Source: Acidobacteriaceae bacterium
GTDB lineage: Bacteria > Acidobacteriota > Terriglobia > Bryobacterales > Bryobacteraceae
Assembly (NCBI GenBank): GCA_019233755.1
Contig: JAFAMD010000002.1
Coordinates: forward strand, 1-64,000
Direction: 5' to 3'
Length of the DNA stretch: 64,000 nt
The notes under the pieces: model-generated
Seen by the model: only the letters and a program-made list of their open reading frames with translations
Databases searched by the model: none
What the model was told of the DNA's origin: nothing
Part shown: positions 1 through 64,000 of the stretch, one piece after another
Layout of the letters: each line of letters opens with the position of its first letter
How positions within the stretch are numbered: position 1 is the stretch's first letter
Translations under genes and position numbers: made by a program

Positions 1-81
1 ATACGGCCCCCTCCGCCAGCCGAGGAAATCGATCGGAACCGGGCCGAGATGTTCCAGAATTTCCCGCGCAGCGATATCTGA
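1..81 (+). CDS. Possible 3' end of a gene running in from the left edge
   Basis: Frame 1 is open from the first base to a TGA at 79-81. It encodes a 26-residue tail with a run of prolines followed by a charged stretch and ends in SDI. Another frame is also open across this short stretch, so this is only a plausible gene end. No family can be named. Confidence 0.3.
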   Translation: MRPPPPAEEIDRNRAEMFQNFPRSDI

Positions 82-425
82 TGATTGTAGCTATAGCCGA
101 CCTTAACCTGGTCACGCCGCACACCATTTTGGCGTCAAAGGCGCAAAGTGAATCTTTCAGAGATGGCTGACGTAGTAGCTGATATTCCGACACTCGGGGG
201 ACACGGCGTTCGAGTTGTCAGAAATGACGGCAGTCGGCCAAAGATTCTGGAACGGCTCTCCACGGAGAGTGCCCTCTCAACGACAACGGAGTTGAAGCGA
301 CACACTGTACGGCAAAAGAGCGCGGCACCTGTTAAGTCCGGCCCGTCGCAGGATATAGCGCTGTTTAGTTCTCGCTTGGAGCCGTTTGGGGTTGCGCCCG
401 GGAGCTCGCAACCAACTGCAAGCTT
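82..425. other. Intergenic stretch with no recognised gene
   Basis: About 340 bases lie between the possible gene end and the tRNA. Short open frames exist on both strands, but they overlap the tRNA or lack a ribosome binding site and family resemblance. I see no convincing gene, repeat or terminator here. Confidence 0.5.
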
Positions 426-502
<77 letters not shown>

Positions 503-667
503 CTCGTATGGTAGCAATCCGGCCTGCTCCGGTCAACCAAATGACGAACGAAACCCGTGTTGCCCGTGCTCTCATCGGGCCCGTCTGGCAAAGGATTTTC
601 CGTGGTTTTTTCGTCTTGCGACACGCGAGAAAATCTTACAGTATAGAGTGACCGGCTGCACCAATTT

Positions 668-2773
668 ATGGCGATTTCAACCCCCGCACGCAGGCGAGCC
701 GCCGCGGCTTCCCGTCAGATCAGCGAGCCTCGCCTCGATTCCCAAGACCTTTACCTCAACCCGCACCTCAGCCTTCTGGCGTTCCAGCGCCGTGTTCTGG
801 AAGAAGCGCAGGAGCCGCGGACGCCGCTGCTTGAAAGAGCCAAATTTCTTTCGATTCTCGGCTCCAACATCGACGAGTTCTTTATGGTGCGCGTTGCCGG
901 TCTGTGGCAGCAGATAGAAACCCGCACGGCAGAGATCAGCATGGACGGAAAATCGCCGTCCGAGCAGTTGGAGCTGATCCGCCATGAGGTCACAGGCATT
1001 ATGTCGGAGATCTACAGGTTGTGGCGCGAGGAGATCATGCCCGAGCTCCGCAAAAACGGCATCTACATCCTTGACCTGGACGAGCTGAATGCGCAGCAGA
1101 AGACGGCGGTGGACGACTACTTCCGACGCGTGGTGTACCCGGTTCTCACGCCGCTGGCCGTCGACCAGGGGCGCCCGTTCCCGCACATTTCCAACCTCAG
1201 CCTCAACATTGCCGCGATCGTCGGCAGCAGCGACGGGCAGGAACACTTTGCGCGCATCAAAGTTCCCGATTCGCTCCCCCAGCTCATCCCGGTTCCTGCA
1301 GAGGGAAGTGAACTCGCGTTTGTCTGGCTCGAACAAGCCATCATTGCGAACCTCCGCTGCCTGTTTCCCGAGATGGACGTTCTGAAGGCCGACCTCTTTC
1401 ACGTCACGCGCGATGCCGAGCTCGCGATCCAGGAACTTGAAACGGATGACCTTCTCGAAAGCGTGCAGGAGGCCGTCTGGCAGCGCCGGTTCCGGGATGT
1501 GGTCCGCTTACAGGTCAGCGTCGGCATGCCGCAAAAAATGGTGGATCTGCTCACGACGAATCTTGAGCTTGATCAGAACGATGTGTATCGCGTAGACGGG
1601 CCGCTGGACCTCAGCCGGCTGCGCGCGCTTTTCAATATTGATCGGTCGGCTCTCAAGGATAAGCCCTTTGTGCCGGCCACGCCGAAGGCTTTGACCGGCA
1701 TCTCCGGCAGCGAGATCTTCGCCGCGATCCACGAATCAGAGATTCTTCTGCACCACCCCTACGAGTCGTTTCAGCCGGTGGTCGACTTTCTGCGCGCCGC
1801 CGCCAACGATCCGGATGTGCTTGCGATCAAAATGACGCTATACCGCGTAGGCCGAAATTCGCCGATTGTCGAAGCTCTGCTCGAAGCGATTCAGAACGGC
1901 AAACAGGTGGCGGTTCTGCTGGAGCTGAAAGCGCGCTTTGACGAGGAGAGCAACATCGAGTGGGCGCAGAAACTGGAGCGGGAGGGCGTGCATGTGGTCT
2001 ACGGTCTGCCCGGCGTAAAAGTGCACGCGAAGCTGGCGATGGTTGTTCGCCGCGAAGGAGAGATCATTCGCCGCTACCTGCATCTAGGAACGGGCAACTA
2101 CAACCCCATCACCGCGCGGATCTACACGGATCTTGGCCTTTTTACCTGCAATGAGGAAATCGGGGAAGACGTCAGCGACCTGTTCAATCACCTTACCGGG
2201 TATTCGGCCAAGAAATCGTACCGCAAACTGCTGGTTGCACCGCACAGCCTGCGCGGCGGCCTCGAGCGGCTGGTGCATAAAGAGATGGAACGACAAAGGG
2301 AGCACGGCGACGGTCACATCATCTTCAAAATGAATGCTCTCGAAGATGCGGGCATGGTCCGGCTGCTCTATGAGGCATCACGCGCGGGAGTACGGATTGA
2401 TCTCATTGTCAGAGGCGTATGCTGCCTTCGGCCAGGCCTGCCGGGCATCAGTGAGACTATCCACGTACGGAGCATCATCGGCCGGTTTCTCGAGCACGAG
2501 CGCATCTATTATTTCCACAACGGAGGCGAGGAGCTTATCTACATCGGCAGCGCCGACCTCATGCCGCGCAACCTCAACCGCCGCGTAGAGGTGTTGTTTC
2601 CGGTCGAGAACCAGCGCTTCATCCGGCGTCTGCACGACCGCATTCTCGCCAAATGCCTGGCAGACGACGCGGGTGCTCGGATCATGCAGCCCGATGGAAG
2701 TTACGCCAGGGAGAAGGCTCAGGCCGGGAAGCGCATGTTCAGCAGTCAAGCCTGGTTTCTTAATAATAATTAG
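668..2773 (+). CDS. ppk1: Polyphosphate kinase 1
   Basis: This enzyme reversibly transfers the terminal phosphate of ATP to polyphosphate. The 701-residue length fits the PPK1 family. The N-terminal part carries the conserved helical domain (FLSILGSNIDEFFMVRVAGL region, about residues 60-80). The C-terminal half holds two phospholipase-D-like domains. His453 in VHAKLAM corresponds to the autophosphorylated histidine, and His610 in LEHERI to the second catalytic histidine. HLGTGNYNP follows at about 472. The gene lies upstream of a PhoR-like kinase and a pst-phoU operon, which fits a phosphate storage role. No strong ribosome binding site is visible before the ATG. Confidence 0.96.
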   Translation: MAISTPARRRAAAASRQISEPRLDSQDLYLNPHLSLLAFQRRVLEEAQEPRTPLLERAKFLSILGSNIDEFFMVRVAGLWQQIETRTAEISMDGKSPSEQLELIRHEVTGIMSEIYRLWREEIMPELRKNGIYILDLDELNAQQKTAVDDYFRRVVYPVLTPLAVDQGRPFPHISNLSLNIAAIVGSSDGQEHFARIKVPDSLPQLIPVPAEGSELAFVWLEQAIIANLRCLFPEMDVLKADLFHVTRDAELAIQELETDDLLESVQEAVWQRRFRDVVRLQVSVGMPQKMVDLLTTNLELDQNDVYRVDGPLDLSRLRALFNIDRSALKDKPFVPATPKALTGISGSEIFAAIHESEILLHHPYESFQPVVDFLRAAANDPDVLAIKMTLYRVGRNSPIVEALLEAIQNGKQVAVLLELKARFDEESNIEWAQKLEREGVHVVYGLPGVKVHAKLAMVVRREGEIIRRYLHLGTGNYNPITARIYTDLGLFTCNEEIGEDVSDLFNHLTGYSAKKSYRKLLVAPHSLRGGLERLVHKEMERQREHGDGHIIFKMNALEDAGMVRLLYEASRAGVRIDLIVRGVCCLRPGLPGISETIHVRSIIGRFLEHERIYYFHNGGEELIYIGSADLMPRNLNRRVEVLFPVENQRFIRRLHDRILAKCLADDAGARIMQPDGSYAREKAQAGKRMFSSQAWFLNNN

Positions 2774-2898
2774 GCCCTCAACTGTTTGGGCCAAACTCAT
2801 TTTGAGTAATCGGCTCCCTGGTGAGCCAATGGTTGAATTGTGTGTTGGCACACCAGGTTTTACTTTGGTGACGAAGGAGAGAAATTATTCCTAGCCGA

Positions 2899-4251
2899 TT
2901 GATTGGGGCATGGGCTGTTGTATTGGCAGCGCTGCCGGTCAGCTTAATCTGGCTGGCGCCGGATCTGGCGCCCGGAACAGAGCTGAGCGTTGTTCTCAAA
3001 CTTCTGCTGGTACTGGCGGTCGCAGGCGCGTGCGCGATGGGATTGATCTATTCATGGACCCGCACCTGGCCGAAAGTGGCCGAGCGACTCGAAAACTTCG
3101 CCGACGCGCTGCCCGCTCTTGAGACTCAACTCATCGAAGAAGGACCGGAGGAAATGCAGCGCCTGGCTCGCGCCATGAAGGCCATGGCCGAACGCGTGCG
3201 CCAGGTTGTGGAGCGCGCCAACCTCGAACTTTCCCGTCGTGAAACAATTCTCGCCTGCATGGCAGAAGGTGTGCTCGCGGTGGATAAGAACCTGAAGGTG
3301 ATCTTCTGTAACGAGGCGTTCGCCCAAGCCTTCAGTACGCGTATTCCGATTGGGGAGGGGCGCAGCTTATATGAGGTTGTCCGTGAGCCGGCCTTGCGCG
3401 ACATTCTTGAACGCGTCGTCCGGACCCGCACACAGGAGAAGGATCGCTTCCAGTTACCCACCGCTGCCGGACGCTCGTTCGAAGCTCGTGCACTTCCCAT
3501 CGGAGAACAGCCGAAACAGGGCGCCGTCATCGTCCTGCACGACGTCACCGATATCGAGCGCCAGGAACAGGTTCGAAAGGATTTCGTAGCCGATGTCTCG
3601 CACGAGTTGAGAACCCCGCTTGCGGCCATCCGCGGCTATGCCGAAACACTGCTCGATGGAGCGATCGAAGACGGCGAGAATAACCGCAAGTTTCTCGAGA
3701 TCATCCATTCGCATGCGGTTCGGCTGAATAACATCGCATCTGATCTGCTGGTTATCTCGGAACTCGATTCGAATGTTCCGCCGCCTGTTCCGCCTGATCG
3801 CGTACCGCTTCTCGAAGTCATCGAGTCAGCTTTGCATACGGTGGAGAGCGCCGCGGCCGTACGCGGTGTTCGCGTTATCAGCGAACACTGCGTGGATTGC
3901 AGTGTTATGGGCTATCGTTTCCGCCTGGAGCAGGCGGTTGTGAATCTGCTGGACAACGCCGTTAAGTTCAATCGTGCGGGCGGCAGCGTAACGGTTGAAT
4001 GCGGCCCGACCGAAGACGGACAAGTTCGTATCACCATCTGCGACACAGGCATCGGCATTCCGATGGAGGATCTGAAACGCATCTTCGAGCGCTTTTTCCG
4101 TGTTGATAAAGCCCGCTCGCGGCCAGCGGGAGGAACCGGCCTCGGATTGTCGATCGTCAAAGAAGTTGTCGAAAGCATGGGCGGAATGGTTACTGTTGAA
4201 AGCCAACTCGGCCGCGGCTCCAAATTCAGCATCCTGCTGCAGGCGGCATAA
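2899..4251 (+). CDS. PhoR-like sensor histidine kinase
   Basis: This is a membrane-bound two-component sensor. Two transmembrane segments occupy about residues 3-20 and 34-53. A linker follows, then a PAS domain (about 110-215), a HisKA domain with the phosphoacceptor His235 in VSHELRTPLAAIRGY, and an HATPase domain with NLLDNAVKFN, DTGIGIP and GGTGLGLSIV boxes. The domain order matches PhoR, and the gene sits between ppk1 and the pst operon, so phosphate sensing is inferred. No phoB-like response regulator is in the window. The start is uncertain: a GGAG at 2876-2879 lies 7 bases before an ATT codon at 2887, while the first conventional start is TTG at 2899. Confidence 0.88.
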   Translation: MIGAWAVVLAALPVSLIWLAPDLAPGTELSVVLKLLLVLAVAGACAMGLIYSWTRTWPKVAERLENFADALPALETQLIEEGPEEMQRLARAMKAMAERVRQVVERANLELSRRETILACMAEGVLAVDKNLKVIFCNEAFAQAFSTRIPIGEGRSLYEVVREPALRDILERVVRTRTQEKDRFQLPTAAGRSFEARALPIGEQPKQGAVIVLHDVTDIERQEQVRKDFVADVSHELRTPLAAIRGYAETLLDGAIEDGENNRKFLEIIHSHAVRLNNIASDLLVISELDSNVPPPVPPDRVPLLEVIESALHTVESAAAVRGVRVISEHCVDCSVMGYRFRLEQAVVNLLDNAVKFNRAGGSVTVECGPTEDGQVRITICDTGIGIPMEDLKRIFERFFRVDKARSRPAGGTGLGLSIVKEVVESMGGMVTVESQLGRGSKFSILLQAA

Positions 4252-4264
4252 TTAGAAAACCATC

Positions 4265-4654
4265 ATGGCTGACCGTCAAAACATCAGCTCCGGCGCTAAG
4301 TGGGAAGATATCGTCGGCTATAGCCGCGCAGTCCGGGTCGGTAAGCGGATTTACTTCACAGGCACCACCGCGACGAACGAGCATGGCGAAATCGTAGGCA
4401 TCGGGGATGCGTATGGGCAGACCGTGCAGATCATCCGGAACATCGAGCGCGCACTCGCACAGGCCAACGCGACCCTCGCGAACGTGGTGCGCACACGTAT
4501 GTTCGTAACGGACATATCCCGATGGCAGGAATACGGCCGAGCTCACCGCGAGTTCTTCGGCGGCATCCGCCCTTGCGCCACCATGGTTCAGGTTTCGGCG
4601 CTGATCGATCCGCGTATGCTGATCGAGATCGAAGTCGAGGCTGAACTGGATTGA
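4265..4654 (+). CDS. RidA/YjgF/YER057c/UK114 family protein
   Basis: The family hydrolyses reactive enamine/imine intermediates released by PLP enzymes. The 129 residues match the single-domain length. GKRIYFTGTTATNEHGEIVG forms the N-terminal strand region. RPCATMVQV near residue 105 contains the conserved active-site arginine, and the end IEIEVEAE is typical. The gene starts 13 bases after the kinase stop. It probably shares a transcript with the kinase and with the amidohydrolase downstream, a combination seen when Rid proteins accompany amine or imine chemistry. The exact substrate cannot be read. Confidence 0.87.
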   Translation: MADRQNISSGAKWEDIVGYSRAVRVGKRIYFTGTTATNEHGEIVGIGDAYGQTVQIIRNIERALAQANATLANVVRTRMFVTDISRWQEYGRAHREFFGGIRPCATMVQVSALIDPRMLIEIEVEAELD

Positions 4655-4701
4655 TCGGCAACAGGGGGGCTTCCCCATCTTTGCGATATCCTCAACCATC
4701 C

Positions 4702-5991
4702 ATGCGACTGGCCTGTATCAGCTTTCTTCTGTTCACTACCTCTCTCGCCGCTCAGACCGGAACGTACGCCATCAAAGCCGCGCGACTTTTCGACGGCAAG
4801 AGCGACACCATCGTTCAACCCGGCCTGATCGTCGTATCAGGCAGTAAGATTCAGTCGATCGGCGGCACCATTCCATCAGGCGCCACCGTTATTGATCTTG
4901 GCGACGCCACGCTCACACCCGGCTTTATCGATGCCCACACGCACCTGACGATGGGCTTCGATCCCGACTACAACGGCGCCAGGCTGCGCCTGCAGAGCCG
5001 TACCATTCCGGAACAAGCGATTCGCGCCACGGTGAATGCGCGCACCACACTCATGGCCGGCTTCACCACCGTTCGCGACGTCGGCTCGAGCGACTTCCTG
5101 GACATCGGCCTGCGAAATTCCATTAACAGCGGCGTCGTGCCGGGCCCTCGGATGTTGGTGGCAGTTCGCGCGTTGGGATCCACCGGCGGTCATTGCGACG
5201 ATGGGGCCGGCTTCCGCTTTGGCTTCCTGAATCACGAAACCGGGCCCGAAGACGGAGTGATTAATTCTCCAGACCAGGCGCGATTTGCCGTTCGCTTCAA
5301 TATCAAGTACGGCGCGGATGTGATCAAGACCTGCGCCACCGGTGGCGTACTCTCACCCACCGATGACGTCGATGTTCCGCAGTTGAGCCAAGCCGAACTC
5401 GATGCACTGGTCACGGCCGCTCATGAACTGCGCCGGAAAACCGCAGCACACGCCCATGGAGCCGAAGGCGCCAAGCGCGCCATTCGTGCGGGCATCGACT
5501 CGATCGAGCACGGAACATTTCTCGATGATGAGGCACTGCGCATGATGCGCGAACATGGAACCTATCTCGTGCCCACTCTTTCCGTACGTGAAGGTCTCGC
5601 TGAATCCAAGTTTCCGCCGCTCGTGCAGCAGAAAGCCGATCTCGCGGTCAAGGCACAAGACGATATGGTGCGCCGCGCCTTACGGATGGGTGTCAAGATC
5701 GCGCTCGGAACCGACGCCGCCGTATACCCGCACGGAGACAACGCGCTCGAATTTGTCCTCATGGCGAACGACGGCATGACGCCGGCTCAATCGTTGCGCG
5801 CCGGAACCTCTGTGGCGGCGACCCTCCTCGGACTCGAGGAGAAGACCGGCACGCTCGAAGCTGGCAAATTCGCCGATATCGTCGCCGTTCCGGGCAATCC
5901 GCTTGACAATATCAAGGTGACCCAAAGCGTGATGTTCGTCATGAAAGAAGGCGTCGTTTATCGCAACGACCGCCGCCTGAACCGGGACTAA
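4702..5991 (+). CDS. Secreted metal-dependent amidohydrolase (imidazolonepropionase/Xaa-Pro dipeptidase-like)
   Basis: This is an amidohydrolase-superfamily TIM barrel that cleaves C-N bonds with bound metal. ATG 4702 is chosen because it gives a signal peptide (MRLACISFLLFTTSLAAQ). The metal ligands are visible: DAHTHLTMG after strand 1, DVIKTCATGG carrying the likely carboxylated lysine, AAHAHG, SIEHGT, and GTDAAVYPHGDN with the catalytic Asp. A C-terminal return to the small beta-domain (ADIVAVPGNPLDNI) completes the fold. Many soil Acidobacteriota carry such periplasmic enzymes, probably for peptides or cyclic amides. The substrate is unknown. Confidence 0.9.
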   Translation: MRLACISFLLFTTSLAAQTGTYAIKAARLFDGKSDTIVQPGLIVVSGSKIQSIGGTIPSGATVIDLGDATLTPGFIDAHTHLTMGFDPDYNGARLRLQSRTIPEQAIRATVNARTTLMAGFTTVRDVGSSDFLDIGLRNSINSGVVPGPRMLVAVRALGSTGGHCDDGAGFRFGFLNHETGPEDGVINSPDQARFAVRFNIKYGADVIKTCATGGVLSPTDDVDVPQLSQAELDALVTAAHELRRKTAAHAHGAEGAKRAIRAGIDSIEHGTFLDDEALRMMREHGTYLVPTLSVREGLAESKFPPLVQQKADLAVKAQDDMVRRALRMGVKIALGTDAAVYPHGDNALEFVLMANDGMTPAQSLRAGTSVAATLLGLEEKTGTLEAGKFADIVAVPGNPLDNIKVTQSVMFVMKEGVVYRNDRRLNRD

Positions 5992-6382
5992 GGCACGATG
6001 TCAAACGTTCCACGTTTGCCCGGTACATGTCGAACACGTTCCGCAGGATTTTCGGCATTTGCTGAGAATCCAACGTGGCGCCGCAATCAACCTCCCTTCT
6101 TTCAGGAGCTTAAAAAATGGGCGGTTAATTGCTCATTTAACATGGTGTTTGAATTTACTGCCGATTTAGCGGGCGAGTTTCCGTTTGTGAATCACGGCTA
6201 CGTCCCCGGCCAACTTTACTTTTCTGGTACTAGCCTCCTCCCCAATTAACGCGTTTGTAACATCCACGTCATATGAAGTTTATGACGAACTCACCATACT
6301 AGGAAGGCATCAACCCAACTCTGGTAGTGTGTATTGCCGTTGCGGGTACCGCATACACCGTATATACAAGGACAAAACAGGA
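5992..6382 (+). other. Intergenic region upstream of pstS
   Basis: About 390 bases lie between the amidohydrolase and pstS. An 83-codon frame at 5998-6249 has no family resemblance and an unconvincing composition, so I do not call it. The last 130 bases are richer in A+T and carry the palindrome listed separately. The pst operon promoter is most likely here. Confidence 0.5.
6267..6287 (+). promoter_or_regulatory. Palindrome upstream of pstS, possible operator or Pho-box-like site
   Basis: CGTCATA and TATGACG form a perfect 7-base inverted repeat around a 7-base spacer, 95 bases before the pstS start. The GTCATA core resembles half of the enterobacterial Pho box (CTGTCATA), and a TGTAACA lies just upstream. 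The symmetry is inverted, not the direct repeat bound by PhoB. The position suggests regulation of the pst operon; the binding factor is inference. Confidence 0.35.
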
Positions 6383-7432
6383 ATGAGATTGCTTGGCTTA
6401 ACGAGGTTTTCTCGCGGAAATTTTGCCGCCGCGGCTGTGACTGTCATGGCTGCCGCCCTCCCCATGACTGCGCAGGTCAACCTAACCGGTGCTGGCGCCA
6501 CTTTCCCAGCCCCGATTTACCAAAAGTGGTTCAGTGATTATCAATCGATAGGGCACGTGCAAATCAACTATCAAGCGATTGGCTCGGGTGGGGGCATCAA
6601 GTCTGTTACGGAGGGTACCGTCGATTTCGGCGCCAGCGACGCTGCGCTGACGGATGCTCAGATCCAGAACTTCAAGGACAAGCACAACGGACACACGATT
6701 CTTCTGTTCCCGACGGTCCTAGGCGCTGCTGTGCCCACCTACAACATCCCCGGCGTCACGCAGCAACTGAACTTCACACCACAAGCCCTCGCCGGTATTT
6801 ATCTGGGCACCATCACCAAATGGAATGACAAGGAAATTGCAAGCGCTAATCCGGGTGTAAAGCTGCCCAGCACAGATATCGTCGTGATTCATCGTTCCGA
6901 GGGCAGCGGCACGACCTATTGCTGGACGGACTATCTATCGAAGGTAAGCCCGGAGTGGAAGTCCAAAGTTGGCAAGAACGCCTCAGTCGATTGGCCGACC
7001 GGCCTCGGCGCAAAAGGTAACGACGGTGTGGCCGGGCTTCTGAAGCAGCAGGCAGGATCCATCGGCTACGTTGAATTGATCTATGCGGTTCAGAACCATC
7101 TTCCCTTCGGCAAGGTCAAGAACGCCTCCGGCGAGTTCGTCAAAGCAGATCTTGCGTCCGTGACCGCCGCGGCCGGTGCCCTCAAGGAAATGCCGGCAGA
7201 TTTCCGCGTCTCCATCACAAATGAGACCGGGAAGGGGGTTTACCCCATCTCCACCTTTACGTGGCTTCTGGTTCCTTCCCAATGGTCTGATCAGGGCAAG
7301 AAGAATGCGATGGTGAGCTTCCTGAAGTGGGCCATTACCACCGGTCAGAATTCCGTCGAGGCGCTCGACTACGCTAAGCTTCCTGCAAGCGTTGTCGCCA
7401 AAGAACAAAAACAAATCGCTGACATCCAATAA
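6383..7432 (+). CDS. pstS: Phosphate ABC transporter substrate-binding protein PstS
   Basis: This is the periplasmic phosphate-binding component of the high-affinity Pst transporter. ATG 6383 gives a signal peptide ending near LPMTAQ. The mature protein begins with the PstS hallmark LTGAGATFPAPIYQKWF. Phosphate-contacting segments are visible: GSGGGIKSVTEGTVDFGASDA, then HRSEGSGTTYCWTDYLS. It is the first gene of pstSCAB-phoU, and all five genes are tightly packed. Expression is probably raised at low phosphate through the upstream region. Confidence 0.96.
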   Translation: MRLLGLTRFSRGNFAAAAVTVMAAALPMTAQVNLTGAGATFPAPIYQKWFSDYQSIGHVQINYQAIGSGGGIKSVTEGTVDFGASDAALTDAQIQNFKDKHNGHTILLFPTVLGAAVPTYNIPGVTQQLNFTPQALAGIYLGTITKWNDKEIASANPGVKLPSTDIVVIHRSEGSGTTYCWTDYLSKVSPEWKSKVGKNASVDWPTGLGAKGNDGVAGLLKQQAGSIGYVELIYAVQNHLPFGKVKNASGEFVKADLASVTAAAGALKEMPADFRVSITNETGKGVYPISTFTWLLVPSQWSDQGKKNAMVSFLKWAITTGQNSVEALDYAKLPASVVAKEQKQIADIQ

Positions 7433-7466
7433 AAACGGGGCGGCATTGTCCGCCCACTCATGCCTC

Positions 7467-8438
7467 ATGGCAAGCTCTTCGTATATAACTGACATCCTGC
7501 GCCGGCCTCCGGAGCGTACCTTCCTCGGGAGGTTGAAGGCCGGCGACGAAATTTCCTACCTGACCACACTCGCCTGCGCCGCCTCGATTCTGCTCATTGT
7601 CGGGTTGATCGTCGCCGAGCTGTGGACAAAATCTCAGCCCACCGTTCAGACGTTCGGCTGGAAGTTCCTCAGCACCTCCACCTGGAACCCGAATAGCGAC
7701 CAGTACGGCGCTCTTCCGTTCATTTACGGAACGTGCGTCACTTCCGCCGTGGCCTTGATTATCTCCATTCCCCTGGGCGTAGGAGCGGCAATTTTCCTAG
7801 CCGAGATGGCTCCGCCAAGGCTGTCGAACATGCTTACGTTCCTGATTGAGCTGTTAGCAGCGGTCCCCAGCGTGATTTACGGGCTACTGGGAATCTTCAT
7901 CCTGGTCCCTCTCATCCGCGAATACCTCGTGCCAGCCCTGCGCAACACGTTCGGTTACCTGCCGATATTTGAAGGCCCGTTTTATGGCGTCAGTATGCTC
8001 TCAGCAGGCCTGGTGCTCGCGGTAATGGTTGTTCCCTTTATTGTTTCGGTCTCGCGCGAAGTTCTACTGGCCGTCCCCACCGACCAGCGTGAAGCCGCGC
8101 TGGCCCTCGGTGCAACCAAATGGGAAACCACCTGGGACATCGTCCTCCCAAATGCCAGCACGGGCATTCTGGGCTCTGTCTTTCTTGCGCTCGCGCGAGC
8201 CCTCGGCGAGACCATGGCTGTCACGATGGTTATTGGAAACACTCCGAAAATTGCTGCTTCCCTGTTCGCGCCCGGTTACTCTATCGCGGCAGTCATCGCA
8301 AATGAATTTGCCGAAGCGAACGGGAAGCTTTACATATCGTCGCTCATCTTCCTCGGTTTGGTACTTTTTGGCCTGACGATTGTGATTAACGCCGTCGCGC
8401 GAATCCTGATCCTCATGACTACCAGGAAGGCTGCCTAG
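7467..8438 (+). CDS. pstC: Phosphate ABC transporter permease PstC
   Basis: This inner-membrane permease subunit forms the phosphate channel with PstA. ATG 7467 avoids a 40-base overlap with pstS and gives 323 residues. Six hydrophobic segments are visible, with the BPD-type loop ALALGATKWETTWDIVLPNA around residue 215 that docks on PstB. The start has no clear Shine-Dalgarno sequence, so it may depend on readthrough from pstS. The stop lies one base before pstA. Confidence 0.94.
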   Translation: MASSSYITDILRRPPERTFLGRLKAGDEISYLTTLACAASILLIVGLIVAELWTKSQPTVQTFGWKFLSTSTWNPNSDQYGALPFIYGTCVTSAVALIISIPLGVGAAIFLAEMAPPRLSNMLTFLIELLAAVPSVIYGLLGIFILVPLIREYLVPALRNTFGYLPIFEGPFYGVSMLSAGLVLAVMVVPFIVSVSREVLLAVPTDQREAALALGATKWETTWDIVLPNASTGILGSVFLALARALGETMAVTMVIGNTPKIAASLFAPGYSIAAVIANEFAEANGKLYISSLIFLGLVLFGLTIVINAVARILILMTTRKAA

Positions 8439-8439
8439 A

Positions 8440-9294
8440 ATGACCATGGAAATTTCGCTGCGGCGCCGCGTGGTAAACGTACTGATGCTGTCGTTGTCGG
8501 GCCTGTGCACCGTGCTGGCAGTGAGCGTGCTGTTCTTTATCCTCGGTTATCTCCTCGTTCACGGCGTGCGCTCGCTGAGTTTTGCGTTCTTTACACATCT
8601 CCCGAAGCCTTCCGGCGAAACCGGCGGAGGAATGGCCAATGCTATCGTGGGCAGCGGCAAAGTACTTCTGCTTGCCGTGCTCATCGGCGTTCCCCTCGGT
8701 TTTCTGGCAGGGGTGTTCCTGGCCGAATACAGCAACAAGGCCTTCGCCTCTCTCATCCGCTACACGGTCGATCTGCTGAACGGCGTTCCGTCGATTGTCA
8801 TTGGAATTGTCGGGTATGCGTTGGTCGTCCTGCCGATGAAGCATTTTTCCGCACTCGCCGGCGGTGTGGCACTCGGCATCATGATGATCCCGATTGCCGT
8901 CCGCACCACCGAAGAATTTCTGCGCTCGGTGCCCAACTCGCTGCGCGAAGGAGCCATGGCCCTGGGCGCCACAAAGGCGAAAACCATTTTTACTGTTGTA
9001 GTTCCGGCTGCCATTTCGGGCCTCATATCCGGCATGATGCTGAACCTGGCTCGAGTCGCCGGCGAGACCGCTCCGCTGCTGTTCACCGCCCTCGGCAACA
9101 TGTTCTGGAGCAAGGGTTGGCTGCAACCGATCGCTACCCTTCCCGTGATGATCTACAACTATGCGCTGGCCCCGCAAGAGGACCTGCATCAACAGGCCTG
9201 GGCCGCCGGCTTTGTACTGCTTACTCTTGTCCTCGTGATTAACATAACCGCTAGACTGATAATTGCCCGGGGACCTTCGTCCTCAAGGAGATAA
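8440..9294 (+). CDS. pstA: Phosphate ABC transporter permease PstA
   Basis: This is the second permease of the Pst complex, 284 residues with six transmembrane segments. The EAA-type loop reads REGAMALGATKAKTIFTVVV near residue 170, and GETAPLLFTALGN follows, both typical of PstA. It begins one base after pstC and ends three bases before pstB, so the genes are surely co-transcribed. Confidence 0.94.
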   Translation: MTMEISLRRRVVNVLMLSLSGLCTVLAVSVLFFILGYLLVHGVRSLSFAFFTHLPKPSGETGGGMANAIVGSGKVLLLAVLIGVPLGFLAGVFLAEYSNKAFASLIRYTVDLLNGVPSIVIGIVGYALVVLPMKHFSALAGGVALGIMMIPIAVRTTEEFLRSVPNSLREGAMALGATKAKTIFTVVVPAAISGLISGMMLNLARVAGETAPLLFTALGNMFWSKGWLQPIATLPVMIYNYALAPQEDLHQQAWAAGFVLLTLVLVINITARLIIARGPSSSRR

Positions 9295-9297
9295 GCT

Positions 9298-10125
9298 GTG
9301 ACGACTCCTGAGCAACCAATCGTAAAAGAACGCGCTCCTGCCCGCGCCTCCGATTCCGATACGAACACATTACCTTCGACCTCCAAGCTGAACGCAAAGA
9401 ATATCAATTTCTTCTACGGCTCATTCCAGGCCTTGCATGACATCAGCATGGATATTCAGTCCAACAAGATTACATCCTTTATCGGCCCGTCGGGCTGCGG
9501 GAAGTCAACGTTCCTGCGAACCATGAACCGGATGAACGAGGCGCTCCGCAATACCCGGGTCGAAGGCGATCTCCTGCTTGACGGCGAGAACCTTCTCGGT
9601 ATGGATGTCACATACGTTCGCCGCCGTGTCGGCATGGTATTCCAGAAGTCGAACCCGTTCCCCAAGAGCATTTTTGACAACGTCGCTTATGGATTGCGGG
9701 TCAACGGCATCACCAAGAAATCCATCGTCGAAGAGTCGGTTGAAAAGAGCCTCACCCGCGCGGCCCTATGGACCGAAGTAAAGGACAAACTGCACAAGCC
9801 TGCCTCTGCCTTGTCGGGCGGACAACAGCAGCGCCTGTGTATTGCGCGCGCTCTCGCCGTGGAGCCCGAAGTTCTTCTGCTCGACGAGCCTTGCTCTGCT
9901 CTCGATCCCATCGCGACCCTCAAGATCGAGGAACTGCTGTTTCAGATCAAAGACATGACTACTATCGTCATCGTGACGCACAATATGCAGCAGGCAGCAC
10001 GCCTCGCCGATTACACCGGCTTCTTCCTCTTGGGCAAGCTGATCGAGTTCGATGACACCCGGAAAATCTTCCAGAACCCTAACAAGAAGGAAACGGAGGA
10101 CTACGTCACTGGCCGGTTCGGTTGA
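9298..10125 (+). CDS. pstB: Phosphate ABC transporter ATPase PstB
   Basis: This ATPase energises the Pst transporter. GTG 9298 follows an AAGGAGAT Shine-Dalgarno sequence. Walker [10 protein letters not shown] is at residues 63-71, followed by the PstB-typical [10 protein letters not shown]. The signature is LSGGQQQR, Walker B is [13 protein letters not shown], and the H-loop is VTHN. The first 35 residues form a low-complexity extension beyond the ordinary PstB start. The protein is 275 residues long. Confidence 0.96.
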
Positions 10126-10157
10126 TTGTCTATTCTGTGCTGTGACCGGAGGATCTC

Positions 10158-10835
10158 GTGCGCCATTTTGAACAGGAATTAGAAAAACTGAAAAGCAAGC
10201 TGCTGGAGATGAGCGCGCTTGTCGAAAGCGCGATTTATCGGAGTGTGCAAGGCGTTGTAGAGAAGAACGAAGAACTGGCCCAGCAGGTTCTTCGCAATGA
10301 GAGCCGCGTCAACCAGCTTGAAATTGAAATCGACGATGCGGCCATCAGCCTGCTTGCTTTACAGGCCCCGCTTGCGGCCGATCTCCGGCTGGTAACCGCG
10401 ACCATCAAGATCAACAACGATCTTGAGCGCATGGGCGACTTGTCGGTCAGCATCGCCCAGAGCGCGCTTGCGCTGATCAAAGAGCCGGTAATCCGGCCGT
10501 TGATCGATATTCCGCACATCGCGGGCCTCGCGCAGGGAATGGTTCGAAAAGCGTTGGATGCTTTCGTGAATCGCGACCCGGAACTCGCGCGCAGCGTGCT
10601 CGCGTCAGACGACGCCGTCGATAACATGCGCACCGCCAGCTACCACGAGCTGATCAGCTTCATGGCGACCAACCCGCAGCAGATTCCGCAGGCGCTGTAT
10701 CTGCTCTCTGTAATCCGCAATCTCGAGCGCATCGCCGATCACGCGACCAACATCGCCGAAGACGTTCTGTTCCTGGTGAAAGGCATCGACGTTCGCCATC
10801 ACAATGAGGAGCGGAGCGCCGTGCCTCAGCGCTAG
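10158..10835 (+). CDS. phoU: Phosphate signalling complex regulator PhoU
   Basis: This cytoplasmic regulator links Pst transporter activity to PhoR-type kinases and limits phosphate uptake. The GTG start follows GGAGGAT. The 225-residue protein shows the duplicated three-helix architecture. Each half carries a metal-binding E/DxxxD-type helix: IKINNDLERMGDLSVSIAQ in the first, IRNLERIADHATNIAEDVL in the second. It is the last gene of the pst operon. The PhoR-like kinase at 2.9 kb is a plausible partner. Confidence 0.96.
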   Translation: MRHFEQELEKLKSKLLEMSALVESAIYRSVQGVVEKNEELAQQVLRNESRVNQLEIEIDDAAISLLALQAPLAADLRLVTATIKINNDLERMGDLSVSIAQSALALIKEPVIRPLIDIPHIAGLAQGMVRKALDAFVNRDPELARSVLASDDAVDNMRTASYHELISFMATNPQQIPQALYLLSVIRNLERIADHATNIAEDVLFLVKGIDVRHHNEERSAVPQR

Positions 10836-10839
10836 GGTA

Positions 10840-11763
10840 GTGCCGGAACTGAGAATCCTTCCTCTGATCTCGAGCGCGACGGAAATTGTCCACGCGCTCG
10901 GGCTCGGTCCTTATCAAGTCGGCCGCTCGCACGAGTGTGATTACCCGGCGTGCGTTCTCGATCTGCCAGTCTGCACTCGTCCGGCGATTCCAGTCACGGT
11001 CTCGAGCGCCGAGATCGATCGTCTCGTAAGAGAGCGTGCTGCCGCGGCCGTCAGCATCTATGAAGTCGATTCCGCGCTCATCCGCGAACTTGCTCCGACG
11101 CACATTCTCACGCAGACCCAATGCAAAGTCTGCGCGGTCAGTTTAGACGATGTCGAAAACGCGCTGCGGGACGAAATGGGTGTGAACGCCGAGATCATTG
11201 CGCTCGAGCCCTATGCCCTGGCTGATCTTTGGCGTGACATCGACCGCGTTGCCAATGCCTGCGGCTGCTCCAGTGCCGGCAGGAATCTGATTACGAACCT
11301 GAAGCACCGCATTTCCGAGATTCAAAATCCAGCCAAGAGCGCGCCAGAATGTCCTACGGTTGCCGCCATCGAATGGCTTGAACCGTTAATGGCCGGGGGC
11401 AACTGGGTCCCTGAGCTCATTGAAGCAGCCGGCGGCAAGAACCTGTTCGGCGTCGCCGGGCGGCATTCACCCTGGATGGCTTGGGAAGACGTCACGGCAG
11501 CCGATCCCGATGTGATCGTCGCGCTGCCCTGCGGATTCGATCTCGAGCGTACACGCGCCGAAATTTACTGGCTGACCGGGCGCGACGGCTGGGACAGTTT
11601 GAAAGCGGTGCGGACAGGACGAGTGTTCCTCTGCGACGGCAATCAATACATGAACCGACCGGGGCCGCGGCTGGTTGAATCCCTTCAGGCTTTCGCTGAA
11701 ATGCTGCATCCCGGGCTGTTCGAACCGGCACTCGAGAACATCGCCTGGCAGCGATTCCGCTAA
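10840..11763 (+). CDS. Cobalamin-binding-protein-like (periplasmic-binding-protein fold, no signal peptide)
   Basis: The sequence resembles BtuF/FepB-type helical-backbone metal receptors. It starts PLISSATEIVHALGLGPYQVGRSHECDYP, has the connecting helix, and then a second lobe with AAIEWLEPLMAGGNWVPELIEAAGG and DPDVIVALPCGF. About 307 residues. GTG 10840 lies four bases after phoU; an earlier ATG at 10804 would overlap phoU by 32 bases. Neither start gives a signal peptide, so a cytoplasmic location is implied. No BtuC or BtuD gene is near. The ligand is unproven: a corrinoid or haem-like compound is the family expectation. Confidence 0.78.
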   Translation: MPELRILPLISSATEIVHALGLGPYQVGRSHECDYPACVLDLPVCTRPAIPVTVSSAEIDRLVRERAAAAVSIYEVDSALIRELAPTHILTQTQCKVCAVSLDDVENALRDEMGVNAEIIALEPYALADLWRDIDRVANACGCSSAGRNLITNLKHRISEIQNPAKSAPECPTVAAIEWLEPLMAGGNWVPELIEAAGGKNLFGVAGRHSPWMAWEDVTAADPDVIVALPCGFDLERTRAEIYWLTGRDGWDSLKAVRTGRVFLCDGNQYMNRPGPRLVESLQAFAEMLHPGLFEPALENIAWQRFR

Positions 11764-12941
11764 AAGTGCAGCTCTGCCACGGGCTCCGGCTTCCGGCCGC
11801 ACTGTAACGTCCGCATAGACCCAGCGAGCACGGCCGACACAAGACAGCAGACGACCACCACCCCGAGCGCATAACGCAGCGTGAAGAGTTGCGAGACAAA
11901 ACCGATCGTCGGCGGGCCTATGATGAAACCTACATAGCCGATGCCGGTGACGGTTGCGATTCCCGCACCGGGATTAACGGACTCGACGCGTCCGCCAGAG
12001 CCGAACACCAACGGGATGATGGCCGAAAAACCGGCGCCTACCGCGGCAAAACCCGGCAGCGCCCAATGGGGCGAATGCATGCTGAGCGCCCATAGCAATC
12101 CAGCGGCTGCCAGCAAGCTGCCTGTTCGTACGGTCAGCATCGGACCCAGCCGCGCCGTGATGATATCGCCCAGGAATCGGAAGCATGCCATTGCTGCCGA
12201 GAAGACGGCATAACCCTCTGCCGCCAGGCCGGGTCCGGCCCTCAAAGCCTGCTTGAGATATACGGCGGTCCAGTCCGCCATTGCACCTTCCGAGAGCAGA
12301 ATGCAAAACCCGATCGCGCTCAACGCAAATAGCACACGCGGCATTTTGTTGAGCGGCAGACGATGCCCTTCGGTCACGCCGGTATCGTGCGTGTCGAGCA
12401 TCGCCGGCCAGGCAAGCAGCACCGCTGCGAGATTGATGACAGCACTCGCGGCAAAGTGCGGAAGAGGTGTTACCCCGCGCGCGGCAACCCATCCGCCGAT
12501 TGCGGCGCCGGCCATGCCACCCAGGCTGAACATTCCGTGAAAGCGCGACATCGTGGGCGTGCCAAGTTCCTTCTCAACTTCTACGCCTTGCGCGTTCATC
12601 GCCACGTCCATGCCCGCCGCCATTGCGCCGAAAAAGAAGAGCGCCAGCGCGAGCGTAACCGCATTGAAGGCAACCGAGAGCAGCACCAGCCCGCAGCAAA
12701 AAGCAATGCTGGTAACCGCAGCCACCTCTTTGCTGCCGTAACGCGTGATGAACCAGCCTGTTAGCGGAATGGTGGTGACGGCGCCTACCGCTGAGCTCAG
12801 CAGCGTGAGCCCGAGGATGCCGTTGCTGAGGTGCAGTTCCGTTTGGATTGCCGGAATGCGTGCGACCCAGGTGGCAACCACCAGCCCGTGAACCAGGAAC
12901 AAGATGACGACGGCCCACCATGCGAGCCGAACTTTACCCAT
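11760..12941 (-). CDS. MFS transporter (YbjJ-like)
   Basis: A 393-residue major facilitator with about 12 hydrophobic segments. The loop between helices 2 and 3 reads GWFITRYGSKE, the A-motif position. MSRFHGMFSLGGMAGAAIGG in the middle is typical of the YbjJ/fucose-permease-like branch. Its stop overlaps the stop of the convergent upstream gene by four bases. The first 145 bases overlap the 3' end of the glycosyltransferase gene on the same strand. The substrate cannot be inferred. Confidence 0.82.
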   Translation of the reverse strand: MGKVRLAWWAVVILFLVHGLVVATWVARIPAIQTELHLSNGILGLTLLSSAVGAVTTIPLTGWFITRYGSKEVAAVTSIAFCCGLVLLSVAFNAVTLALALFFFGAMAAGMDVAMNAQGVEVEKELGTPTMSRFHGMFSLGGMAGAAIGGWVAARGVTPLPHFAASAVINLAAVLLAWPAMLDTHDTGVTEGHRLPLNKMPRVLFALSAIGFCILLSEGAMADWTAVYLKQALRAGPGLAAEGYAVFSAAMACFRFLGDIITARLGPMLTVRTGSLLAAAGLLWALSMHSPHWALPGFAAVGAGFSAIIPLVFGSGGRVESVNPGAGIATVTGIGYVGFIIGPPTIGFVSQLFTLRYALGVVVVCCLVSAVLAGSMRTLQCGRKPEPVAELHF

Positions 12942-14533
12942 GTTCGCAGTGTACGGTGTGAAGTTGAATGGACCAATTCTCCAGGCATGCGCGGCAGGTC
13001 ACCTCTCACGTAAATCGAAATTTCCTGCCCTCGCATGCGCAGAGAGACCACTTGCCGAAGCCCGAGTTGTTGGCATTGCTCCGGCGTAATTTCCGGCTGC
13101 CAATCGTAGAAGCGTGTAAGAAAGCGACGAACCGGCGGCCACGAAATAACGCTCCAGTGCGGAGCCCATGTACGGCTGTAGGTAATGAGAGCATCGAAGC
13201 TCGCGGGCGCCAATGCCGCTATGGAAGAGAAGTGGAAATCATTGGTCTCGACCGTCCGCAGCTTATGGCTGACGAATCCGTAATCGGTGCTCTCGAGTCC
13301 GGCGGTAAACGGCCATGCGGTCGCAATGGTGCGGTCGCGCAGATTCTGCTCCGCAAACTGCGCAGCGGCTTGCTGCAGCCGGACAAAATCCACCATGGCA
13401 TAGTTGTTCTCATATGGAAACGGGTAGGGCGGATTCCAAAAGAGGTTCGCGACGAGTCCGACGAGAAGCGCCGCAGCGGTGGCCATGCTGATCCGTCGCG
13501 GCAAGTATGTCAGAGCTACTCCCATCGCGATGTAGAAGATCGGGAGAACCGGCAGCAGGTAACGCTCGAGTTCGGCTCCGCCCAGCACTGAGACCAACAC
13601 GAGAGTGCCGGCTGCAACGGCCGCTGTCACGCCCCAGGCCCCAGTGCGAAACACATCCGCCCGCTTGAAAGCAAACAGCAAGGCGAGCGTGCCGATCCAA
13701 CGGAATTCGGCGAAGAACAGGTAGTAGATGCGGCGCGCGAAGGAAAGCGCCATCCGGACCGGGTGCAATGAATACTCAACGTTGTAATGACCGAAGCCGG
13801 GGTTACCAAGCCAGTAACCAGTCGCACGATGCAGCACCAGCAGCCAGCCGGCAAGCGCGATGGCAGGTGCAGCAAAGAGCGACGCGTGTCTCCAGTCTTT
13901 CCGGACTGCAAGAACAATGAAGAACACGAACGGCGCGACGATGCCCGTTTCTTTCGCCAGAACCAACCCAATGCATGCCCAGGCCGCAGCCACATAACGA
14001 CCCTTCACGAACAGCAGCAGCGCGAGCAAGGTGAGCACCATCGCCGGCATATCCAACTGTGCCATCATGCTTTGCGTGAAGAAGAGCGGCGAAGCCAGCA
14101 GCAGAACCGGCGCTATGAATGCAGGCGCGCCGCGCGTACCTTTGCTCAACTCAATTGCCAAGAGGAACGTGAACAGTATTCCAAAGCTCGCCAGCGCCAG
14201 CATGGCCACTCGCGTGATAACAATCGAATAGCCGAACAGCTTGTACCAAAGCACCAGGTAAGCCTCAACTCCCGGCGGATGCACGTTCGGAACAGTGGAG
14301 TGCGCTACCCAGGCGCCGGTGCGCAGCAGATCGAGCGCTGTTGGAACAAACTGCCCGTGCTCATCCCAAAAAAAAGGCAGGTTCAGCAGTGGCAAATGCG
14401 CCGCAAACAGCGGTGCCGCAAAAAAGAGAAAGAAGATCGCAACGTAATAAGGCCGCGGGAGTCGCGCGGAGGCAGCATCCGCCGAAGCGTACGGCGCGAG
14501 TTTCGGCATCGGCGGTCGAGGCTGCACAGGCAT
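12797..14533 (-). CDS. GT39-like membrane glycosyltransferase (dolichyl/polyprenyl-phosphate-mannose type)
   Basis: This is a polytopic inner-membrane protein of the ArnT/PMT superfamily, which transfers sugars from polyprenyl-phosphate donors to extracytoplasmic acceptors. The first periplasmic loop carries the acidic motif FFWDEHGQF near residue 54, and about 10-12 membrane segments follow. A soluble C-terminal part contains LRMRGQEISIYVRGD. The last 48 codons run over the start of the downstream MFS gene in another frame and look like out-of-frame sequence, so the true end may lie near 12940-12950. It starts seven bases after the DUF3467 gene. Confidence 0.8.
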   Translation of the reverse strand: MPVQPRPPMPKLAPYASADAASARLPRPYYVAIFFLFFAAPLFAAHLPLLNLPFFWDEHGQFVPTALDLLRTGAWVAHSTVPNVHPPGVEAYLVLWYKLFGYSIVITRVAMLALASFGILFTFLLAIELSKGTRGAPAFIAPVLLLASPLFFTQSMMAQLDMPAMVLTLLALLLFVKGRYVAAAWACIGLVLAKETGIVAPFVFFIVLAVRKDWRHASLFAAPAIALAGWLLVLHRATGYWLGNPGFGHYNVEYSLHPVRMALSFARRIYYLFFAEFRWIGTLALLFAFKRADVFRTGAWGVTAAVAAGTLVLVSVLGGAELERYLLPVLPIFYIAMGVALTYLPRRISMATAAALLVGLVANLFWNPPYPFPYENNYAMVDFVRLQQAAAQFAEQNLRDRTIATAWPFTAGLESTDYGFVSHKLRTVETNDFHFSSIAALAPASFDALITYSRTWAPHWSVISWPPVRRFLTRFYDWQPEITPEQCQQLGLRQVVSLRMRGQEISIYVRGDLPRMPGELVHSTSHRTLRTWVKFGSHGGPSSSCSWFTGWWLPPGSHAFRQSKRNCTSATASSGSRC

Positions 14534-14539
14534 TTGCGG

Positions 14540-14836
14540 CTACTGAACGACGCCGCCCTGTGTCTGCGATTCCAGGCGGATCTCGCCAAAAGCCGCCTCG
14601 TATTGCTTCAGATTCTGGGTAAGAAGGTTCGCGAGCGCTTTCGCTTGCGGCGGGCTGAGATACACGCCTTGGAAATTCGCGATGTTTACTGCGTCCGGCG
14701 ACGTCTGGTTCATCGTGCCGAAGATCAGAAAGAAATCCCACAGGCTGACGCGCATCTGCACGCTGTTGGCGTAGTTTTCGCGGTAATCAGGGGTGGCGGT
14801 AAGTTGTAGTTTTGGCTGCGGTTGTCCCGGCGTCAT
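14540..14836 (-). CDS. DUF3467 family protein
   Basis: A small soluble protein of about 98 residues from ATG 14836; a TTG at 14884 would add 16. It shows the DUF3467 pattern: YRENYANSVQMRVSLWDFFL, IFGTM, then SPPQAKALANLLTQNLKQYE. The family is widespread in bacteria and archaea, but its role is not established. It is followed at seven bases by the membrane glycosyltransferase, which suggests one transcript. Confidence 0.8.
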   Translation of the reverse strand: MTPGQPQPKLQLTATPDYRENYANSVQMRVSLWDFFLIFGTMNQTSPDAVNIANFQGVYLSPPQAKALANLLTQNLKQYEAAFGEIRLESQTQGGVVQ

Positions 14837-14969
14837 CTCTTCAGTATCGATGAAGCGGTTTACAGCGGGATCATGCAGGCCCAATAAGCGCTATCCCATT
14901 CGCCTTGCGAGAACCGTACGGGTTAACGCCGCTAGGGGCTCCCATGCCTATGTGAACTAATGGAAGAAA

Positions 14970-15046
<77 letters not shown>

Positions 15047-15162
15047 TTTTTGCGGAATACGTCGGACAAACGCAGGATAGCATACTCACTCCCCCTGGGC
15101 GGGAATCCTCATGCCGTCCTTATGACTTTTTTACCCTATTGACCCTAAATTGGGCTGTAGAT

Positions 15163-15246
15163 ATGGCAGATGCACTCTACATCCTGGCAGCCCTGGTCTT
15201 TTTTATCGTGACCTGGGCCTTCACAAAGGCCTGTGACCGTCTCTAG
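15163..15246 (+). CDS. Unnamed 27-residue single-span membrane peptide preceding kdpF
   Basis: ATG 15163 to TAG 15246 encodes MADALYILAALVFFIVTWAF followed by TKACDRL. It has one hydrophobic span and a short polar tail ending CDRL, 24 bases before kdpF. From memory, similar tiny frames with a C(D/E)(R/K)L tail precede kdpF in other bacteria, but I cannot verify this here. It is distinct from KdpF, which follows. A small accessory subunit of the KdpFABC complex is possible, though the function is unknown. No strong ribosome binding site is visible. Confidence 0.6.
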   Translation: MADALYILAALVFFIVTWAFTKACDRL

Positions 15247-15270
15247 CCTAACCCCGCGGGAGTTCCCCAA

Positions 15271-15360
15271 ATGAATCTTGACTATATCCTCGGTGGCGCC
15301 ACCACCGTGGTGCTCTTCGTTTATCTGATCTACGCGCTGCTCAAACCGGAGAAATTCTAA
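15271..15360 (+). CDS. kdpF: K+-transporting ATPase small subunit KdpF
   Basis: A 29-residue single-span protein, MNLDYILGGATTVVLFVYLI then YALLKPEKF. The length and the C-terminal LLKPE(K/R)F are diagnostic of KdpF, which stabilises the KdpABC complex in the inner membrane. It ends three bases before kdpA. Confidence 0.92.
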   Translation: MNLDYILGGATTVVLFVYLIYALLKPEKF

Positions 15361-15363
15361 CGT

Positions 15364-17190
15364 ATGACTACCAACGGGATTCTTCAGATCCTTGCCTATT
15401 TCTTGGTCATTCTGCTGCTAGCGAAACCGGTGGGCACGTTTATGGCCCGTCTCTTCGAAGGCAAGCGGACCTTTCTGCACGGTGCACTTCGGCCACTCGA
15501 AACGCTGGTTTACAAACTTGTCGGCGTAGATGAGACTGTGGAGCAGCGGTGGACGCACTACACCGCGTCGCTGCTGGCATTCAGTATCTTCAGTTTTCTG
15601 TTCGTGTATGCCCTGCAGCGGCTGCAGGGCCTTCTCCCGTTAAACCCGCAGGGTTTTAACCATACCAACGTCTCGCCCGATCTGGCCTTTAACACAGCAA
15701 TTAGCTTCGTTACGAACACGAACTGGCAGGCATATACGCCCGAATCGACCCTGAGCTATTTCGTTCAGATGACTGCTCTCACGGTGCAGAACTTTGTGTC
15801 CGCTGCCGCGGGAATAGCGGTTGCGATTGCCGTGATTCGGGGGTTCGCCCGCCAGCAGGTGAACAGTCTGGGCAACTTCTGGGTCGACCTCACGCGCGCA
15901 ACCCTTTATATTTTGCTGCCCGTCTCGATCGTTGCGGCTTTGCTCCTGTGCGCAAACGGCGTCATTCAGAATTTCGAGCCATACACGGTCGCCAAAACGC
16001 TCGAAGGCGCCAAGCAGGTCATCGCACAAGGTCCGGTGGCATCGCAGGAAGCCATCAAGATGCTCGGCACCAATGGCGGTGGATTCTTCAATGCGAATTC
16101 CGCCCATCCATTTGAGAACCCGACGCCGTTCACGAACTTCATACAGATCATCCTCATCTTCTTCATTCCCGCGGGCCTCACATACACCTTCGGTGTCATG
16201 GTGGGCGATCGCCGGCAGGGCTGGGCGATCTTCGCCGCCTGTGCTGTCCTGTTTTTTGCCGGAGTCTTTACCTGTTACTGGGCAGAGCAAAAAGGCAATC
16301 CTAATTTCGCCAAGCTGGGCGTCGAAACGCATGCTACGGCCGGTCAGGCTGGCGGCAACATGGAAGGCAAGGAGACCCGATTCGGCATCGCCGCGTCCGC
16401 TCTATTTGCCACCGTCACCACGGACGCAAGCTGCGGCGCCGTAAACGGCATGCACGACAGCTTCACACCCATTGGCGGCCTGGTGCCGCTTTTCAATATA
16501 CAGACGGGCGAAGTGATTTTCGGCGGCGTAGGCGCCGGTCTTTACGGGATCCTGCTTTATGCCATCCTGGCGGTCTTTATTGCCGGCCTGATGGTCGGCC
16601 GCACCCCGGAATACATCGGCAAGAAGATCGAGCAGAAGGAAGTCAAAATGGCGATGCTGGCGCTGCTCGCCACTGCTTTCGCAATCCTGGTCTTCGCCGC
16701 AATCAGCTCGGTCATTCCGTTTAACTCACCCACAAAAGACGCCAAGGGACAAGCGGTGGCACAGAGTTATTGGAACCCGCCTGGCCCCGCGACGGCGAAC
16801 TTCAACAACAACGGTCCGCACGGTTTCAGCGAAGCGTTATATGCGTACACCAGCGCGGCCGGCAACAACGGCAGCGCCTTCGCGGGAATCAATGCCAACA
16901 CACCCTGGTATAACTTCACCCTTGGCCTGGCCATGCTGATAGGCCGCTTCCTGTTCTTAATTCCGTTACTTGCTGCCGCCGGGAGCCTGGCGAAAAAGAA
17001 GAGAGTTCCGGCGACGACCGGTACATTCCCGACCCACGGGCCCATGTTTGTCGGCCTGCTGGTCGGGACCGTTCTCCTCGTCGGCGCGCTGACCTTCTTT
17101 CCCGCGCTCGCGCTCGGTCCGATTGTCGAACATTTCCTGATGCAGGACGGCAAGTTCTTCTCGCTGCTTGCGTTCCCTCTTTGGAGCTAA
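15364..17190 (+). CDS. kdpA: K+-transporting ATPase subunit KdpA
   Basis: This is the K+-selective channel-like subunit of the KdpFABC pump. Its 608 residues form about ten membrane segments with four pore-loop regions. Characteristic boxes are [38 protein letters not shown] and [21 protein letters not shown], each carrying a selectivity-filter glycine. The start is an ATG three bases after kdpF. The stop is two bases before kdpB. Confidence 0.97.
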
Positions 17191-17192
17191 CC

Positions 17193-19310
17193 ATGGCCAC
17201 TTCTTTACAAACTCCAGTCGCTCCACCGAGCACAGAACCTTCGCTTCTCCCAACCAAGCTGACTCGCGCACGCCCCCTGTTCGATCCGGAGATCGTGCAG
17301 CGCGCCACCCGGGATTCGTTCCGCAAACTCAACCCGGTAACGCTGATGAAGAATCCGGTCATCTTCGTCGTAGAGGTAGGCGCCGCGCTGACCACGGTTT
17401 TCCTGGTGCGCGATCTGGTCACCCACGCAGCGGGAATCGGATTTGAGATTCAAATCGCACTGTGGCTCTGGTTCACCGTGCTCTTTGCGAATTTTGCGGA
17501 AGCGATGGCCGAAGCTCGCGGCAAGGCGCAGGCCGACACGCTGCGTAAGACCAAAACCGACTCCATCGCTAAACGGGTTCTGCCAAAGGGCAACATAGAG
17601 ACGGTTCCCGCCTCGAGGCTTCGTTCGGGCGACATCGTCATTGCCGAAGCGGGAGACCTGATCCCGGGCGATGGCGAGGTGATTGAAGGCATCGCGACGG
17701 TAGATGAATCGGTAATCACGGGCGAGAGCGCGCCGGTCATCCGCGAATCCGGTGGAGACCGCAGCGCCGTAACCGGCGGCACCAAAGTTCTATCCGATCA
17801 CGTCCGGATCCGCATCACCTCAAATCCGGGTGAGACGTTCCTGGACAAAATGATCGCGCTGGTGGAAGGCGCCGAGCGCCAGAAGACGCCGAATGAGATC
17901 GCGCTCAACATTCTGATCGCCGGTCTCACCCTCATCTTCCTGCTGGCGGTTGCCACTCTCGATCCGTTTGCGATCTACGCGGTTTCGTCATCGGGAGCGG
18001 GCCATGTACCTACCATCGCGGTGCTGGTATCGCTGCTCGTCTGCCTGATCCCAACCACCATCGGCGGCTTACTTTCGGCAATTGGCATCGCCGGCATGGA
18101 CCGCGTGATGCAGCACAACGTTCTGGCAATGAGCGGGAAAGCCGTAGAGGCTTCCGGCGACGTGAATACGCTCCTGCTGGATAAAACAGGAACGATCACG
18201 CTCGGCAACCGGCAGGCGGTAGAGTTTATCGCGTTCGAGGGCGTCACGGAAGCGGAGCTTGCCGATGCGGCTCAGCTTTCGAGTCTTGCGGATGAGACGC
18301 CGGAAGGCCGGTCGATTGTAGTGCTCGCCAAGGAAAAGTATGGCCTGCGCGGACGCGAGATCGCCGAGCACGAAGCGAACTTCATTGCATTTTCGGCATA
18401 CACGCGGATGAGCGGCGTCGACATCGATGGCCGCATGCTGCGCAAGGGAGCGAGCGGCGCTATCGCGAACCTGGTAAAAGAGCTTGGCGGCCGATTGCCC
18501 GCCAACTATGAAGAGATCTCAGACCGCATCTCTCGCGGAGGCGGCACTCCGCTGGCGGTCGCCGATGGGCCGCGCGCGCTCGGCATCATTCACTTGAAAG
18601 ATATCGTCAAAGGCGGGATGAAGGAGCGCATCGGCCAGTTGCGCGCCATGGGCATTCGCTCTGTCATGATCACGGGCGACAATCCGCTGACAGCGGCCGC
18701 TATCGCCAGCGAAGCCGGAGTTGATGATTTCCTCGCACAGGCCACCCCTGCCGACAAGCTCGCGTACATCCGGCGCGAGCAGGGCGAAGGCCGCCTGGTT
18801 GCAATGACCGGCGATGGCACGAACGACGCTCCCGCCCTGGCGCAGGCCGATGTCGGTCTTGCCATGAATACCGGGACCATGGCCGCAAAAGAGGCCGGCA
18901 ACATGGTGGATCTCGACAGCAACCCGACCAAGCTCATTGAAGTGGTGGCCATCGGCAAGCAACTGCTGATAACCCGCGGCGCCCTCACCACTTTTTCCAT
19001 CGCCAATGACGTGGCGAAGTATTTCGCCATCATCCCGGCCATGTTCATGGCTACCTATCCCGCGCTCAGACGTTTCAACATCATGGGATTGCATACGCCG
19101 GAAAGCGCTGTTCTCGCGGCCGTGATCTTCAACGCGCTGATCATCATCGCGCTGGTTCCGCTGGCTTTGCGCGGCGTGAAATACCGCGCCGTAGGGGCCG
19201 CCTCGCTTTTGCGTCGGAACATCTTGATCTACGGCATCGGCGGCATTATCGTGCCTTTCCCGGGTATCTGGATCATCGATCAGATTCTGGTCTGGCTGCA
19301 TCTTGCGTAA
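17193..19310 (+). CDS. kdpB: K+-transporting ATPase ATP-binding subunit KdpB
   Basis: This is the P-type ATPase that energises K+ uptake. ATG 17193 has a GGAG eight bases upstream; a TTG twelve bases earlier is less likely. The actuator domain carries ITGESAPV. The phosphorylated aspartate is Asp330 in DKTGTIT. The nucleotide-binding domain follows, with [16 protein letters not shown] as the hinge motif. The 705-residue length is slightly above the E. coli subunit. Confidence 0.97.
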
Positions 19311-19328
19311 GGAGCGGAGGAGAAATAA

Positions 19329-19910
19329 ATGTTACAGGAACTCAAACCGGCACTCAAAATGGTTTTGCTGCTCACCATTGCAACGGGTCTCGTCTATCCA
19401 GGTGTTATCACCGGCCTCTGCCAGGTTTTTTTCAAGAACGCAGCCAACGGCAGCCTGATCCGGCAAAACGGCCATGTCATTGGCTCTGCTCTGATCGGGC
19501 AAAACTTCACCCGGCCCGAATACTTCCATCCGCGGCCTTCCGCGGCAGGAAACGATGGGTACGACCCGACCGCATCAAGCGGCTCGAATCTCGGTCCCAC
19601 AAGCCAAAAGCTGTTCGATCGGCTGAAAGCGGCGGCGGATCAGTTTCGTAAAGACAACCCTGACTTTAAGGGTCCGATTCCAGCCGATGCTCTGACGGCG
19701 TCCGGCAGCGGGCTCGACCCTGAAATCAGCGTTGCCAACGCACAGGCGCAAGCCGCGCGCGTCGCCAAGGCCCGAGGCATCAGCGTGGATGCAGTTGACA
19801 AACTTGTCGCCTCTGCGACCGAGGCGCGTTCACTGGGGTTCCTTGGGGAACCGCGGGTCAACGTGCTGGGGCTCAACCTCGCACTCGATCAGCAGTTTTC
19901 CAAAAAGTAA
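19329..19910 (+). CDS. kdpC: K+-transporting ATPase subunit KdpC
   Basis: A single-span accessory subunit of the Kdp pump, 193 residues. The N-terminal membrane helix reads [39 protein letters not shown] and [11 protein letters not shown] are the family's conserved soluble motifs. It is preceded by a strong GGAGCGGAGGAG Shine-Dalgarno region. Confidence 0.96.
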
Positions 19911-19957
19911 ACGCAACAGATCTGCGATCGTGGTAACGATCCTCAGGGGGAGGCTCC

Positions 19958-21445
19958 ATGCTGCGTCTTCACTCCGTCTCTGTGTGTTCTCTATTGCTTC
20001 TTTCCCAGGCCGGTGGCTGCCTGGGACAACAGGTTACGCCTGAGGCGCCCTCGGCCCTTGCGAACCACAATGAAAATCAGGCGCCGCTCACGGATCGTGA
20101 GCGCATGCTGCTCGAGCGCATTGCGAATCTGGAACAACGGGTCAACGCGCTCGAGAACAGGCTGGCGGCCGCAACCGCCTCAGCGCACGCGGACCCAGCT
20201 CCAGTGACAGCGGCGCCAGCAACAGCAGCGGTACAAGCGGCTGCCACGGCGCCTCCGCAGGCGGCCCCGGCCAGTCAGGCCGCCCAGACCAATGCCGTCG
20301 CGAATCCCAATCCACCGCCGTTGACCTTCGCCGGCGGCACAACTCTCAACTTCCTCGTGGATGGCTACTACGGGTACAACTTTAACCAGCCCATAGGCCG
20401 TGCGAATCTGCTGCGTGCTTACGATGTTCTCAGCAACGCCTTCAGCTTAGGGCAGGCGGCAATGGTGGTCGACAGCCCGGCCGATCCTGCAGGGGGCAAG
20501 CGATTCGGCCTGCGCCTCGACCTACAGTATGGCCAGGCAACCGAAACGCTGCAGGGCAACCCGGCCAACGAGCCTCGCCCGGACATCTACCGCAACGTCT
20601 TTCAGGCGTACGGTACCTATGTTCTTCCCATTGGAAAGGGCTTGTCCGTCGATTTCGGCAAATTTGCAAGCTCGTTAGGGGTCGAGGGCAATTATACGAA
20701 GGACCAGATGAATTACTCACGGTCTTACTGGTTTAACTTTCTGCCCTTCTATCACATGGGCGTGCGCGCGAACTACAAGTTCAACGACGTCCTGGCGCTG
20801 AACTACTGGATAGTGAACGGCACGCAGCAAACGGAGCCGTTCAACGGCTTCAAGGACGAGTTTTTCGGCTTGGCTATACAGCCCCACAAGAATGTCACGT
20901 GGAACGTGAACTATTATTTCGGCCAGGAACACCCGGACGTACAGTATTTTCCGAACGGCGGTGCGCCTGCGGATGCGCCGAGCATCCAAGGCGTTCCATT
21001 TGAACCTATAGTCAACCCTCCTAAAGGAAAACTACACATCATCGATACATATGTGACATGGAACGTGACGCCGAAACTTACACTCGCCGCGGAAGCCGAT
21101 TGGGAACAGAGCCGTCTCTATGAATCTTCTCCTCCCCTCCATACGGATGGCGGAGCGGCATACGCGCGGTACCGGTTCACCCCCAAATTTGATCTTGCCG
21201 CACGCGCCGAATATCTTTCCGATCGGGGCGGTCTTTTCAGCGGGCTGAACCAGGCGCTCAAAGAGACCACGCTTACAGGTGAGTACCAGATGGTGCAGGG
21301 CTTCGATGTTTTTGTGGAATGGCGCCGCGATTTCTCCAATCAGCCCTTTTTCTACACGAGCACCTTGGGCGTTCTATCGAATCAGCAGAACACCGCCACT
21401 CTTGGCCTTGTGTGGTGGCTTGGAGGCAAGGAAGGTAGCTGGTAG
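19958..21445 (+). CDS. Outer-membrane beta-barrel porin (BBP2/OmpL-like) in the kdp operon
   Basis: A secreted protein of 495 residues with an N-terminal signal peptide. A coiled-coil segment (RMLLERIANLEQRVNALENR, about residues 48-67) and an Ala/Pro-rich linker to about residue 115 follow. The rest is a barrel with alternating aromatic strands (LNFLVDGYYGYNFNQ onwards) and ends in an aromatic-rich strand. The layout matches putative porin-2 family proteins. The start has GGGGAGG upstream. Its place between kdpC and the KdpD-like gene suggests it supplies the periplasm with potassium or another ion; that is inference. Confidence 0.82.
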   Translation: MLRLHSVSVCSLLLLSQAGGCLGQQVTPEAPSALANHNENQAPLTDRERMLLERIANLEQRVNALENRLAAATASAHADPAPVTAAPATAAVQAAATAPPQAAPASQAAQTNAVANPNPPPLTFAGGTTLNFLVDGYYGYNFNQPIGRANLLRAYDVLSNAFSLGQAAMVVDSPADPAGGKRFGLRLDLQYGQATETLQGNPANEPRPDIYRNVFQAYGTYVLPIGKGLSVDFGKFASSLGVEGNYTKDQMNYSRSYWFNFLPFYHMGVRANYKFNDVLALNYWIVNGTQQTEPFNGFKDEFFGLAIQPHKNVTWNVNYYFGQEHPDVQYFPNGGAPADAPSIQGVPFEPIVNPPKGKLHIIDTYVTWNVTPKLTLAAEADWEQSRLYESSPPLHTDGGAAYARYRFTPKFDLAARAEYLSDRGGLFSGLNQALKETTLTGEYQMVQGFDVFVEWRRDFSNQPFFYTSTLGVLSNQQNTATLGLVWWLGGKEGSW

Positions 21446-21481
21446 TAGCAGCCGGAAGTCCGCCTGCCGGATAATAGACTT

Positions 21482-22585
21482 GTGGGGATCGTAACAGACC
21501 GCAGACCAACGCCTGAGCAACTCCTGCAGCAGTTGGAAAGCGAGGAAGAATACCAGACGCACGGCCGTCTGAAGATCTTCCTCGGATATGCATCCGGTGT
21601 CGGCAAAAGCTTTCGGATGCTCGATGAAGGCCGCCGCCGCGCCGAACGCGGTCAGGACGTCGTTGTCGGAGCGATTCAGCCGAAGCTTTCAAGGGAAATC
21701 CTGAAGACTATTTCCCATCTTGAAGTCATTCCGCTCAAGGACGTAAACGGCATTCAGGTAATGGACATGCCCACCATCCTGCGCCGGGCGCCCAAAGTGT
21801 GCCTGGTCGACGGCCTTGCTTATGACAATCCGCCCGGATCTGTCCATGAAAAGCGCTGGCAGGATGTGGCGCAGTTGCTCGAGGCAGGCATCTCCGTCAT
21901 AACCTCGGTCAATTTGCAGCACATTGAGGAGGAGCGGGCAAAGGTCCAACGCATCACCGGTAAGCGGGTAGACCAGGTGGTTCCTCTCAGCTTCCTTCAG
22001 ACCGCGGACGAGATCGTGGTCGTCGACGCGCCGCCGGAAGCATGCTTGAGCGCCACGGACGACTGCCCCGGCTCGGCTCAGAGGCTTACGCAACTTCAGC
22101 TCTCCGAGCTTCGTGAAATTGCGCTCCTGCTGGCGGCTGACGTTATTGATAAGCAGCTTGAACGCTATCTGGCGCGCCACGGCATCGAACAGACCTGGGG
22201 CACACAGGAACGCATCCTCGTCTACATCACTCCGCAGTCAGATTACCAGCGCATGGTTGAGACTGGGGTCCGTAATCGCGACCGCTTCCATGGCGAGCTG
22301 ATCGCGGCGCATATCGATCATCCCGAGTGGTCCGCAGAGGAACGCAAGCGCATCGGAGAGGGTTTGCAGTTAGCAAGGCAGCAGGGCGCCGAGATAGCCG
22401 AAATCGACGGCGTCGACCCGGTGGATGCCATTCTCCACTTTGCACGTCATCGCGGTATTACTCAGATCTTCGTCGGCCATAAAGGACGCGATAGCTGGTG
22501 GGAGCGTGCCTTCGGCAGCGATCTTGACCGGTTGATACGCTCAGCCGACGGAATTGACGTGCGCGTCTTTCCTCATTCGCGCTGA
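21482..22585 (+). CDS. KdpD N-terminal domain protein with universal-stress domain, lacking the kinase
   Basis: The protein covers only the cytoplasmic sensor part of KdpD. The KdpD domain is at about residues 25-235, with Walker A GYASGVGKS (35-43), followed by a USP-like domain (about 245-367). The four membrane spans, GAF and histidine-kinase domains of full KdpD are absent. The stop is followed directly by a convergent gene, so this is not a recent break. The usual VDELAHTNAPGS box reads VDGLAYDNPPGS, with the Glu replaced by Gly. Stand-alone KdpD N-terminal proteins are known in some cyanobacteria and other bacteria. The start is GTG without a clear ribosome binding site. Confidence 0.88.
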   Translation: MGIVTDRRPTPEQLLQQLESEEEYQTHGRLKIFLGYASGVGKSFRMLDEGRRRAERGQDVVVGAIQPKLSREILKTISHLEVIPLKDVNGIQVMDMPTILRRAPKVCLVDGLAYDNPPGSVHEKRWQDVAQLLEAGISVITSVNLQHIEEERAKVQRITGKRVDQVVPLSFLQTADEIVVVDAPPEACLSATDDCPGSAQRLTQLQLSELREIALLLAADVIDKQLERYLARHGIEQTWGTQERILVYITPQSDYQRMVETGVRNRDRFHGELIAAHIDHPEWSAEERKRIGEGLQLARQQGAEIAEIDGVDPVDAILHFARHRGITQIFVGHKGRDSWWERAFGSDLDRLIRSADGIDVRVFPHSR

Positions 22586-23382
22586 ACGCTGGCGCCGGCC
22601 AGAAAGAACACCCGCCCGAATCCGAGTTCGGACACGACCCCGGCATCACGCGATTGCACCGCTTCGACGCCCCTGAAACCTGCTTCCGTAAGAGCAAGCA
22701 GAATTTCCGACTGCGAATAGCATTGCTGCTTGACAACACTTCGGTGCTGCCGCCAGAGGTTATCCTGGCCGGTTCGAACAAACCAGATCAGCTCTGTGCG
22801 CGCCATCTTCGAGATCGGATCGAAGACCCCGCGCACCAATCCAACCGAAGTGTCACTTATATCCACTGCCCACTGCCTTAGATCCGCCGAGTAAGCCTCT
22901 TCCAGATTCATGTCGAACAGGAACAACCCGCCCGGCTTCAGTGACCGCTGTACGCCTGCAAAAACGCGCCGCAAGCCGTCGAGTTCGAGGATATGGTTGA
23001 GCGAATCGAACGTCGAGAGCACAGCATCGTACCGCTTTTCGAGCTGCAGGTCCCGCGCGTCCTGCACACGAAAATCGACGCCTGGCAGATTCCGTTGAGC
23101 GATGGCTATCAGTTCGGCCGAATTGTCGACCGCGGTCACCTGGTAACCGCGCGCAACCAGTTCTTTAGTGACGTGACCCGAACCGCAACACAAATCCAAA
23201 ACGCACGCCCCGTGCGGCAACCGCGAAAAGAGGAGTCGCTCAAGCGCGGGCATTGCGGCTGGCAGATACCAATCGGCCCATAGCTCGTGGTACATGCCTG
23301 CGATCTCGTCGTAGGAGGAAATGCTGGTGTTTGCCATGCCCAAGAGGAGTGTGACGCGAGGCGGGGCCTGCACGCGCCTCAT
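22573..23382 (-). CDS. Class I SAM-dependent methyltransferase
   Basis: A Rossmann-fold methyltransferase. Motif I is VLDLCCGSGHVTKELVARGY, the acidic motif II is VTAVDNSAELIAIA, and the DARDL loop precedes DAVLSTFDSLNHI. The later segment FDPISKMARTELIWFV resembles small-molecule methyltransferases. Substrate unknown. ATG 23382 overlaps the stop of the upstream small gene as ATGA, which suggests translational coupling. An internal ATG at 23337 (MANTSISSYDEIAGMYHELW) is the alternative and better matches family N-termini. The 3' end overlaps the convergent KdpD-like gene by 13 bases. Confidence 0.85.
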   Translation of the reverse strand: MRRVQAPPRVTLLLGMANTSISSYDEIAGMYHELWADWYLPAAMPALERLLFSRLPHGACVLDLCCGSGHVTKELVARGYQVTAVDNSAELIAIAQRNLPGVDFRVQDARDLQLEKRYDAVLSTFDSLNHILELDGLRRVFAGVQRSLKPGGLFLFDMNLEEAYSADLRQWAVDISDTSVGLVRGVFDPISKMARTELIWFVRTGQDNLWRQHRSVVKQQCYSQSEILLALTEAGFRGVEAVQSRDAGVVSELGFGRVFFLAGASVQRE

Positions 23383-23612
23383 TGATGAATTTTTTGAGGC
23401 GGCTCGTTCACGAGCTGCTGCAGAATGCCCTGGGCAAGAGATTGGGCCTCTCCGAACACTTGTAGATACTCCTGAAATTTGTGGTTCAATTCCATCGCGT
23501 GGCTTGGCGTAAGGCGTGCGCGAATGATCATATCCCGCACATGGACCGGATTCGGAAGCGTAGCGTCATCCTGGAGCTCTTCCAGAGCGAGAGCAGGTTG
23601 GTAATGATACAT
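23379..23612 (-). CDS. Small hypothetical protein (77 residues)
   Basis: A soluble, helix-rich protein of 77 residues with no family I recognise. The ATG has a good GGGAGG Shine-Dalgarno sequence seven bases upstream, and the stop overlaps the methyltransferase start. Both support a real gene in a two-gene transcript. Function unknown. Confidence 0.6.
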   Translation of the reverse strand: MYHYQPALALEELQDDATLPNPVHVRDMIIRARLTPSHAMELNHKFQEYLQVFGEAQSLAQGILQQLVNEPPQKIHQ

Positions 23613-23624
23613 GCGGGGGCCTCC

Positions 23625-23643
23625 CTACAATTCTATTTTGTAG
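23625..23643 (-). promoter_or_regulatory. Inverted repeat just upstream of the small gene's ribosome binding site
   Basis: CTACAA and TTGTAG form a perfect 6-base inverted repeat around a 7-base spacer, directly before the GGGAGG of the 77-residue gene. It could be an operator of the ACA...TGT type or an mRNA hairpin next to the ribosome binding site. Only the symmetry is seen; the role is inference. Confidence 0.3.
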
Positions 23644-23672
23644 AGCCGTCACGAGGCCTGCGCTAAACGACG

Positions 23673-24227
23673 CTATTCTCCTGCAATTCCTTTGTTGCGG
23701 ACAGCCGCGAGAAGCGTTTCAGGAGAAGCGTTATCGCCAAACGTGCGGTTTAAATGCACGTATAGGTCCCGGTTCCCTGGAGCGAACACAAAGCTGGCGC
23801 CGAGTTGAAAAGGGTTCTGGCCCAGACGATGCTGCCTGTGTCCCGCAGCACGCGCGCGAGCTCTGGCTTCGGAATTATCGCGTCGAAGGGTGTGCAAAAT
23901 ATTGCCGGTCTTCAGCCCCGCGGCTTTATAGGCGATTCGTTTTTCATCCAATAGCAGCGGAAAACTGATACCAGTCTCCTCCCGAAAGAGATTTGCATAG
24001 GTGAAGTCGCCCAGGCCGACGGCCGCGATCTGCGCTCCCGCCTCTTTGAAATGAGCCTCGTAATCGCGCAACTGCGCGACGTGTTCACGGCAAAAAATTC
24101 AGCCATAGTGGCGAAGGAAAACAAGGACCGCGGGACCGCCCTCCCAAAGCGAACCTAACCGCATCTCGCGTCTGCTCGTATCAGGCAGAACGATCGGGGC
24201 CAGCGTTTCGGCGAGGGAAAGGGGCAT
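23673..24227 (-). CDS. Candidate selenoprotein: peroxiredoxin-like (AhpC-TSA_2) protein with in-frame TGA in a UxxC motif
   Basis: Read from ATG 24227, the frame encodes 184 residues of an AhpC/TSA-like thiol oxidoreductase, interrupted once by TGA at 24101-24099 (codon 43). The context is VLVFLRHYG-(TGA)-IFCREHVAQLRDYE. In this family the box is RHYGCxFCRE, so the TGA sits exactly at the first redox Cys and would give U43-I-F-C46. The reading frame is intact on both sides, with family-like sequence before (LAETLAPIVLPDTSRREMRL) and after (GDFTYANLFREETGISFPLL, then ASFVFAPGNRDLYVHLNRTF). A hairpin 18 bases after the TGA fits a bacterial SECIS. The alternative is a nonsense mutation, and standard gene calling would start only at the internal ATG 24071. 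Redox defence or repair is the expected role. Confidence 0.75.
24063..24080 (-). promoter_or_regulatory. Bacterial-SECIS-like hairpin downstream of the in-frame TGA
   Basis: On the minus strand GTCGCGC-AGTT-GCGCGAT forms a seven-pair stem (one G-U pair) with a four-base loop whose second base is G. The loop G lies 27 bases after the TGA. Bacterial SECIS elements are stem-loops inside the coding region, shortly after UGA, with a G at the first or second loop position; this one meets those rules. Binding by SelB is inference. Confidence 0.55.
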
Positions 24228-24459
24228 AGGCCTGTTTAGCTTACTTCGCGAATCGGGCTATAAGAGAGCATAAACCGATGCGCGAGCTGGTAGACGCAAA
24301 TGGAATGGATGCCGCGTGCGGCCGCTGACATCCCAAAAACGGACACCGTCCGGCGCAAGCCTCATCGTTTCCAAATGGAATATGTTTCGAATGAATAGTT
24401 TCGGAATTCGGCTTGTCCGGCATTCAAAGTGCTGCCCTCACTCTGGAAGATCCTGGCCG

Positions 24460-26889
24460 ATGATTCTTAATGATGTTCGCTTGGCCTTACGACAGATTTT
24501 GAAAGCGCCCGGTTTCGCCCTCGCCGCGATTCTGTCGCTCACTTTAGGAATTGGGGCCAACACGGCAATCTTCAGCGTTGTAAATGCCGTGTTGCGTCAC
24601 CCTGCCGGCGTCGACCACCCGGAGCGCGTCGGTATGATGTATGTGCGCTATAAGCAGTTCGGCCTGGATGTCCCCTACATCTCGGTTCCCGACTACGCCG
24701 ATGCCGCGTCGCTAAAGGACGAAGTCGAAGTAGCCGCCCTCGAGAGCGATACCGCATACAACGTCATTCATGACTCCGGTATCCAGCATCTTTCCGCTGC
24801 ACAAGTGTCGTGGCGCTGGTTTCAGGTCTTCGGCGCCAGCCCCATTCTGGGCCGGACCTTCTCTCCTGAGGAAGATCAGCCGGGCGCCGCGGCCGTTGCG
24901 GTTCTCAGCTACGGAACCTGGCAAGGTGTCTTCGGCGGGCGGCGCGATGTGATCGGCCAGACCATCCTGCTTGACCAAAAGCCGTACCGCATTGTGGGCG
25001 TCATGCGCAGCGATTTCGACTGGCCGCGCGGCAAACAAATCTGGACGCCCCTGGCTCTTGCCCCTGCGGCCTTCTCTGTGAAAAATCGATTCAACGAGAG
25101 CTATCAAACCGCTGTCCGGCTTCGGCCGGGCATATCGCTCGAACGCATGAATGCCAGCTTTGCGGCAAGGATAGGCGAGGAGCTGCCCCGCGAGGGAAAT
25201 GCCGCATTTGCGGCAAGCTCCGGCTGGTCCGTCTACGGCGCTCACTTAACGGAGTACGCCGCAGGAACATTGCGCAAGCCACTGTATGTCTTGTTTGCGG
25301 TGGTTGTTCTCGTGCTTCTGATTGCCGCCGCCAACGTAGCCGGATTGTTTCTCGCACGGGTGTCCACGCGCGGCAGGGAATTCGCCATTCGCATTGCCCT
25401 GGGCGCGAATGCGCGCGCCATGACACAACAATTGCTGGTCGAAACGCTCCTGCTCGCGGCCGCCGCGACCGCTGCCGGCATTGCCGCGGGTCCCGTCCTG
25501 GGCAGACTGCTGCTTCTCGCGGTTCCGCATAATTTAGCCGAAGGCTTCACTGTGAAGATGGAACCGGCAGTGCTTGCCTTCACTGCGGGCGCGGGGTTAC
25601 TGACCTGTTTGATCGCCGGCATCGGTCCGGCAGCAAGAGTCATCAGACAGTCCAGGAATCTGGCATTGCATGAAGGCGGCCGCAGCGTAACTGCGTCTGC
25701 CGATAAGCAGCGACTCCGCAGCGCTTTCGTCATTGGTGAAGTAGCCCTGGCCTTTCTTCTGCTTGCAGGCACTGGCCTCTTCTTAATCAGCCTCCAGAAG
25801 CTTCAGCAGGTGAATCCCGGCTTCAACCCCCATGGAGTGCTGGCCGCCAAGGTAGCCTTTTCCGGAGCGGATTTCAAAAACAGCCAGCCGCGCCAGGCCG
25901 CCTTTGTGAATGCGGCCCTTGCAAACCTCTGCGTGCAGCCGGGAGTGCGGGCAGCGGCTGCGGTGGCACCTCTGCCATTCGGCGACGGGAAGGAATCCAG
26001 CTCGTTTGGCGTCGAAGGCCGAGCGGTCGGCTCGAACGATCCGGGACCGCACAGCCAAGTCAGCCTGGTCACGCCGGACTATCTGAAGGTCATGCAGATT
26101 CCGCTTGTTCGTGGACGCTGGTTTACCAGTGGAGATCGCGCCGGCACTGCGCCCGTTGTGGTGATTGACGCGCGTTTGGCCCGCCGATACTGGCCCGGCC
26201 AGGATCCCATTGGCCAGCATCTGCGCACCGATACCGATTTACCCTGGGCGACAATCGTCGGCGTCGTCGGCAATATCCGGTTCGATTCGCTCGAAGACGA
26301 CACGAGTGACGGAATGCGCTACTACCCCTTCGCACAGCAGAGCAGCGGCCGCTATGCCAACTTTGTGATTCGCACCGGTGAAAATCCAACTTCGCTCATG
26401 GATCGCGTGAAACGTGCCACTCGAATGGTTGACGGTACACAGACCGTTTCGGATATTCAGACGCTGGATTTCCTGGTCTCAAATTCTCTTGCGGGACGCC
26501 GGCTTATCGTATGGATGCTGGCCGCTTTCGCCGCGGTAGCGCTGCTGCTGGCAATTGTTGGCGTATATGCCCTGATCAGCTATCTCACTGCCCAGCGCAC
26601 CATCGAGGTGGGGGTTCGGATGGCCTTGGGCGCACAGCGCAGCGACGTGCTCGCAATGGTCCTGAAGAGTTCGATGACTCGTGTGCTCACCGGACTCGGC
26701 ATCGGGGTAGCTCTATCCTTAACGGCCACAGCGCTGCTCCAACATTTCTTTGGCGCCATCGGTCGAGGCGCACCTCCGTCGCTTATATTCGCCGCTCTCG
26801 CGCTTCTCGTGGCAGGAGGCTTCGCCGCGCTGATTCCCGCTGCCCGCGCCGCCTCTATTAGCCCTATCCGGGCGCTTCGGAACGAATAA
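24460..26889 (+). CDS. ADOP-family MacB/FtsX-like ABC permease
   Basis: This belongs to the large permease family amplified in Acidobacteriota. ATG 24460 gives the typical family start ILNDVRLALRQILKAPGFAL and about 809 residues; an earlier in-frame start adds unrelated sequence. The order is a first transmembrane helix (residues about 18-40), a MacB periplasmic core domain (to about 240), an FtsX domain with three helices (about 275-420), one more helix, a second periplasmic core, and a second FtsX domain (about 680-800). It ends PAARAASISPIRALRNE. No ATPase partner or PadR regulator is adjacent. Export of a toxic compound or peptide is the usual guess. Confidence 0.9.
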   Translation: MILNDVRLALRQILKAPGFALAAILSLTLGIGANTAIFSVVNAVLRHPAGVDHPERVGMMYVRYKQFGLDVPYISVPDYADAASLKDEVEVAALESDTAYNVIHDSGIQHLSAAQVSWRWFQVFGASPILGRTFSPEEDQPGAAAVAVLSYGTWQGVFGGRRDVIGQTILLDQKPYRIVGVMRSDFDWPRGKQIWTPLALAPAAFSVKNRFNESYQTAVRLRPGISLERMNASFAARIGEELPREGNAAFAASSGWSVYGAHLTEYAAGTLRKPLYVLFAVVVLVLLIAAANVAGLFLARVSTRGREFAIRIALGANARAMTQQLLVETLLLAAAATAAGIAAGPVLGRLLLLAVPHNLAEGFTVKMEPAVLAFTAGAGLLTCLIAGIGPAARVIRQSRNLALHEGGRSVTASADKQRLRSAFVIGEVALAFLLLAGTGLFLISLQKLQQVNPGFNPHGVLAAKVAFSGADFKNSQPRQAAFVNAALANLCVQPGVRAAAAVAPLPFGDGKESSSFGVEGRAVGSNDPGPHSQVSLVTPDYLKVMQIPLVRGRWFTSGDRAGTAPVVVIDARLARRYWPGQDPIGQHLRTDTDLPWATIVGVVGNIRFDSLEDDTSDGMRYYPFAQQSSGRYANFVIRTGENPTSLMDRVKRATRMVDGTQTVSDIQTLDFLVSNSLAGRRLIVWMLAAFAAVALLLAIVGVYALISYLTAQRTIEVGVRMALGAQRSDVLAMVLKSSMTRVLTGLGIGVALSLTATALLQHFFGAIGRGAPPSLIFAALALLVAGGFAALIPAARAASISPIRALRNE

Positions 26890-27081
26890 GCACGCGGCCC
26901 GGCAAAGCCATCGCGTCCGGCGCTTGGCCCATGCCTGTCTGCTTCCACACGCGGCTGAGCGGAAAGCGGCGCATCCAAAACGCTGCCCGGTTCGGTCATT
27001 CGTCGGCATTTAACGGCAATTCACCGATCTGGCGGTGCGGAAACCATCAATAGCACCTAGGATCAAAAGCGAGGCAGGACA

Positions 27082-27336
27082 ATGGACCGCGAACGATTCA
27101 CGAATTGGAACCTCGATTGGCAGAGCCTGGCAGCACCGGTGGTGTTAATCGTGACCGGATTGCTTCTGGTAGCCGGCGCCAGTCTGGGAGTGCTGTCCCT
27201 GGCGAGGATTGAGGATTTGTGGCCGGTGGCGGCAATCCTGATCGGTCTCAGCGAGCTGGCGGGACCAGCACCGTCAAGGCCGCACTTGCTAAGAACGGAG
27301 AAGCCGGAGGACACTGCAACCAATGGCCGGAGATGA
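27082..27336 (+). CDS. Small two-span membrane protein (DUF5668-like)
   Basis: An 84-residue protein with two hydrophobic segments, APVVLIVTGLLLVAGASLGV and LWPVAAILIGLSELAG. The 'DLWPVAAILIGL' box matches the small LiaI/DUF5668-type domains found next to LiaF-like proteins. Its stop overlaps the start of the LiaF-like gene by 14 bases, so the two are co-translated. Probably an envelope-stress accessory protein. Confidence 0.7.
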   Translation: MDRERFTNWNLDWQSLAAPVVLIVTGLLLVAGASLGVLSLARIEDLWPVAAILIGLSELAGPAPSRPHLLRTEKPEDTATNGRR

Positions 27337-28129
27337 ACGCAACACGCAAAACGACGAGTTGCGATACTCGCGAGCCGGCGAGACCCTCCAGGCGCTGCTG
27401 CAAAAGCGGAGAAAACACCGTTCCCCGCCGCTTTTTGCCGCCATCTTTCTGATAGCTGCGGGAGTATTGCTGTTTCTGAATAGCCTGGGCTGGCTGCCCG
27501 TCCGCAACATCTGGGATTTCTGGCCGCTGATTTTCGTGTGGATGGGACTGGGCAGACTGCTCAATGCACACGAACCGGCCGGAAGAGCCTTTGGAATATT
27601 TTTTGTCTGCGTCGGCGCGCTGATTTTGCTGTTTACATTGCATGTCCTGTCGATAACGACAAGGAACGACAGCTGGGCCCCCGCGCTGCTCTTTATCCTG
27701 CTCGGCTTCGCTTTACTTTTCAAAACATTGGAACGGAACGCGCGAGGTCAGCGATCGATTGGACTGCCGATATCGGGCCGCTATAGCGTGGATCGCGTCG
27801 ACGACACGGCCATTCTCGGCGCCATCAAACGCAAACTGGATACGGCAAAATTTGAGGGCGGCACGATCACGAGTTTTATGGGCAGCGTGGAGATTGACCT
27901 GCGCCGGGCACAGATCGACAGTGCGACGCGATCCGCAACCATCGAAGTATTGGCAAGTTTCGCGTCAGTGAAGATGAGGATTCCGGAAACGTGGCGGCTG
28001 GATATTCATGGTGTCGGCATCTTTGGCGTATTTGAAGACAAGACGATCTCGCCAAATACAGGGCCGGATGCGCCCGTTCTGGTAGTTACCGGTTACTCGG
28101 CGTTTAGCAGCGTCGAGTTTGAAAACTGA
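27323..28129 (+). CDS. LiaF-like / cell-wall-active antibiotics response membrane protein
   Basis: The 268-residue protein has an N-terminal membrane domain of about four helices (residues 35-135), including a 'NIWDFWPLIFVWMGLGRLL' repeat of the DUF5668 type. A soluble C-terminal beta domain (about 160-268) carries GTITSFMGSVEIDLRRA, the LiaF C-terminal signature. LiaF restrains its partner histidine kinase in Firmicutes. Here a LytS-type kinase and LytTR regulator follow at once, so a similar sensor-inhibitor role is likely but inferred. Confidence 0.78.
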   Translation: MAGDERNTQNDELRYSRAGETLQALLQKRRKHRSPPLFAAIFLIAAGVLLFLNSLGWLPVRNIWDFWPLIFVWMGLGRLLNAHEPAGRAFGIFFVCVGALILLFTLHVLSITTRNDSWAPALLFILLGFALLFKTLERNARGQRSIGLPISGRYSVDRVDDTAILGAIKRKLDTAKFEGGTITSFMGSVEIDLRRAQIDSATRSATIEVLASFASVKMRIPETWRLDIHGVGIFGVFEDKTISPNTGPDAPVLVVTGYSAFSSVEFEN

Positions 28130-28137
28130 GGTGTGCG

Positions 28138-29187
28138 GTGCATCCACTGCTCAAAAGCTGGAAGCATCTGTTGAGCTACTGCACGGCCTGGGTGCCGGTG
28201 GGGATTATTTTCGGGCTTGCGCTCGCGTTTACAGGACGGCTGTCCTGGCAGGAAACCGCAGCGATTACGATTCCCACCACGATTTTGCTTGCAGTGCTTT
28301 GCACGTCGGCTTGGTTCGTAGCACGGTCTTTACCGCTCAGATCTGCGCCGGCCTGGAAACTGCTTGTGAATCAAACCCTGGCAGCGGTATGTGCCAGCGC
28401 CGTCGTGCTGGTGTTCGGGCATCATTGGGTGGAACTGTTGAGCCGGTTCTTTCCGGGGCTCATCATGCGATTCAAGGCATCCCTTCCAATACTCACGGCC
28501 ATGACGTGGCTAATCTATTTGCTGGCCGTCGCACTATGCCACCTGTGGATCGCAATCGAGTCATCGCGGCGGGCGGAGATTCTATCGCGTGAGGCGGAAT
28601 TGAGAGCGCTGAAAGCGCAGATCAATCCGCATTTCCTGTTCAACAGCCTGAACTCGATTAGTGCCTTGACCAGCGCGGACCCGGCAAAGGCGCGCGATAT
28701 GTGCATCCGGCTTTCGGATTTCCTCCGAAGCTCACTCCGGCTTGGAGAGCGCACCAGCATTCCATTCGGCGAAGAACTGGCGCTCACCAAATCCTATCTG
28801 GATGTGGAACAGGTGCGCTTCGGCCAGCGGCTGCGCGTGACGCAGGACTTCGACGCCGGCTGCGCAGACTGCGATGTGCCGCCGCTGCTGGTGCAGCCAC
28901 TGGTGGAAAACGCGATCAAGCACGGGATTGCGATGCTGTCCGAGGGCGGCGAGATTGCTATGACAGGACAGCGGAATGACCATCATCTGCGGGTCACGGT
29001 GGAAAATCCATTTGACCCGGACGCACCGGTGATGGGGAAGAGCGGCTTCGGATTGGTAAACGTCCGCAATCGACTGGAAGCGCGGTACGGCAGTGCGGCG
29101 AAACTGGAGGTCCAGGTGGATCAGCGGCGATATCGGGTCGTTCTCTCGCTGCCTTGCGGAGAGCGGCGGGAGCAGAGACAGGCATGA
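28138..29187 (+). CDS. LytS/YehU-type sensor histidine kinase
   Basis: An inner-membrane sensor of 349 residues. Four transmembrane segments span about residues 15-135. A short helical linker leads to the His_kinase domain with His165 in QINPHFLFNSLNS, then an HATPase domain (LLVQPLVENAIKHGI, then GFGLVNVRNRLEARYG). The GTG start is eight bases after the LiaF-like gene, and its stop overlaps the regulator start as ATGA. This is the usual LytS/LytTR pairing. The signal is unknown; membrane or cell-wall stress is suggested by the LiaF-like neighbour. Confidence 0.9.
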   Translation: MHPLLKSWKHLLSYCTAWVPVGIIFGLALAFTGRLSWQETAAITIPTTILLAVLCTSAWFVARSLPLRSAPAWKLLVNQTLAAVCASAVVLVFGHHWVELLSRFFPGLIMRFKASLPILTAMTWLIYLLAVALCHLWIAIESSRRAEILSREAELRALKAQINPHFLFNSLNSISALTSADPAKARDMCIRLSDFLRSSLRLGERTSIPFGEELALTKSYLDVEQVRFGQRLRVTQDFDAGCADCDVPPLLVQPLVENAIKHGIAMLSEGGEIAMTGQRNDHHLRVTVENPFDPDAPVMGKSGFGLVNVRNRLEARYGSAAKLEVQVDQRRYRVVLSLPCGERREQRQA

Positions 29188-29930
29188 TACGGGCGGGCAT
29201 TATTGATGATGAAGATCTGGCGCGGCAGATCATCCGTGAATACCTGAGCGGCGAAAAGGACATCGAGGTGATCGGGGAATGCAGTAACGGGTTCGATGCG
29301 GTAAAGTTCATCGCCGAGCACAAACCCGATTTGCTGTTCCTTGACGTTCAGATGCCGAAGCTGGACGGCTTTGAAGTTCTGGAACTGGCCGGGAATGGGC
29401 CGGCCGTAGTGTTTGTCACGGCGTACGATCAATACGCGATGAAAGCATTCGATGCTGCAGCGGTGGATTACCTCCTGAAGCCGTTCGATATCGCACGATT
29501 TCAGACTGCGCTGCAGCGGGCGCGGCAGCGGCTCGCTGAAAAAACAAGCGGCGTGAGCGCGGCGGAGCTGAGCAATGCCGCCCGGCCGCCGGGACAGTAT
29601 GCGCAACGGATTGTGGTAAAAATCGGCACGCGGGTACACATCATCCCAACGGAACACCTCGATTATGCAGAGTCGCAAGAAGACTACGTGGCGCTGCACA
29701 GCGGCGGAAAGAGCTACCTGAAGCAACAAACGATTTCGAGCCTGGCGGAATCACTCGATCCCGGGCGCTTCGTGCGGGTACACCGCTCGTATCTGGTGAA
29801 TCTGGATCGCGTGCGAAATATTGAGCCGTATACCAGGGACACACGGATTGCCGTGCTGGCGAGCGGCGCACAGGTGCCGGTGAGCCGTGCGGGATTTGTA
29901 AGACTGCGGGAGCTCATGGAGAGAGCGTGA
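29184..29930 (+). CDS. LytTR-family response regulator
   Basis: The protein has a receiver domain (residues 1-120) with Asp54 in LFLDVQMPK as the phosphorylation site, DDED at the N-terminus and Lys in LLKPFD. A LytTR DNA-binding domain follows (about 145-245), with VHIIPTEHLDYAESQEDYV and RVHRSYLVNL. ATG 29184 overlaps the kinase stop. It probably controls its own operon and perhaps the ADOP permease upstream. Confidence 0.93.
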   Translation: MIRAGIIDDEDLARQIIREYLSGEKDIEVIGECSNGFDAVKFIAEHKPDLLFLDVQMPKLDGFEVLELAGNGPAVVFVTAYDQYAMKAFDAAAVDYLLKPFDIARFQTALQRARQRLAEKTSGVSAAELSNAARPPGQYAQRIVVKIGTRVHIIPTEHLDYAESQEDYVALHSGGKSYLKQQTISSLAESLDPGRFVRVHRSYLVNLDRVRNIEPYTRDTRIAVLASGAQVPVSRAGFVRLRELMERA

Positions 29931-29981
29931 ACGTCGCGCATCGGCGCTTTCCCCTCTGAGCAATGACCTCCTCATCGAAAC

Positions 29982-31076
29982 TTAATGGCTCGCCGTGTTA
30001 GCCCTCGTTTCGATGGGATGCAGTATCAACTTTTGCACCCGCCAGTTCAATAGCTCAGCAACATAGATTTCGTTTTCCGATGGACACGCCATTTCGTGAA
30101 TCCAGCCAAATTGCTTCAATTGCCGCCCTGACCGCCCTAGCATCCCCAACATCTTGCCGTCGAGGGATAGCTTGTAAACGCGGCCGGGAAAACCGTCCGC
30201 AGTATACAGATACTGCGTTGGCCCGGGAGTAATGCAAATCGCCCAGGGCGCCCCAGGCTGCATGGTTGTAGGTCCATCCGGCGCGGGCCGGGCTCCCATC
30301 CACGGCTGCGCATCCGGCGACGCCGGCACATCAATCTTCATCTCACGCAGAAAGACGCCGTCATGATCGAATACCTGGATGCGCCGGTTGCCGCGATCGG
30401 CGACATAGATATTCCCATGCGCGTCCGCCGCAATGCTGTGAGGCGTATTGAACTCTCCGGCTCCCTGGCCGGCGCGGCCCCATTGCTTCACCCAGTCGCC
30501 GTTTTTGTCGAACTTAGCCACGCGTGAATTGATATATCCGTCACTGATAAAAATATTGCCCTCCTGGTCCCACGTGACGTCGGTGGGCTGCCGGAACTGG
30601 CCGTCCACAGCGGGCCGTGGCGGATTGACATGAGTCCATGGGCCGCTATTCTCGTCCGAAGCCTCCTTCTTTCGTCCGAACACCATGACTAGTCGTCCTT
30701 CGGGATCGAATTTCACGATCATGTCAGACCCCTTGTCGACGACCCAGACGTTGTCGTCCTTATCTACACGGACCGCGTGAGCGAAAGACCAGGCATAGAG
30801 ATTTTTGCCGATCTCGCGGAGGTACTTGCCGTCGGCATCGAACTCCAGCAGTTGCGCCGCACTGGCACCATAGGCAGGACCGGTCGTATTTCCGCGCGAC
30901 AGCACGAAGATGTGTCCTTTGGAATTAACCGCCACACCCGCAGCTTCTCCGAGATAAAGATCGGCCGGCAGTTTCACGAAATTATGCTCCGACTCATACG
31001 GAATCTCGGGCGCGGATTGCCGACCGAATGCTGCCGCACTAAACACCACCAGTACAATCATCAAAAGGCGCTTCAC
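29982..31076 (-). CDS. Secreted NHL-repeat beta-propeller protein
   Basis: A 364-residue periplasmic or secreted protein with a clear signal peptide (MKRLLMIVLVVFSAAAFG). It contains at least five NHL-type blades, each built like 'G.V....D..V.V.D.G...I..FD..G'. Examples are DVTWDQEGNIFISDGYINSR and SIAADAHGNIYVADRGNRRI. The layout resembles peptidyl-alpha-hydroxyglycine lyase-like propellers. The lyase catalytic residues cannot be confirmed by eye, so an enzymatic role is open. Confidence 0.85.
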   Translation of the reverse strand: MKRLLMIVLVVFSAAAFGRQSAPEIPYESEHNFVKLPADLYLGEAAGVAVNSKGHIFVLSRGNTTGPAYGASAAQLLEFDADGKYLREIGKNLYAWSFAHAVRVDKDDNVWVVDKGSDMIVKFDPEGRLVMVFGRKKEASDENSGPWTHVNPPRPAVDGQFRQPTDVTWDQEGNIFISDGYINSRVAKFDKNGDWVKQWGRAGQGAGEFNTPHSIAADAHGNIYVADRGNRRIQVFDHDGVFLREMKIDVPASPDAQPWMGARPAPDGPTTMQPGAPWAICITPGPTQYLYTADGFPGRVYKLSLDGKMLGMLGRSGRQLKQFGWIHEMACPSENEIYVAELLNWRVQKLILHPIETRANTASH

Positions 31077-31136
31077 TCAAACCTCCAACTTGAAACAAAT
31101 CGCTCCAAGTGAGCGTACATCAAGCGATCTCGACAC

Positions 31137-31841
31137 ATGTTCGATTTCACGCATAAATCAGTGCTCGTTACCGGCGGTACAAGCGGCATCGGCCGGGCCG
31201 TCGCAGAAGCGTTTGCAGCAAGCGGCGCAAACGTTATAGCGGCGGGCCTGAGTTCCGACGAAAACCTGCCGCCCTCCGTTGCTAGCGAGCTTCTCGATAT
31301 CACCGACAACGCGAAGATCGACGAACTGCTGGCCAGAATTCCCAGTCTCGATGTTTTGGTCAATGCTGCCGGAATCATTCGCCGGGATGAAGAGTTCGAA
31401 ACAGAGGTCTTCGCCCAGGTCCTGGACGTGAATCTGATCGGCGCTATGCGAATTTCTACCGCCGCATATCCGAAGCTGAAAGAAAGTCGCGGGTGCATAG
31501 TTCACATAGCATCGATGCTCAGCTTTTTTGGCGGGCCGCGCGTTCCGGCCTACAGCGCCAGTAAGGGAGGCATCGTGCAACTCACTCGGTCGCTCGCCGC
31601 AGCCTGGGCCGCTGATCACATTCGCGTTAACGCCGTCGCCCCAGGCTGGATCACAACTCCCCTGACACAGGCGCTTCAGGACGATCCTGAACGCTCCGCA
31701 CAGCTCTTATCCCGGACCCCGATGCGACGCTGGGGCCGGCCGGAAGAAATAGCGGGCGCAGTGTTATTCTTGTCGTCCGAAGCGGCATCCTTCATTACCG
31801 GAGCCATTCTTCCCGTAGATGGGGGTTATTCGGCTGTCTGA
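31137..31841 (+). CDS. SDR-family NAD(P)-dependent oxidoreductase
   Basis: A classical short-chain dehydrogenase of 234 residues. The cofactor motif is TGGTSGIG (residues about 12-19), NAAG is at about 77-80, and the catalytic Ser, Tyr and Lys lie in HIASMLSF and YSASKGG. The end SFITGAILPVDGGYSAV is typical. It is followed by a cupin and a deaminase in one tight cluster. The substrate is unknown, probably a small alcohol or ketone. Confidence 0.92.
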   Translation: MFDFTHKSVLVTGGTSGIGRAVAEAFAASGANVIAAGLSSDENLPPSVASELLDITDNAKIDELLARIPSLDVLVNAAGIIRRDEEFETEVFAQVLDVNLIGAMRISTAAYPKLKESRGCIVHIASMLSFFGGPRVPAYSASKGGIVQLTRSLAAAWAADHIRVNAVAPGWITTPLTQALQDDPERSAQLLSRTPMRRWGRPEEIAGAVLFLSSEAASFITGAILPVDGGYSAV

Positions 31842-31844
31842 ACT

Positions 31845-32342
31845 TTGAGCAGAGGGACTCATGCAGACTACTCATCCCTTTCGCCCGCCCAGATCGTAAC
31901 CTGTGCCATTCCTGAAGACGAGCGTGTCTGGGTCCCACAAGCGGCAAGCGTGTGGTTTCGGCCTCTCATGATGAACACGCTGAACGGTCAATGGTGCAAC
32001 CTTCTTCGCGTACGCCGCGCGGGAATTCTCAGCCGGCACCGCCATCCCGCGCCAGTGCACGGCTACGTGCTTAAGGGCTCGTGGCGCTATCTGGAGCACA
32101 ACTGGGTGGCACGCGCCGGCGACTACGTTTTTGAGCCGCCCGGCGAGACTCACACCCTTACCGTTGATGAAGACGTGGAGGAAATGATCACTTTCTTCAA
32201 CATCTCCGGATGCATGTATTATGTCGACAAACAGGGCCGCAACACGGGATTCGAAGACGTTTTCACAGAGATCGATATGTGCCGGAAGCACTATGTCGCA
32301 GTGGGCCTCGGCGAGCGTTACATCGATCAGTTTGTACGATGA
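31845..32342 (+). CDS. Cupin protein, 2,4'-dihydroxyacetophenone-dioxygenase-like
   Basis: A single-domain cupin of about 165 residues with the metal-ligand region SRHRHPAPVHGYVLKGSW and a later AGDYVFEPPGETHTLTV. This layout matches the 2,4'-dihydroxyacetophenone dioxygenase family, iron enzymes that cleave a C-C bond. The start is uncertain. TTG 31845 is the only in-frame start, but an AGAGGGA followed by ATG 31861 lies in another frame, which could point to a one-base shift near the N-terminus. The stop overlaps the deaminase start as ATGA. Confidence 0.75.
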   Translation: MSRGTHADYSSLSPAQIVTCAIPEDERVWVPQAASVWFRPLMMNTLNGQWCNLLRVRRAGILSRHRHPAPVHGYVLKGSWRYLEHNWVARAGDYVFEPPGETHTLTVDEDVEEMITFFNISGCMYYVDKQGRNTGFEDVFTEIDMCRKHYVAVGLGERYIDQFVR

Positions 32343-32788
32343 GCGACCCAATCGATCCGTTCTTGGCCGCAGCTCTTGATGAAGCACGTCGGGGAATGGC
32401 AGAAGGGGGCATCCCCATCGGCTCGGTCCTGGTGTGTGACGGTGAAATCATTGGCCGCGGACACAATCGGCGCGTGCAGAAAGGCAGTTCCATCCTCCAT
32501 GCAGAAATGGATTGCCTGGAGAACGCCGGCCGTCTGGCCGCATCTGTGTATCACCGCTGTACTATCTATACGACCCTCTCGCCCTGTCCCATGTGCAGCG
32601 GCGCCATCGTGCTCTATGGGATTCCGCACGTGGTGGTCGGCGAGAATCAAACCTTTTTGGGAAGCGAAGATTACCTGCGCGCGAACGCTATTCAGGTGAA
32701 AGTGGTCCAGCAGCCGGAGTGCATCGATCTGATGCGCCGCTTCATTGCGCAGAACCCCGTGCTCTGGAATGAAGACATCGGCGTTTGA
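32339..32788 (+). CDS. Nucleoside/cytosine deaminase family protein
   Basis: A zinc-dependent CDA-fold deaminase of 149 residues. The zinc and catalytic motifs are LHAEMDCLEN (His and Glu) and SPCPMCSGAI (two Cys). The short length and the C-terminal part LMRRFIAQNPVLWNEDIG resemble yeast-type cytosine deaminase and guanine/creatinine-type small deaminases. ATG 32339 overlaps the cupin stop. Hydrolytic removal of an amino group from a pyrimidine or similar ring is expected. Confidence 0.88.
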   Translation: MSDPIDPFLAAALDEARRGMAEGGIPIGSVLVCDGEIIGRGHNRRVQKGSSILHAEMDCLENAGRLAASVYHRCTIYTTLSPCPMCSGAIVLYGIPHVVVGENQTFLGSEDYLRANAIQVKVVQQPECIDLMRRFIAQNPVLWNEDIGV

Positions 32789-32817
32789 GCGCACCGGAGA
32801 TTAGCGTGAATCCGTCT

Positions 32818-35577
32818 TCAGCGCCCGGCGATCTCCACCTCAATCTTTTGGTCGCGGCGCGCTCGAAAGCTCGCGCTTCCACCTTCGGCAAGCAGTTCCG
32901 AGGGGCTTAACAAACCGAACAACTGGATGCCACGCGCAACCAGGCCGGTCCAACCCGTCTGGTGGCTGGCCCCGATGCCCGCTCCGTTGTCTCCGTGAAA
33001 AAATTCGTAGAAAAGTATGTGATCCCGCCAGTAGGGATCCGTTTGAAATTTTTCGGCGCCGCCGAAGACCGGTCGCCGTCCGTTTTGATCGCGGCGGAAT
33101 ATTTGAGTAAGGCGACATGAAATTGCCTGGGCCACGTCGAAGAGGTTCATTTGAAGTCCCGAACCGGTCGGGCATTCGACAGTGAATGAATCGCCGTAGT
33201 ACAGGTACAACCGCACAAGGGCTTTGATGATAAGAGCATTCACAGGAAACCACACCGGCCCCCGCCAGTTTGAGTTTCCGCCAAACAGATTCGTTGAGGA
33301 CTCCGCGGGCTCGTAAGCTACACGGTATTCGTCGCCGTGCCAGTGAAATATGTATGGCGCGTTTTGATGTGCTTTTGAAAGCGATCGAACTCCATACTTG
33401 CTGAGGAACTGATCTTCATCGAGCATCCGCGCTAAGACGCGTCGCAGGTTTTTTTCGTTAAGAACCGAAAGCAGGTACCGGCCTTTATATCCGGGCCGCT
33501 CCGCTTCGTGCAGGTTAGCCGCTAGTTCGGGCCGGCGGTCGAAGAAAAGCCGGATCCGGTCCATGAGGCTCGGATAGCGCTTCATCATTTCCTCAGAAAT
33601 GACAGACACGGCACAAAGCGGCAATAGCCCGACCATGGAACGTACTTTCAGACGGTGGGCCGAGCCATCCGGTGAGTACAGAAGATCGTAGAAGAATCCG
33701 TCTTCTGAATCCCAAAGCTCATCCTCGTGGTCACCCTCACGGTCCATTGCCCCGGCAATCCAGAGAAAATGATCCACGAATTTGCGCGCCATCCGCTCGT
33801 AACTCGGATCGTGCGCGGCAAGCTCGAGAGCAATGCTGAGCATGGTCTGGCAGAACATCGCCATCCACGCAGTTCCGTCCGCCTGCTCCAGATGACCTCC
33901 GCCCGGCAGCGAAGCGCTCCGGTCGAATACGCCAATATTGTCCAATCCGAGAAATCCGCCTTCAAAGAGGTTCCGTCCCGAACGGTCTTTCCGGTTGACC
34001 CACCAGGTGAAATTCAACATCAGCTTGCGGAACGAGATTTCGAGAAAAGCAAGATCGCCGTTGCCGGTAGCGGCCTTCTCCATCTCGTAAACGTAAAGCG
34101 TCGCCCATGCATGGACTGGAGGATTCACATCGCTGAAGTTCCACTCATAAGCAGGAATCTGCCCGCTCGGATGAAGATAGGGCTCGCGCAGCATAATGTC
34201 GAGTTGCTCTTTGGCGAAATCCACATCCACCATGGCCAGCGCCACTGCGTGGAAAGCAAGGTCCCATGCCGCATACCAGGGATACTCCCATTTGTCCGGC
34301 ATCGAGATCACGTCATCGTTCATCATGTGAAACCAATGAATGTTGCGAATCTCGCGGTTCCGTCTGGGGTGAGTCGGATCGTACCCGTGCTCGCGCAACC
34401 AACGGTCGAGATCGAAGTAGTAATACTGCTTCGTCCATAGCATTCCCGCAAGCGACTGCCGCGCAATCATGCGATCTTCTTCCGACACCTGCTCGGAAAA
34501 GAGAGGCGCATAAAAGTCGTCTGTTTCCTGGATTCGCCGCTCGAACAGCGCGTCGAAGCTGCTATCGAATAGCAGGTTCGCTGCCATGGGTGCCTCGCGC
34601 CTCAGGCGAAGACGAATCGTCGCGGACTCCCCTACGCCAATCGTCAACTCATAGTGCGCAGACGCCTTCGTGCCCTTTTGACGCGGATTGACCGCCGCGA
34701 CGCGACCCGATACTACGTAGTTGTTGATCCCATCCTTGACATACGGAGTCGTATTTCTGGCGCCGAAGATTCGCTCATTGTTGGTTACGTTTTCAGTAAA
34801 CAGAAGCGGCACCTTGGTGTCGCAGTAGAGATGCAGGCTTCCTAGGATTTGATGTGAGGCCGCTATTGTTGCATGTTCACCGACCGCCGCGGCCGTGAGT
34901 CTTGGTTTCGGCTCTTGGCCGTCGTATGTCCAGGTATTGCGAAACCAGAGAGTGGGAAGCAAATGAATCGTTGCCGTTGCCGCTCCGCGGTTTACGGCCG
35001 ATACGCGTACGAGAATATCCTCGGGATCCGCTTTTGCATATTCGACAAGGATGTCGAAATAACGATCGTCGTCGAACACGCCCGTGTCGATCAGTTCGTA
35101 TTCCTGCTCAAACCGCGTGCGGCGCCGGTTGGTTTCAATGAGATCCGCATACGGATAAGCTGCCTGGGGATACCGGTACAGGAACTTCATATACGAGTGG
35201 GTCGGCGTGCTGTCGAGGTAGAAGTAATACTCCTTCACATCCTCTCCGTGGTTGCCTTCGGAATTTGTCAGTCCGAACAGGCGCTCCTTTAGAAAAGGAT
35301 CGCGACCGTTCCACAGGGCCAGGGCGAAGCACAGCCTCTGCTTTTCATCGCAGAGGCCCGCAATGCCGTCCTCGCCCCAGCGGTACGCTCTCGAACGGGC
35401 CTGGTCGTGAGTGAAGTAGTCCCAGGCATTGCCGTCTTTGCTGTAATCCTCGCGAACAGTCCCCCATTGGCGCTCGCTCAGGTAGGGCCCCCATTTTTTC
35501 CATGGAACGTTGCTCAGCTTGCATTCGGCAAGACGCGCTTGTTCTGCATCGGCAGCCTGCTTGTCTCTGGGGCCCAT
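32818..35577 (-). CDS. GH63-type glucosidase (MGH1-like glycoside hydrolase)
   Basis: A 919-residue cytoplasmic glycosidase with an (alpha/alpha)6 barrel. ATG 35577 has AAGGA ten bases upstream and gives the family start of Glu- and Arg-rich helices before WKKWGPYLSERQWGTVREDY. An N-terminal beta-sandwich (to about 400) precedes the barrel, where WEYPWYAAWDLAFHAVAL and NPPVHAWATLYVYEM hold the likely acid residues. The C-terminal part contains NWRGPVWFPVNALIIKAL and FFHGDNGAGIGASHQTGWT. Bacterial relatives act on alpha-glucosides or mannosylglycerate; the substrate here is open. Confidence 0.88.
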   Translation of the reverse strand: MGPRDKQAADAEQARLAECKLSNVPWKKWGPYLSERQWGTVREDYSKDGNAWDYFTHDQARSRAYRWGEDGIAGLCDEKQRLCFALALWNGRDPFLKERLFGLTNSEGNHGEDVKEYYFYLDSTPTHSYMKFLYRYPQAAYPYADLIETNRRRTRFEQEYELIDTGVFDDDRYFDILVEYAKADPEDILVRVSAVNRGAATATIHLLPTLWFRNTWTYDGQEPKPRLTAAAVGEHATIAASHQILGSLHLYCDTKVPLLFTENVTNNERIFGARNTTPYVKDGINNYVVSGRVAAVNPRQKGTKASAHYELTIGVGESATIRLRLRREAPMAANLLFDSSFDALFERRIQETDDFYAPLFSEQVSEEDRMIARQSLAGMLWTKQYYYFDLDRWLREHGYDPTHPRRNREIRNIHWFHMMNDDVISMPDKWEYPWYAAWDLAFHAVALAMVDVDFAKEQLDIMLREPYLHPSGQIPAYEWNFSDVNPPVHAWATLYVYEMEKAATGNGDLAFLEISFRKLMLNFTWWVNRKDRSGRNLFEGGFLGLDNIGVFDRSASLPGGGHLEQADGTAWMAMFCQTMLSIALELAAHDPSYERMARKFVDHFLWIAGAMDREGDHEDELWDSEDGFFYDLLYSPDGSAHRLKVRSMVGLLPLCAVSVISEEMMKRYPSLMDRIRLFFDRRPELAANLHEAERPGYKGRYLLSVLNEKNLRRVLARMLDEDQFLSKYGVRSLSKAHQNAPYIFHWHGDEYRVAYEPAESSTNLFGGNSNWRGPVWFPVNALIIKALVRLYLYYGDSFTVECPTGSGLQMNLFDVAQAISCRLTQIFRRDQNGRRPVFGGAEKFQTDPYWRDHILFYEFFHGDNGAGIGASHQTGWTGLVARGIQLFGLLSPSELLAEGGSASFRARRDQKIEVEIAGR

Positions 35578-35664
35578 ATATCGTGCTTTCCTTGAGAGTC
35601 CGTGGCGAAACGGCCACAGCGCAACACTATCAAAAAAAGAACGGCTTGCTCTTGAAGGACAACA

Positions 35665-35702
35665 AAAAGGCCCGCGGAGACAATCGTCGCCGCGGGCCTT
35701 TT
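35665..35702 (-). terminator. Rho-independent terminator after the beta-helix gene
   Basis: A 13-pair stem (AAAAGGCCCGCGG with CCGCGGGCCTTTT) closes a 12-base loop and is followed on the minus strand by TTTTTGTTG. It lies between the end of the beta-helix gene at 35758 and the glycosidase start, so it ends transcription of the former. The stem flanks make it potentially bidirectional. Confidence 0.85.
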
Positions 35703-35757
35703 CGTTCAAACACTCTGCCGGATCGTTGGATCGATCCTGCACTCGAGTTCGGCGCGG

Positions 35758-37602
35758 TTATTCGTATGCGCCAACGTCGATACTCGTCCCTTGGACACGC
35801 GGATTTCCTGCGAAGTCCATCGTCCCAACGACGGATGCGCCTAGGTTCGTACCGGCGCCTACCGCTGGCGAGCTGGAATCGATATGCAAGTCCGGAGTCG
35901 TCAGGCTGACAAATTGCGGGTCAGCAAATTTAGTATGAGAATCGTGTCCGCTCGCCTTCTGGAAATTAGCGAGGCCTGTATAACTCTGGCCATTCCAAGT
36001 CCACTGGCCGCTGGATTCGCCTGCCTCGGAGAAGTATAGATTGTAATCCAGAGCAGCCGGGCTTGCCGACGCCGTGGTGTAGTCATTTACAAACAGATTT
36101 TGAGCGTTTGCGTAGAGTATGTTGTTCTCGAATACGTTGTTCGTCGCCGCGTACTGAATCTGCAGCTCTCCGCTTCCTGTGTTCTGCGTGTCGTTCTCAA
36201 ACAGTGTGTTGTTCACGATGGTGCAATGGTCGGTTCCGCCAACGCTCGCAGAATAGCCACCGATCGTGATCCCAACGGTAAGGTTTTGATACACGAGGTT
36301 GTCGCGCACGGTCACGTAGCTGCCCACATGTCCTGCGTGCTCGCTGGCTACTTCAATACCGATATCGGAGCCGTAGACGCGGTTGCGCTCGATCACGATC
36401 TGCGAGCCGCCGTCTACATAAATTGCGTCTGCGTCATTCTGGTTTCCTTCACCCGGATTGTTAATCGCCGAAATGTTGTATATCGTATTTCCGCTGATCT
36501 CCCCGTTACGTGCATAATCGTAAGCCGCATTGGGCGCTACGCCCTCGAAGCCGATAGCGTCAATTCCGATATTGTCGTTATCGTGAATAATGTTGTTAGA
36601 AATGGTGAAGTTAGTGACATTGCCGTCCACATTCACGGTTTCGCTGTTTCCGGTCTTCAGACTATACACCTGATTTCCACTGATCGTGATGCTGTCGATG
36701 GACGTAGGCGCTTCAGATCCGTACACCGCAATTCCGAAGGCATTTCCGTTAGCTTCGGATGTGGTCACGATGTTATGTACCACGTTGTTGAGAATCTGAA
36801 CGTGGCTTCCCGATCCCGTAACCCAGATACCGGCCGGAGTGGAAGATGAGCTCGAAGTCTGAAAATTACGTATTTCAAATCCCTGGATAGTTACATAACT
36901 CTTATCCACGATATTGAATAACCCCTGCACGTCTGAACTTGTAGGCGTAAGTCCGGTGCCATCCACAACCGCGGTTTCCCCGGGGTAGTTTTGAAACGCA
37001 ATCGGGCTGGCCGCTGTGCCGGATACAGCAATGTTCACCGATTCGTTGTATACGCCGGCCCGAACGTACACCGTATCGCCAGGCTGCACGGAATTCGCCG
37101 CATGCTGTATCGTTTTCCAGGGGAGAGAAATCGTTCCTGAATTACTGTCGCTTCCCGACGGCGAAACGTAAAACGCCGCGCCGGTGGGGGGCGGGGGAGT
37201 CGAAGAAGTTGCGGTGATAGTTACCTGCGCGGACGCCGATTGCCCCGGGCTGGCCTGCGATACTGCCGTTATCGTGACTGTCGCCGGTTTCGGAACTGCC
37301 GTCGGGGCAGTGTAGAGACCCGATGCGGAAATTGTGCCCACCGAGGCGCTGCCTGCACCCCCATTTACCTGCCAGGTGACTCTAGTATTGCTGGTGTTCT
37401 GCACGCTTGCGGTAAACTGCTGCGTATTTCCCACCTGGACCGTTGATGAGGTGGGGGAAACCGAGACACTCACCGGGTGCCTGCCTCGGGCTGCAAGCGC
37501 CGTGGAAGGCAGAGTTACAGAAACAAAACTAAGTAAGACAGCGGCTGCTAAGTTCCGCCGCAACTTGCAGGGATTTCCCTCACGCAGTTGATGTATTGCC
37601 AT
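35758..37602 (-). CDS. Secreted right-handed beta-helix protein with N-terminal Ig-like domain
   Basis: A 614-residue exported protein. The signal peptide reaches about residue 38 (LPSTALA). A BIG2-like Ig domain (about 42-130: VSVSPTSSTVQVGNTQQFTA) and a Pro/Thr linker follow. A parallel beta-helix starts with the DUF1565-type FYVSPSGSDSNSGTISLPWK. The helix part has many NNV/NxI turns, typical of pectate-lyase-like folds. The ATG has CAGGAG at a good distance. It may bind or cut a polysaccharide. It is preceded by a possibly structured leader and followed by a strong terminator. Confidence 0.86.
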   Translation of the reverse strand: MAIHQLREGNPCKLRRNLAAAVLLSFVSVTLPSTALAARGRHPVSVSVSPTSSTVQVGNTQQFTASVQNTSNTRVTWQVNGGAGSASVGTISASGLYTAPTAVPKPATVTITAVSQASPGQSASAQVTITATSSTPPPPTGAAFYVSPSGSDSNSGTISLPWKTIQHAANSVQPGDTVYVRAGVYNESVNIAVSGTAASPIAFQNYPGETAVVDGTGLTPTSSDVQGLFNIVDKSYVTIQGFEIRNFQTSSSSSTPAGIWVTGSGSHVQILNNVVHNIVTTSEANGNAFGIAVYGSEAPTSIDSITISGNQVYSLKTGNSETVNVDGNVTNFTISNNIIHDNDNIGIDAIGFEGVAPNAAYDYARNGEISGNTIYNISAINNPGEGNQNDADAIYVDGGSQIVIERNRVYGSDIGIEVASEHAGHVGSYVTVRDNLVYQNLTVGITIGGYSASVGGTDHCTIVNNTLFENDTQNTGSGELQIQYAATNNVFENNILYANAQNLFVNDYTTASASPAALDYNLYFSEAGESSGQWTWNGQSYTGLANFQKASGHDSHTKFADPQFVSLTTPDLHIDSSSPAVGAGTNLGASVVGTMDFAGNPRVQGTSIDVGAYE

Positions 37603-37646
37603 TTAATAAACTCCTGAGTCTTTTGCGGTCTTCTACTATCCGGTCG

Positions 37647-37738
37647 CTCCTCTTCCCACGCTCCTTTGCGCAAACACTTCCCCGCTATGGCGCAGAGGCG
37701 CCGCATCGGTGCGAAGGTCTTGAGGTTTGGAAGAGGAG
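37647..37738 (-). promoter_or_regulatory. Possible structured 5' leader of the beta-helix gene
   Basis: On the minus strand CTCCTCTTCC (37738-37729) pairs perfectly with GGAAGAGGAG (37656-37647), a 10-base long-range stem. The 72 enclosed bases contain CGCA-CCGA-TGCG and GGCGC-CTCT-GCGCC hairpins and a TTGCGCAA palindrome. The element ends about 45 bases before the gene start. This is a multi-stem layout typical of leader RNAs. I could not match it to a known riboswitch. Confidence 0.35.
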
Positions 37739-38093
37739 ACTTCTGTCTCGCGCTAATTAAACGCGAAGCGCTCGCCGCGCAGGCAATCAATACTGAGCCT
37801 GCCGATCATGCCCTCACGTTTTATAAGCCTGTGCCGAAACTGCCCGCCCGACGGCAGGAACGCTTGACTGATTGCTGCCAGTCGTCGGCATCAGTTCGTT
37901 TTCCCTGTTCATTACGATGTCTCTATAACGCGATAGCATACTACTATAAGGATAGTTTATCTAAAATCCCTAGCTATCGCAATAGACAGGCGTCATACAC
38001 GTAATACTACACGGTCAGCCGACTCCAAGGCCAGTGGTTACAAAACTCTAACCTCTCGGAACATCGGCCCACAGGTAAGATTCTCTTTTGAGG
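37739..38093. other. A+T-richer intergenic region with an 8-base inverted repeat
   Basis: No convincing gene lies between the leader and the flavin reductase. A 112-codon frame at 37666-38004 overlaps the leader and looks random. GCGATAGC (37930-37937) and GCTATCGC (37973-37980) are a perfect inverted repeat around 35 A+T-rich bases. Promoters for the divergent genes are probably here. Confidence 0.45.
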
Positions 38094-38618
38094 ATGAATA
38101 CAGATTTGAATGCATCGCAGGTCGTGAGCGCAGGGGACGTGTCCGCTGCCGAGTTTCGCTCTATATGCGGCTCATTTCCTTCCGGTGTAACGGTAATCAC
38201 TCGGAGGCTCGCAAATGGCCTCCCGTACGGAATGACGGTGAGCTCCTTCACGTCGGTCTCCTTGCATCCGCCGCTGATCCTGGTTTGCGTCGACAAAGAC
38301 GCCGGCTTCCTGGAAGCCATGGAACCCGGCTTGCCTTTCATCGTGAACGTTTTGAGTGAGGATCAGCAGCACCTGGCGAAGCGATTCTCCGACCGCGGTG
38401 AAGAGGACCGGTTCGCCGGTGTGGATTGGACTCCCGGTTGGGCGAATGTACCTCTATTGGGAGGAACCGTCGCCAGCTTCGGCTGTTCGCTCGATCGGAT
38501 CGTCGAGGCGGGTGATCATCTCGTCTTAATTGCCGCCGTTCGCGAACTGCAGCGCCACCAGGGTAGACCGCTCGTTTGGTGCGACCGCGCCTATCATTTG
38601 CTTCCGCGGCCTCGGTAA
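38094..38618 (+). CDS. Flavin reductase-like domain protein
   Basis: An FMN-binding split-barrel reductase of about 174 residues. FPSGVTVITRRLANGLPYGMTVSSFTSVSLHPPLILVCVD is the FMN-site signature (split here only by reading), and LLGGTVASFGCSLDRIVEAGDHLVLI is the family C-terminal part. It would supply reduced flavin to a monooxygenase. The SsuD-like enzyme at 56.2 kb is a possible but distant client. A TTG six bases upstream of the ATG is an alternative start. Confidence 0.88.
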   Translation: MNTDLNASQVVSAGDVSAAEFRSICGSFPSGVTVITRRLANGLPYGMTVSSFTSVSLHPPLILVCVDKDAGFLEAMEPGLPFIVNVLSEDQQHLAKRFSDRGEEDRFAGVDWTPGWANVPLLGGTVASFGCSLDRIVEAGDHLVLIAAVRELQRHQGRPLVWCDRAYHLLPRPR

Positions 38619-38638
38619 GCGATGTGTCGGACGAAGGC

Positions 38639-39164
38639 ATGAGGCGGATCGTCATTTTGGGTTGCGACCGGTAGCGGCAAGTCGACCTTGGCAAAGCGCC
38701 TCGGCGAACGACTTGGTATCCCTGTTGTCCATCTGGATGCCATTAACTGGGAGCCTGGTTGGAAGGCGCTCACAATTGAGGCGTTCAGAGCACGCCTCAA
38801 GCACGCAATCTCAGGCGACGCCTGGATAACCGACGGCAACTATGCGGTCCATACCTTTGACTTATGCATGCCTCGTGCGGACTTGGTGATTTGGATGGAA
38901 CGACCACTCCTGCATTGTTGCTGGCGAGTGTTCAAGCGAGCAATCAAGAGCCATTTCAGCGCGTCTGAGGATTTGGCCCTCGGGTGTAAGGAACACTTTG
39001 ATCGACGATTCTTGCACCGGCTGCAATTCATAGCGAACTTCAACCGGGTGAACCGGCCGCGCATCCATGCGATGCGGGTGTCACACGGACCAAATGTTCC
39101 CGTGATCGTGCTACGCAGCGACAAAGAGATCTCCGAGTTTCTAGCATCAGTAGAATCCAGGTGA
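38639..39164 (+). pseudogene. FlaR-like P-loop kinase with a single-base frameshift in the Walker A motif
   Basis: ATG 38639 begins MRRIVILGC, and the next frame continues TGSGKSTLAKRLGERLG, so the Walker A motif is split by one extra base near 38666. Downstream the frame is intact to the stop at 39164: VVHLDAINWEPGW, then DAWITDGNY and RADLVIWMERPLL. The layout matches adenylate-kinase-like 'DNA topology modulation' (FlaR) proteins. Without the extra base the product would be about 174 residues. Either the gene is broken or the base is a sequencing error. Confidence 0.75.
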
Positions 39165-39207
39165 CGAATAAACGCGAATCACCGATACATCGGATAGAGT
39201 GTTACGG

Positions 39208-39552
39208 ATGATCAAGAAATCGATGGTAACCACCGCATTTGACCTTCCCGGGTTCAGAGTGAAGCGGAACTTCGGTATTGTGCGGGGAATCACTGTGCGG
39301 TCGCGGTCGATTCTCGGCACAATCGGCGGCTCGTTGCAGACGATCGTGGGAGGAAATATCACGGCGTTCACCAGTCTTTGCGAGAAGGCGCGGGAAGAAG
39401 CGTTCGAGCTTATGCTGAACCATGCAGCGGAAATGGGAGCGAACGCAGTTGTCGGCATGTGCTACGACGCGAATGAGGTCATGGACGGTGTGACCGAAGT
39501 ACTTGCCTATGGAACGGCCGTATGGGTAGAAGCGGCCGGAGAGAGTGCGTAA
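39208..39552 (+). CDS. YbjQ family heavy-metal-binding-domain protein
   Basis: A cytoplasmic protein of 114 residues that forms pentamers in the family. The start [20 protein letters not shown] and the centre [24 protein letters not shown] are diagnostic of YbjQ/DUF74. GTG 39199 and ATG 39223 are alternative starts. The function is not established; metal binding is proposed from the fold. Confidence 0.88.
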
Positions 39553-39565
39553 CGGTTCCGGCGAA

Positions 39566-40615
39566 CTAGCGCCGGACTGACCAGGCAAGTCCGTCCGGTG
39601 CGGGACCGGCATTGATCCGGCCGGTGATCTCGAGAGTCTTCAGGTCGATGACAACCACGCTGTTGTCGCCGGTACAGGCCAGATAGGCATGCGAGCCGTC
39701 CGGCTGCATCTGGATACCCGCGGCGCCGTGTTTGGCATCGATCCGTTTCATCTCCTTATGGGTCTCGGCGTTCAGGATGGCAATGCCGGAACCGCTGAGT
39801 GAAGAGATAAACACAAGCTTGCCATCTGGAGTGAACTTCAGGCGGTTGGCGCCGGGAACGTTCGCCTGCAGCGTATCCGTCACCTTTTTGGTCGCCAGAT
39901 CGATGATGGACACGGTGCCATCCTGAGCATTAGCCGCCCAGAGTTCCTTACCATTCGGAGCAACGTCGAATCCCTCGGCGCCCCTGCCGACAGCAACTAC
40001 GGTTTCGTCCCAGTCCCCGCCAGGAGGCCTCATCGGAGGTCTGCTGCCGCGCGGTCCCGGTCCCGGAGGAGGGCCGCCGAATCCGGTCCGGCTGCTCTTC
40101 TCAATGATGCTGACCGTCCCGGAACTGACGTTAGTTGTGTAGATTCGCTTCATATCGTCGGAAACAAAGATCATGTGCGTTCTGTTCTGTCCCGTTCCCA
40201 GGATCCAATCGACGGTTTTCGTCGCAGGATCATAACGGCCAATCGCTTTAGCAGCTTCAGCCGTAAACCAGGTTTTTCCGCCTACAAATACCAGGCCGTG
40301 GGGCCCGCGCAAGGGACCGAGGTCGATCGACGTTACTCTCTTCTGGCCGATCAGGTCGATCAGGGTAAGGGTGTTGTAAGCCCCGCCCCCGTAGTTAGAG
40401 ACATAAGCGAATTTCCCGTCGGCGGACGCGATGACTTCGTGAGGATCTTCGCCGACCGGCGCCTTCGCGATGACCTTCAGACTGGAGGGGGCCACGATGG
40501 CGAGCGTATGATCCCCCTTCGACAGCACTAATAGGGCCTCGCGAGGAGTGCTCTCAGACCATGCAATGCTCGCGGTAATAACACTCAGAAAGAGGAGAAG
40601 CCGAGCCGCTCTCAT
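39566..40615 (-). CDS. Secreted YVTN/YncE-like beta-propeller protein
   Basis: The ATG at 40615 gives a signal peptide (MRAARLLLFLSVITASIAWS). The mature part is a seven-bladed propeller with YVTN-type repeats such as GKFAYVSNYGGG, KRIYTTNVSSGTVSIIEKS, GKELWAANAQDGTVSIIDLA and SHAYLACTGDNSVVVIDL. A Gly/Pro-rich insertion (about residues 190-210) interrupts one blade. It is 349 residues from this start. Probably a periplasmic binding or scaffold protein. Confidence 0.87.
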   Translation of the reverse strand: MRAARLLLFLSVITASIAWSESTPREALLVLSKGDHTLAIVAPSSLKVIAKAPVGEDPHEVIASADGKFAYVSNYGGGAYNTLTLIDLIGQKRVTSIDLGPLRGPHGLVFVGGKTWFTAEAAKAIGRYDPATKTVDWILGTGQNRTHMIFVSDDMKRIYTTNVSSGTVSIIEKSSRTGFGGPPPGPGPRGSRPPMRPPGGDWDETVVAVGRGAEGFDVAPNGKELWAANAQDGTVSIIDLATKKVTDTLQANVPGANRLKFTPDGKLVFISSLSGSGIAILNAETHKEMKRIDAKHGAAGIQMQPDGSHAYLACTGDNSVVVIDLKTLEITGRINAGPAPDGLAWSVRR

Positions 40616-40722
40616 GTTTACGAATTTAAACACAGTCTCGTGAGTTGCGCGTCGACTTAGCCATTATTTTTCGGAATCGAGCTGCCCCGCTGCCTTCATC
40701 TACTGTGGCAGGGAGAAATATC

Positions 40723-41469
40723 ATGGAAAACGCAAAGAATGTCGCACTCGTCACCGGAGCCAACCGCGGCCTCGGCCTGGAAACTGCTCGCCAACTCGCA
40801 CAGAAGGGCGTCACCGTCGTGCTTGCCGCGCGTAAGCTCGCCTCCGCGGAAGAGGCTGCCGCGAAGCTGAAATCTGAAGGTCTGAATGATATTTACGCTA
40901 TCCAACTCGACGTGACGAAAGGCTCAGAACGCAGCGCGGCGGCGCAGCAGATTGAGAAGCAGTTCGGCCGCCTCGACATTCTCGTCAACAACGCCGGTAT
41001 TGCGCCAACCGAAGGCGGCGCCTTTGAGAAGCGCACCATTAATACTTCGGAAGCCGAACTACATGAGGTCTTCAACACGAATGTCTTCTCCACCATTCTG
41101 CTCACGCATGATCTTCTTCCGCTGCTCCTGAAGAGCGAAGGCGGCCGCATCGTGAACCTGTCGAGCATTCTCGGTTCGCTCACTCTGCACAGCCAGCCGA
41201 ATGGCCCGATTGCCGCGGCCAAGCGCTTCTCCTACAATGCTTCGAAGACCGCGCTGAACGCCTTCACCGTGCATTTGGCGGACGAATTGAAAGATACCAG
41301 GATCAAGGTGAACTCCGTCCACCCTGGCTGGGTGAAGACCGAAATGGGTTCAGAGGCAGCGCCAATGGAAATTCCAGACGGCGCCAGAACCAGCGTCGAA
41401 CTCGCGCTGATCGGCCCCGACGGTCCCACCGGACGCTTCATCCATCAAGGCCAGGAACTACCGTGGTAG
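40723..41469 (+). CDS. SDR-family carbonyl reductase-like oxidoreductase
   Basis: A 248-residue short-chain dehydrogenase with the cofactor motif TGANRGLG (residues about 11-18), NNAGIAP at about 90, catalytic Ser in IVNLSSILGS and YNASKTALN holding Tyr and Lys. VNSVHPGWVKTEMG is typical of the NADPH carbonyl-reductase branch. ATG 40723 has AGGGAG eight bases upstream. Confidence 0.92.
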   Translation: MENAKNVALVTGANRGLGLETARQLAQKGVTVVLAARKLASAEEAAAKLKSEGLNDIYAIQLDVTKGSERSAAAQQIEKQFGRLDILVNNAGIAPTEGGAFEKRTINTSEAELHEVFNTNVFSTILLTHDLLPLLLKSEGGRIVNLSSILGSLTLHSQPNGPIAAAKRFSYNASKTALNAFTVHLADELKDTRIKVNSVHPGWVKTEMGSEAAPMEIPDGARTSVELALIGPDGPTGRFIHQGQELPW

Positions 41470-41597
41470 TGCATCGATAGCAACTCTCCAAGAACCCTGG
41501 TTCACGTCCCCGTCGGCCGATCAGCCACGGGCGGGTTCATTTTCCGGCGGGGCAACTCATGGCGGGTGTTATGATCGCTGGGACAAACTGATCGAGG

Positions 41598-41941
41598 ATG
41601 GCGACACGTAAGGAAAGATCAGATCACGATCCCATCCGCCAAGCGGAGGCTGATCCTGAAGCTGTACGAACTCCGTCGCGAGGCGGTGATGCGCGAAGCC
41701 CGCTCTTATGTTGGTGGGGCATTTATGCCCCAGTCAGCCGAAGAGCTTTTCGATATCGTGACGTATTTTCCAGTACGCGAAGATTCAACCATACTTGGCA
41801 GAGTTCCGCAAGAAGATGAACCTGCCTGAGTTTCTCATCAGCATCGAGCGCCTGATCGAAGAATCCGAAGCCGGTCGCCGTCGGCTGGATGTCATGCGGA
41901 AAAATCTCTCCGTGGTGGCGGAAGCACACGCCAGATCCTAA
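41598..41941 (+). pseudogene. Small hypothetical gene broken by two single-base frameshifts
   Basis: Three frames join into one plausible protein of about 115 residues. MATRKE is followed after one shift by ITIPSAKRRLILKLYELRRE and REARSYVGGAFMPQSAEELF. After a second shift near 41768 come YAKIQPYLAEFRKKMNLPEF and IERLIEESEAGRRRLDVM, to a TAA at 41941. Helical, charged and uniform in character across the joints, which argues for a real former gene. No family recognised. Confidence 0.6.
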
Positions 41942-42176
41942 GCAGCAAAAGCCACCTGGGGTTCTGGTGGATTGCTAACCTCGCTGCCACCGGAGTATCA
42001 TCGGGCCTGCCATGAGCCGGGTCGTTCATTGGGCCATCGGCAAACCTGCCCAAGATCGATACACCTCAATCCCGATCTCAATACACTGCCTCTGGTACTT
42101 GTCCCAGACGAAGTGTAGAAAACGTGCAAGGCGATCCGGTTGTTGGCTTCCCGGCACTAACGCATAGGAGGCGAAC

Positions 42177-43223
42177 ATGAACTTCAGGACACCCGCGTCC
42201 TTGGGTGGAACGGCCATCATGCGCACGATTGTCTGCTGCTTAAGTATTCTCTTATTTTCAGCACCAACTTTCGGGCGGGAGATCAATGTCCTTCTTATCC
42301 ATGGAAGGCTGCACAACACGCACGAACGCTACGGTCATTTCACTCATGATCAGGCTGGCGCGTGGAATGGTCTGAAGCCACTAACTACCGGGACTGTCTG
42401 GTACGTGCAGTGGGACGCCTGGAACCATTATTTTGACGACCACTCATGGCCTGGAGGAGAGGCAGTGGTTCGTGACGCAATCGATGCCAAGTGCGACGCC
42501 AATAAGGGTCAGGAGTGCTGGATTCTTTGTCACAGCGCGGGCTGTGCCGCATTCGAAGACTATCTTTCAAACTCCGATTATGCCCATAACTCGATTCTCA
42601 TTGAGCACGTCATGGCTGCCGACAGCGCGGCCGGCGGATCTGAATTAGCCGATAATGGCTTGCTTCGTTGGATAGGTGGACGGACCGGACAAAGCGGCCG
42701 GCTCGATAACTCTTTGAAAACCAGCTACGCCAGAGGTGCATATAACCATAACCACATGCAGGGCGTGGTGGTGAGAGGCGTCGGAGGCGCAACCGACAAT
42801 TACCCGCTCCACTTCCTTATTGCCTGTAACTTCTTCCCTAGTCAGACCGGAGGCAGGCTTAATTCGGAGTGCACTCCCTGCATTGCAGGACGGTTCGGAC
42901 CCATATATCGAGAGTGCTCAGACGGTACGGTCGCTCTGCACAGTAGTGGTGCTCACAATCGGAAGGCTTCGTTCCAGGACTGCAATAGTAGAATTCCTCC
43001 TCATGACGACACCAAAGGCACATACGCGTTCCATGGTTGGTGGATCAACGATCATGTGTGCAATGGCGATTTTAGCCAGGGCTGTAGTTGGAATGGTCCC
43101 TATTCCAATAACGGGAGGAGCCTATGGAACCCGCCCTTCAAAACGTATCACGTGGACCATTCCGATGGGAAAACAGTTGTAGTTGGCGAATACACTGAAG
43201 CTCCGTTTAGCCTCTGTCCGTAG
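42177..43223 (+). CDS. Secreted Cys-rich alpha/beta-hydrolase-like protein
   Basis: An exported protein of 348 residues. The ATG has AGGAGG seven bases upstream; an internal ATG at 42219 gives the shorter signal peptide MRTIVCCLSILLFSAPTFG. The mature part begins REINVLLIHGRLH, a hydrolase-type first strand. CHSAGCAAFEDYL at about residue 120 fits a nucleophile elbow with Ser. Twelve cysteines lie in the mature part, an even number that suggests disulfides and an extracytoplasmic site. It pairs with the secreted protein downstream. Lipase or esterase activity is a guess. Confidence 0.72.
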   Translation: MNFRTPASLGGTAIMRTIVCCLSILLFSAPTFGREINVLLIHGRLHNTHERYGHFTHDQAGAWNGLKPLTTGTVWYVQWDAWNHYFDDHSWPGGEAVVRDAIDAKCDANKGQECWILCHSAGCAAFEDYLSNSDYAHNSILIEHVMAADSAAGGSELADNGLLRWIGGRTGQSGRLDNSLKTSYARGAYNHNHMQGVVVRGVGGATDNYPLHFLIACNFFPSQTGGRLNSECTPCIAGRFGPIYRECSDGTVALHSSGAHNRKASFQDCNSRIPPHDDTKGTYAFHGWWINDHVCNGDFSQGCSWNGPYSNNGRSLWNPPFKTYHVDHSDGKTVVVGEYTEAPFSLCP

Positions 43224-43274
43224 CATAGCTGCTCTGGACAACAGCTCAATGAAAAGGAATGGAGGAAAGAGACC

Positions 43275-44483
43275 ATGCTTCGAATAGAAAAGAATACCGT
43301 AAGTCTCTTACTTACAGGAATCGCGCTCGGTTGCGGGGTAACCGGCCCGGCGTTCGGCCAAGTACAAAACCTTGACGATGCATCCGCAAGGGGCAGTCTG
43401 GCCATCTTCGCGGACTTTGCGAAATATCCACCGGAATCCAGGCCATTGAATAGCTCGAACTGGGACCTGCTGCATCCCTGGCTGACAGAGGGCTCTTTGA
43501 TGTCCCTCCTTCCCGTCGCTACAGTCCGTCAACTGGAATTGCTCCAGAACTCCGGCCTCTCGGACGACGAAATAGCGCAAAGGGTGACCATGCCGTCCTC
43601 TCTCCCCAGATATCAGTTCGACGTGAACAAAACAATCCTGGCAGGCACTCAGGATACGCTCCGGGCGAAACTGACGGTGACGCCGGCAGATGAGTTGAAC
43701 ACACCTGTTCGCATTCATGTCGTGAAGACGGAATTGATAGGAGATGACTACTTCGGTTCTCCATCTTTGGGCAGCGTGCCGTTCTCCTGCGACTCAGCCA
43801 ACGCGACATGTACGTTCGAATGGACGGCGCCTTCCGCAGACAAGAAATATTGGGGAGGATTGCAGCTCAATGTCACCTTAACCGTGGAAGGCATCGAGGA
43901 CGAGTATCTGGCGCAGCAATCCTTTTATTCGTCTCCCATGGTTGCTGGTAAGTTCACCGGAAGCTTCAATGAGCATCTCGAAAATGGGTCTCTGGTGATT
44001 GATGTGGGCGTTGATGTCCAGAAGCGAATGGCCTGCTTCGTAACCGGGAATCTTTATTCCGTGGACAAGGCTGTTCCTGCCGTCTTTGTCCAACGGCGCA
44101 TGATCGTGGATCCGTCCATGAAGTTCATCTCGCTTACGTTTTTCGGCAAGATATTCCGGGATTACGGATATTCGGGTGCGTTTCGCCTGCAGGACCTGAA
44201 AGCCCAATGCGAAAATCTCCCGTACCCTCCTGAATGGTTCATGGATAGTCTCGCGCATCAAGCCGAACTGCAGGCATTTCAAAATAAGCAGCCGGCGACG
44301 ATGGAGCCGCCGCGAATTTATTTCGAGTACAGCGAGTACTCTTATCTGACACACGGGTACTCAAATGCCAGCTTCTCGGACGAGGAATGGCAGTCTCCGA
44401 CAAAGACACGTAAGCTCGAGATGCTGAAGAAGGCTGCGGCGGATTTGGATGATCCGGCATTGCAAGTGCGCAAACACCCATAA
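43275..44483 (+). CDS. Secreted protein of unknown function, partner of the Cys-rich hydrolase
   Basis: A 402-residue exported protein. The signal peptide ends near GPAFGQ, and GGAGGAAAG-type ribosome binding sequence precedes the ATG. The central part (about 120-290) looks like beta-sandwich strands (LRAKLTVTPADELNTPVRIH, GGLQLNVTLTVEGIEDEY). The C-terminal part is helical. Three cysteines are seen in the mature sequence. It lies 51 bases after the Cys-rich hydrolase, so the two are probably co-expressed. I recognise no family. Confidence 0.65.
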   Translation: MLRIEKNTVSLLLTGIALGCGVTGPAFGQVQNLDDASARGSLAIFADFAKYPPESRPLNSSNWDLLHPWLTEGSLMSLLPVATVRQLELLQNSGLSDDEIAQRVTMPSSLPRYQFDVNKTILAGTQDTLRAKLTVTPADELNTPVRIHVVKTELIGDDYFGSPSLGSVPFSCDSANATCTFEWTAPSADKKYWGGLQLNVTLTVEGIEDEYLAQQSFYSSPMVAGKFTGSFNEHLENGSLVIDVGVDVQKRMACFVTGNLYSVDKAVPAVFVQRRMIVDPSMKFISLTFFGKIFRDYGYSGAFRLQDLKAQCENLPYPPEWFMDSLAHQAELQAFQNKQPATMEPPRIYFEYSEYSYLTHGYSNASFSDEEWQSPTKTRKLEMLKKAAADLDDPALQVRKHP

Positions 44484-44507
44484 ATGTCCGGTTTGGACAG
44501 ATTAACC

Positions 44508-44918
44508 TCAATGATGGAGCCACTGGTTGTGGTTTCGCTGGAAATCGTGAATTCTTGCTGCGTCGTCGGCGAGAACCTGCCTGTCTTGCGGTCCCAGGCG
44601 CTCGTCATTCGCCGATTTGCGTAAAGAATCGATGACGTCATTGACCGTGCCGTTGTCCCAGACGCCCTGGTCCAGCTTCGCTTGAAGCCCAGTCAATTCT
44701 TCCTTTGTTCGTTGTATACGATTCTGCTCTTTTTCGCTGGCCGCCCCGGCGGTATAGATGTGATCAAGGTCGTCGTGCACCCGTGCAAAAACATGCGCAT
44801 GCCAGTGTTCACCCCGGTAATATTCATCACGGTTGTGGTACCAATCCTGTCCCGCGACCCCGAACCCAACGGACGCTAGGAAAAGCAGCGAGACTTTCGC
44901 CAACTGTTTCAATCCCAT
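44508..44918 (-). CDS. Small secreted helical protein of unknown function
   Basis: A 136-residue protein with a signal peptide (MGLKQLAKVSLLFLASVGFG). The mature part is His/Asp-rich at its N-terminus (WYHNRDEYYRGEHWHAHVFA). A helical C-terminal part follows (EKEQNRIQRTKEELTGLQAK) and ends HNQWLHH. The His-rich stretch may bind metal. No family recognised. It is convergent with the secreted gene before it. Confidence 0.62.
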   Translation of the reverse strand: MGLKQLAKVSLLFLASVGFGVAGQDWYHNRDEYYRGEHWHAHVFARVHDDLDHIYTAGAASEKEQNRIQRTKEELTGLQAKLDQGVWDNGTVNDVIDSLRKSANDERLGPQDRQVLADDAARIHDFQRNHNQWLHH

Positions 44919-45082
44919 AACTTAAACTTACTTATCGCTCCTCCAAATGATCGACGGCGCAAGAGCAGGAATTGTTACTAGCATCGAACGACGACGCCTT
45001 CAAAGCTGCACATTTCTTTGGGCTCTGTCTTGCGCCTGTGCTGTGTGAAACGAAAGGCTGCGAGGGTGCGTCTCTCGCCGCA

Positions 45083-46084
45083 ATGAAATGGCCACTCCTC
45101 CTCTTATTAACCGCGGAAGCGTGGTCGCAAGAGCCGCGATTTCAGACGCGGGCCCACGAAGTTTTGGTTCCAGTCTCAGTGATGACCAAGGGTGGTAAGC
45201 CCGTGGAAAACTTAGTTGCAAACGATTTTCTCGTTCTGAATGACGGAAAACCGCAGACAGTACGGATGATCTCGCGCGACTCTGACAGTCTTCCTATTCA
45301 CGCCGTAATCGTCCTCGAAACCAACGGATCGAGCGAAGCCGCTTTAGCCAAGATCAGGAAGACGGCATCCATCGTCAGCAGTTACATTACAAACGACATG
45401 GAGACAGGAGCGCCCAGCCTTGCAGCCGTTGTGACCGCTTCGGATGAAGTACGGATCAATCAGGATTTCACGGCCGATCCCAACATCCTGGGAGACGTAT
45501 TCGCAAAGCTCTCAGCAACCGGCGACTCGGACCGCCTTCTTGATGGCGTGAGTCTTGCGTGTGACCTGCTCGCCGTGAGAAGAGAGCCGGCACGCCGCGT
45601 GATCGTGCTAATAAGTGAGTCGCGCGACCGCCAGAGCAAGGCTCATTTCGCGGATGTCATTGAAAAAGCGCAGAAGCACGATGTTGTCGTCTACACACTC
45701 TCCTACTCGGCTTACGCAACTGCGTTCACGCAAAAAGCCTCAGACTGCCAACCGCCGCCAGATCAACCGGGATTATACGATCCGAACAACCAGGGAGGCA
45801 TGAATCTCTTGGCCCTCGGTCTGGAGCTGGCCCGGATGGCGAAGGTGAACATCGCCGAAGCTTTGGCGCAGGCGACTGGAGGCGCTCACGACAAATTCAC
45901 AACTCTTCATGGCCTTGAGACACAGTTGACTGCAATCGGAACCGAAGTTCACAACCACTATACGCTGACGTTTGTCCCACCCGAACCGCAACCGGCAGGC
46001 TACCACCGATTGTCAGTTAGCGTTCGCAAGTCTGGAGCGCTTCGTGTTCATGCGCGCGCCGGCTATTGGGCAGCAGTCGAGTAA
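45083..46084 (+). CDS. Secreted VWFA-domain protein (Acidobacteriota type)
   Basis: ATG 45083 gives a signal peptide (MKWPLLLLLTAEAWSQ) and 333 residues; upstream in-frame starts add unlikely sequence. The N-terminal part (about 22-65) has the typical VLVPVSVMTKGGKPVENLVANDFLVLNDGK box found in this family. The VWA domain follows, with a degenerate metal site (VIVLETNGSS in place of DxSxS) and VIVLISESRDRQS. Such proteins are abundant in Acidobacteriota; their role is unclear. Confidence 0.85.
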   Translation: MKWPLLLLLTAEAWSQEPRFQTRAHEVLVPVSVMTKGGKPVENLVANDFLVLNDGKPQTVRMISRDSDSLPIHAVIVLETNGSSEAALAKIRKTASIVSSYITNDMETGAPSLAAVVTASDEVRINQDFTADPNILGDVFAKLSATGDSDRLLDGVSLACDLLAVRREPARRVIVLISESRDRQSKAHFADVIEKAQKHDVVVYTLSYSAYATAFTQKASDCQPPPDQPGLYDPNNQGGMNLLALGLELARMAKVNIAEALAQATGGAHDKFTTLHGLETQLTAIGTEVHNHYTLTFVPPEPQPAGYHRLSVSVRKSGALRVHARAGYWAAVE

Positions 46085-46308
46085 GACATCGAAGCCTCGG
46101 TGGTTCTAATTTCCCGGCAGCTCACTTCAGGTCCGCGAGGCGCGCACCCTTTCCGAATAGTCCGTAATGCTGGCGCTATCTAGAAACTACGTCCGGATTC
46201 CTAAACCCTTGCTGATACTCGCGTTTTGCGTGACCGAAGTTCTGTCCGGATCGCTGACGACACAGGGATTAGTCAACGGGAGCTCGCCAATTCGTTCGCG
46301 TCCTGCAC

Positions 46309-48429
46309 TTATTGGTGTTGCGCCATTGTACTCGCGCGATCTGCAAAAATCTTAGCAACGGTATAGATAGTCTGCATCGGATTCGCCCCAACTGACGTTG
46401 GAAAGACGCTTCCATCAACCACGTAGAGGTTGCGCGTTCCCCAGACATGAAAGTCTCGGCCAACGACGCTATCTGACGGACTGGCTCCCATTTTGTCGGT
46501 AGCCTGCATGTGCGCCGATGTCAGTATCGTCTCGTTCGGAATGAACTGAAGGCCCTCCGCCGCAGTTTCCGCCTCGCGAATGTTGGTCACAACAACAGAC
46601 TCGACGGCATCTGCTTGCGTAGACGGGACAACCTTCTCGAACGTCGGAAGATAAACTTCGCGCGCTCCCCCCTGAAACATGACGCGAACGGCCTCCTTGA
46701 TCCCTTCGCGAAAACGGGCTTTGTCTGCCGAGCAAATCTGATAATTGACTACGGGTTCTCCATCAGCGTCGACAGTGAGGCGGTTGTCCGGATTGGGCGT
46801 ATCGACCAGCATGACACCAAAGCCAGCGAGATGCCGAAAGGACTCAATCATGGACAGGGTATGTTCGGGCGTGCCGGGCGACATAATAGCTACATATTCC
46901 GGTTCGGCAGCCATGGATTCGAGGGCATACCCGCGCTGTACGAGGCGATCGCCAACGTACACAGATGCTTGAGTTCCGTCGAGCGCATCGATGACGTTAT
47001 CGAATTTCCCGATGATCGGCATGGAAGGGTGCAGAACGACGCCACGACCAATGTTGTCATTAGCCACCCTTGATCGAAGAAGAATGGTCGGCGATCCCAG
47101 TGCGCCGGCACACAAGATGATCGTCCGCGCGTGAATGAGTACCGTGGTGTCTGCCGGAATGCCCAGATGATTCGGATCCGGCATTGCGCCCGGTGAGGCG
47201 AACGGACTGCGCGTGCGGACTTCGATGCCGATTGCCCTCGGTGTTTGCTCTTCAGCATCGAAAAGTACACGACGAACGTCAGCATCGGGCAGCAAGAGCA
47301 GAGGGTTCTTCGTGTCCTCGAGAGCATCGAGCAGCAATTGGCTCTCGGACGAGCGTTTGTCCGTGACAGGATATGGCGACTTGCCCGGCGGATAAGTGTT
47401 GAGATCGTACAACTGCGGGTGAAGCCCTTCGCGCACCGCACCGTCCCAAAGCACCCGGTTGTTACGGTTGATCTCAAGATCGGCGACGGACCGAGTTCCG
47501 ATGGCGGACCGAACCCAACGATAGGCGGCCGCCATCTGCTCGTATGTAAAGTCAGCAGTGCCAATCCGGCCCGCATTCCGCCACATATCAATATGAGTCT
47601 GAACGGCGGGCAGCGTTGGTGCGAAGCAGAGGTCGACATTGACCTGAGTTCCTCCGCCCACTGCCATACCATTGTGAATAATAATTCCTCCATCCACGCT
47701 CCTACGCGAGTCGAGCAGATCGCCGATCATCCTTGTCTGCATTGAACCGGGGACTATCAGCGAACCGCGTTCCACCAGGAGCACCCGCTTACCGCCTCGA
47801 CGCAGTTCGTGTGCGAGTACCGAGCCCGCGGGCCCGCTTCCGACAATCAGGTAATCAATTGGGCCACCAACCGAAGAGACTTCGTGTGCGGCAGGATCGA
47901 AACGCAGCCGCATTGTCGGCAGCGACGGTCGATGCGCATCGATCCAGTTCCGCGGCGCAGCAAGATTCAGATCAACCCCAGCAATTCCCTCCTGCAAAGG
48001 CTCATAAGTGTGGCCAATGTAGAAGTAGCGCAAAGTCATCGCCAGGATCCGGTGTTGATTCAGATCGCAGGTCGAGAGCATGAGTAGCACATGCTGCCGT
48101 TCCACGGGTGACAGTTCGGCGAAGGACACAGAACCGCTTTTATTGAGCGCCCTCGTCATCCCGCATGACTTGCCGAAGCTGCGCAGATCTAAGAGAGGGA
48201 GCAGAAGTCGACGAAACTCCACGGAATTCGAGGCGGAGGCCCAGATGCCATCTCGGACTGAAGTGAATCGAGCTTCCAGTTCCGGATCTATCCCAGGCTG
48301 ATCGACAGGGATAAACGATTCGAAAAGGGCGTTATGAACGGCATGCAGCGCATCGTCCTCATGCGCCGTAGTCCGTGCCGAGGCACAAGCTGCCAGGAGA
48401 AGAATCGCCAGACATCGGAGCCGAAACAT
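46309..48429 (-). CDS. Secreted GMC oxidoreductase with N-terminal gluconate-dehydrogenase-subunit-3-like domain
   Basis: A 706-residue FAD enzyme. The signal peptide MFRLRCLAILLLAACASA is followed by a helical region (about 25-165) that resembles the small subunit of gluconate 2-dehydrogenase. The GMC part then starts: FAD motif YLIVGSGPAGSVLAHEL (about 193-209) and VLLVERG. NGMAVGGGTQVNVDLCFAPT and NLYVVDGSVFPTSVGANPMQT are the conserved later boxes, the last carrying the active-site Asn region. The domain order is shared with long-chain alcohol oxidases and steroid/alcohol dehydrogenases. Substrate not known. Confidence 0.87.
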   Translation of the reverse strand: MFRLRCLAILLLAACASARTTAHEDDALHAVHNALFESFIPVDQPGIDPELEARFTSVRDGIWASASNSVEFRRLLLPLLDLRSFGKSCGMTRALNKSGSVSFAELSPVERQHVLLMLSTCDLNQHRILAMTLRYFYIGHTYEPLQEGIAGVDLNLAAPRNWIDAHRPSLPTMRLRFDPAAHEVSSVGGPIDYLIVGSGPAGSVLAHELRRGGKRVLLVERGSLIVPGSMQTRMIGDLLDSRRSVDGGIIIHNGMAVGGGTQVNVDLCFAPTLPAVQTHIDMWRNAGRIGTADFTYEQMAAAYRWVRSAIGTRSVADLEINRNNRVLWDGAVREGLHPQLYDLNTYPPGKSPYPVTDKRSSESQLLLDALEDTKNPLLLLPDADVRRVLFDAEEQTPRAIGIEVRTRSPFASPGAMPDPNHLGIPADTTVLIHARTIILCAGALGSPTILLRSRVANDNIGRGVVLHPSMPIIGKFDNVIDALDGTQASVYVGDRLVQRGYALESMAAEPEYVAIMSPGTPEHTLSMIESFRHLAGFGVMLVDTPNPDNRLTVDADGEPVVNYQICSADKARFREGIKEAVRVMFQGGAREVYLPTFEKVVPSTQADAVESVVVTNIREAETAAEGLQFIPNETILTSAHMQATDKMGASPSDSVVGRDFHVWGTRNLYVVDGSVFPTSVGANPMQTIYTVAKIFADRASTMAQHQ

Positions 48430-48573
48430 GCTGGAAGTTTACCGTTAGTCTGCTCGAAGAGTAGCGGCTTTTCGCCTCCGTTGTTCCCGGAATCGTGAGT
48501 GGATGACGGCAACACGGAAACTACATGCCGCAAGCCTGCGTCGATCCGCTCCTACCTGAATTACGGTGTTCGC

Positions 48574-49185
48574 TCACGGCGCTGCGTTTTCGAGGGGGCC
48601 GGCCCGCAAAGGTCCGGCAGGTGTGTAGGTGCTGATGAGGACGCCTGAGGACACAGCGTTCGTGCTGGCCAGTACGAGTCGGCCTGGCGGGGTTCCGTCT
48701 TCAAAGAAACGTTTCCCTTTGCCCAACAGGATGGGATAGACGAATAGCAAGACCTCATCCGCAAGCCCGTGTTGGAGCAGCTTTGATGTCAGCGTTGAAC
48801 TGCCCCAGAGGATCAGGCCTGGCCCGTCCATCGCCTTGATGCGCCGAACGCCCTCGACGATGTCCGGTCCAAGGCCCTCGAACGGACCCCATTCAAGACT
48901 GTCCGGTCTGTGAGTCGCGACATATTTAGTGGCCGCATTCAGGCTGTCTGCGAGCGGACCGCCCGGGGCTTTCGGCCAGAAGCCCGACCAGATATCGTAG
49001 GTGCGCCGGCCAAGCAACAGATCGAAGGGCTCGTTATGCGCCGCAAGAACCGCTTTTCCGGCAGCGGGATCGCGATACGGCACTGTCCATCCGCCGTACG
49101 GGTAGTCGCCATCTTCATTCGGGCCGCCGGGAGCCTGAATCACGCCGTCCAACGAGATATGTTCGATGATTTTAAGCTTTCTCAT
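48574..49185 (-). CDS. Dihydrofolate reductase family protein (RibD C-terminal-like)
   Basis: A 203-residue protein of the RibD_C/DHFR fold. It starts MRKLKIIEHISLDGVIQAPG with a GGAAG ribosome binding site. LLLGRRTYDIWSGFWP is the typical second box, and ADEVLLFVYPILLGKGKRFF the third. Most such stand-alone proteins have no proven substrate; a reductase on a pteridine or other small molecule is expected. Confidence 0.9.
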   Translation of the reverse strand: MRKLKIIEHISLDGVIQAPGGPNEDGDYPYGGWTVPYRDPAAGKAVLAAHNEPFDLLLGRRTYDIWSGFWPKAPGGPLADSLNAATKYVATHRPDSLEWGPFEGLGPDIVEGVRRIKAMDGPGLILWGSSTLTSKLLQHGLADEVLLFVYPILLGKGKRFFEDGTPPGRLVLASTNAVSSGVLISTYTPAGPLRAGPLENAAP

Positions 49186-49408
49186 TCTGAGCTTCCTTTC
49201 CTGGGCCTTGCAAAGAAGTTCGGCAATCGAGTCGTGGATGAGCCCGCAGCCAGAATCATCGATTCAGTTTAGAGCAGCGATTTCGACACAAGCGGAGCCC
49301 GCAGAGTGTGATTCCTGATGCTCCAACTTGATAGGCCCCATAACGCTAGTGCTTACGAATTCCAACACATAGGAAGAAAGATGAGTCGGCCCTTGGAGCA
49401 AAAACGCA

Positions 49409-49783
49409 TCACCCAGCATGGACCTGATGGATTACTTCCACCAGTTTCCTCGGAGGCTCGCTTTTGAGCACGAAAGCTCTTGCCCCCGCTGCCAGGGCAC
49501 GCTGCTTATCGTTGTCGGAATCAAAAGTAGTCAAAAGGATGATGCGTGCTTCTGGGAATTCTGTCCGGATTGCGATGATGGCGTCGATGCCGCTCATGTC
49601 CGGAAGTCTGAGGTCCATGAGGGTGACATCGGGCTTGTGTTCACGAAAACGTTCGATCCCCTCGCGACCGTTGGATGCTTGCGCCACCATCAGCATGTCC
49701 GGCTGGTAATTGATGATCAGCGCAAGCCCTTCGCGCATGCCAGGATGATCGTCGACGCTAAGAACCCGTATTCGGTCGTTCAT
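49409..49783 (-). CDS. Receiver-only response regulator
   Basis: The protein is a CheY-like receiver of NarL type with DDHPG at the N-terminus, phospho-Asp in LMDLRLPDMSG, Thr in LLTTFD, and LKSEPPRKLVEVIHQVHAG at the end. NarL-type regulators continue into a LuxR helix-turn-helix; here a TGA follows and no frame downstream contains one. ATG 49783 gives 124 residues. A GTG at 49834 with GGGTGG upstream would add 17. The paired kinase gene ends 56 bases before the GTG. Confidence 0.85.
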   Translation of the reverse strand: MNDRIRVLSVDDHPGMREGLALIINYQPDMLMVAQASNGREGIERFREHKPDVTLMDLRLPDMSGIDAIIAIRTEFPEARIILLTTFDSDNDKQRALAAGARAFVLKSEPPRKLVEVIHQVHAG

Positions 49784-49889
49784 AATTAGCCGAGGCAGCA
49801 GAGAGTCCTCGTTGGGCGGTTTATCCAAGGGCACGCCACCCAGCTAGCTTCAGAGCGGCCCGCTTCACCACAGGGTGCCCTCCTCGCTC

Positions 49890-52800
49890 TCAGGAAATCG
49901 ATGGACTCGGAGCGGACGATTTGGCGTATGCGATCGAGGAAGGAATAGTTAGTTCGACCTCCGTACCCGAATCAAGTCTACTCCGGACAGTCAATTTCCC
50001 TCTCGCAAGATTGGCACGTTCGCGCATGCCGGGCAAACCATAATGCCCTTCACGCCCGCCGCCATCCAGAACCTTCGGGTCGATGCCTTTTCCATTGTCC
50101 TGGACGCGCACTTGAAGCTGTTTTTTGTCGTAGCAGATTTCGATCTCAATCCGCCCCGCGCCGGAGTGCCGGAAGGCATTGCATGTGGCCTCCCTGGCGA
50201 TGCGGTACACTTCGTCCCTCAGGATCGGGTGCAAATCTCGCGACTCTCCTTCCACCACCACACGAAAGTCCACGGGGTTCTGGGCATTCTGCTCGCCCGC
50301 GAGTCTTTCTCCAACCGTGGCGAGGGCACAGGCGAGGTCGTTTTGGATGACCGTCGATGAGCGCATCCCCCGCACTGCATTCCGACCCTCCTCGATGGCC
50401 TCCTGGCCCTGCTCCAGCAGGCCCTGCAGCCTCTCGCGGGCTTCGGCTGGCCGATCCAGGGTGTAGGTTAACGTATGAAACTTCATCATCACACCCTGAA
50501 AGCTCTGCAGCATCGTGTCATGCAATTCCCGCGCGATGCGCGTTCGTTCCGCGACACGCTCTTCCAGGCGAATGTTGAATTGCCGCGCCTGCTGGTACAT
50601 CCGCAATCGATGGAAAGCATAGAGCAATGCCAGTAATGCGGCCACGCATGACAAACGGAACCAGGCGGTCTGGTAGTACGCCGGGGCGACGGAGAAGGCC
50701 AGGGAAGCGCCAGCTTCGTTCCATACTCCGCTGTTATTGCAAGCCATCACGCGGAAGCGGTAGCGGCGGGGAGGAAGATTGCTGTAGAAAGCCTGCCGAC
50801 GAGTGCCGGCATCCTGCCAATCGCGATCCCAGCCTTCGAGCTTGTAGCGAAAGAGTACCTTCTCCGGCGCCACGAGGCTGAGCGCCGTATAGTCGATCTG
50901 CACATCGCGTACCTGCGCGGGCAGGCGTGAATTTCCATTCGCATCGGAAGTCACGTCGGTGGTCTTGTGGTCGGCGGTGATCTGCTCGATGTGCACCGGA
51001 GGACGCAGTTTGTTGAACGGAAGATGTGGCGGATCGATGAAGCTGGCGCCATCCGGACCTGGAAACCATATCCTTCCGTTCGGGGACTTCGACACACGCG
51101 GGCCCCAGCCGCCAACCGCCGGTAAAAGAGTTACGCCGTCCGAGATGTCGTAAAGCGTGGTCTGGACAATATGTTTTGGATCACTTACCCATGCGTCCAA
51201 TTCCGATCGCGCAATCCGCACCAGCCCGCAGGGCATGTAGAGCCACACGGAATGGGCATTATCTTCGACCGACCAGTGCACCGTGTCGCATGGCAATCCG
51301 TTCCTGCTGGTTAGTGTCGTGATGTGGCCGTCTCTGAGGCGGCTTAACCCTCCTTCGGTGGCCGCCCACAGCGTGCCCCGCGTTGCGAAACGAAGCTCTT
51401 TGACAAGGCCTTTGCCCAGCCCGTCTGATGAGGTGTAGGAGGCGAGGATCTGCCCGTCTTTGAAGTAGGCTACGCCGCCTCGCGGGAAGCCGAACCACAG
51501 GCCGCCCTGCACTGGATCAGCCGCCATCGCGAGGGCGTAGTCCGAATGCCCCAGGCTGGACCACGAAATCCGTTCAACTTGACCGTCGCGGGCCACGCGA
51601 CACAGCCCATGGTCGCGGCTGCTTATCCAAACACTTTTTTGGAGGTCCTCTGCAATGGAATATACCTCTCCACCGGGGACACCGCTGAGAGGGACAAACC
51701 GGCTCCCATTCCAGCGGACAACGCCCTTGGACGTGGTGGCCCAGATTGTGCCGGCATCGTCCTCAAAGAGCGATTCCGGTCTGTCCGGCAATCCACTGTT
51801 GCTTACGATCCGCGCCCCGTTCTTCGCAGGGCCAGGAATCAGCTCCGCCGAACTTCGCTCCTCCGGATGCGGCCAACGATAGATCGTCACCTGCCTGTCC
51901 TTCAATCGGATCACTCCGACGGGGGAGCCGAGCCAGACACTTCCGTCCCGGGCGGCGAACACTGACCATGTGCCCGCATCCAGCCCCTGCTTGGAGGACA
52001 CGGTCGGTACGGCATACTCACGAAAGCGATCAAGTCCGTCCATGGTGCTTACCCAGATGTTGCCTTCTCGGTCTTCAAATATGCTCGCTACGGGATTGCC
52101 GGATAGCCCATCGGTTTGAGCAAACCAATCGGCGCGGCCCTGGTGAACGTGGATCAGGCCGCGGTCCGCTGTTCCGATCCATAGGGCTCCGTCGCCGCTG
52201 CGAAAGAGACGTGTGGGAGTGAAGTGGAAATCGATGCCGGGCAGGGCATACTTCTCGGGTTTCCCGTTTACGAGCTGTGCGAGCCCCTCGTGATGAGCCA
52301 GAACGAGCGCTCCGTCGTCACCCTCGACCGCCAGGCCAACTCCGGTGGGAGGGTTGAAGACGTCATAGTGTTGCGGCGGCCCGGGCTTCCATCGCCATAC
52401 CCCATCGGCGCCGCCAACCCAGAGATTGCTCCTGCTGTCCTCGTAGACCCACTCAATACCTTTGTGGAACGGGCCGTTCTCGCCATAACACTCGATACGG
52501 CTGGAGTGAATAGCACACAGTCTCGACTGGACAGGGGCAGTCGCGAATACCGCTGCCACTGTCCATACTGTGCCCTCGTGATCTTCACGGATTGAGAAGA
52601 CGGTGTCTCCGGCAAGTTCCGAATATTGGGTGAGCCTGCCGTCCTTCCAACTGGCCAGCCCTTTCCGCGTGCCAATCCAAAGTGTGCCGTCGCGCGCCGC
52701 AAAGAGGGAATAAGTCCAATCGCTGGGGAGCTGCTGGCCGCCGGGCGGATGCCACGGCACAGCGCGGACGCCGTCGAAGCGAAGCAAACCGAACAACGTG

Positions 52801-53003
52801 CCCAGCCAGAGATAGCCATCGGACGTCTGCGCGATGGCCCAGATGGGGCCCTTCGTAAAGCCGTCGCGAATCTTCCAGGACGTGTGCGCATACTGGCTGA
52901 CGTCGAGCGATGGATCCAGCGCAGAAGCACAAGGGCAGCACGCCAGCAGGGCACCAAGTGCCACTACAGAGCGCCACTTGTCGTGCGCCCTCTTCATAGT
53001 CAA
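49890..53003 (-). CDS. Large periplasmic-sensor histidine kinase (reg_prop / Y_Y_Y / HisKA_3)
   Basis: A 1037-residue membrane sensor. The signal peptide or first helix (about 10-28) is followed by about a dozen reg_prop repeats forming two propellers (e.g. SDGYLWLGTLFGLLRFDG, EDREGNIWVSTMDGLDRF). A Y_Y_Y domain follows (about 700-765: IDYTALSLVAPEKVLFRYKL). A transmembrane helix sits near 775-795. HisKA_3 with His828 in RIARELHDTMLQSFQG and an HATPase domain come last (GHYGLPGMRERANLARGKL). It probably senses a carbohydrate or its breakdown product. It is co-oriented with the receiver protein downstream. Confidence 0.9.
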   Translation of the reverse strand: MTMKRAHDKWRSVVALGALLACCPCASALDPSLDVSQYAHTSWKIRDGFTKGPIWAIAQTSDGYLWLGTLFGLLRFDGVRAVPWHPPGGQQLPSDWTYSLFAARDGTLWIGTRKGLASWKDGRLTQYSELAGDTVFSIREDHEGTVWTVAAVFATAPVQSRLCAIHSSRIECYGENGPFHKGIEWVYEDSRSNLWVGGADGVWRWKPGPPQHYDVFNPPTGVGLAVEGDDGALVLAHHEGLAQLVNGKPEKYALPGIDFHFTPTRLFRSGDGALWIGTADRGLIHVHQGRADWFAQTDGLSGNPVASIFEDREGNIWVSTMDGLDRFREYAVPTVSSKQGLDAGTWSVFAARDGSVWLGSPVGVIRLKDRQVTIYRWPHPEERSSAELIPGPAKNGARIVSNSGLPDRPESLFEDDAGTIWATTSKGVVRWNGSRFVPLSGVPGGEVYSIAEDLQKSVWISSRDHGLCRVARDGQVERISWSSLGHSDYALAMAADPVQGGLWFGFPRGGVAYFKDGQILASYTSSDGLGKGLVKELRFATRGTLWAATEGGLSRLRDGHITTLTSRNGLPCDTVHWSVEDNAHSVWLYMPCGLVRIARSELDAWVSDPKHIVQTTLYDISDGVTLLPAVGGWGPRVSKSPNGRIWFPGPDGASFIDPPHLPFNKLRPPVHIEQITADHKTTDVTSDANGNSRLPAQVRDVQIDYTALSLVAPEKVLFRYKLEGWDRDWQDAGTRRQAFYSNLPPRRYRFRVMACNNSGVWNEAGASLAFSVAPAYYQTAWFRLSCVAALLALLYAFHRLRMYQQARQFNIRLEERVAERTRIARELHDTMLQSFQGVMMKFHTLTYTLDRPAEARERLQGLLEQGQEAIEEGRNAVRGMRSSTVIQNDLACALATVGERLAGEQNAQNPVDFRVVVEGESRDLHPILRDEVYRIAREATCNAFRHSGAGRIEIEICYDKKQLQVRVQDNGKGIDPKVLDGGGREGHYGLPGMRERANLARGKLTVRSRLDSGTEVELTIPSSIAYAKSSAPSPSIS

Positions 53004-53150
53004 ACATTCTAGCGGGAAGAGTGGGCCGCTGCTTTGCTCTTCTGGGCGTTTTCGGTCTCGCGTCGCAGACGTCCCGATCGCGAGGTAAAATTCCGCCCAT
53101 CAGAGAGCACCCCCGTTCGAACTCTTCAGGTCTCTTCCCAGACGTGGCTT

Positions 53151-53350
53151 ATGCTCGGTCGGAGAGGGTTCCTCAGCACATTCGGGCTCGCATTGCTGTT
53201 CTCGCTGGCCGCCAACTTTACGGTGAGCGCGTGTGGCCAGATGGGAGATTGCCACTATCAGCGGCTCTGTCACCGATCCGAGTGGCGTCGGTTCCTCGTA
53301 CATTGGACAACGGCGGACCGGAGCGGAGCCGACTTTGCTTGCGCGCTTCT
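53151..53350 (+). pseudogene. Frameshifted, truncated N-terminal remnant of a TonB-dependent (Oar-like) receptor
   Basis: ATG 53151 encodes a signal-peptide-like stretch (GFLSTFGLALLFSLAANFTV). After a one-base shift near 53245 the sequence continues IATISGSVTDPSGVGS, the start of the carboxypeptidase-regulatory-like domain of these receptors. The similarity then stops, and TGA follows at 53348. Compare the intact copy at 59.9-63.1 kb, which has GRIAGTVADPTGAVIP at the same place. About 95 percent of the gene is gone. Confidence 0.65.
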
Positions 53351-53388
53351 GATGCCATTCGGAAATCGGAGAAGGCGAAGCGTCTTGC

Positions 53389-53808
53389 TTATTCCGGATT
53401 GCCGGAGAGCCACGCGGCTAGAGTGAGGCACACGAGGATGGCTACCGAAAAGATAACCGGAACGAGGAAAAAATAACGCCAACTCAGAAAAGCGACGAAG
53501 GCAAAGCAAAGAACGAATCCCCACGCGCTAATGCGCATATTTGCAAGCGTTGCCGCTGGGAGGCTGCCGAGTTGCCACGCGACTAAAGAAGCGAGCACCA
53601 TAAGCGCCGTAACGAACAAGCCAAAGCCGACGAGGAAATCCCAATAGGTGCGCTCAGAGCCATTGGCATTGAAATGGACTGATCTCATTGACTGGACCAA
53701 AGAATCTATGCCCCAGTTAGGATCGACCTGACGAAAGCCGAGCGTGTGGCCAACAGCAAAGAGGATGAGAAGGATGGAGGCGATTCTGTAGAGCCAAGAG
53801 GGTTTCAT
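53389..53808 (-). CDS. Small membrane protein (four-helix, LIC_13387-like)
   Basis: A 139-residue integral membrane protein with four hydrophobic segments. ATG 53808 has CAAGGACA just upstream and begins MKPSWLYRIASILLILFAVG, followed by HTLGFRQVDPNWG, which I recognise only as a recurring bacterial membrane family without a known role. In-frame starts further upstream would add an 80-residue tail that does not look coding. Confidence 0.72.
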   Translation of the reverse strand: MKPSWLYRIASILLILFAVGHTLGFRQVDPNWGIDSLVQSMRSVHFNANGSERTYWDFLVGFGLFVTALMVLASLVAWQLGSLPAATLANMRISAWGFVLCFAFVAFLSWRYFFLVPVIFSVAILVCLTLAAWLSGNPE

Positions 53809-54108
53809 TGTCCTTGCCAAAGTAGCCAACGGGGTGCTTCCGTTTCCCAAGTCCTGCATGGTCGCTAGCCGGACAGAATACCGCCGCGCACGTCCGGTAA
53901 CGCCCGAGATCGGACTTTGAGTATATAACCCACCCAAAACACACAACAGAGTCACTACATCACGATTTTTAGCCGCAATCTTGTCGAGCGCGTTGGGCGT
54001 CGCCGAGGAATCTGTTTGTCCGTCCGATGTCCTTGACGACACCGCCACGGAGAGCGGCGCTGAATCCCTCTATCTCCCATTCCGTCGGCCGTGCTCGCCT
54101 GCACCTGC

Positions 54109-54873
54109 CTACACGCCAAAAGCCTGCTTCAAAGCCGCCCGTGCCGGTCCGGCCGCATGGACGCCGGGCTTCGAGCCGTCTTCTCTCTCCTCTTCCGCCA
54201 GCACCCAGCCGGACCAGTTCCTGGCTTGAAGCGCACCGGCAACCTGCGCCAGCGGGAAATCGCCTTGCCCTAACGGCACCTGGCGCCCTCCCTTGAAATC
54301 GCGCAGGTGAATTCCGGTCAGCCGGGCGGCATGATCGGCGAGGAACACCGGAAGGTCCACGCCCGCGCGGAAAGCGTGCCCCGCATCCAGCAAAAACCAG
54401 ACGAGCCCGGGGTCCGTCTCGGCGAACAGCGTTTCGATTTCCGGCCGCGGCCCCAGGAACTCAGCGCCATGATTGTGGTACGCGAGCTGCACTTCCAACG
54501 GCCGGAGCTGCGCCGCTACGCCGTTGAGTGCCTCTGCCGTCGCCTGCACCCCGCTCAGGATCAGGCGTTCGGCGCCTAAATCCGCTCCGGCTTGCGCTAC
54601 TTTCAACGCCAAATCGACCGGGGCGACTCCACTGTGAGAGTCATACTCCTGCAAAAAAATGTGCACGCCGAAAAACGTGAGACCACGCCTCTGGACATCG
54701 AGGCGGGCTCGCTGATCTGCCAGCTGCAAAACATTCCGAAACCCGGTTTCAAATCCCTCGAAGCCAAGCTCATCGATGTCTCGAAGGCTCGTAAACAGCG
54801 TTTCTGGTTTGCTTGGATCGATAGGCCAGGCATTCGTCTGGCATCCTACCTGGATTCTTGGAGAGGTCGGCAA
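54109..54873 (-). CDS. Sugar phosphate isomerase/epimerase family protein
   Basis: An AP-endonuclease-2-type TIM barrel of 254 residues. QVGCQTNAWPIDP, GFEGFETGFRN, YHNHGAEF, FLLDAGHAFRAG and GIHLRDFKGG hold the metal-binding and catalytic residues of xylose-isomerase-like proteins. The start is TTG 54873; no in-frame ATG is found near it. It is divergent from the MFS sugar-acid-type transporter, which suggests a shared catabolic role. Confidence 0.86.
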   Translation of the reverse strand: MPTSPRIQVGCQTNAWPIDPSKPETLFTSLRDIDELGFEGFETGFRNVLQLADQRARLDVQRRGLTFFGVHIFLQEYDSHSGVAPVDLALKVAQAGADLGAERLILSGVQATAEALNGVAAQLRPLEVQLAYHNHGAEFLGPRPEIETLFAETDPGLVWFLLDAGHAFRAGVDLPVFLADHAARLTGIHLRDFKGGRQVPLGQGDFPLAQVAGALQARNWSGWVLAEEEREDGSKPGVHAAGPARAALKQAFGV

Positions 54874-54932
54874 GCTCCCAGCATAGCCGACAAGGGGTTG
54901 AAGTCTATCGACATGGTAGACTTCGTCCAGGA

Positions 54933-56219
54933 ATGCCTCAACCCGCGGCCCGTCTGGAGCCGAATCAATCCGGAAGCCATCAAAACGGCCGCAGCGAGTT
55001 TCTGGCTGGGCGCTGGGCCGTTCTGGCGTTCCTGGTAAGCATTACCGTCATCAATTTCATCGATCGCCAGACTCTCTCTGTCCTCGCCCCCAAAATCCGC
55101 GAGATGCTTCACCTCTCGCACGAGGCTTACGGGCGCATTGTCGCCGCCTTTCAGTTCGGCATGATGACCGGCGAATTCCCGATGGGCTGGCTCATGGATC
55201 GCTGGGGCGTTCGCCTGGGCCTGGGGTTTGCCGTTCTATGGTGGTCGATCGCCACTGGCTTGCACGGCCTCGCGCGTTCAGGCTTGAGCCTCGGGTTACT
55301 GCGCTTTTGGATGGGGACCGGCGAATGCGGAAACTTTTCCGGCGGCGTCAAGACCGTAAATGAATGGTTCCCTCGAACCGAAAGGGCGTTTGCCATTGGA
55401 ATCTTCAACAGCGGAACCATGATCGGATCTATCATCGCGCCGCCCCTTGTCGTGTTCCTCGCAAGGCATTACGGCTACCGATATGCATTCCTGGTGCCTG
55501 CGCTCCTGGGCGTCTGCTGGGTGCCGCTCTGGTGGCGATTTCACCGGTCGATTTCACGCGGCGCATTGAGAAGCGGCTCAAATGAAACGGCGGTCAGGAA
55601 ACAGAGCAGTGTCGAGTTGCTTCGTTATCGCCAGTCGTGGTCTATCATGGCGTGCCGCTTTCTGGTCGGCCCGGTTCTGCAGTTTTATTGGTATTGGATG
55701 CCGGACTACCTCTACACGGTTCGCGGTCTGAGCTTGCGCGACATCGGCGCATTCAGCTGGATCCCGTTTCTCATGGGCGACTTAGGGAGCGTTGCCGGCG
55801 GTTGGGCCGCGGGATTGCTTTTGAAGCGCCATTTCAGTGCGAAACGGGCGCGGCAAATCACCATGTACTCCGGCGCTATTCTCTGCCTGGCGAGTTTCGC
55901 GGTTTATTTCGTCCCGACGGTTGCGCAAGCTCTCGCCGTCATTGGCATCGTCCTGTTTGGACACACCTTTCTGTCCGCTAACATGTTTGCCGCCGTCACT
56001 GACATGTTTCCCGATGAGTCGGTCGGTCGCGCCACCGGGCTTCACGGGCTGTGCGGCGGGCTCTCCGGATTGCTGTTTCCTTTGTTGACCGGATTTCTCG
56101 TAGATCGATTTTCTTATTCGCCGGTCTTTGCGCTCGCCGCAGTCATGCCTCTTGCTGGTACGATTGCACTTTTCGCCGTGAGCAAGGGACTTCAGCCCGT
56201 TTCTTTTCGCCAACAATGA
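54933..56219 (+). CDS. MFS transporter, hexuronate (ExuT)-like
   Basis: A 428-residue major facilitator with 12 membrane segments of the anion:cation symporter (ACS) family. It opens with VSITVINFIDRQTLSVLAPK. WLMDRWGVRLGLGFAVLWW is the motif between helices 2 and 3, and RFWMGTGECGNFSGGVKTVN the ACS signature. ATG 54933 clears the divergent gene. Hexuronates or galactonate-type acids are usual substrates. It is followed 27 bases later by the SsuD-like gene. Confidence 0.85.
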   Translation: MPQPAARLEPNQSGSHQNGRSEFLAGRWAVLAFLVSITVINFIDRQTLSVLAPKIREMLHLSHEAYGRIVAAFQFGMMTGEFPMGWLMDRWGVRLGLGFAVLWWSIATGLHGLARSGLSLGLLRFWMGTGECGNFSGGVKTVNEWFPRTERAFAIGIFNSGTMIGSIIAPPLVVFLARHYGYRYAFLVPALLGVCWVPLWWRFHRSISRGALRSGSNETAVRKQSSVELLRYRQSWSIMACRFLVGPVLQFYWYWMPDYLYTVRGLSLRDIGAFSWIPFLMGDLGSVAGGWAAGLLLKRHFSAKRARQITMYSGAILCLASFAVYFVPTVAQALAVIGIVLFGHTFLSANMFAAVTDMFPDESVGRATGLHGLCGGLSGLLFPLLTGFLVDRFSYSPVFALAAVMPLAGTIALFAVSKGLQPVSFRQQ

Positions 56220-56246
56220 TTCTTTGAGAGGCTCAACCCACTATCA

Positions 56247-57377
56247 ATGAAACTCTTCTGGTTTATTCCCACGCAGGGCGACGGCCGCTATCTGGGCACT
56301 ACTCATCTCATGCGCCAGACCGACCATGGTTACTTGAAGCAGATCGCTCAAGCCGTTGACCGGCTCGGCTATGAAGGCGTCCTGCTTCCCACCGGTAATT
56401 CGTGCGAAGACGCCTGGGTGGTTGCCTCCACGCTGGTGCCGGTAACTACGCGTTTGAAGTTCCTGGTAGCCGTTCGTCCCGCAGTCATGTCACCCACTCT
56501 CGCGGCGCGAATGGCAGCCACGTTTGACCGCTTTTCCGACGGCCGGCTGCTTATCAATGTGGTCACCGGCGGAGATCCTGACGAAGCCAAAGGCGACGGC
56601 ATCTTCCTTTCGCATGATGAGCGCTACGAAGTCACCGATGAATTTCTGACCGTATGGCGCGGCTCCATTTCGGGGGAACCGACCACCTTCAAAGGCAAGC
56701 ATGTCCACGTGGAAGGCGCCAAGGTCATCTACCCGCCGCTGCAACGGCCGCATCCGCCGTTGTATTTCGGCGGTTCTTCAAAAGCCGCCATCGAACTGGC
56801 CGCCCGGCAGGTCGACGTTTATCTGACTTGGGGGGAGCCGCCTGCGCTGGTCGCGGAGAAGATTCAATCCGTCCGGCAGAAAGCCGCGGAGGCTGGCCGC
56901 ACGGTGCGGTTCGGCATTCGCCTGCACGTGATTGTGCGTGAGACCAACGAAGAAGCCTGGCAGGCGGCAAACGAGCTTATCAAGTACGTAGATGAGGAGA
57001 CCATTGCCCGATCGCAGCGGGCGCTTGCTCGACTCGATTCCGAAGGACAGCGCCGGATGGTGGCCCTGCACCAGGGAGATCGGGCGAACCTCGAGATTAG
57101 CCCCAACCTTTGGGCCGGCGTCGGTCTTGTCCGAGGCGGCGCGGGAACCGCACTAGTAGGCGATCCCGAAACCGTCGCGAAGCGCTTTTTGGAATACGCC
57201 GACCTCGGAATCGAGACCTTCATCCTGTCCGGCTATCCGCATCTCGAAGAGTCGTACCGCGTCGCGGAGCTCCTCTTTCCGTTGCTGCCCATCTCTAACT
57301 CCGAGCCGTCCGATGTCGTAAGCTCCGGCCGCACGGCAGCCGAAGTGGTTGGCAATGAATTCCGCGTCGTAAAGTAG
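56247..57377 (+). CDS. ssuD: FMNH2-dependent alkanesulfonate monooxygenase SsuD-like
   Basis: A 376-residue bacterial-luciferase-family enzyme that releases sulfite from alkanesulfonates. It starts [36 protein letters not shown] contains the Cys near residue 54. [29 protein letters not shown] and [12 protein letters not shown] are also family boxes. It needs reduced flavin from a partner reductase; the one at 38.1 kb is a candidate. No ssu ABC transporter is adjacent, which is unusual for a dedicated sulfonate operon. Confidence 0.92.
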
Positions 57378-57393
57378 AGACCGGCAGGCGGCC

Positions 57394-59859
57394 TCAATTT
57401 TCAATGCGGAGAGTTTCGGCCGGTTGTGTTTCGAGCGCATCCATCACCGGTATAGCCGTTGCCGCCGCGGCGATTACTAGGACGAAGATTGCCGCTGCCG
57501 CGAAGGATTCCGGATCGGTGGCGGAAATTCCATAAAGGAGGGATCGAATAGCGGGCCCGGTGATCAGGGCCGCTGCCAGTCCCAGGGCGATGCCGGCCGC
57601 CGTTATGATGAGCGTCTGTCGCGCGATCAATCGCGCCACGTTCGATCGCTGTGCGCCCAGAGCCATGCGAATGCCAATCTCGCGGCGTCTTTGTGTGACA
57701 GCATAGGCCAGCAATCCGTATACGCCAATACCCGCCAGCAGCGTTGCGATGCCACCAAAGAGTGACGCTAGCAGCGCGGTGATTCGCTCCGGGGCCGTGC
57801 TCTCGTCCACCTCGTGAGCCAGCGTGTTTACTTCAAGAAAAGGCAATCCGTGGGCGACTGACGCGGTTGCGCGGCGCACCGGCTCGATGATCTCTTCCGG
57901 ACGCGTGCGGGTGCGAACGTACAGTACGAACGAATCGAAATCCGTCTCCAGCGCAAAGAACATGGGCCGGACCGGCTCTTTCAGAGATCTGTACTTGGCG
58001 TCGCTTACTACGCCTGCGATTTCGAAACGAGCCTTGGCTACGCTTCCTTCCGTGGCCCAACCGAACTGCTTTGAGAGTGGGTCTACACCCGGGAACAAAC
58101 GCCGAACGAAGGCTTCGTTCACCACCGCCTTTATCGGAGCCGGCTGTTTCGGCTTCGGAACATCGGAAGGCCTGAAATCACGCCCGGCCAGAATATGCAC
58201 GCCCATACTGCTGAAGTAATCCGGGGAGACATAATTCACAGCGCACTCCATAAAATCGGCTCTGCCAACGCGTTGGCCTGCCGGTACAATGCTGGCGAAC
58301 ATTCCATGACCGCGCATCACGCCGATCGAAGAAGTAGCCACCGAAACCACGCCGGGTATTTCGCGAATGCGATTCATCAGCGCATCTAGGATTTCTGGCG
58401 CTTGTTTGTACCCTTCAAGATCGCAGGCAAATGTCGCTATCGAGTCGCGAGAGAAGCCGGAAGGTGTGTCGCGCAACTGTTGAAAGCTGCGCACCAGCAA
58501 GCCCGCGCTTACGAGCAGGAACGTGCACAGCGCCATCTGCAAAACAATTAAGGCCTGGCGCCCGCGCAAGCTTCTGCTGGACCGCACGGTTCGCAGGAGG
58601 CTGTCAATACTCAGCCGCATTGTCGTCAAGGCCGGGCTCACCGTAACACTGATCGTCGTGAGCGTCGACAATGCGAGAACAAACCAGAGCACTCGCGCGT
58701 TAAGGTTCGTGTCAATCGACAGCGGCATGATTGAGGTCGAAATGTCTCGCAGCGGCGGCAGCAGATGCAGCGCCAGGGGCGTTGCTATCATCGCGATCAG
58801 CAGTCCGCCGATTCCTCCCGACACAGAAAGCAACAGGCTCTCCGTCACCATTTGCCGCGCTAACCGCAGCGGAGTTCCGCCAACGGCGAGTCGGACCGCC
58901 ATTTCCTGCCGCCGTGTCGCGGCGCGCGCAAGCAGAAGGCCCGCCACGTTGAGCGTAACAATAAGCGCCAGCAGGCTGACCGAAGCCATCAATAATTTGA
59001 AGACATCGGCGAAGGTCTCGCGCAGAATGGACGTGCCGCGTTCCAGTGAATCAAGTCGCATCCCGCGCTTGAGCAGCGCTGCCACGGTTTCTGGTGACTC
59101 TTTTTCGACGTTCCGATAGTAATCAGACATTGTCGACTGCCAGATCGACAGACACTCGGCTTGGGCGTTTGCTCGCGTGAACCCGGGCTTGAGCCGGCCT
59201 GCGAGTTCAAAAACGGCAAATTCTATTTTGTAGTCCGAGATGAGGGAGAACGCCTGCAAAGGAATCCGCAGATCGGGCGTCGTATCTGCCGAAAGCCCGT
59301 TAAATTCTCGCGGCATCACGCCGACAACAGCGAACCGGTGGCCATTGATGTCGAGCGTTTGGCCGCGCACAGCGGCAGGATCGCCGCGAAAACGCCGGCG
59401 CCAGAAGTTGTAGCTCAAGACCGCGGGTGGCGTGCCCGAATTCCGCGTCGCATCATCCGGCATCAAGATTCGCCCAAGCAACGCACGGACCCCCAAAGCC
59501 CGAAAGAATTCCGGCGTCACCGCACGTACCGTAATCTCCTCTGCCGGCTCAGGCGCAGTCATTCTGAAGTGCGTGTCCTCGCCCGTTTCGCCGAATATCG
59601 TAAGTGTCTTGGAGTGGTCCCCTAGCGCTCGATAATACGCATACGGGAACTCGCTTCTGATGCCGAGTCTCGGCAGTTGCTGCACCATCCTTACCAACTG
59701 TTCGGGATGGCTAACCGGCAACGGACTCAGCAAAACAGCGTCAAACAAGCTGAACATGGTCGCGCACATGCCGATGCCTACGGCGAGCAGTGCAACAATC
59801 AACGTGGTCGAACCAGAGTTTCTCGCCGACATGCGCAGCGCGAACCGAAGATCGTTCAC
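57394..59859 (-). CDS. ADOP-family MacB/FtsX-like ABC permease (second copy)
   Basis: An 821-residue ADOP permease. It starts MNDLRFALRMSARNSGSTTL. A MacB periplasmic core, FtsX domain 1 (about 280-425), a second periplasmic core (about 450-640) and FtsX domain 2 (about 690-810) follow. The end is VMDALETQPAETLRIEN. It is not closely similar to the copy at 24.5 kb beyond family motifs such as YAVTQRRREIGIRMALGAQR. It is convergent with ssuD. No ATPase is adjacent. Confidence 0.92.
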   Translation of the reverse strand: MNDLRFALRMSARNSGSTTLIVALLAVGIGMCATMFSLFDAVLLSPLPVSHPEQLVRMVQQLPRLGIRSEFPYAYYRALGDHSKTLTIFGETGEDTHFRMTAPEPAEEITVRAVTPEFFRALGVRALLGRILMPDDATRNSGTPPAVLSYNFWRRRFRGDPAAVRGQTLDINGHRFAVVGVMPREFNGLSADTTPDLRIPLQAFSLISDYKIEFAVFELAGRLKPGFTRANAQAECLSIWQSTMSDYYRNVEKESPETVAALLKRGMRLDSLERGTSILRETFADVFKLLMASVSLLALIVTLNVAGLLLARAATRRQEMAVRLAVGGTPLRLARQMVTESLLLSVSGGIGGLLIAMIATPLALHLLPPLRDISTSIMPLSIDTNLNARVLWFVLALSTLTTISVTVSPALTTMRLSIDSLLRTVRSSRSLRGRQALIVLQMALCTFLLVSAGLLVRSFQQLRDTPSGFSRDSIATFACDLEGYKQAPEILDALMNRIREIPGVVSVATSSIGVMRGHGMFASIVPAGQRVGRADFMECAVNYVSPDYFSSMGVHILAGRDFRPSDVPKPKQPAPIKAVVNEAFVRRLFPGVDPLSKQFGWATEGSVAKARFEIAGVVSDAKYRSLKEPVRPMFFALETDFDSFVLYVRTRTRPEEIIEPVRRATASVAHGLPFLEVNTLAHEVDESTAPERITALLASLFGGIATLLAGIGVYGLLAYAVTQRRREIGIRMALGAQRSNVARLIARQTLIITAAGIALGLAAALITGPAIRSLLYGISATDPESFAAAAIFVLVIAAAATAIPVMDALETQPAETLRIEN

Positions 59860-59937
59860 GAAGGCATTTTAGAAGGCTCTGCGTGTGATAAAAGCGCTCC
59901 GCCGAAATCAGGCCTCGCCGGCATTCCCGCCCCCGTA

Positions 59938-62900
59938 TCAGAAGAACAGCTTCAGCGCAAACTGCAGCACTCGCGGATCAGCCGCGCTCGTAATCCTCCC
60001 AAACGTCACCCCTGCCGAGACCGTCGCATTCGGATTGTTGAAATTCGCGCGGTTTTCGATGTTGAACGCTTCCGCCCGGAACTGCAACCGCAATCTCTCG
60101 GCAAACAGGAAGTTCTTGAATATGGAGGCATCGAAGTCAAAGAAAGCGGGTCCGCGCAGGCTGTTGCGGCCTATGTCGCCGAAAGTTCCAAGAATCGCCT
60201 GTGTGAAAGCGGCCGTGTTGAAGTACTCCTGTACCTGGCTCGCTCCCGCCGGTCGGGCCGGGCTCCCCACAATGTCGGCATAGTCATTGCCGATCCCCGA
60301 TCTCGATCGATCCGTGCCGCTCACCACCGTAAAGGGCAACCCGCTGTAGAGGCTTGCGATGGCATTCACCTGCCAATCGTTGAACACCACATTGCGGAAG
60401 CCGGTCACGCCGAAGTGCGGCAGCGTGTAAACCAGGGACGTAACAAACCGGAACTCCTGGTCAAAGTCGGCTGGTCCCCGCGCGCTGGAGAAATTGAATG
60501 GATTCGGAGGTCCCGGGTTGCCCTCGGTAGCGCTCGAAGTATCATCAATCGTCTTGCCCCAGGTGAAGTTCGACAACAGAGTCAACCCGTTGCTCACTCG
60601 TTTGGTCGCGTTGATCTGCAGCGACTCGAACTCTTCATACACATAAGAGCTGGCGAGTTCCATTGCCGCGAGCCCCGGATAAAGCCTCCGGGAGTTCTCG
60701 TTGGCAACCGTGGCTCCTGGTCCGAAAATCGCCGGATTGAACTGCCGCGAGCCCATAATATTCACTGCGTGGTTCCCGACGTATGCGACCGAGACTGCCG
60801 TATTCCCGGCAAACTGGTGCTCCAATGTAAAGTTCCAGTTCTGCGTATAACCGACCCTGGAAGCCGGATCGAGCGTGCCGCCGGACACCGGCAGCAAGAA
60901 CGTGTATGTCGCGAATTCGCTCGGAGCGATATGAGCGCGCGGAAAGGGAGTTCCACCTGGGTATCCCTGATACGGATTGGTGAAGCTTTGCGGGGCTGGA
61001 ATACTCAAGTAGAGGTCAGTGGGCTGCGTGGCATCCGTCCGCTGATACAAGAGACCTTCGGGAAAACTGTAGAAGATTCCGTAAGCTGCCCGAACTACTG
61101 TCCTCTGATCGCCGCCAACGTTCCAGGCAAAGCCTACTCTCGGCGCAAAGTCCTTCCAGTTCTGCTTGAACACCGATTCGGAGATGCCTTGGTCGCCTGG
61201 AAATAGCAGGCCCAGCGGCGCATTGGGCGCCACTGTCGATTGCTGTCCCGGCACAAAGGCAGTCAATGCGTTGTTGTGATCGATCGGTGGAAGCCAGGGC
61301 TCCCAGCGGAATCCGAGATTCAACGTGAGCTGGCGGTTCACTTTCCAGTCATCCTGCACATAAAGAGAAGGCCTGGATTCACGGAGGTAGAACGTGCGCC
61401 CGTTGTCCTGGAAGAACTGCGACTCGTAGCCCAGATAGAAATCAGTCAGGGCCGAACCGCTTACCTGCCCGTTGAACGTGTTGTCGCCGGGTGTGTACGA
61501 ATAGTCATTCGCATCGATGCGGGTTCTTTCAAACCCGCCGCCGAAGTTGATGCTGTGGGCGCCCCAGATCTTCACCGCCTGCGCCCTGTACTCGAAGGTG
61601 GTCGGATCCTGTCGCAATGCCCCACCCGAGAAAATGTTTACAAATCCGGAAATGTTTAGGCGGATGCCGGGAAAGATGGGAACCGCCGTTCCCAGCGGCA
61701 CCTGCTGTCCGAAGCTCTGCAGGGATTGCAGGCCGGGGTCGGTCGGTATCTGCGTCCTTGCGAACCGCCCGGCGCTGGCATAAAAGGTCGCGGTCAGTGA
61801 CGGATCGAACACATGCGTCTCGTTCAAAACGAGCGTTTGATTTCGGAAGAGGTTCTCTGCATAGAAGCCGGTAGGGGCGTTGAACGGCCTTTGAAAATTG
61901 TCCTCGTCATAGAAGTACCGGACGCTCAAGTGATCCTTGTCCGAAAAGACCTGATCTATCTTTGCCAAATACTGCGTGTCATCAAGGTTCTGGTTCGCGG
62001 CGGAAATGTACTGCGTCCCGCTGTTCGGCAGTGGGAGCAGCGCGTTCGCAACTGCTACCGAAACAGGATTGAACATGTTGGTCGGAATGATGTTTCCCGG
62101 AAAGGGCTTGCCGGTTGTCGGATTTATGATCGTGGTCCGCAGCGAGGAAAAGTTACCATTCCTCTCGGCCTCGGTTGGGGTGGTGATGGAGATCGGACTC
62201 GGCGCCGACCGGCGCTGCGTATCCTGCGCGGCAAAGAAGAAGAAAGTCTTGTTCTTCTTAATCGGTCCGCCAACCGTGCCGCCAAACTGGTTCAGCTTGA
62301 AAGGCGGCTTGGTGATGTTAAAGAAATTGCGCGCGTTCAAATCGGTATTCCGCAGGAACTCGAACGCGGTCCCGTGGATCTCGTTCGTACCCGAACGCGT
62401 TGACAACTGCACTAACGCGCCCGCTCCGCCATACTCCGCGCCATAATTCGACGATTGAATCGTGAACTCCTGAAGGGCATCGGGAGCCGGCATGACCGGA
62501 ACCGAGTCAAAGAACCTATTGGTGTAATTGGTTCCATCCAACTGAAAGTTATTCTGCGTGGCGCGCAGTCCGTTCACTGACAGCCCCGTATTGTCCTGCT
62601 GGCCGGATTCGGTGCCGACGTTCGTCAGCACCGTTCCCGGCGTCAGCGTCGTCAATTGCAAGGCATTCCGGCCATTCAGCGGAAGATCCTGCATCTGCTT
62701 CTGATTCACCGAGGTCTGGATACTTGAAGAGTCCGTTTGCACAAGCGGCGCCGATTCCGAAACCTCAACCGTTTGGGAGGCATTACCCACCGGCAGCGAG
62801 AAGTTCACTTCGAGAGCCTGTCCGGTAAGCAGCGACACCCCCTCCCGCCGCTGTGTCTCGAATCCCGGCGCGTTTGCTGCGAGCGTGTAATTGCCGATCG

Positions 62901-63105
62901 GTAGATCCGGCAACGCGAAAATGCCCTGCTGATTCGTCTGCGTCGTGCGCGTTTCTCCGGTTTGACTGTTTATGGACACTACCGTCGCAAGCGGAATCAC
63001 GGCCCCGGTTGGGTCCGCCACAGTACCCGCGATTCGGCCTGTTGATTGCCCGAATAGGGTTGCCACGAAGAAAACGGGGAGAAGCGTTAGAGGAATGAGC
63101 CGCAT
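59938..63105 (-). CDS. Oar-like TonB-dependent receptor with carboxypeptidase-regulatory-like domain
   Basis: A 1055-residue outer-membrane receptor. The signal peptide (MRLIPLTLLPVFFVATLFGQ) is followed by the carboxypeptidase-regulatory-like domain (GRIAGTVADPTGAVIPLATV, about 23-105). A plug domain has DLPLNGRNALQLTTLTPG (about 157-174), then a long barrel. The last residues RVLQFALKLFF end in Phe, as outer-membrane barrels do. Such receptors are a hallmark of Acidobacteriota and import oligomers. It sits upstream of the permease on the same strand and may share regulation. Confidence 0.93.
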   Translation of the reverse strand: MRLIPLTLLPVFFVATLFGQSTGRIAGTVADPTGAVIPLATVVSINSQTGETRTTQTNQQGIFALPDLPIGNYTLAANAPGFETQRREGVSLLTGQALEVNFSLPVGNASQTVEVSESAPLVQTDSSSIQTSVNQKQMQDLPLNGRNALQLTTLTPGTVLTNVGTESGQQDNTGLSVNGLRATQNNFQLDGTNYTNRFFDSVPVMPAPDALQEFTIQSSNYGAEYGGAGALVQLSTRSGTNEIHGTAFEFLRNTDLNARNFFNITKPPFKLNQFGGTVGGPIKKNKTFFFFAAQDTQRRSAPSPISITTPTEAERNGNFSSLRTTIINPTTGKPFPGNIIPTNMFNPVSVAVANALLPLPNSGTQYISAANQNLDDTQYLAKIDQVFSDKDHLSVRYFYDEDNFQRPFNAPTGFYAENLFRNQTLVLNETHVFDPSLTATFYASAGRFARTQIPTDPGLQSLQSFGQQVPLGTAVPIFPGIRLNISGFVNIFSGGALRQDPTTFEYRAQAVKIWGAHSINFGGGFERTRIDANDYSYTPGDNTFNGQVSGSALTDFYLGYESQFFQDNGRTFYLRESRPSLYVQDDWKVNRQLTLNLGFRWEPWLPPIDHNNALTAFVPGQQSTVAPNAPLGLLFPGDQGISESVFKQNWKDFAPRVGFAWNVGGDQRTVVRAAYGIFYSFPEGLLYQRTDATQPTDLYLSIPAPQSFTNPYQGYPGGTPFPRAHIAPSEFATYTFLLPVSGGTLDPASRVGYTQNWNFTLEHQFAGNTAVSVAYVGNHAVNIMGSRQFNPAIFGPGATVANENSRRLYPGLAAMELASSYVYEEFESLQINATKRVSNGLTLLSNFTWGKTIDDTSSATEGNPGPPNPFNFSSARGPADFDQEFRFVTSLVYTLPHFGVTGFRNVVFNDWQVNAIASLYSGLPFTVVSGTDRSRSGIGNDYADIVGSPARPAGASQVQEYFNTAAFTQAILGTFGDIGRNSLRGPAFFDFDASIFKNFLFAERLRLQFRAEAFNIENRANFNNPNATVSAGVTFGRITSAADPRVLQFALKLFF

Positions 63106-63215
63106 ATCTGAAAAACCCTGTATTCCTATCAGGATTGTCCAGGTCAGCTAGTTTGTCAATTATTTCGATCGAGATTAATCAGATTCATGGGGAAGTTCGT
63201 TTCGCAAAATGACCG

Positions 63216-64000
63216 CTACGCAGAGTACGTTCGGACAAAGTCTATGTTTTGCTGGGTCGCCAGGACGCACTGCTCAGGGTTTTGGTGTTTCGTTTCAAAG
63301 ACATACCAGCCTTGATAGCTGATCCGCTGCAAGGCGCGTAACGCGGCCGGCCAGTTGACCTTTGCCGGTTCAGACAGCAGCCGGTCCTCGTTCTTGAGAT
63401 GAATCTGAACGATACGTTGACCGAGCAATTGGATCCCCGGCACGCTCTGGCCCGGGTACGCCAGCTCCTTGTTCGTGGCGTCGTAGTAAATCCTCACCGC
63501 CGAGCGGTTCACGAGATCAACAAATTTCTTGTCGTCCGCCGGAGTGAGGGACGTCTCGAGCCCCAGCGCTACGCCCGCGTCTGCCGCTTCGGATGAGACA
63601 TTTTGCAGAAGGTCGACCACCGGACCGTAAGAGCTCTCGTCGCTCATGTTCGGGCAGTTCGCATCGAACAGGGCGACCAGAATCACGCTGGCGCCCAGCA
63701 GCTCCGCCGCCCGGATGGCCCGCTGAATGGTCTGCCTGGCGGACCCGATGTTGAATATCGATTCGCCGTGCGACCAGATTCCGGCAATAGACGGAACCTG
63801 CACGGCCCAGCGGTTTGCTTCTCTCTTGTATGCCAGCGTCGTTTCGTGGTCTGAAAGATCCTGGCCCTTCCAGATCATTTGCAGCTCAACGCCCGAGAGG
63901 CCGCGAATACGACGGGCGATTTCGAAGACAATCGGTCCGGTCTGCTCCACCATGTTCGCCTGGCGATGCCCGAACTTCAGGGGAATTGCGCCCCCTTCGC
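63216..64000 (-). CDS. Sugar phosphate isomerase/epimerase family protein (5' end outside the window)
   Basis: The minus-strand frame is open to the right edge. Before the internal Met at 63953 it reads GGAIPLKFGHRQANMVEQTG, which fits the start region of the family, so the true start lies beyond 64000. Later boxes include VALFDANCPN, AADAGVALGLETSL, IYYDATNKELAYPG, VQIHLKNED and WYVFETKHQNPE. This is a xylose-isomerase-like TIM barrel with a probable metal site. It differs from the paralogue at 54.1 kb. Confidence 0.85.
   Translation of the reverse strand, partial: EGGAIPLKFGHRQANMVEQTGPIVFEIARRIRGLSGVELQMIWKGQDLSDHETTLAYKREANRWAVQVPSIAGIWSHGESIFNIGSARQTIQRAIRAAELLGASVILVALFDANCPNMSDESSYGPVVDLLQNVSSEAADAGVALGLETSLTPADDKKFVDLVNRSAVRIYYDATNKELAYPGQSVPGIQLLGQRIVQIHLKNEDRLLSEPAKVNWPAALRALQRISYQGWYVFETKHQNPEQCVLATQQNIDFVRTYSA

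Follow-up and report, generated by a model that had tools for sequence, protein, structure and literature searches.

A probable UxxC peroxiredoxin-like selenoprotein gene with a conserved in-gene hairpin in Acidobacteriota

A minus-strand gene in the draft genome of an Acidobacteriaceae bacterium raises the question of whether an in-frame TGA can be read as selenocysteine (Sec, U). The gene lies in the window, the stretch of 64,000 nucleotides analysed here, and its frame runs from an ATG at 24227 to a TAG stop ending at 23673, with the TGA at 24101-24099 as the single in-frame stop between them. In the translated frame this codon falls in the context RHYG-U-IFC. A preliminary description of the locus had proposed one frame broken by this TGA alone, on which sequence and translation agree, and had predicted that annotation would call a 132-residue fragment from 24071. 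The standard-code ORF listing does return exactly that 132-aa piece, from a TTG, and misses the full 184-residue protein. On the comparative evidence presented below, we estimate a probability of about 95% that the gene encodes a selenoprotein. The coordinates of its features are collected in Table 1.

Table 1. Features of the gene and their positions in the window.
Feature	Position	Strand	Remark
Probable selenoprotein gene, UxxC peroxiredoxin-like (AhpC-TSA_2 / SelL-related), 184 residues plus stop	23673..24227	minus	
TGA at codon 43, putatively read as selenocysteine	24099..24101	minus	TGA in 45/46 non-redundant relatives
Codon 46, Cys of the UIFC motif, likely resolving residue	24090..24092	minus	Cys in 46/46 non-redundant relatives
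Candidate SECIS hairpin within the coding sequence, 7 pairs, loop AGUU (24073-24070)	24063..24080	minus	
132-aa fragment from mechanical ORF calling, TTG start	23673..24071	minus	

Removal of rows identical around codon 43 left 54 rows in the comparison, 46 of which (counting the window gene) share 54% identity or more with the window protein; the eight rows outside this set are L099, L100, L103-L107 and L127, and L126 lacks codon 43. Within the set of 46, the only departure from TGA at codon 43 is a single GGA, no sequence presents a Cys codon there, and Cys46 is invariably encoded by TGC or TGT. The preliminary description had held that close relatives all carrying Cys, with decaying sequence here, would speak against selenocysteine, and the result obtained is the contrary. 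The exceptional GGA (L084:3127-3129, Terriglobia MAG SRVP_25) occurs with intact hairpin codons in a genome that has selB, and points to an assembly error or to a Sec codon that was lost recently.

Scanning the named genome collection led to a concordant view, with TGA at codon 43 in 39 of 46 loci, TGC in six (29-40% identity) and GGA in one. The six distant homologues with TGC at the aligned codon bear out the earlier statement that the family has Cys at this position. The scan used two peptide patterns, one spanning codon 43 with Cys and one beginning after it, and hence carries no bias towards TGA. The same codon is TGA in the close orthologues of two genomes of the same genus, G008 (78% identity) and G014 (75%). 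These were the sole close orthologues among 16 same-genus genomes searched, and the gene is therefore not universal in the genus. Across the class, 20 of 299 genomes presented a match at E 1e-15 or better (the window's own draft assembly, G000, and G014 included), 19 of them with TGA and the remaining one without the N-terminal part. These locus sets overlap, the values for L062 and L063 being identical to those for G008 and G014.

Two further kinds of TGA-bearing sequence were observed among more distant relatives. L127 (G132:C1:47481-47978), which is 30% identical to the window protein, presents the motif U-PF-Y, in which the TGA is retained and the second Cys is replaced by Tyr. A separate peroxiredoxin-like selenoprotein candidate with the motif W-TGA-PFC was detected in five same-genus genomes (L030, L032, L035, L039 and L044; 30-33% identity) and in another genome of the class (L027), the group spanning 30-36% identity to the window protein. 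With the window protein as query, the only match in G000 was the gene at 23673-24227, with no second match of any kind, the W-TGA-PFC type included.

Pairwise comparisons over codons 4-175 revealed few amino-acid changes before and after codon 43, in line with the earlier observation of protein-like sequence on both sides. Between G000 and G008, pS/pN was 0.83/0.105 before the TGA and 0.753/0.125 after it, and two other pairs gave 0.711/0.118 and 0.700/0.165, and 0.755/0.092 and 0.783/0.139, respectively; synonymous changes are saturated in several pairs, so that these values do not yield an exact ratio. The comparisons indicate, at the sequence level, that the protein is under similar selective constraint on both sides of the TGA.

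These data bear directly on the possibility that the TGA is a true stop in a Cys-type peroxiredoxin gene, owing to a nonsense mutation or a sequencing error. Standard-code ORF calling does read it as a stop, and tRNA-Sec was not found in the genome's own assembly, as detailed below, but such an origin needs close copies with Cys, of which there are none among the 46, and it has to contend with a TGA maintained down to 54% identity in many separately named public assemblies, with constraint on either side. A pseudogene or sequencing error was dismissed on the conservation of the TGA across relatives, and the probability left for a true stop is negligible.

The preliminary description had also reported a seven-pair hairpin with a G in its loop, 18 bases past the TGA. 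This structure was located at 24080-24063, where GUCGCGC pairs with GCGCGAU around the loop AGUU; it occupies bases 19-36 after the TGA, and its second loop base is the G (alignment column 30), which is invariant in 46/46. The apical hairpin of SECIS elements is described in PMC4607533 as a 5/6-bp stem with an invariant loop G. The hairpin analysed here likewise lies shortly after the TGA and presents a G in a small apical loop.

Two lines of evidence for a SECIS element were tried and rejected as proof. Folding energy alone is weak evidence, since the z-score is only -1.67, with 12 of 200 shuffles folding as well, and some Cys homologues give equal or lower folding energies (L105 and L107 reach -14.5 kcal/mol over the stretch in which the window gene reaches -11.4). 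Covariation was dropped because the stem hardly varies: 96% of cells in a 6-pair stem form standard pairs and no compensatory double changes occur in the alignment, which makes it uninformative for or against a SECIS.

Codon usage outlined a much sharper signal. Leu53 is encoded by TTG in 46/46 and Ala51 by GCG in 46/46, codons that account for 13% of Leu and 28% of Ala codons elsewhere in the same genes. Likewise, Gln52 is CAG in 45/45 (70% elsewhere in the same genes), Val50 is GTC in 37/40 (42%), and Arg54 is CGC in 38/43 and CGT, which retains a G-U pair, in the other 5/43, while Leu38, 15 codons off the hairpin, uses several codons freely. The four most frozen codons of 42 comparable positions (four- or six-codon residues conserved in at least 85%, with an ungapped registration that is approximate past about residue 110) are 53, 51, 50 and 54, all of them codons of the hairpin stem. 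The bias reaches beyond the hairpin, to Glu48 (GAG in 44/46, 51% elsewhere) and Cys46 (TGC in 44/46, 46% elsewhere). Shared ancestry inflates these counts, yet the same sequences vary freely elsewhere. The combination of GCG at 51 and TTG at 53 appears in none of the six Cys homologues and is present in L127, which has the same hairpin codons, GCG CAG TTG CGC. Another TGA-bearing sequence at about 30% identity, L106, presents GCG GAG CTG CGT and lacks the exact hairpin sequence, an alternative hairpin being possible there. The codon pattern constitutes strong sequence-level evidence that the hairpin is an RNA signal, kept as nucleotides rather than merely as protein.

The presence of such a signal raised the matter of the decoding machinery. 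The search for selA, selB and selD in the rest of the genome called for in the preliminary description returned all three in G000, at 510, 385 and 357 bits, respectively, each over its curated cut-off. Given the conservation of the hairpin and the presence of the sel genes, we infer that the hairpin would be a SECIS read by SelB. No tRNA-Sec was identified in G000, which is 92.7% complete, among the 150 of 723 first-look candidates scored with the Rfam model; eight matches to the model were rejected, ARAGORN assigning them to tRNA-Ser (four), tRNA-Leu, tRNA-Arg, tRNA-Trp and tRNA-Asn. Used as a DNA query against G000, the tRNA-Sec of G014 gave no match longer than 29 bases.

The genus provides a context for this absence. 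Matches to tRNA-Sec of at least 68 bits were obtained in 15 of 16 same-genus genomes, the exception being G015 (55% complete), and ARAGORN reported tRNA-Sec with anticodon TCA in 5/5 relatives examined. In nine same-genus genomes, tRNA-Sec lies close to the obgE match, at 50 bases or less in seven, below 300 in one and at about 1.7 kb in one. G000 presented no obgE over the cut-off (best score 79 bits; those nine genomes reach 414-456), nor any match to the ObgE protein of G014. As its genus neighbour obgE is absent too, the missing tRNA-Sec is read as a gap in the draft. The preliminary description had counted such an absence as refuting only in a complete genome, which this assembly is not. 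A GTPase of the wider Obg group was observed in G000 (C23:29147-29590) with one in-frame TGA within a 367-aa frame, the corresponding matches in relatives being free of TGA.

In the genomes that carry the 46 named loci, selB scores over the cut-off in 35/39 with TGA, 3/6 with Cys and the single one with GGA. The four TGA-bearing genomes without a selB match at E 1e-50 are those of L072, L073, L077 and L086, for which genome completeness is not given. The association between selB and TGA is hence not strict, since selB goes unmatched in these four and is present in half of the Cys-bearing genomes. These four genomes, together with the tRNA-Sec unseen in draft G000, are what can be invoked for decoding of the UGA as something other than Sec, whether by readthrough or by a suppressor tRNA that brings in Cys, Trp or some other residue. 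Such decoding is very improbable in the light of the selA, selB and selD genes of G000, the tRNA-Sec of 15/16 same-genus genomes with its TCA anticodon in the five relatives examined, the missing obgE that would account for the missing tRNA-Sec, and the hairpin frozen at the nucleotide level right after the TGA. The selenoprotein reading put forward in the preliminary description is therefore retained, with selA, selB and selD in place and with its strongest support in the conservation of the TGA, the constraint on both of its sides and the codon freeze centred on the hairpin.

In terms of family, the earlier designation as AhpC-TSA_2/PRXL2-like holds, both by domain and by structure. Profile programs, in which codon 43 was entered as Cys, matched the window protein to AhpC-TSA_2 (PF13911; E 1.4e-14, 54.9 bits against a gathering score of 27) and, more weakly, to AhpC-TSA (PF00578; E 3.5e-11). 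The NCBIfam model NF040769, SelL-related redox protein, matched with E 7.6e-32 and 110.3 bits, below its curated cut-off of 120, and full membership was rejected on this score. Each of the 11 proteins scanned nonetheless finds its best NCBIfam match in NF040769 (99-135 bits), and five of the ten relatives scanned pass its cut-off, comprising 3/7 Sec members (L089, 124.0 bits; L092, 126.2; L098, 134.7) and 2/3 Cys members (L099, 135.1; L100, 127.8). By sequence, the window protein sits at the edge of the NCBI SelL-related redox family.

An AlphaFold2 model of the window protein (mean pLDDT 92) predicts a thioredoxin fold. Its top PDB match is human prostamide/PGF synthase (PGFS; entry 9usa, titled as a C44S/C47S double mutant; E 5.5e-12), followed by the peroxiredoxin Bcp4 in second place and by ResA chains at ranks 3-5, with 21-24% identity in three PGFS structural matches. 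A profile of 21 family members also placed PGFS first (E 1.1e-16, profile positions 12-175), and reached ResA at E 1.5e-9 over positions 7-106. U43 and C46 align with C44 and C47 of PGFS. PGFS, also named PRXL2B, reduces prostaglandin-type endoperoxides with thioredoxin.

The gene neighbourhood was compared within 2.8 kb at 46 loci, some of which offer only about 1.5 kb of flank, and no conserved operon was seen among them. The commonest neighbour, a short-chain dehydrogenase, occurs at 8/46 in various orientations, and the next commonest at 3/46. None of the four viral stretches that matched a pattern encodes a relative. In the window itself, a 77-residue minus-strand ORF with a GGGAGG-like ribosome site (23379-23612) lies directly downstream of the probable selenoprotein gene, between it and a methyltransferase gene (22573-23382). 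A kdp-like potassium transport cluster occupies 17181-22585 on the plus strand, with a KdpB-like ATPase, a KdpC-like ORF, a porin-like ORF and a KdpD sensor domain with Usp; in this KdpD only the KdpD and Usp domains, and no kinase domain, were matched, and the other members were named by eye.

The structural matches support two views of the reaction that the protein would catalyse. It could be a thiol:disulfide reductase of the ResA type, with protein disulfides as substrates, as suggested by the ResA chains among the top fold and profile matches and by the resemblance of UxxC to the CxxC of thiol:disulfide oxidoreductases. However, PGFS is the better match by structure and, over a longer part of the profile, by sequence, and Bcp4 also ranks ahead of ResA. 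ResA is membrane-anchored, whereas no N-terminal signal or anchor is visible by eye in the window protein. We thus regard a ResA-like role as rather unlikely. A peroxide-type substrate is somewhat favoured, by analogy with the activity of PGFS as the nearest solved relative, and the most likely activity would be the thioredoxin-dependent reduction of peroxide-type substrates, lipid (endo)hydroperoxides for instance.

Under the selenoprotein reading, SelB carrying Sec-tRNA(Sec) would bind the in-frame hairpin downstream of the UGA, and the ribosome would place selenocysteine at the first position of UxxC, directly ahead of the first long helix. In keeping with family chemistry, the selenolate would then attack a peroxide-like or disulfide substrate, Cys46 would resolve the resulting intermediate by forming a selenenyl sulfide, and recycling of the enzyme would fall to thioredoxin or a comparable reductant. 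Insertion of Sec in the cell, the substrate and the reductant are elements that we infer.

Several known selenoproteins resemble the window protein. SelL proper is defined by a UxxU motif with two Sec residues, and SelL-like proteins in which Cys takes the place of one or both Sec were reportedly described alongside it in 2007. The window protein shares with SelL and SelL-related proteins (NF040769) a peroxiredoxin-like nature and Sec in the redox motif, but differs from SelL proper in presenting UxxC with a single Sec, codon 46 being a Cys codon. It differs from human PGFS (PF13911, PRXL2 family) in being bacterial and in having Sec in place of the first Cys. SelL itself appears in PMC2398784 as a peroxiredoxin-like selenoprotein of prokaryotes and eukaryotes. 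An AhpC-TSA_2 selenoprotein (pfam13911) with motif UxxS is catalogued in PMC9312934, and a cd02970 selenoprotein with the same motif in PMC13188914; the former shares its Pfam domain and first-position Sec with the window protein, but not the UxxC motif. Both sources also list a PF00578 selenoprotein with UxxC/UxxU, described in PMC9312934 as a peroxiredoxin-like thiol:disulfide oxidoreductase, which shares UxxC and a peroxiredoxin-like nature with the window protein, although the latter matches PF00578 more weakly than PF13911.

For the phylum, a table of a 2006 survey (PMC1794560) gives three families and four selenoproteins in Acidobacteria, and a table of a 2025 test on one of its genomes (PMC12013277) gives three known selenoprotein genes. 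Words beginning with 'Acidobacteri' are absent from the main text of the recent reviews PMC9312934 and PMC13188914. The portions of the literature searched contained no description of this UxxC group in Acidobacteriota, which could still have been reported elsewhere, and the NCBI family model suggests that members of the group are known in databases.

In a tree of 53 rows, from which L101 was omitted as too short, 45 rows (44 with Sec, one with Gly and none with Cys) group together with support 95/94. This group is mostly Acidobacteriota, with two records from Myxococcota, one from Planctomycetota and one from an uncultured bacterium, which may reflect transfer or mis-binning. Two Sec rows, L106 (Armatimonadota) and L127, fall outside it on long branches near Cys rows. 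The Sec label requires four changes on the tree, with three forced by well-supported branches; the forced changes could represent one gain and two losses. A tentative scenario, which we consider distinctly less probable than a peroxide-type substrate as such, is that of an old, Sec-locked PRXL2/SelL branch kept as a selenoenzyme by Acidobacteriota, with a near-fixed in-gene SECIS, operating as a selenium PGFS that would reduce lipid-derived (endo)peroxides.

Overall, the evidence gives good support to placing the window gene in a new branch, largely of Acidobacteriota, within a known kind of selenoprotein, real and ordinary in kind. It adds a widely held and well-supported selenoprotein to the Acidobacteriota, whose gene is truncated by standard-code ORF calling. 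The frozen GCGCAGTTGCGC-type hairpin provides a clear sequence by which SECIS elements of the group can be recognised. With no Cys version among its close relatives, this branch is also well suited to studying why Sec has been retained.
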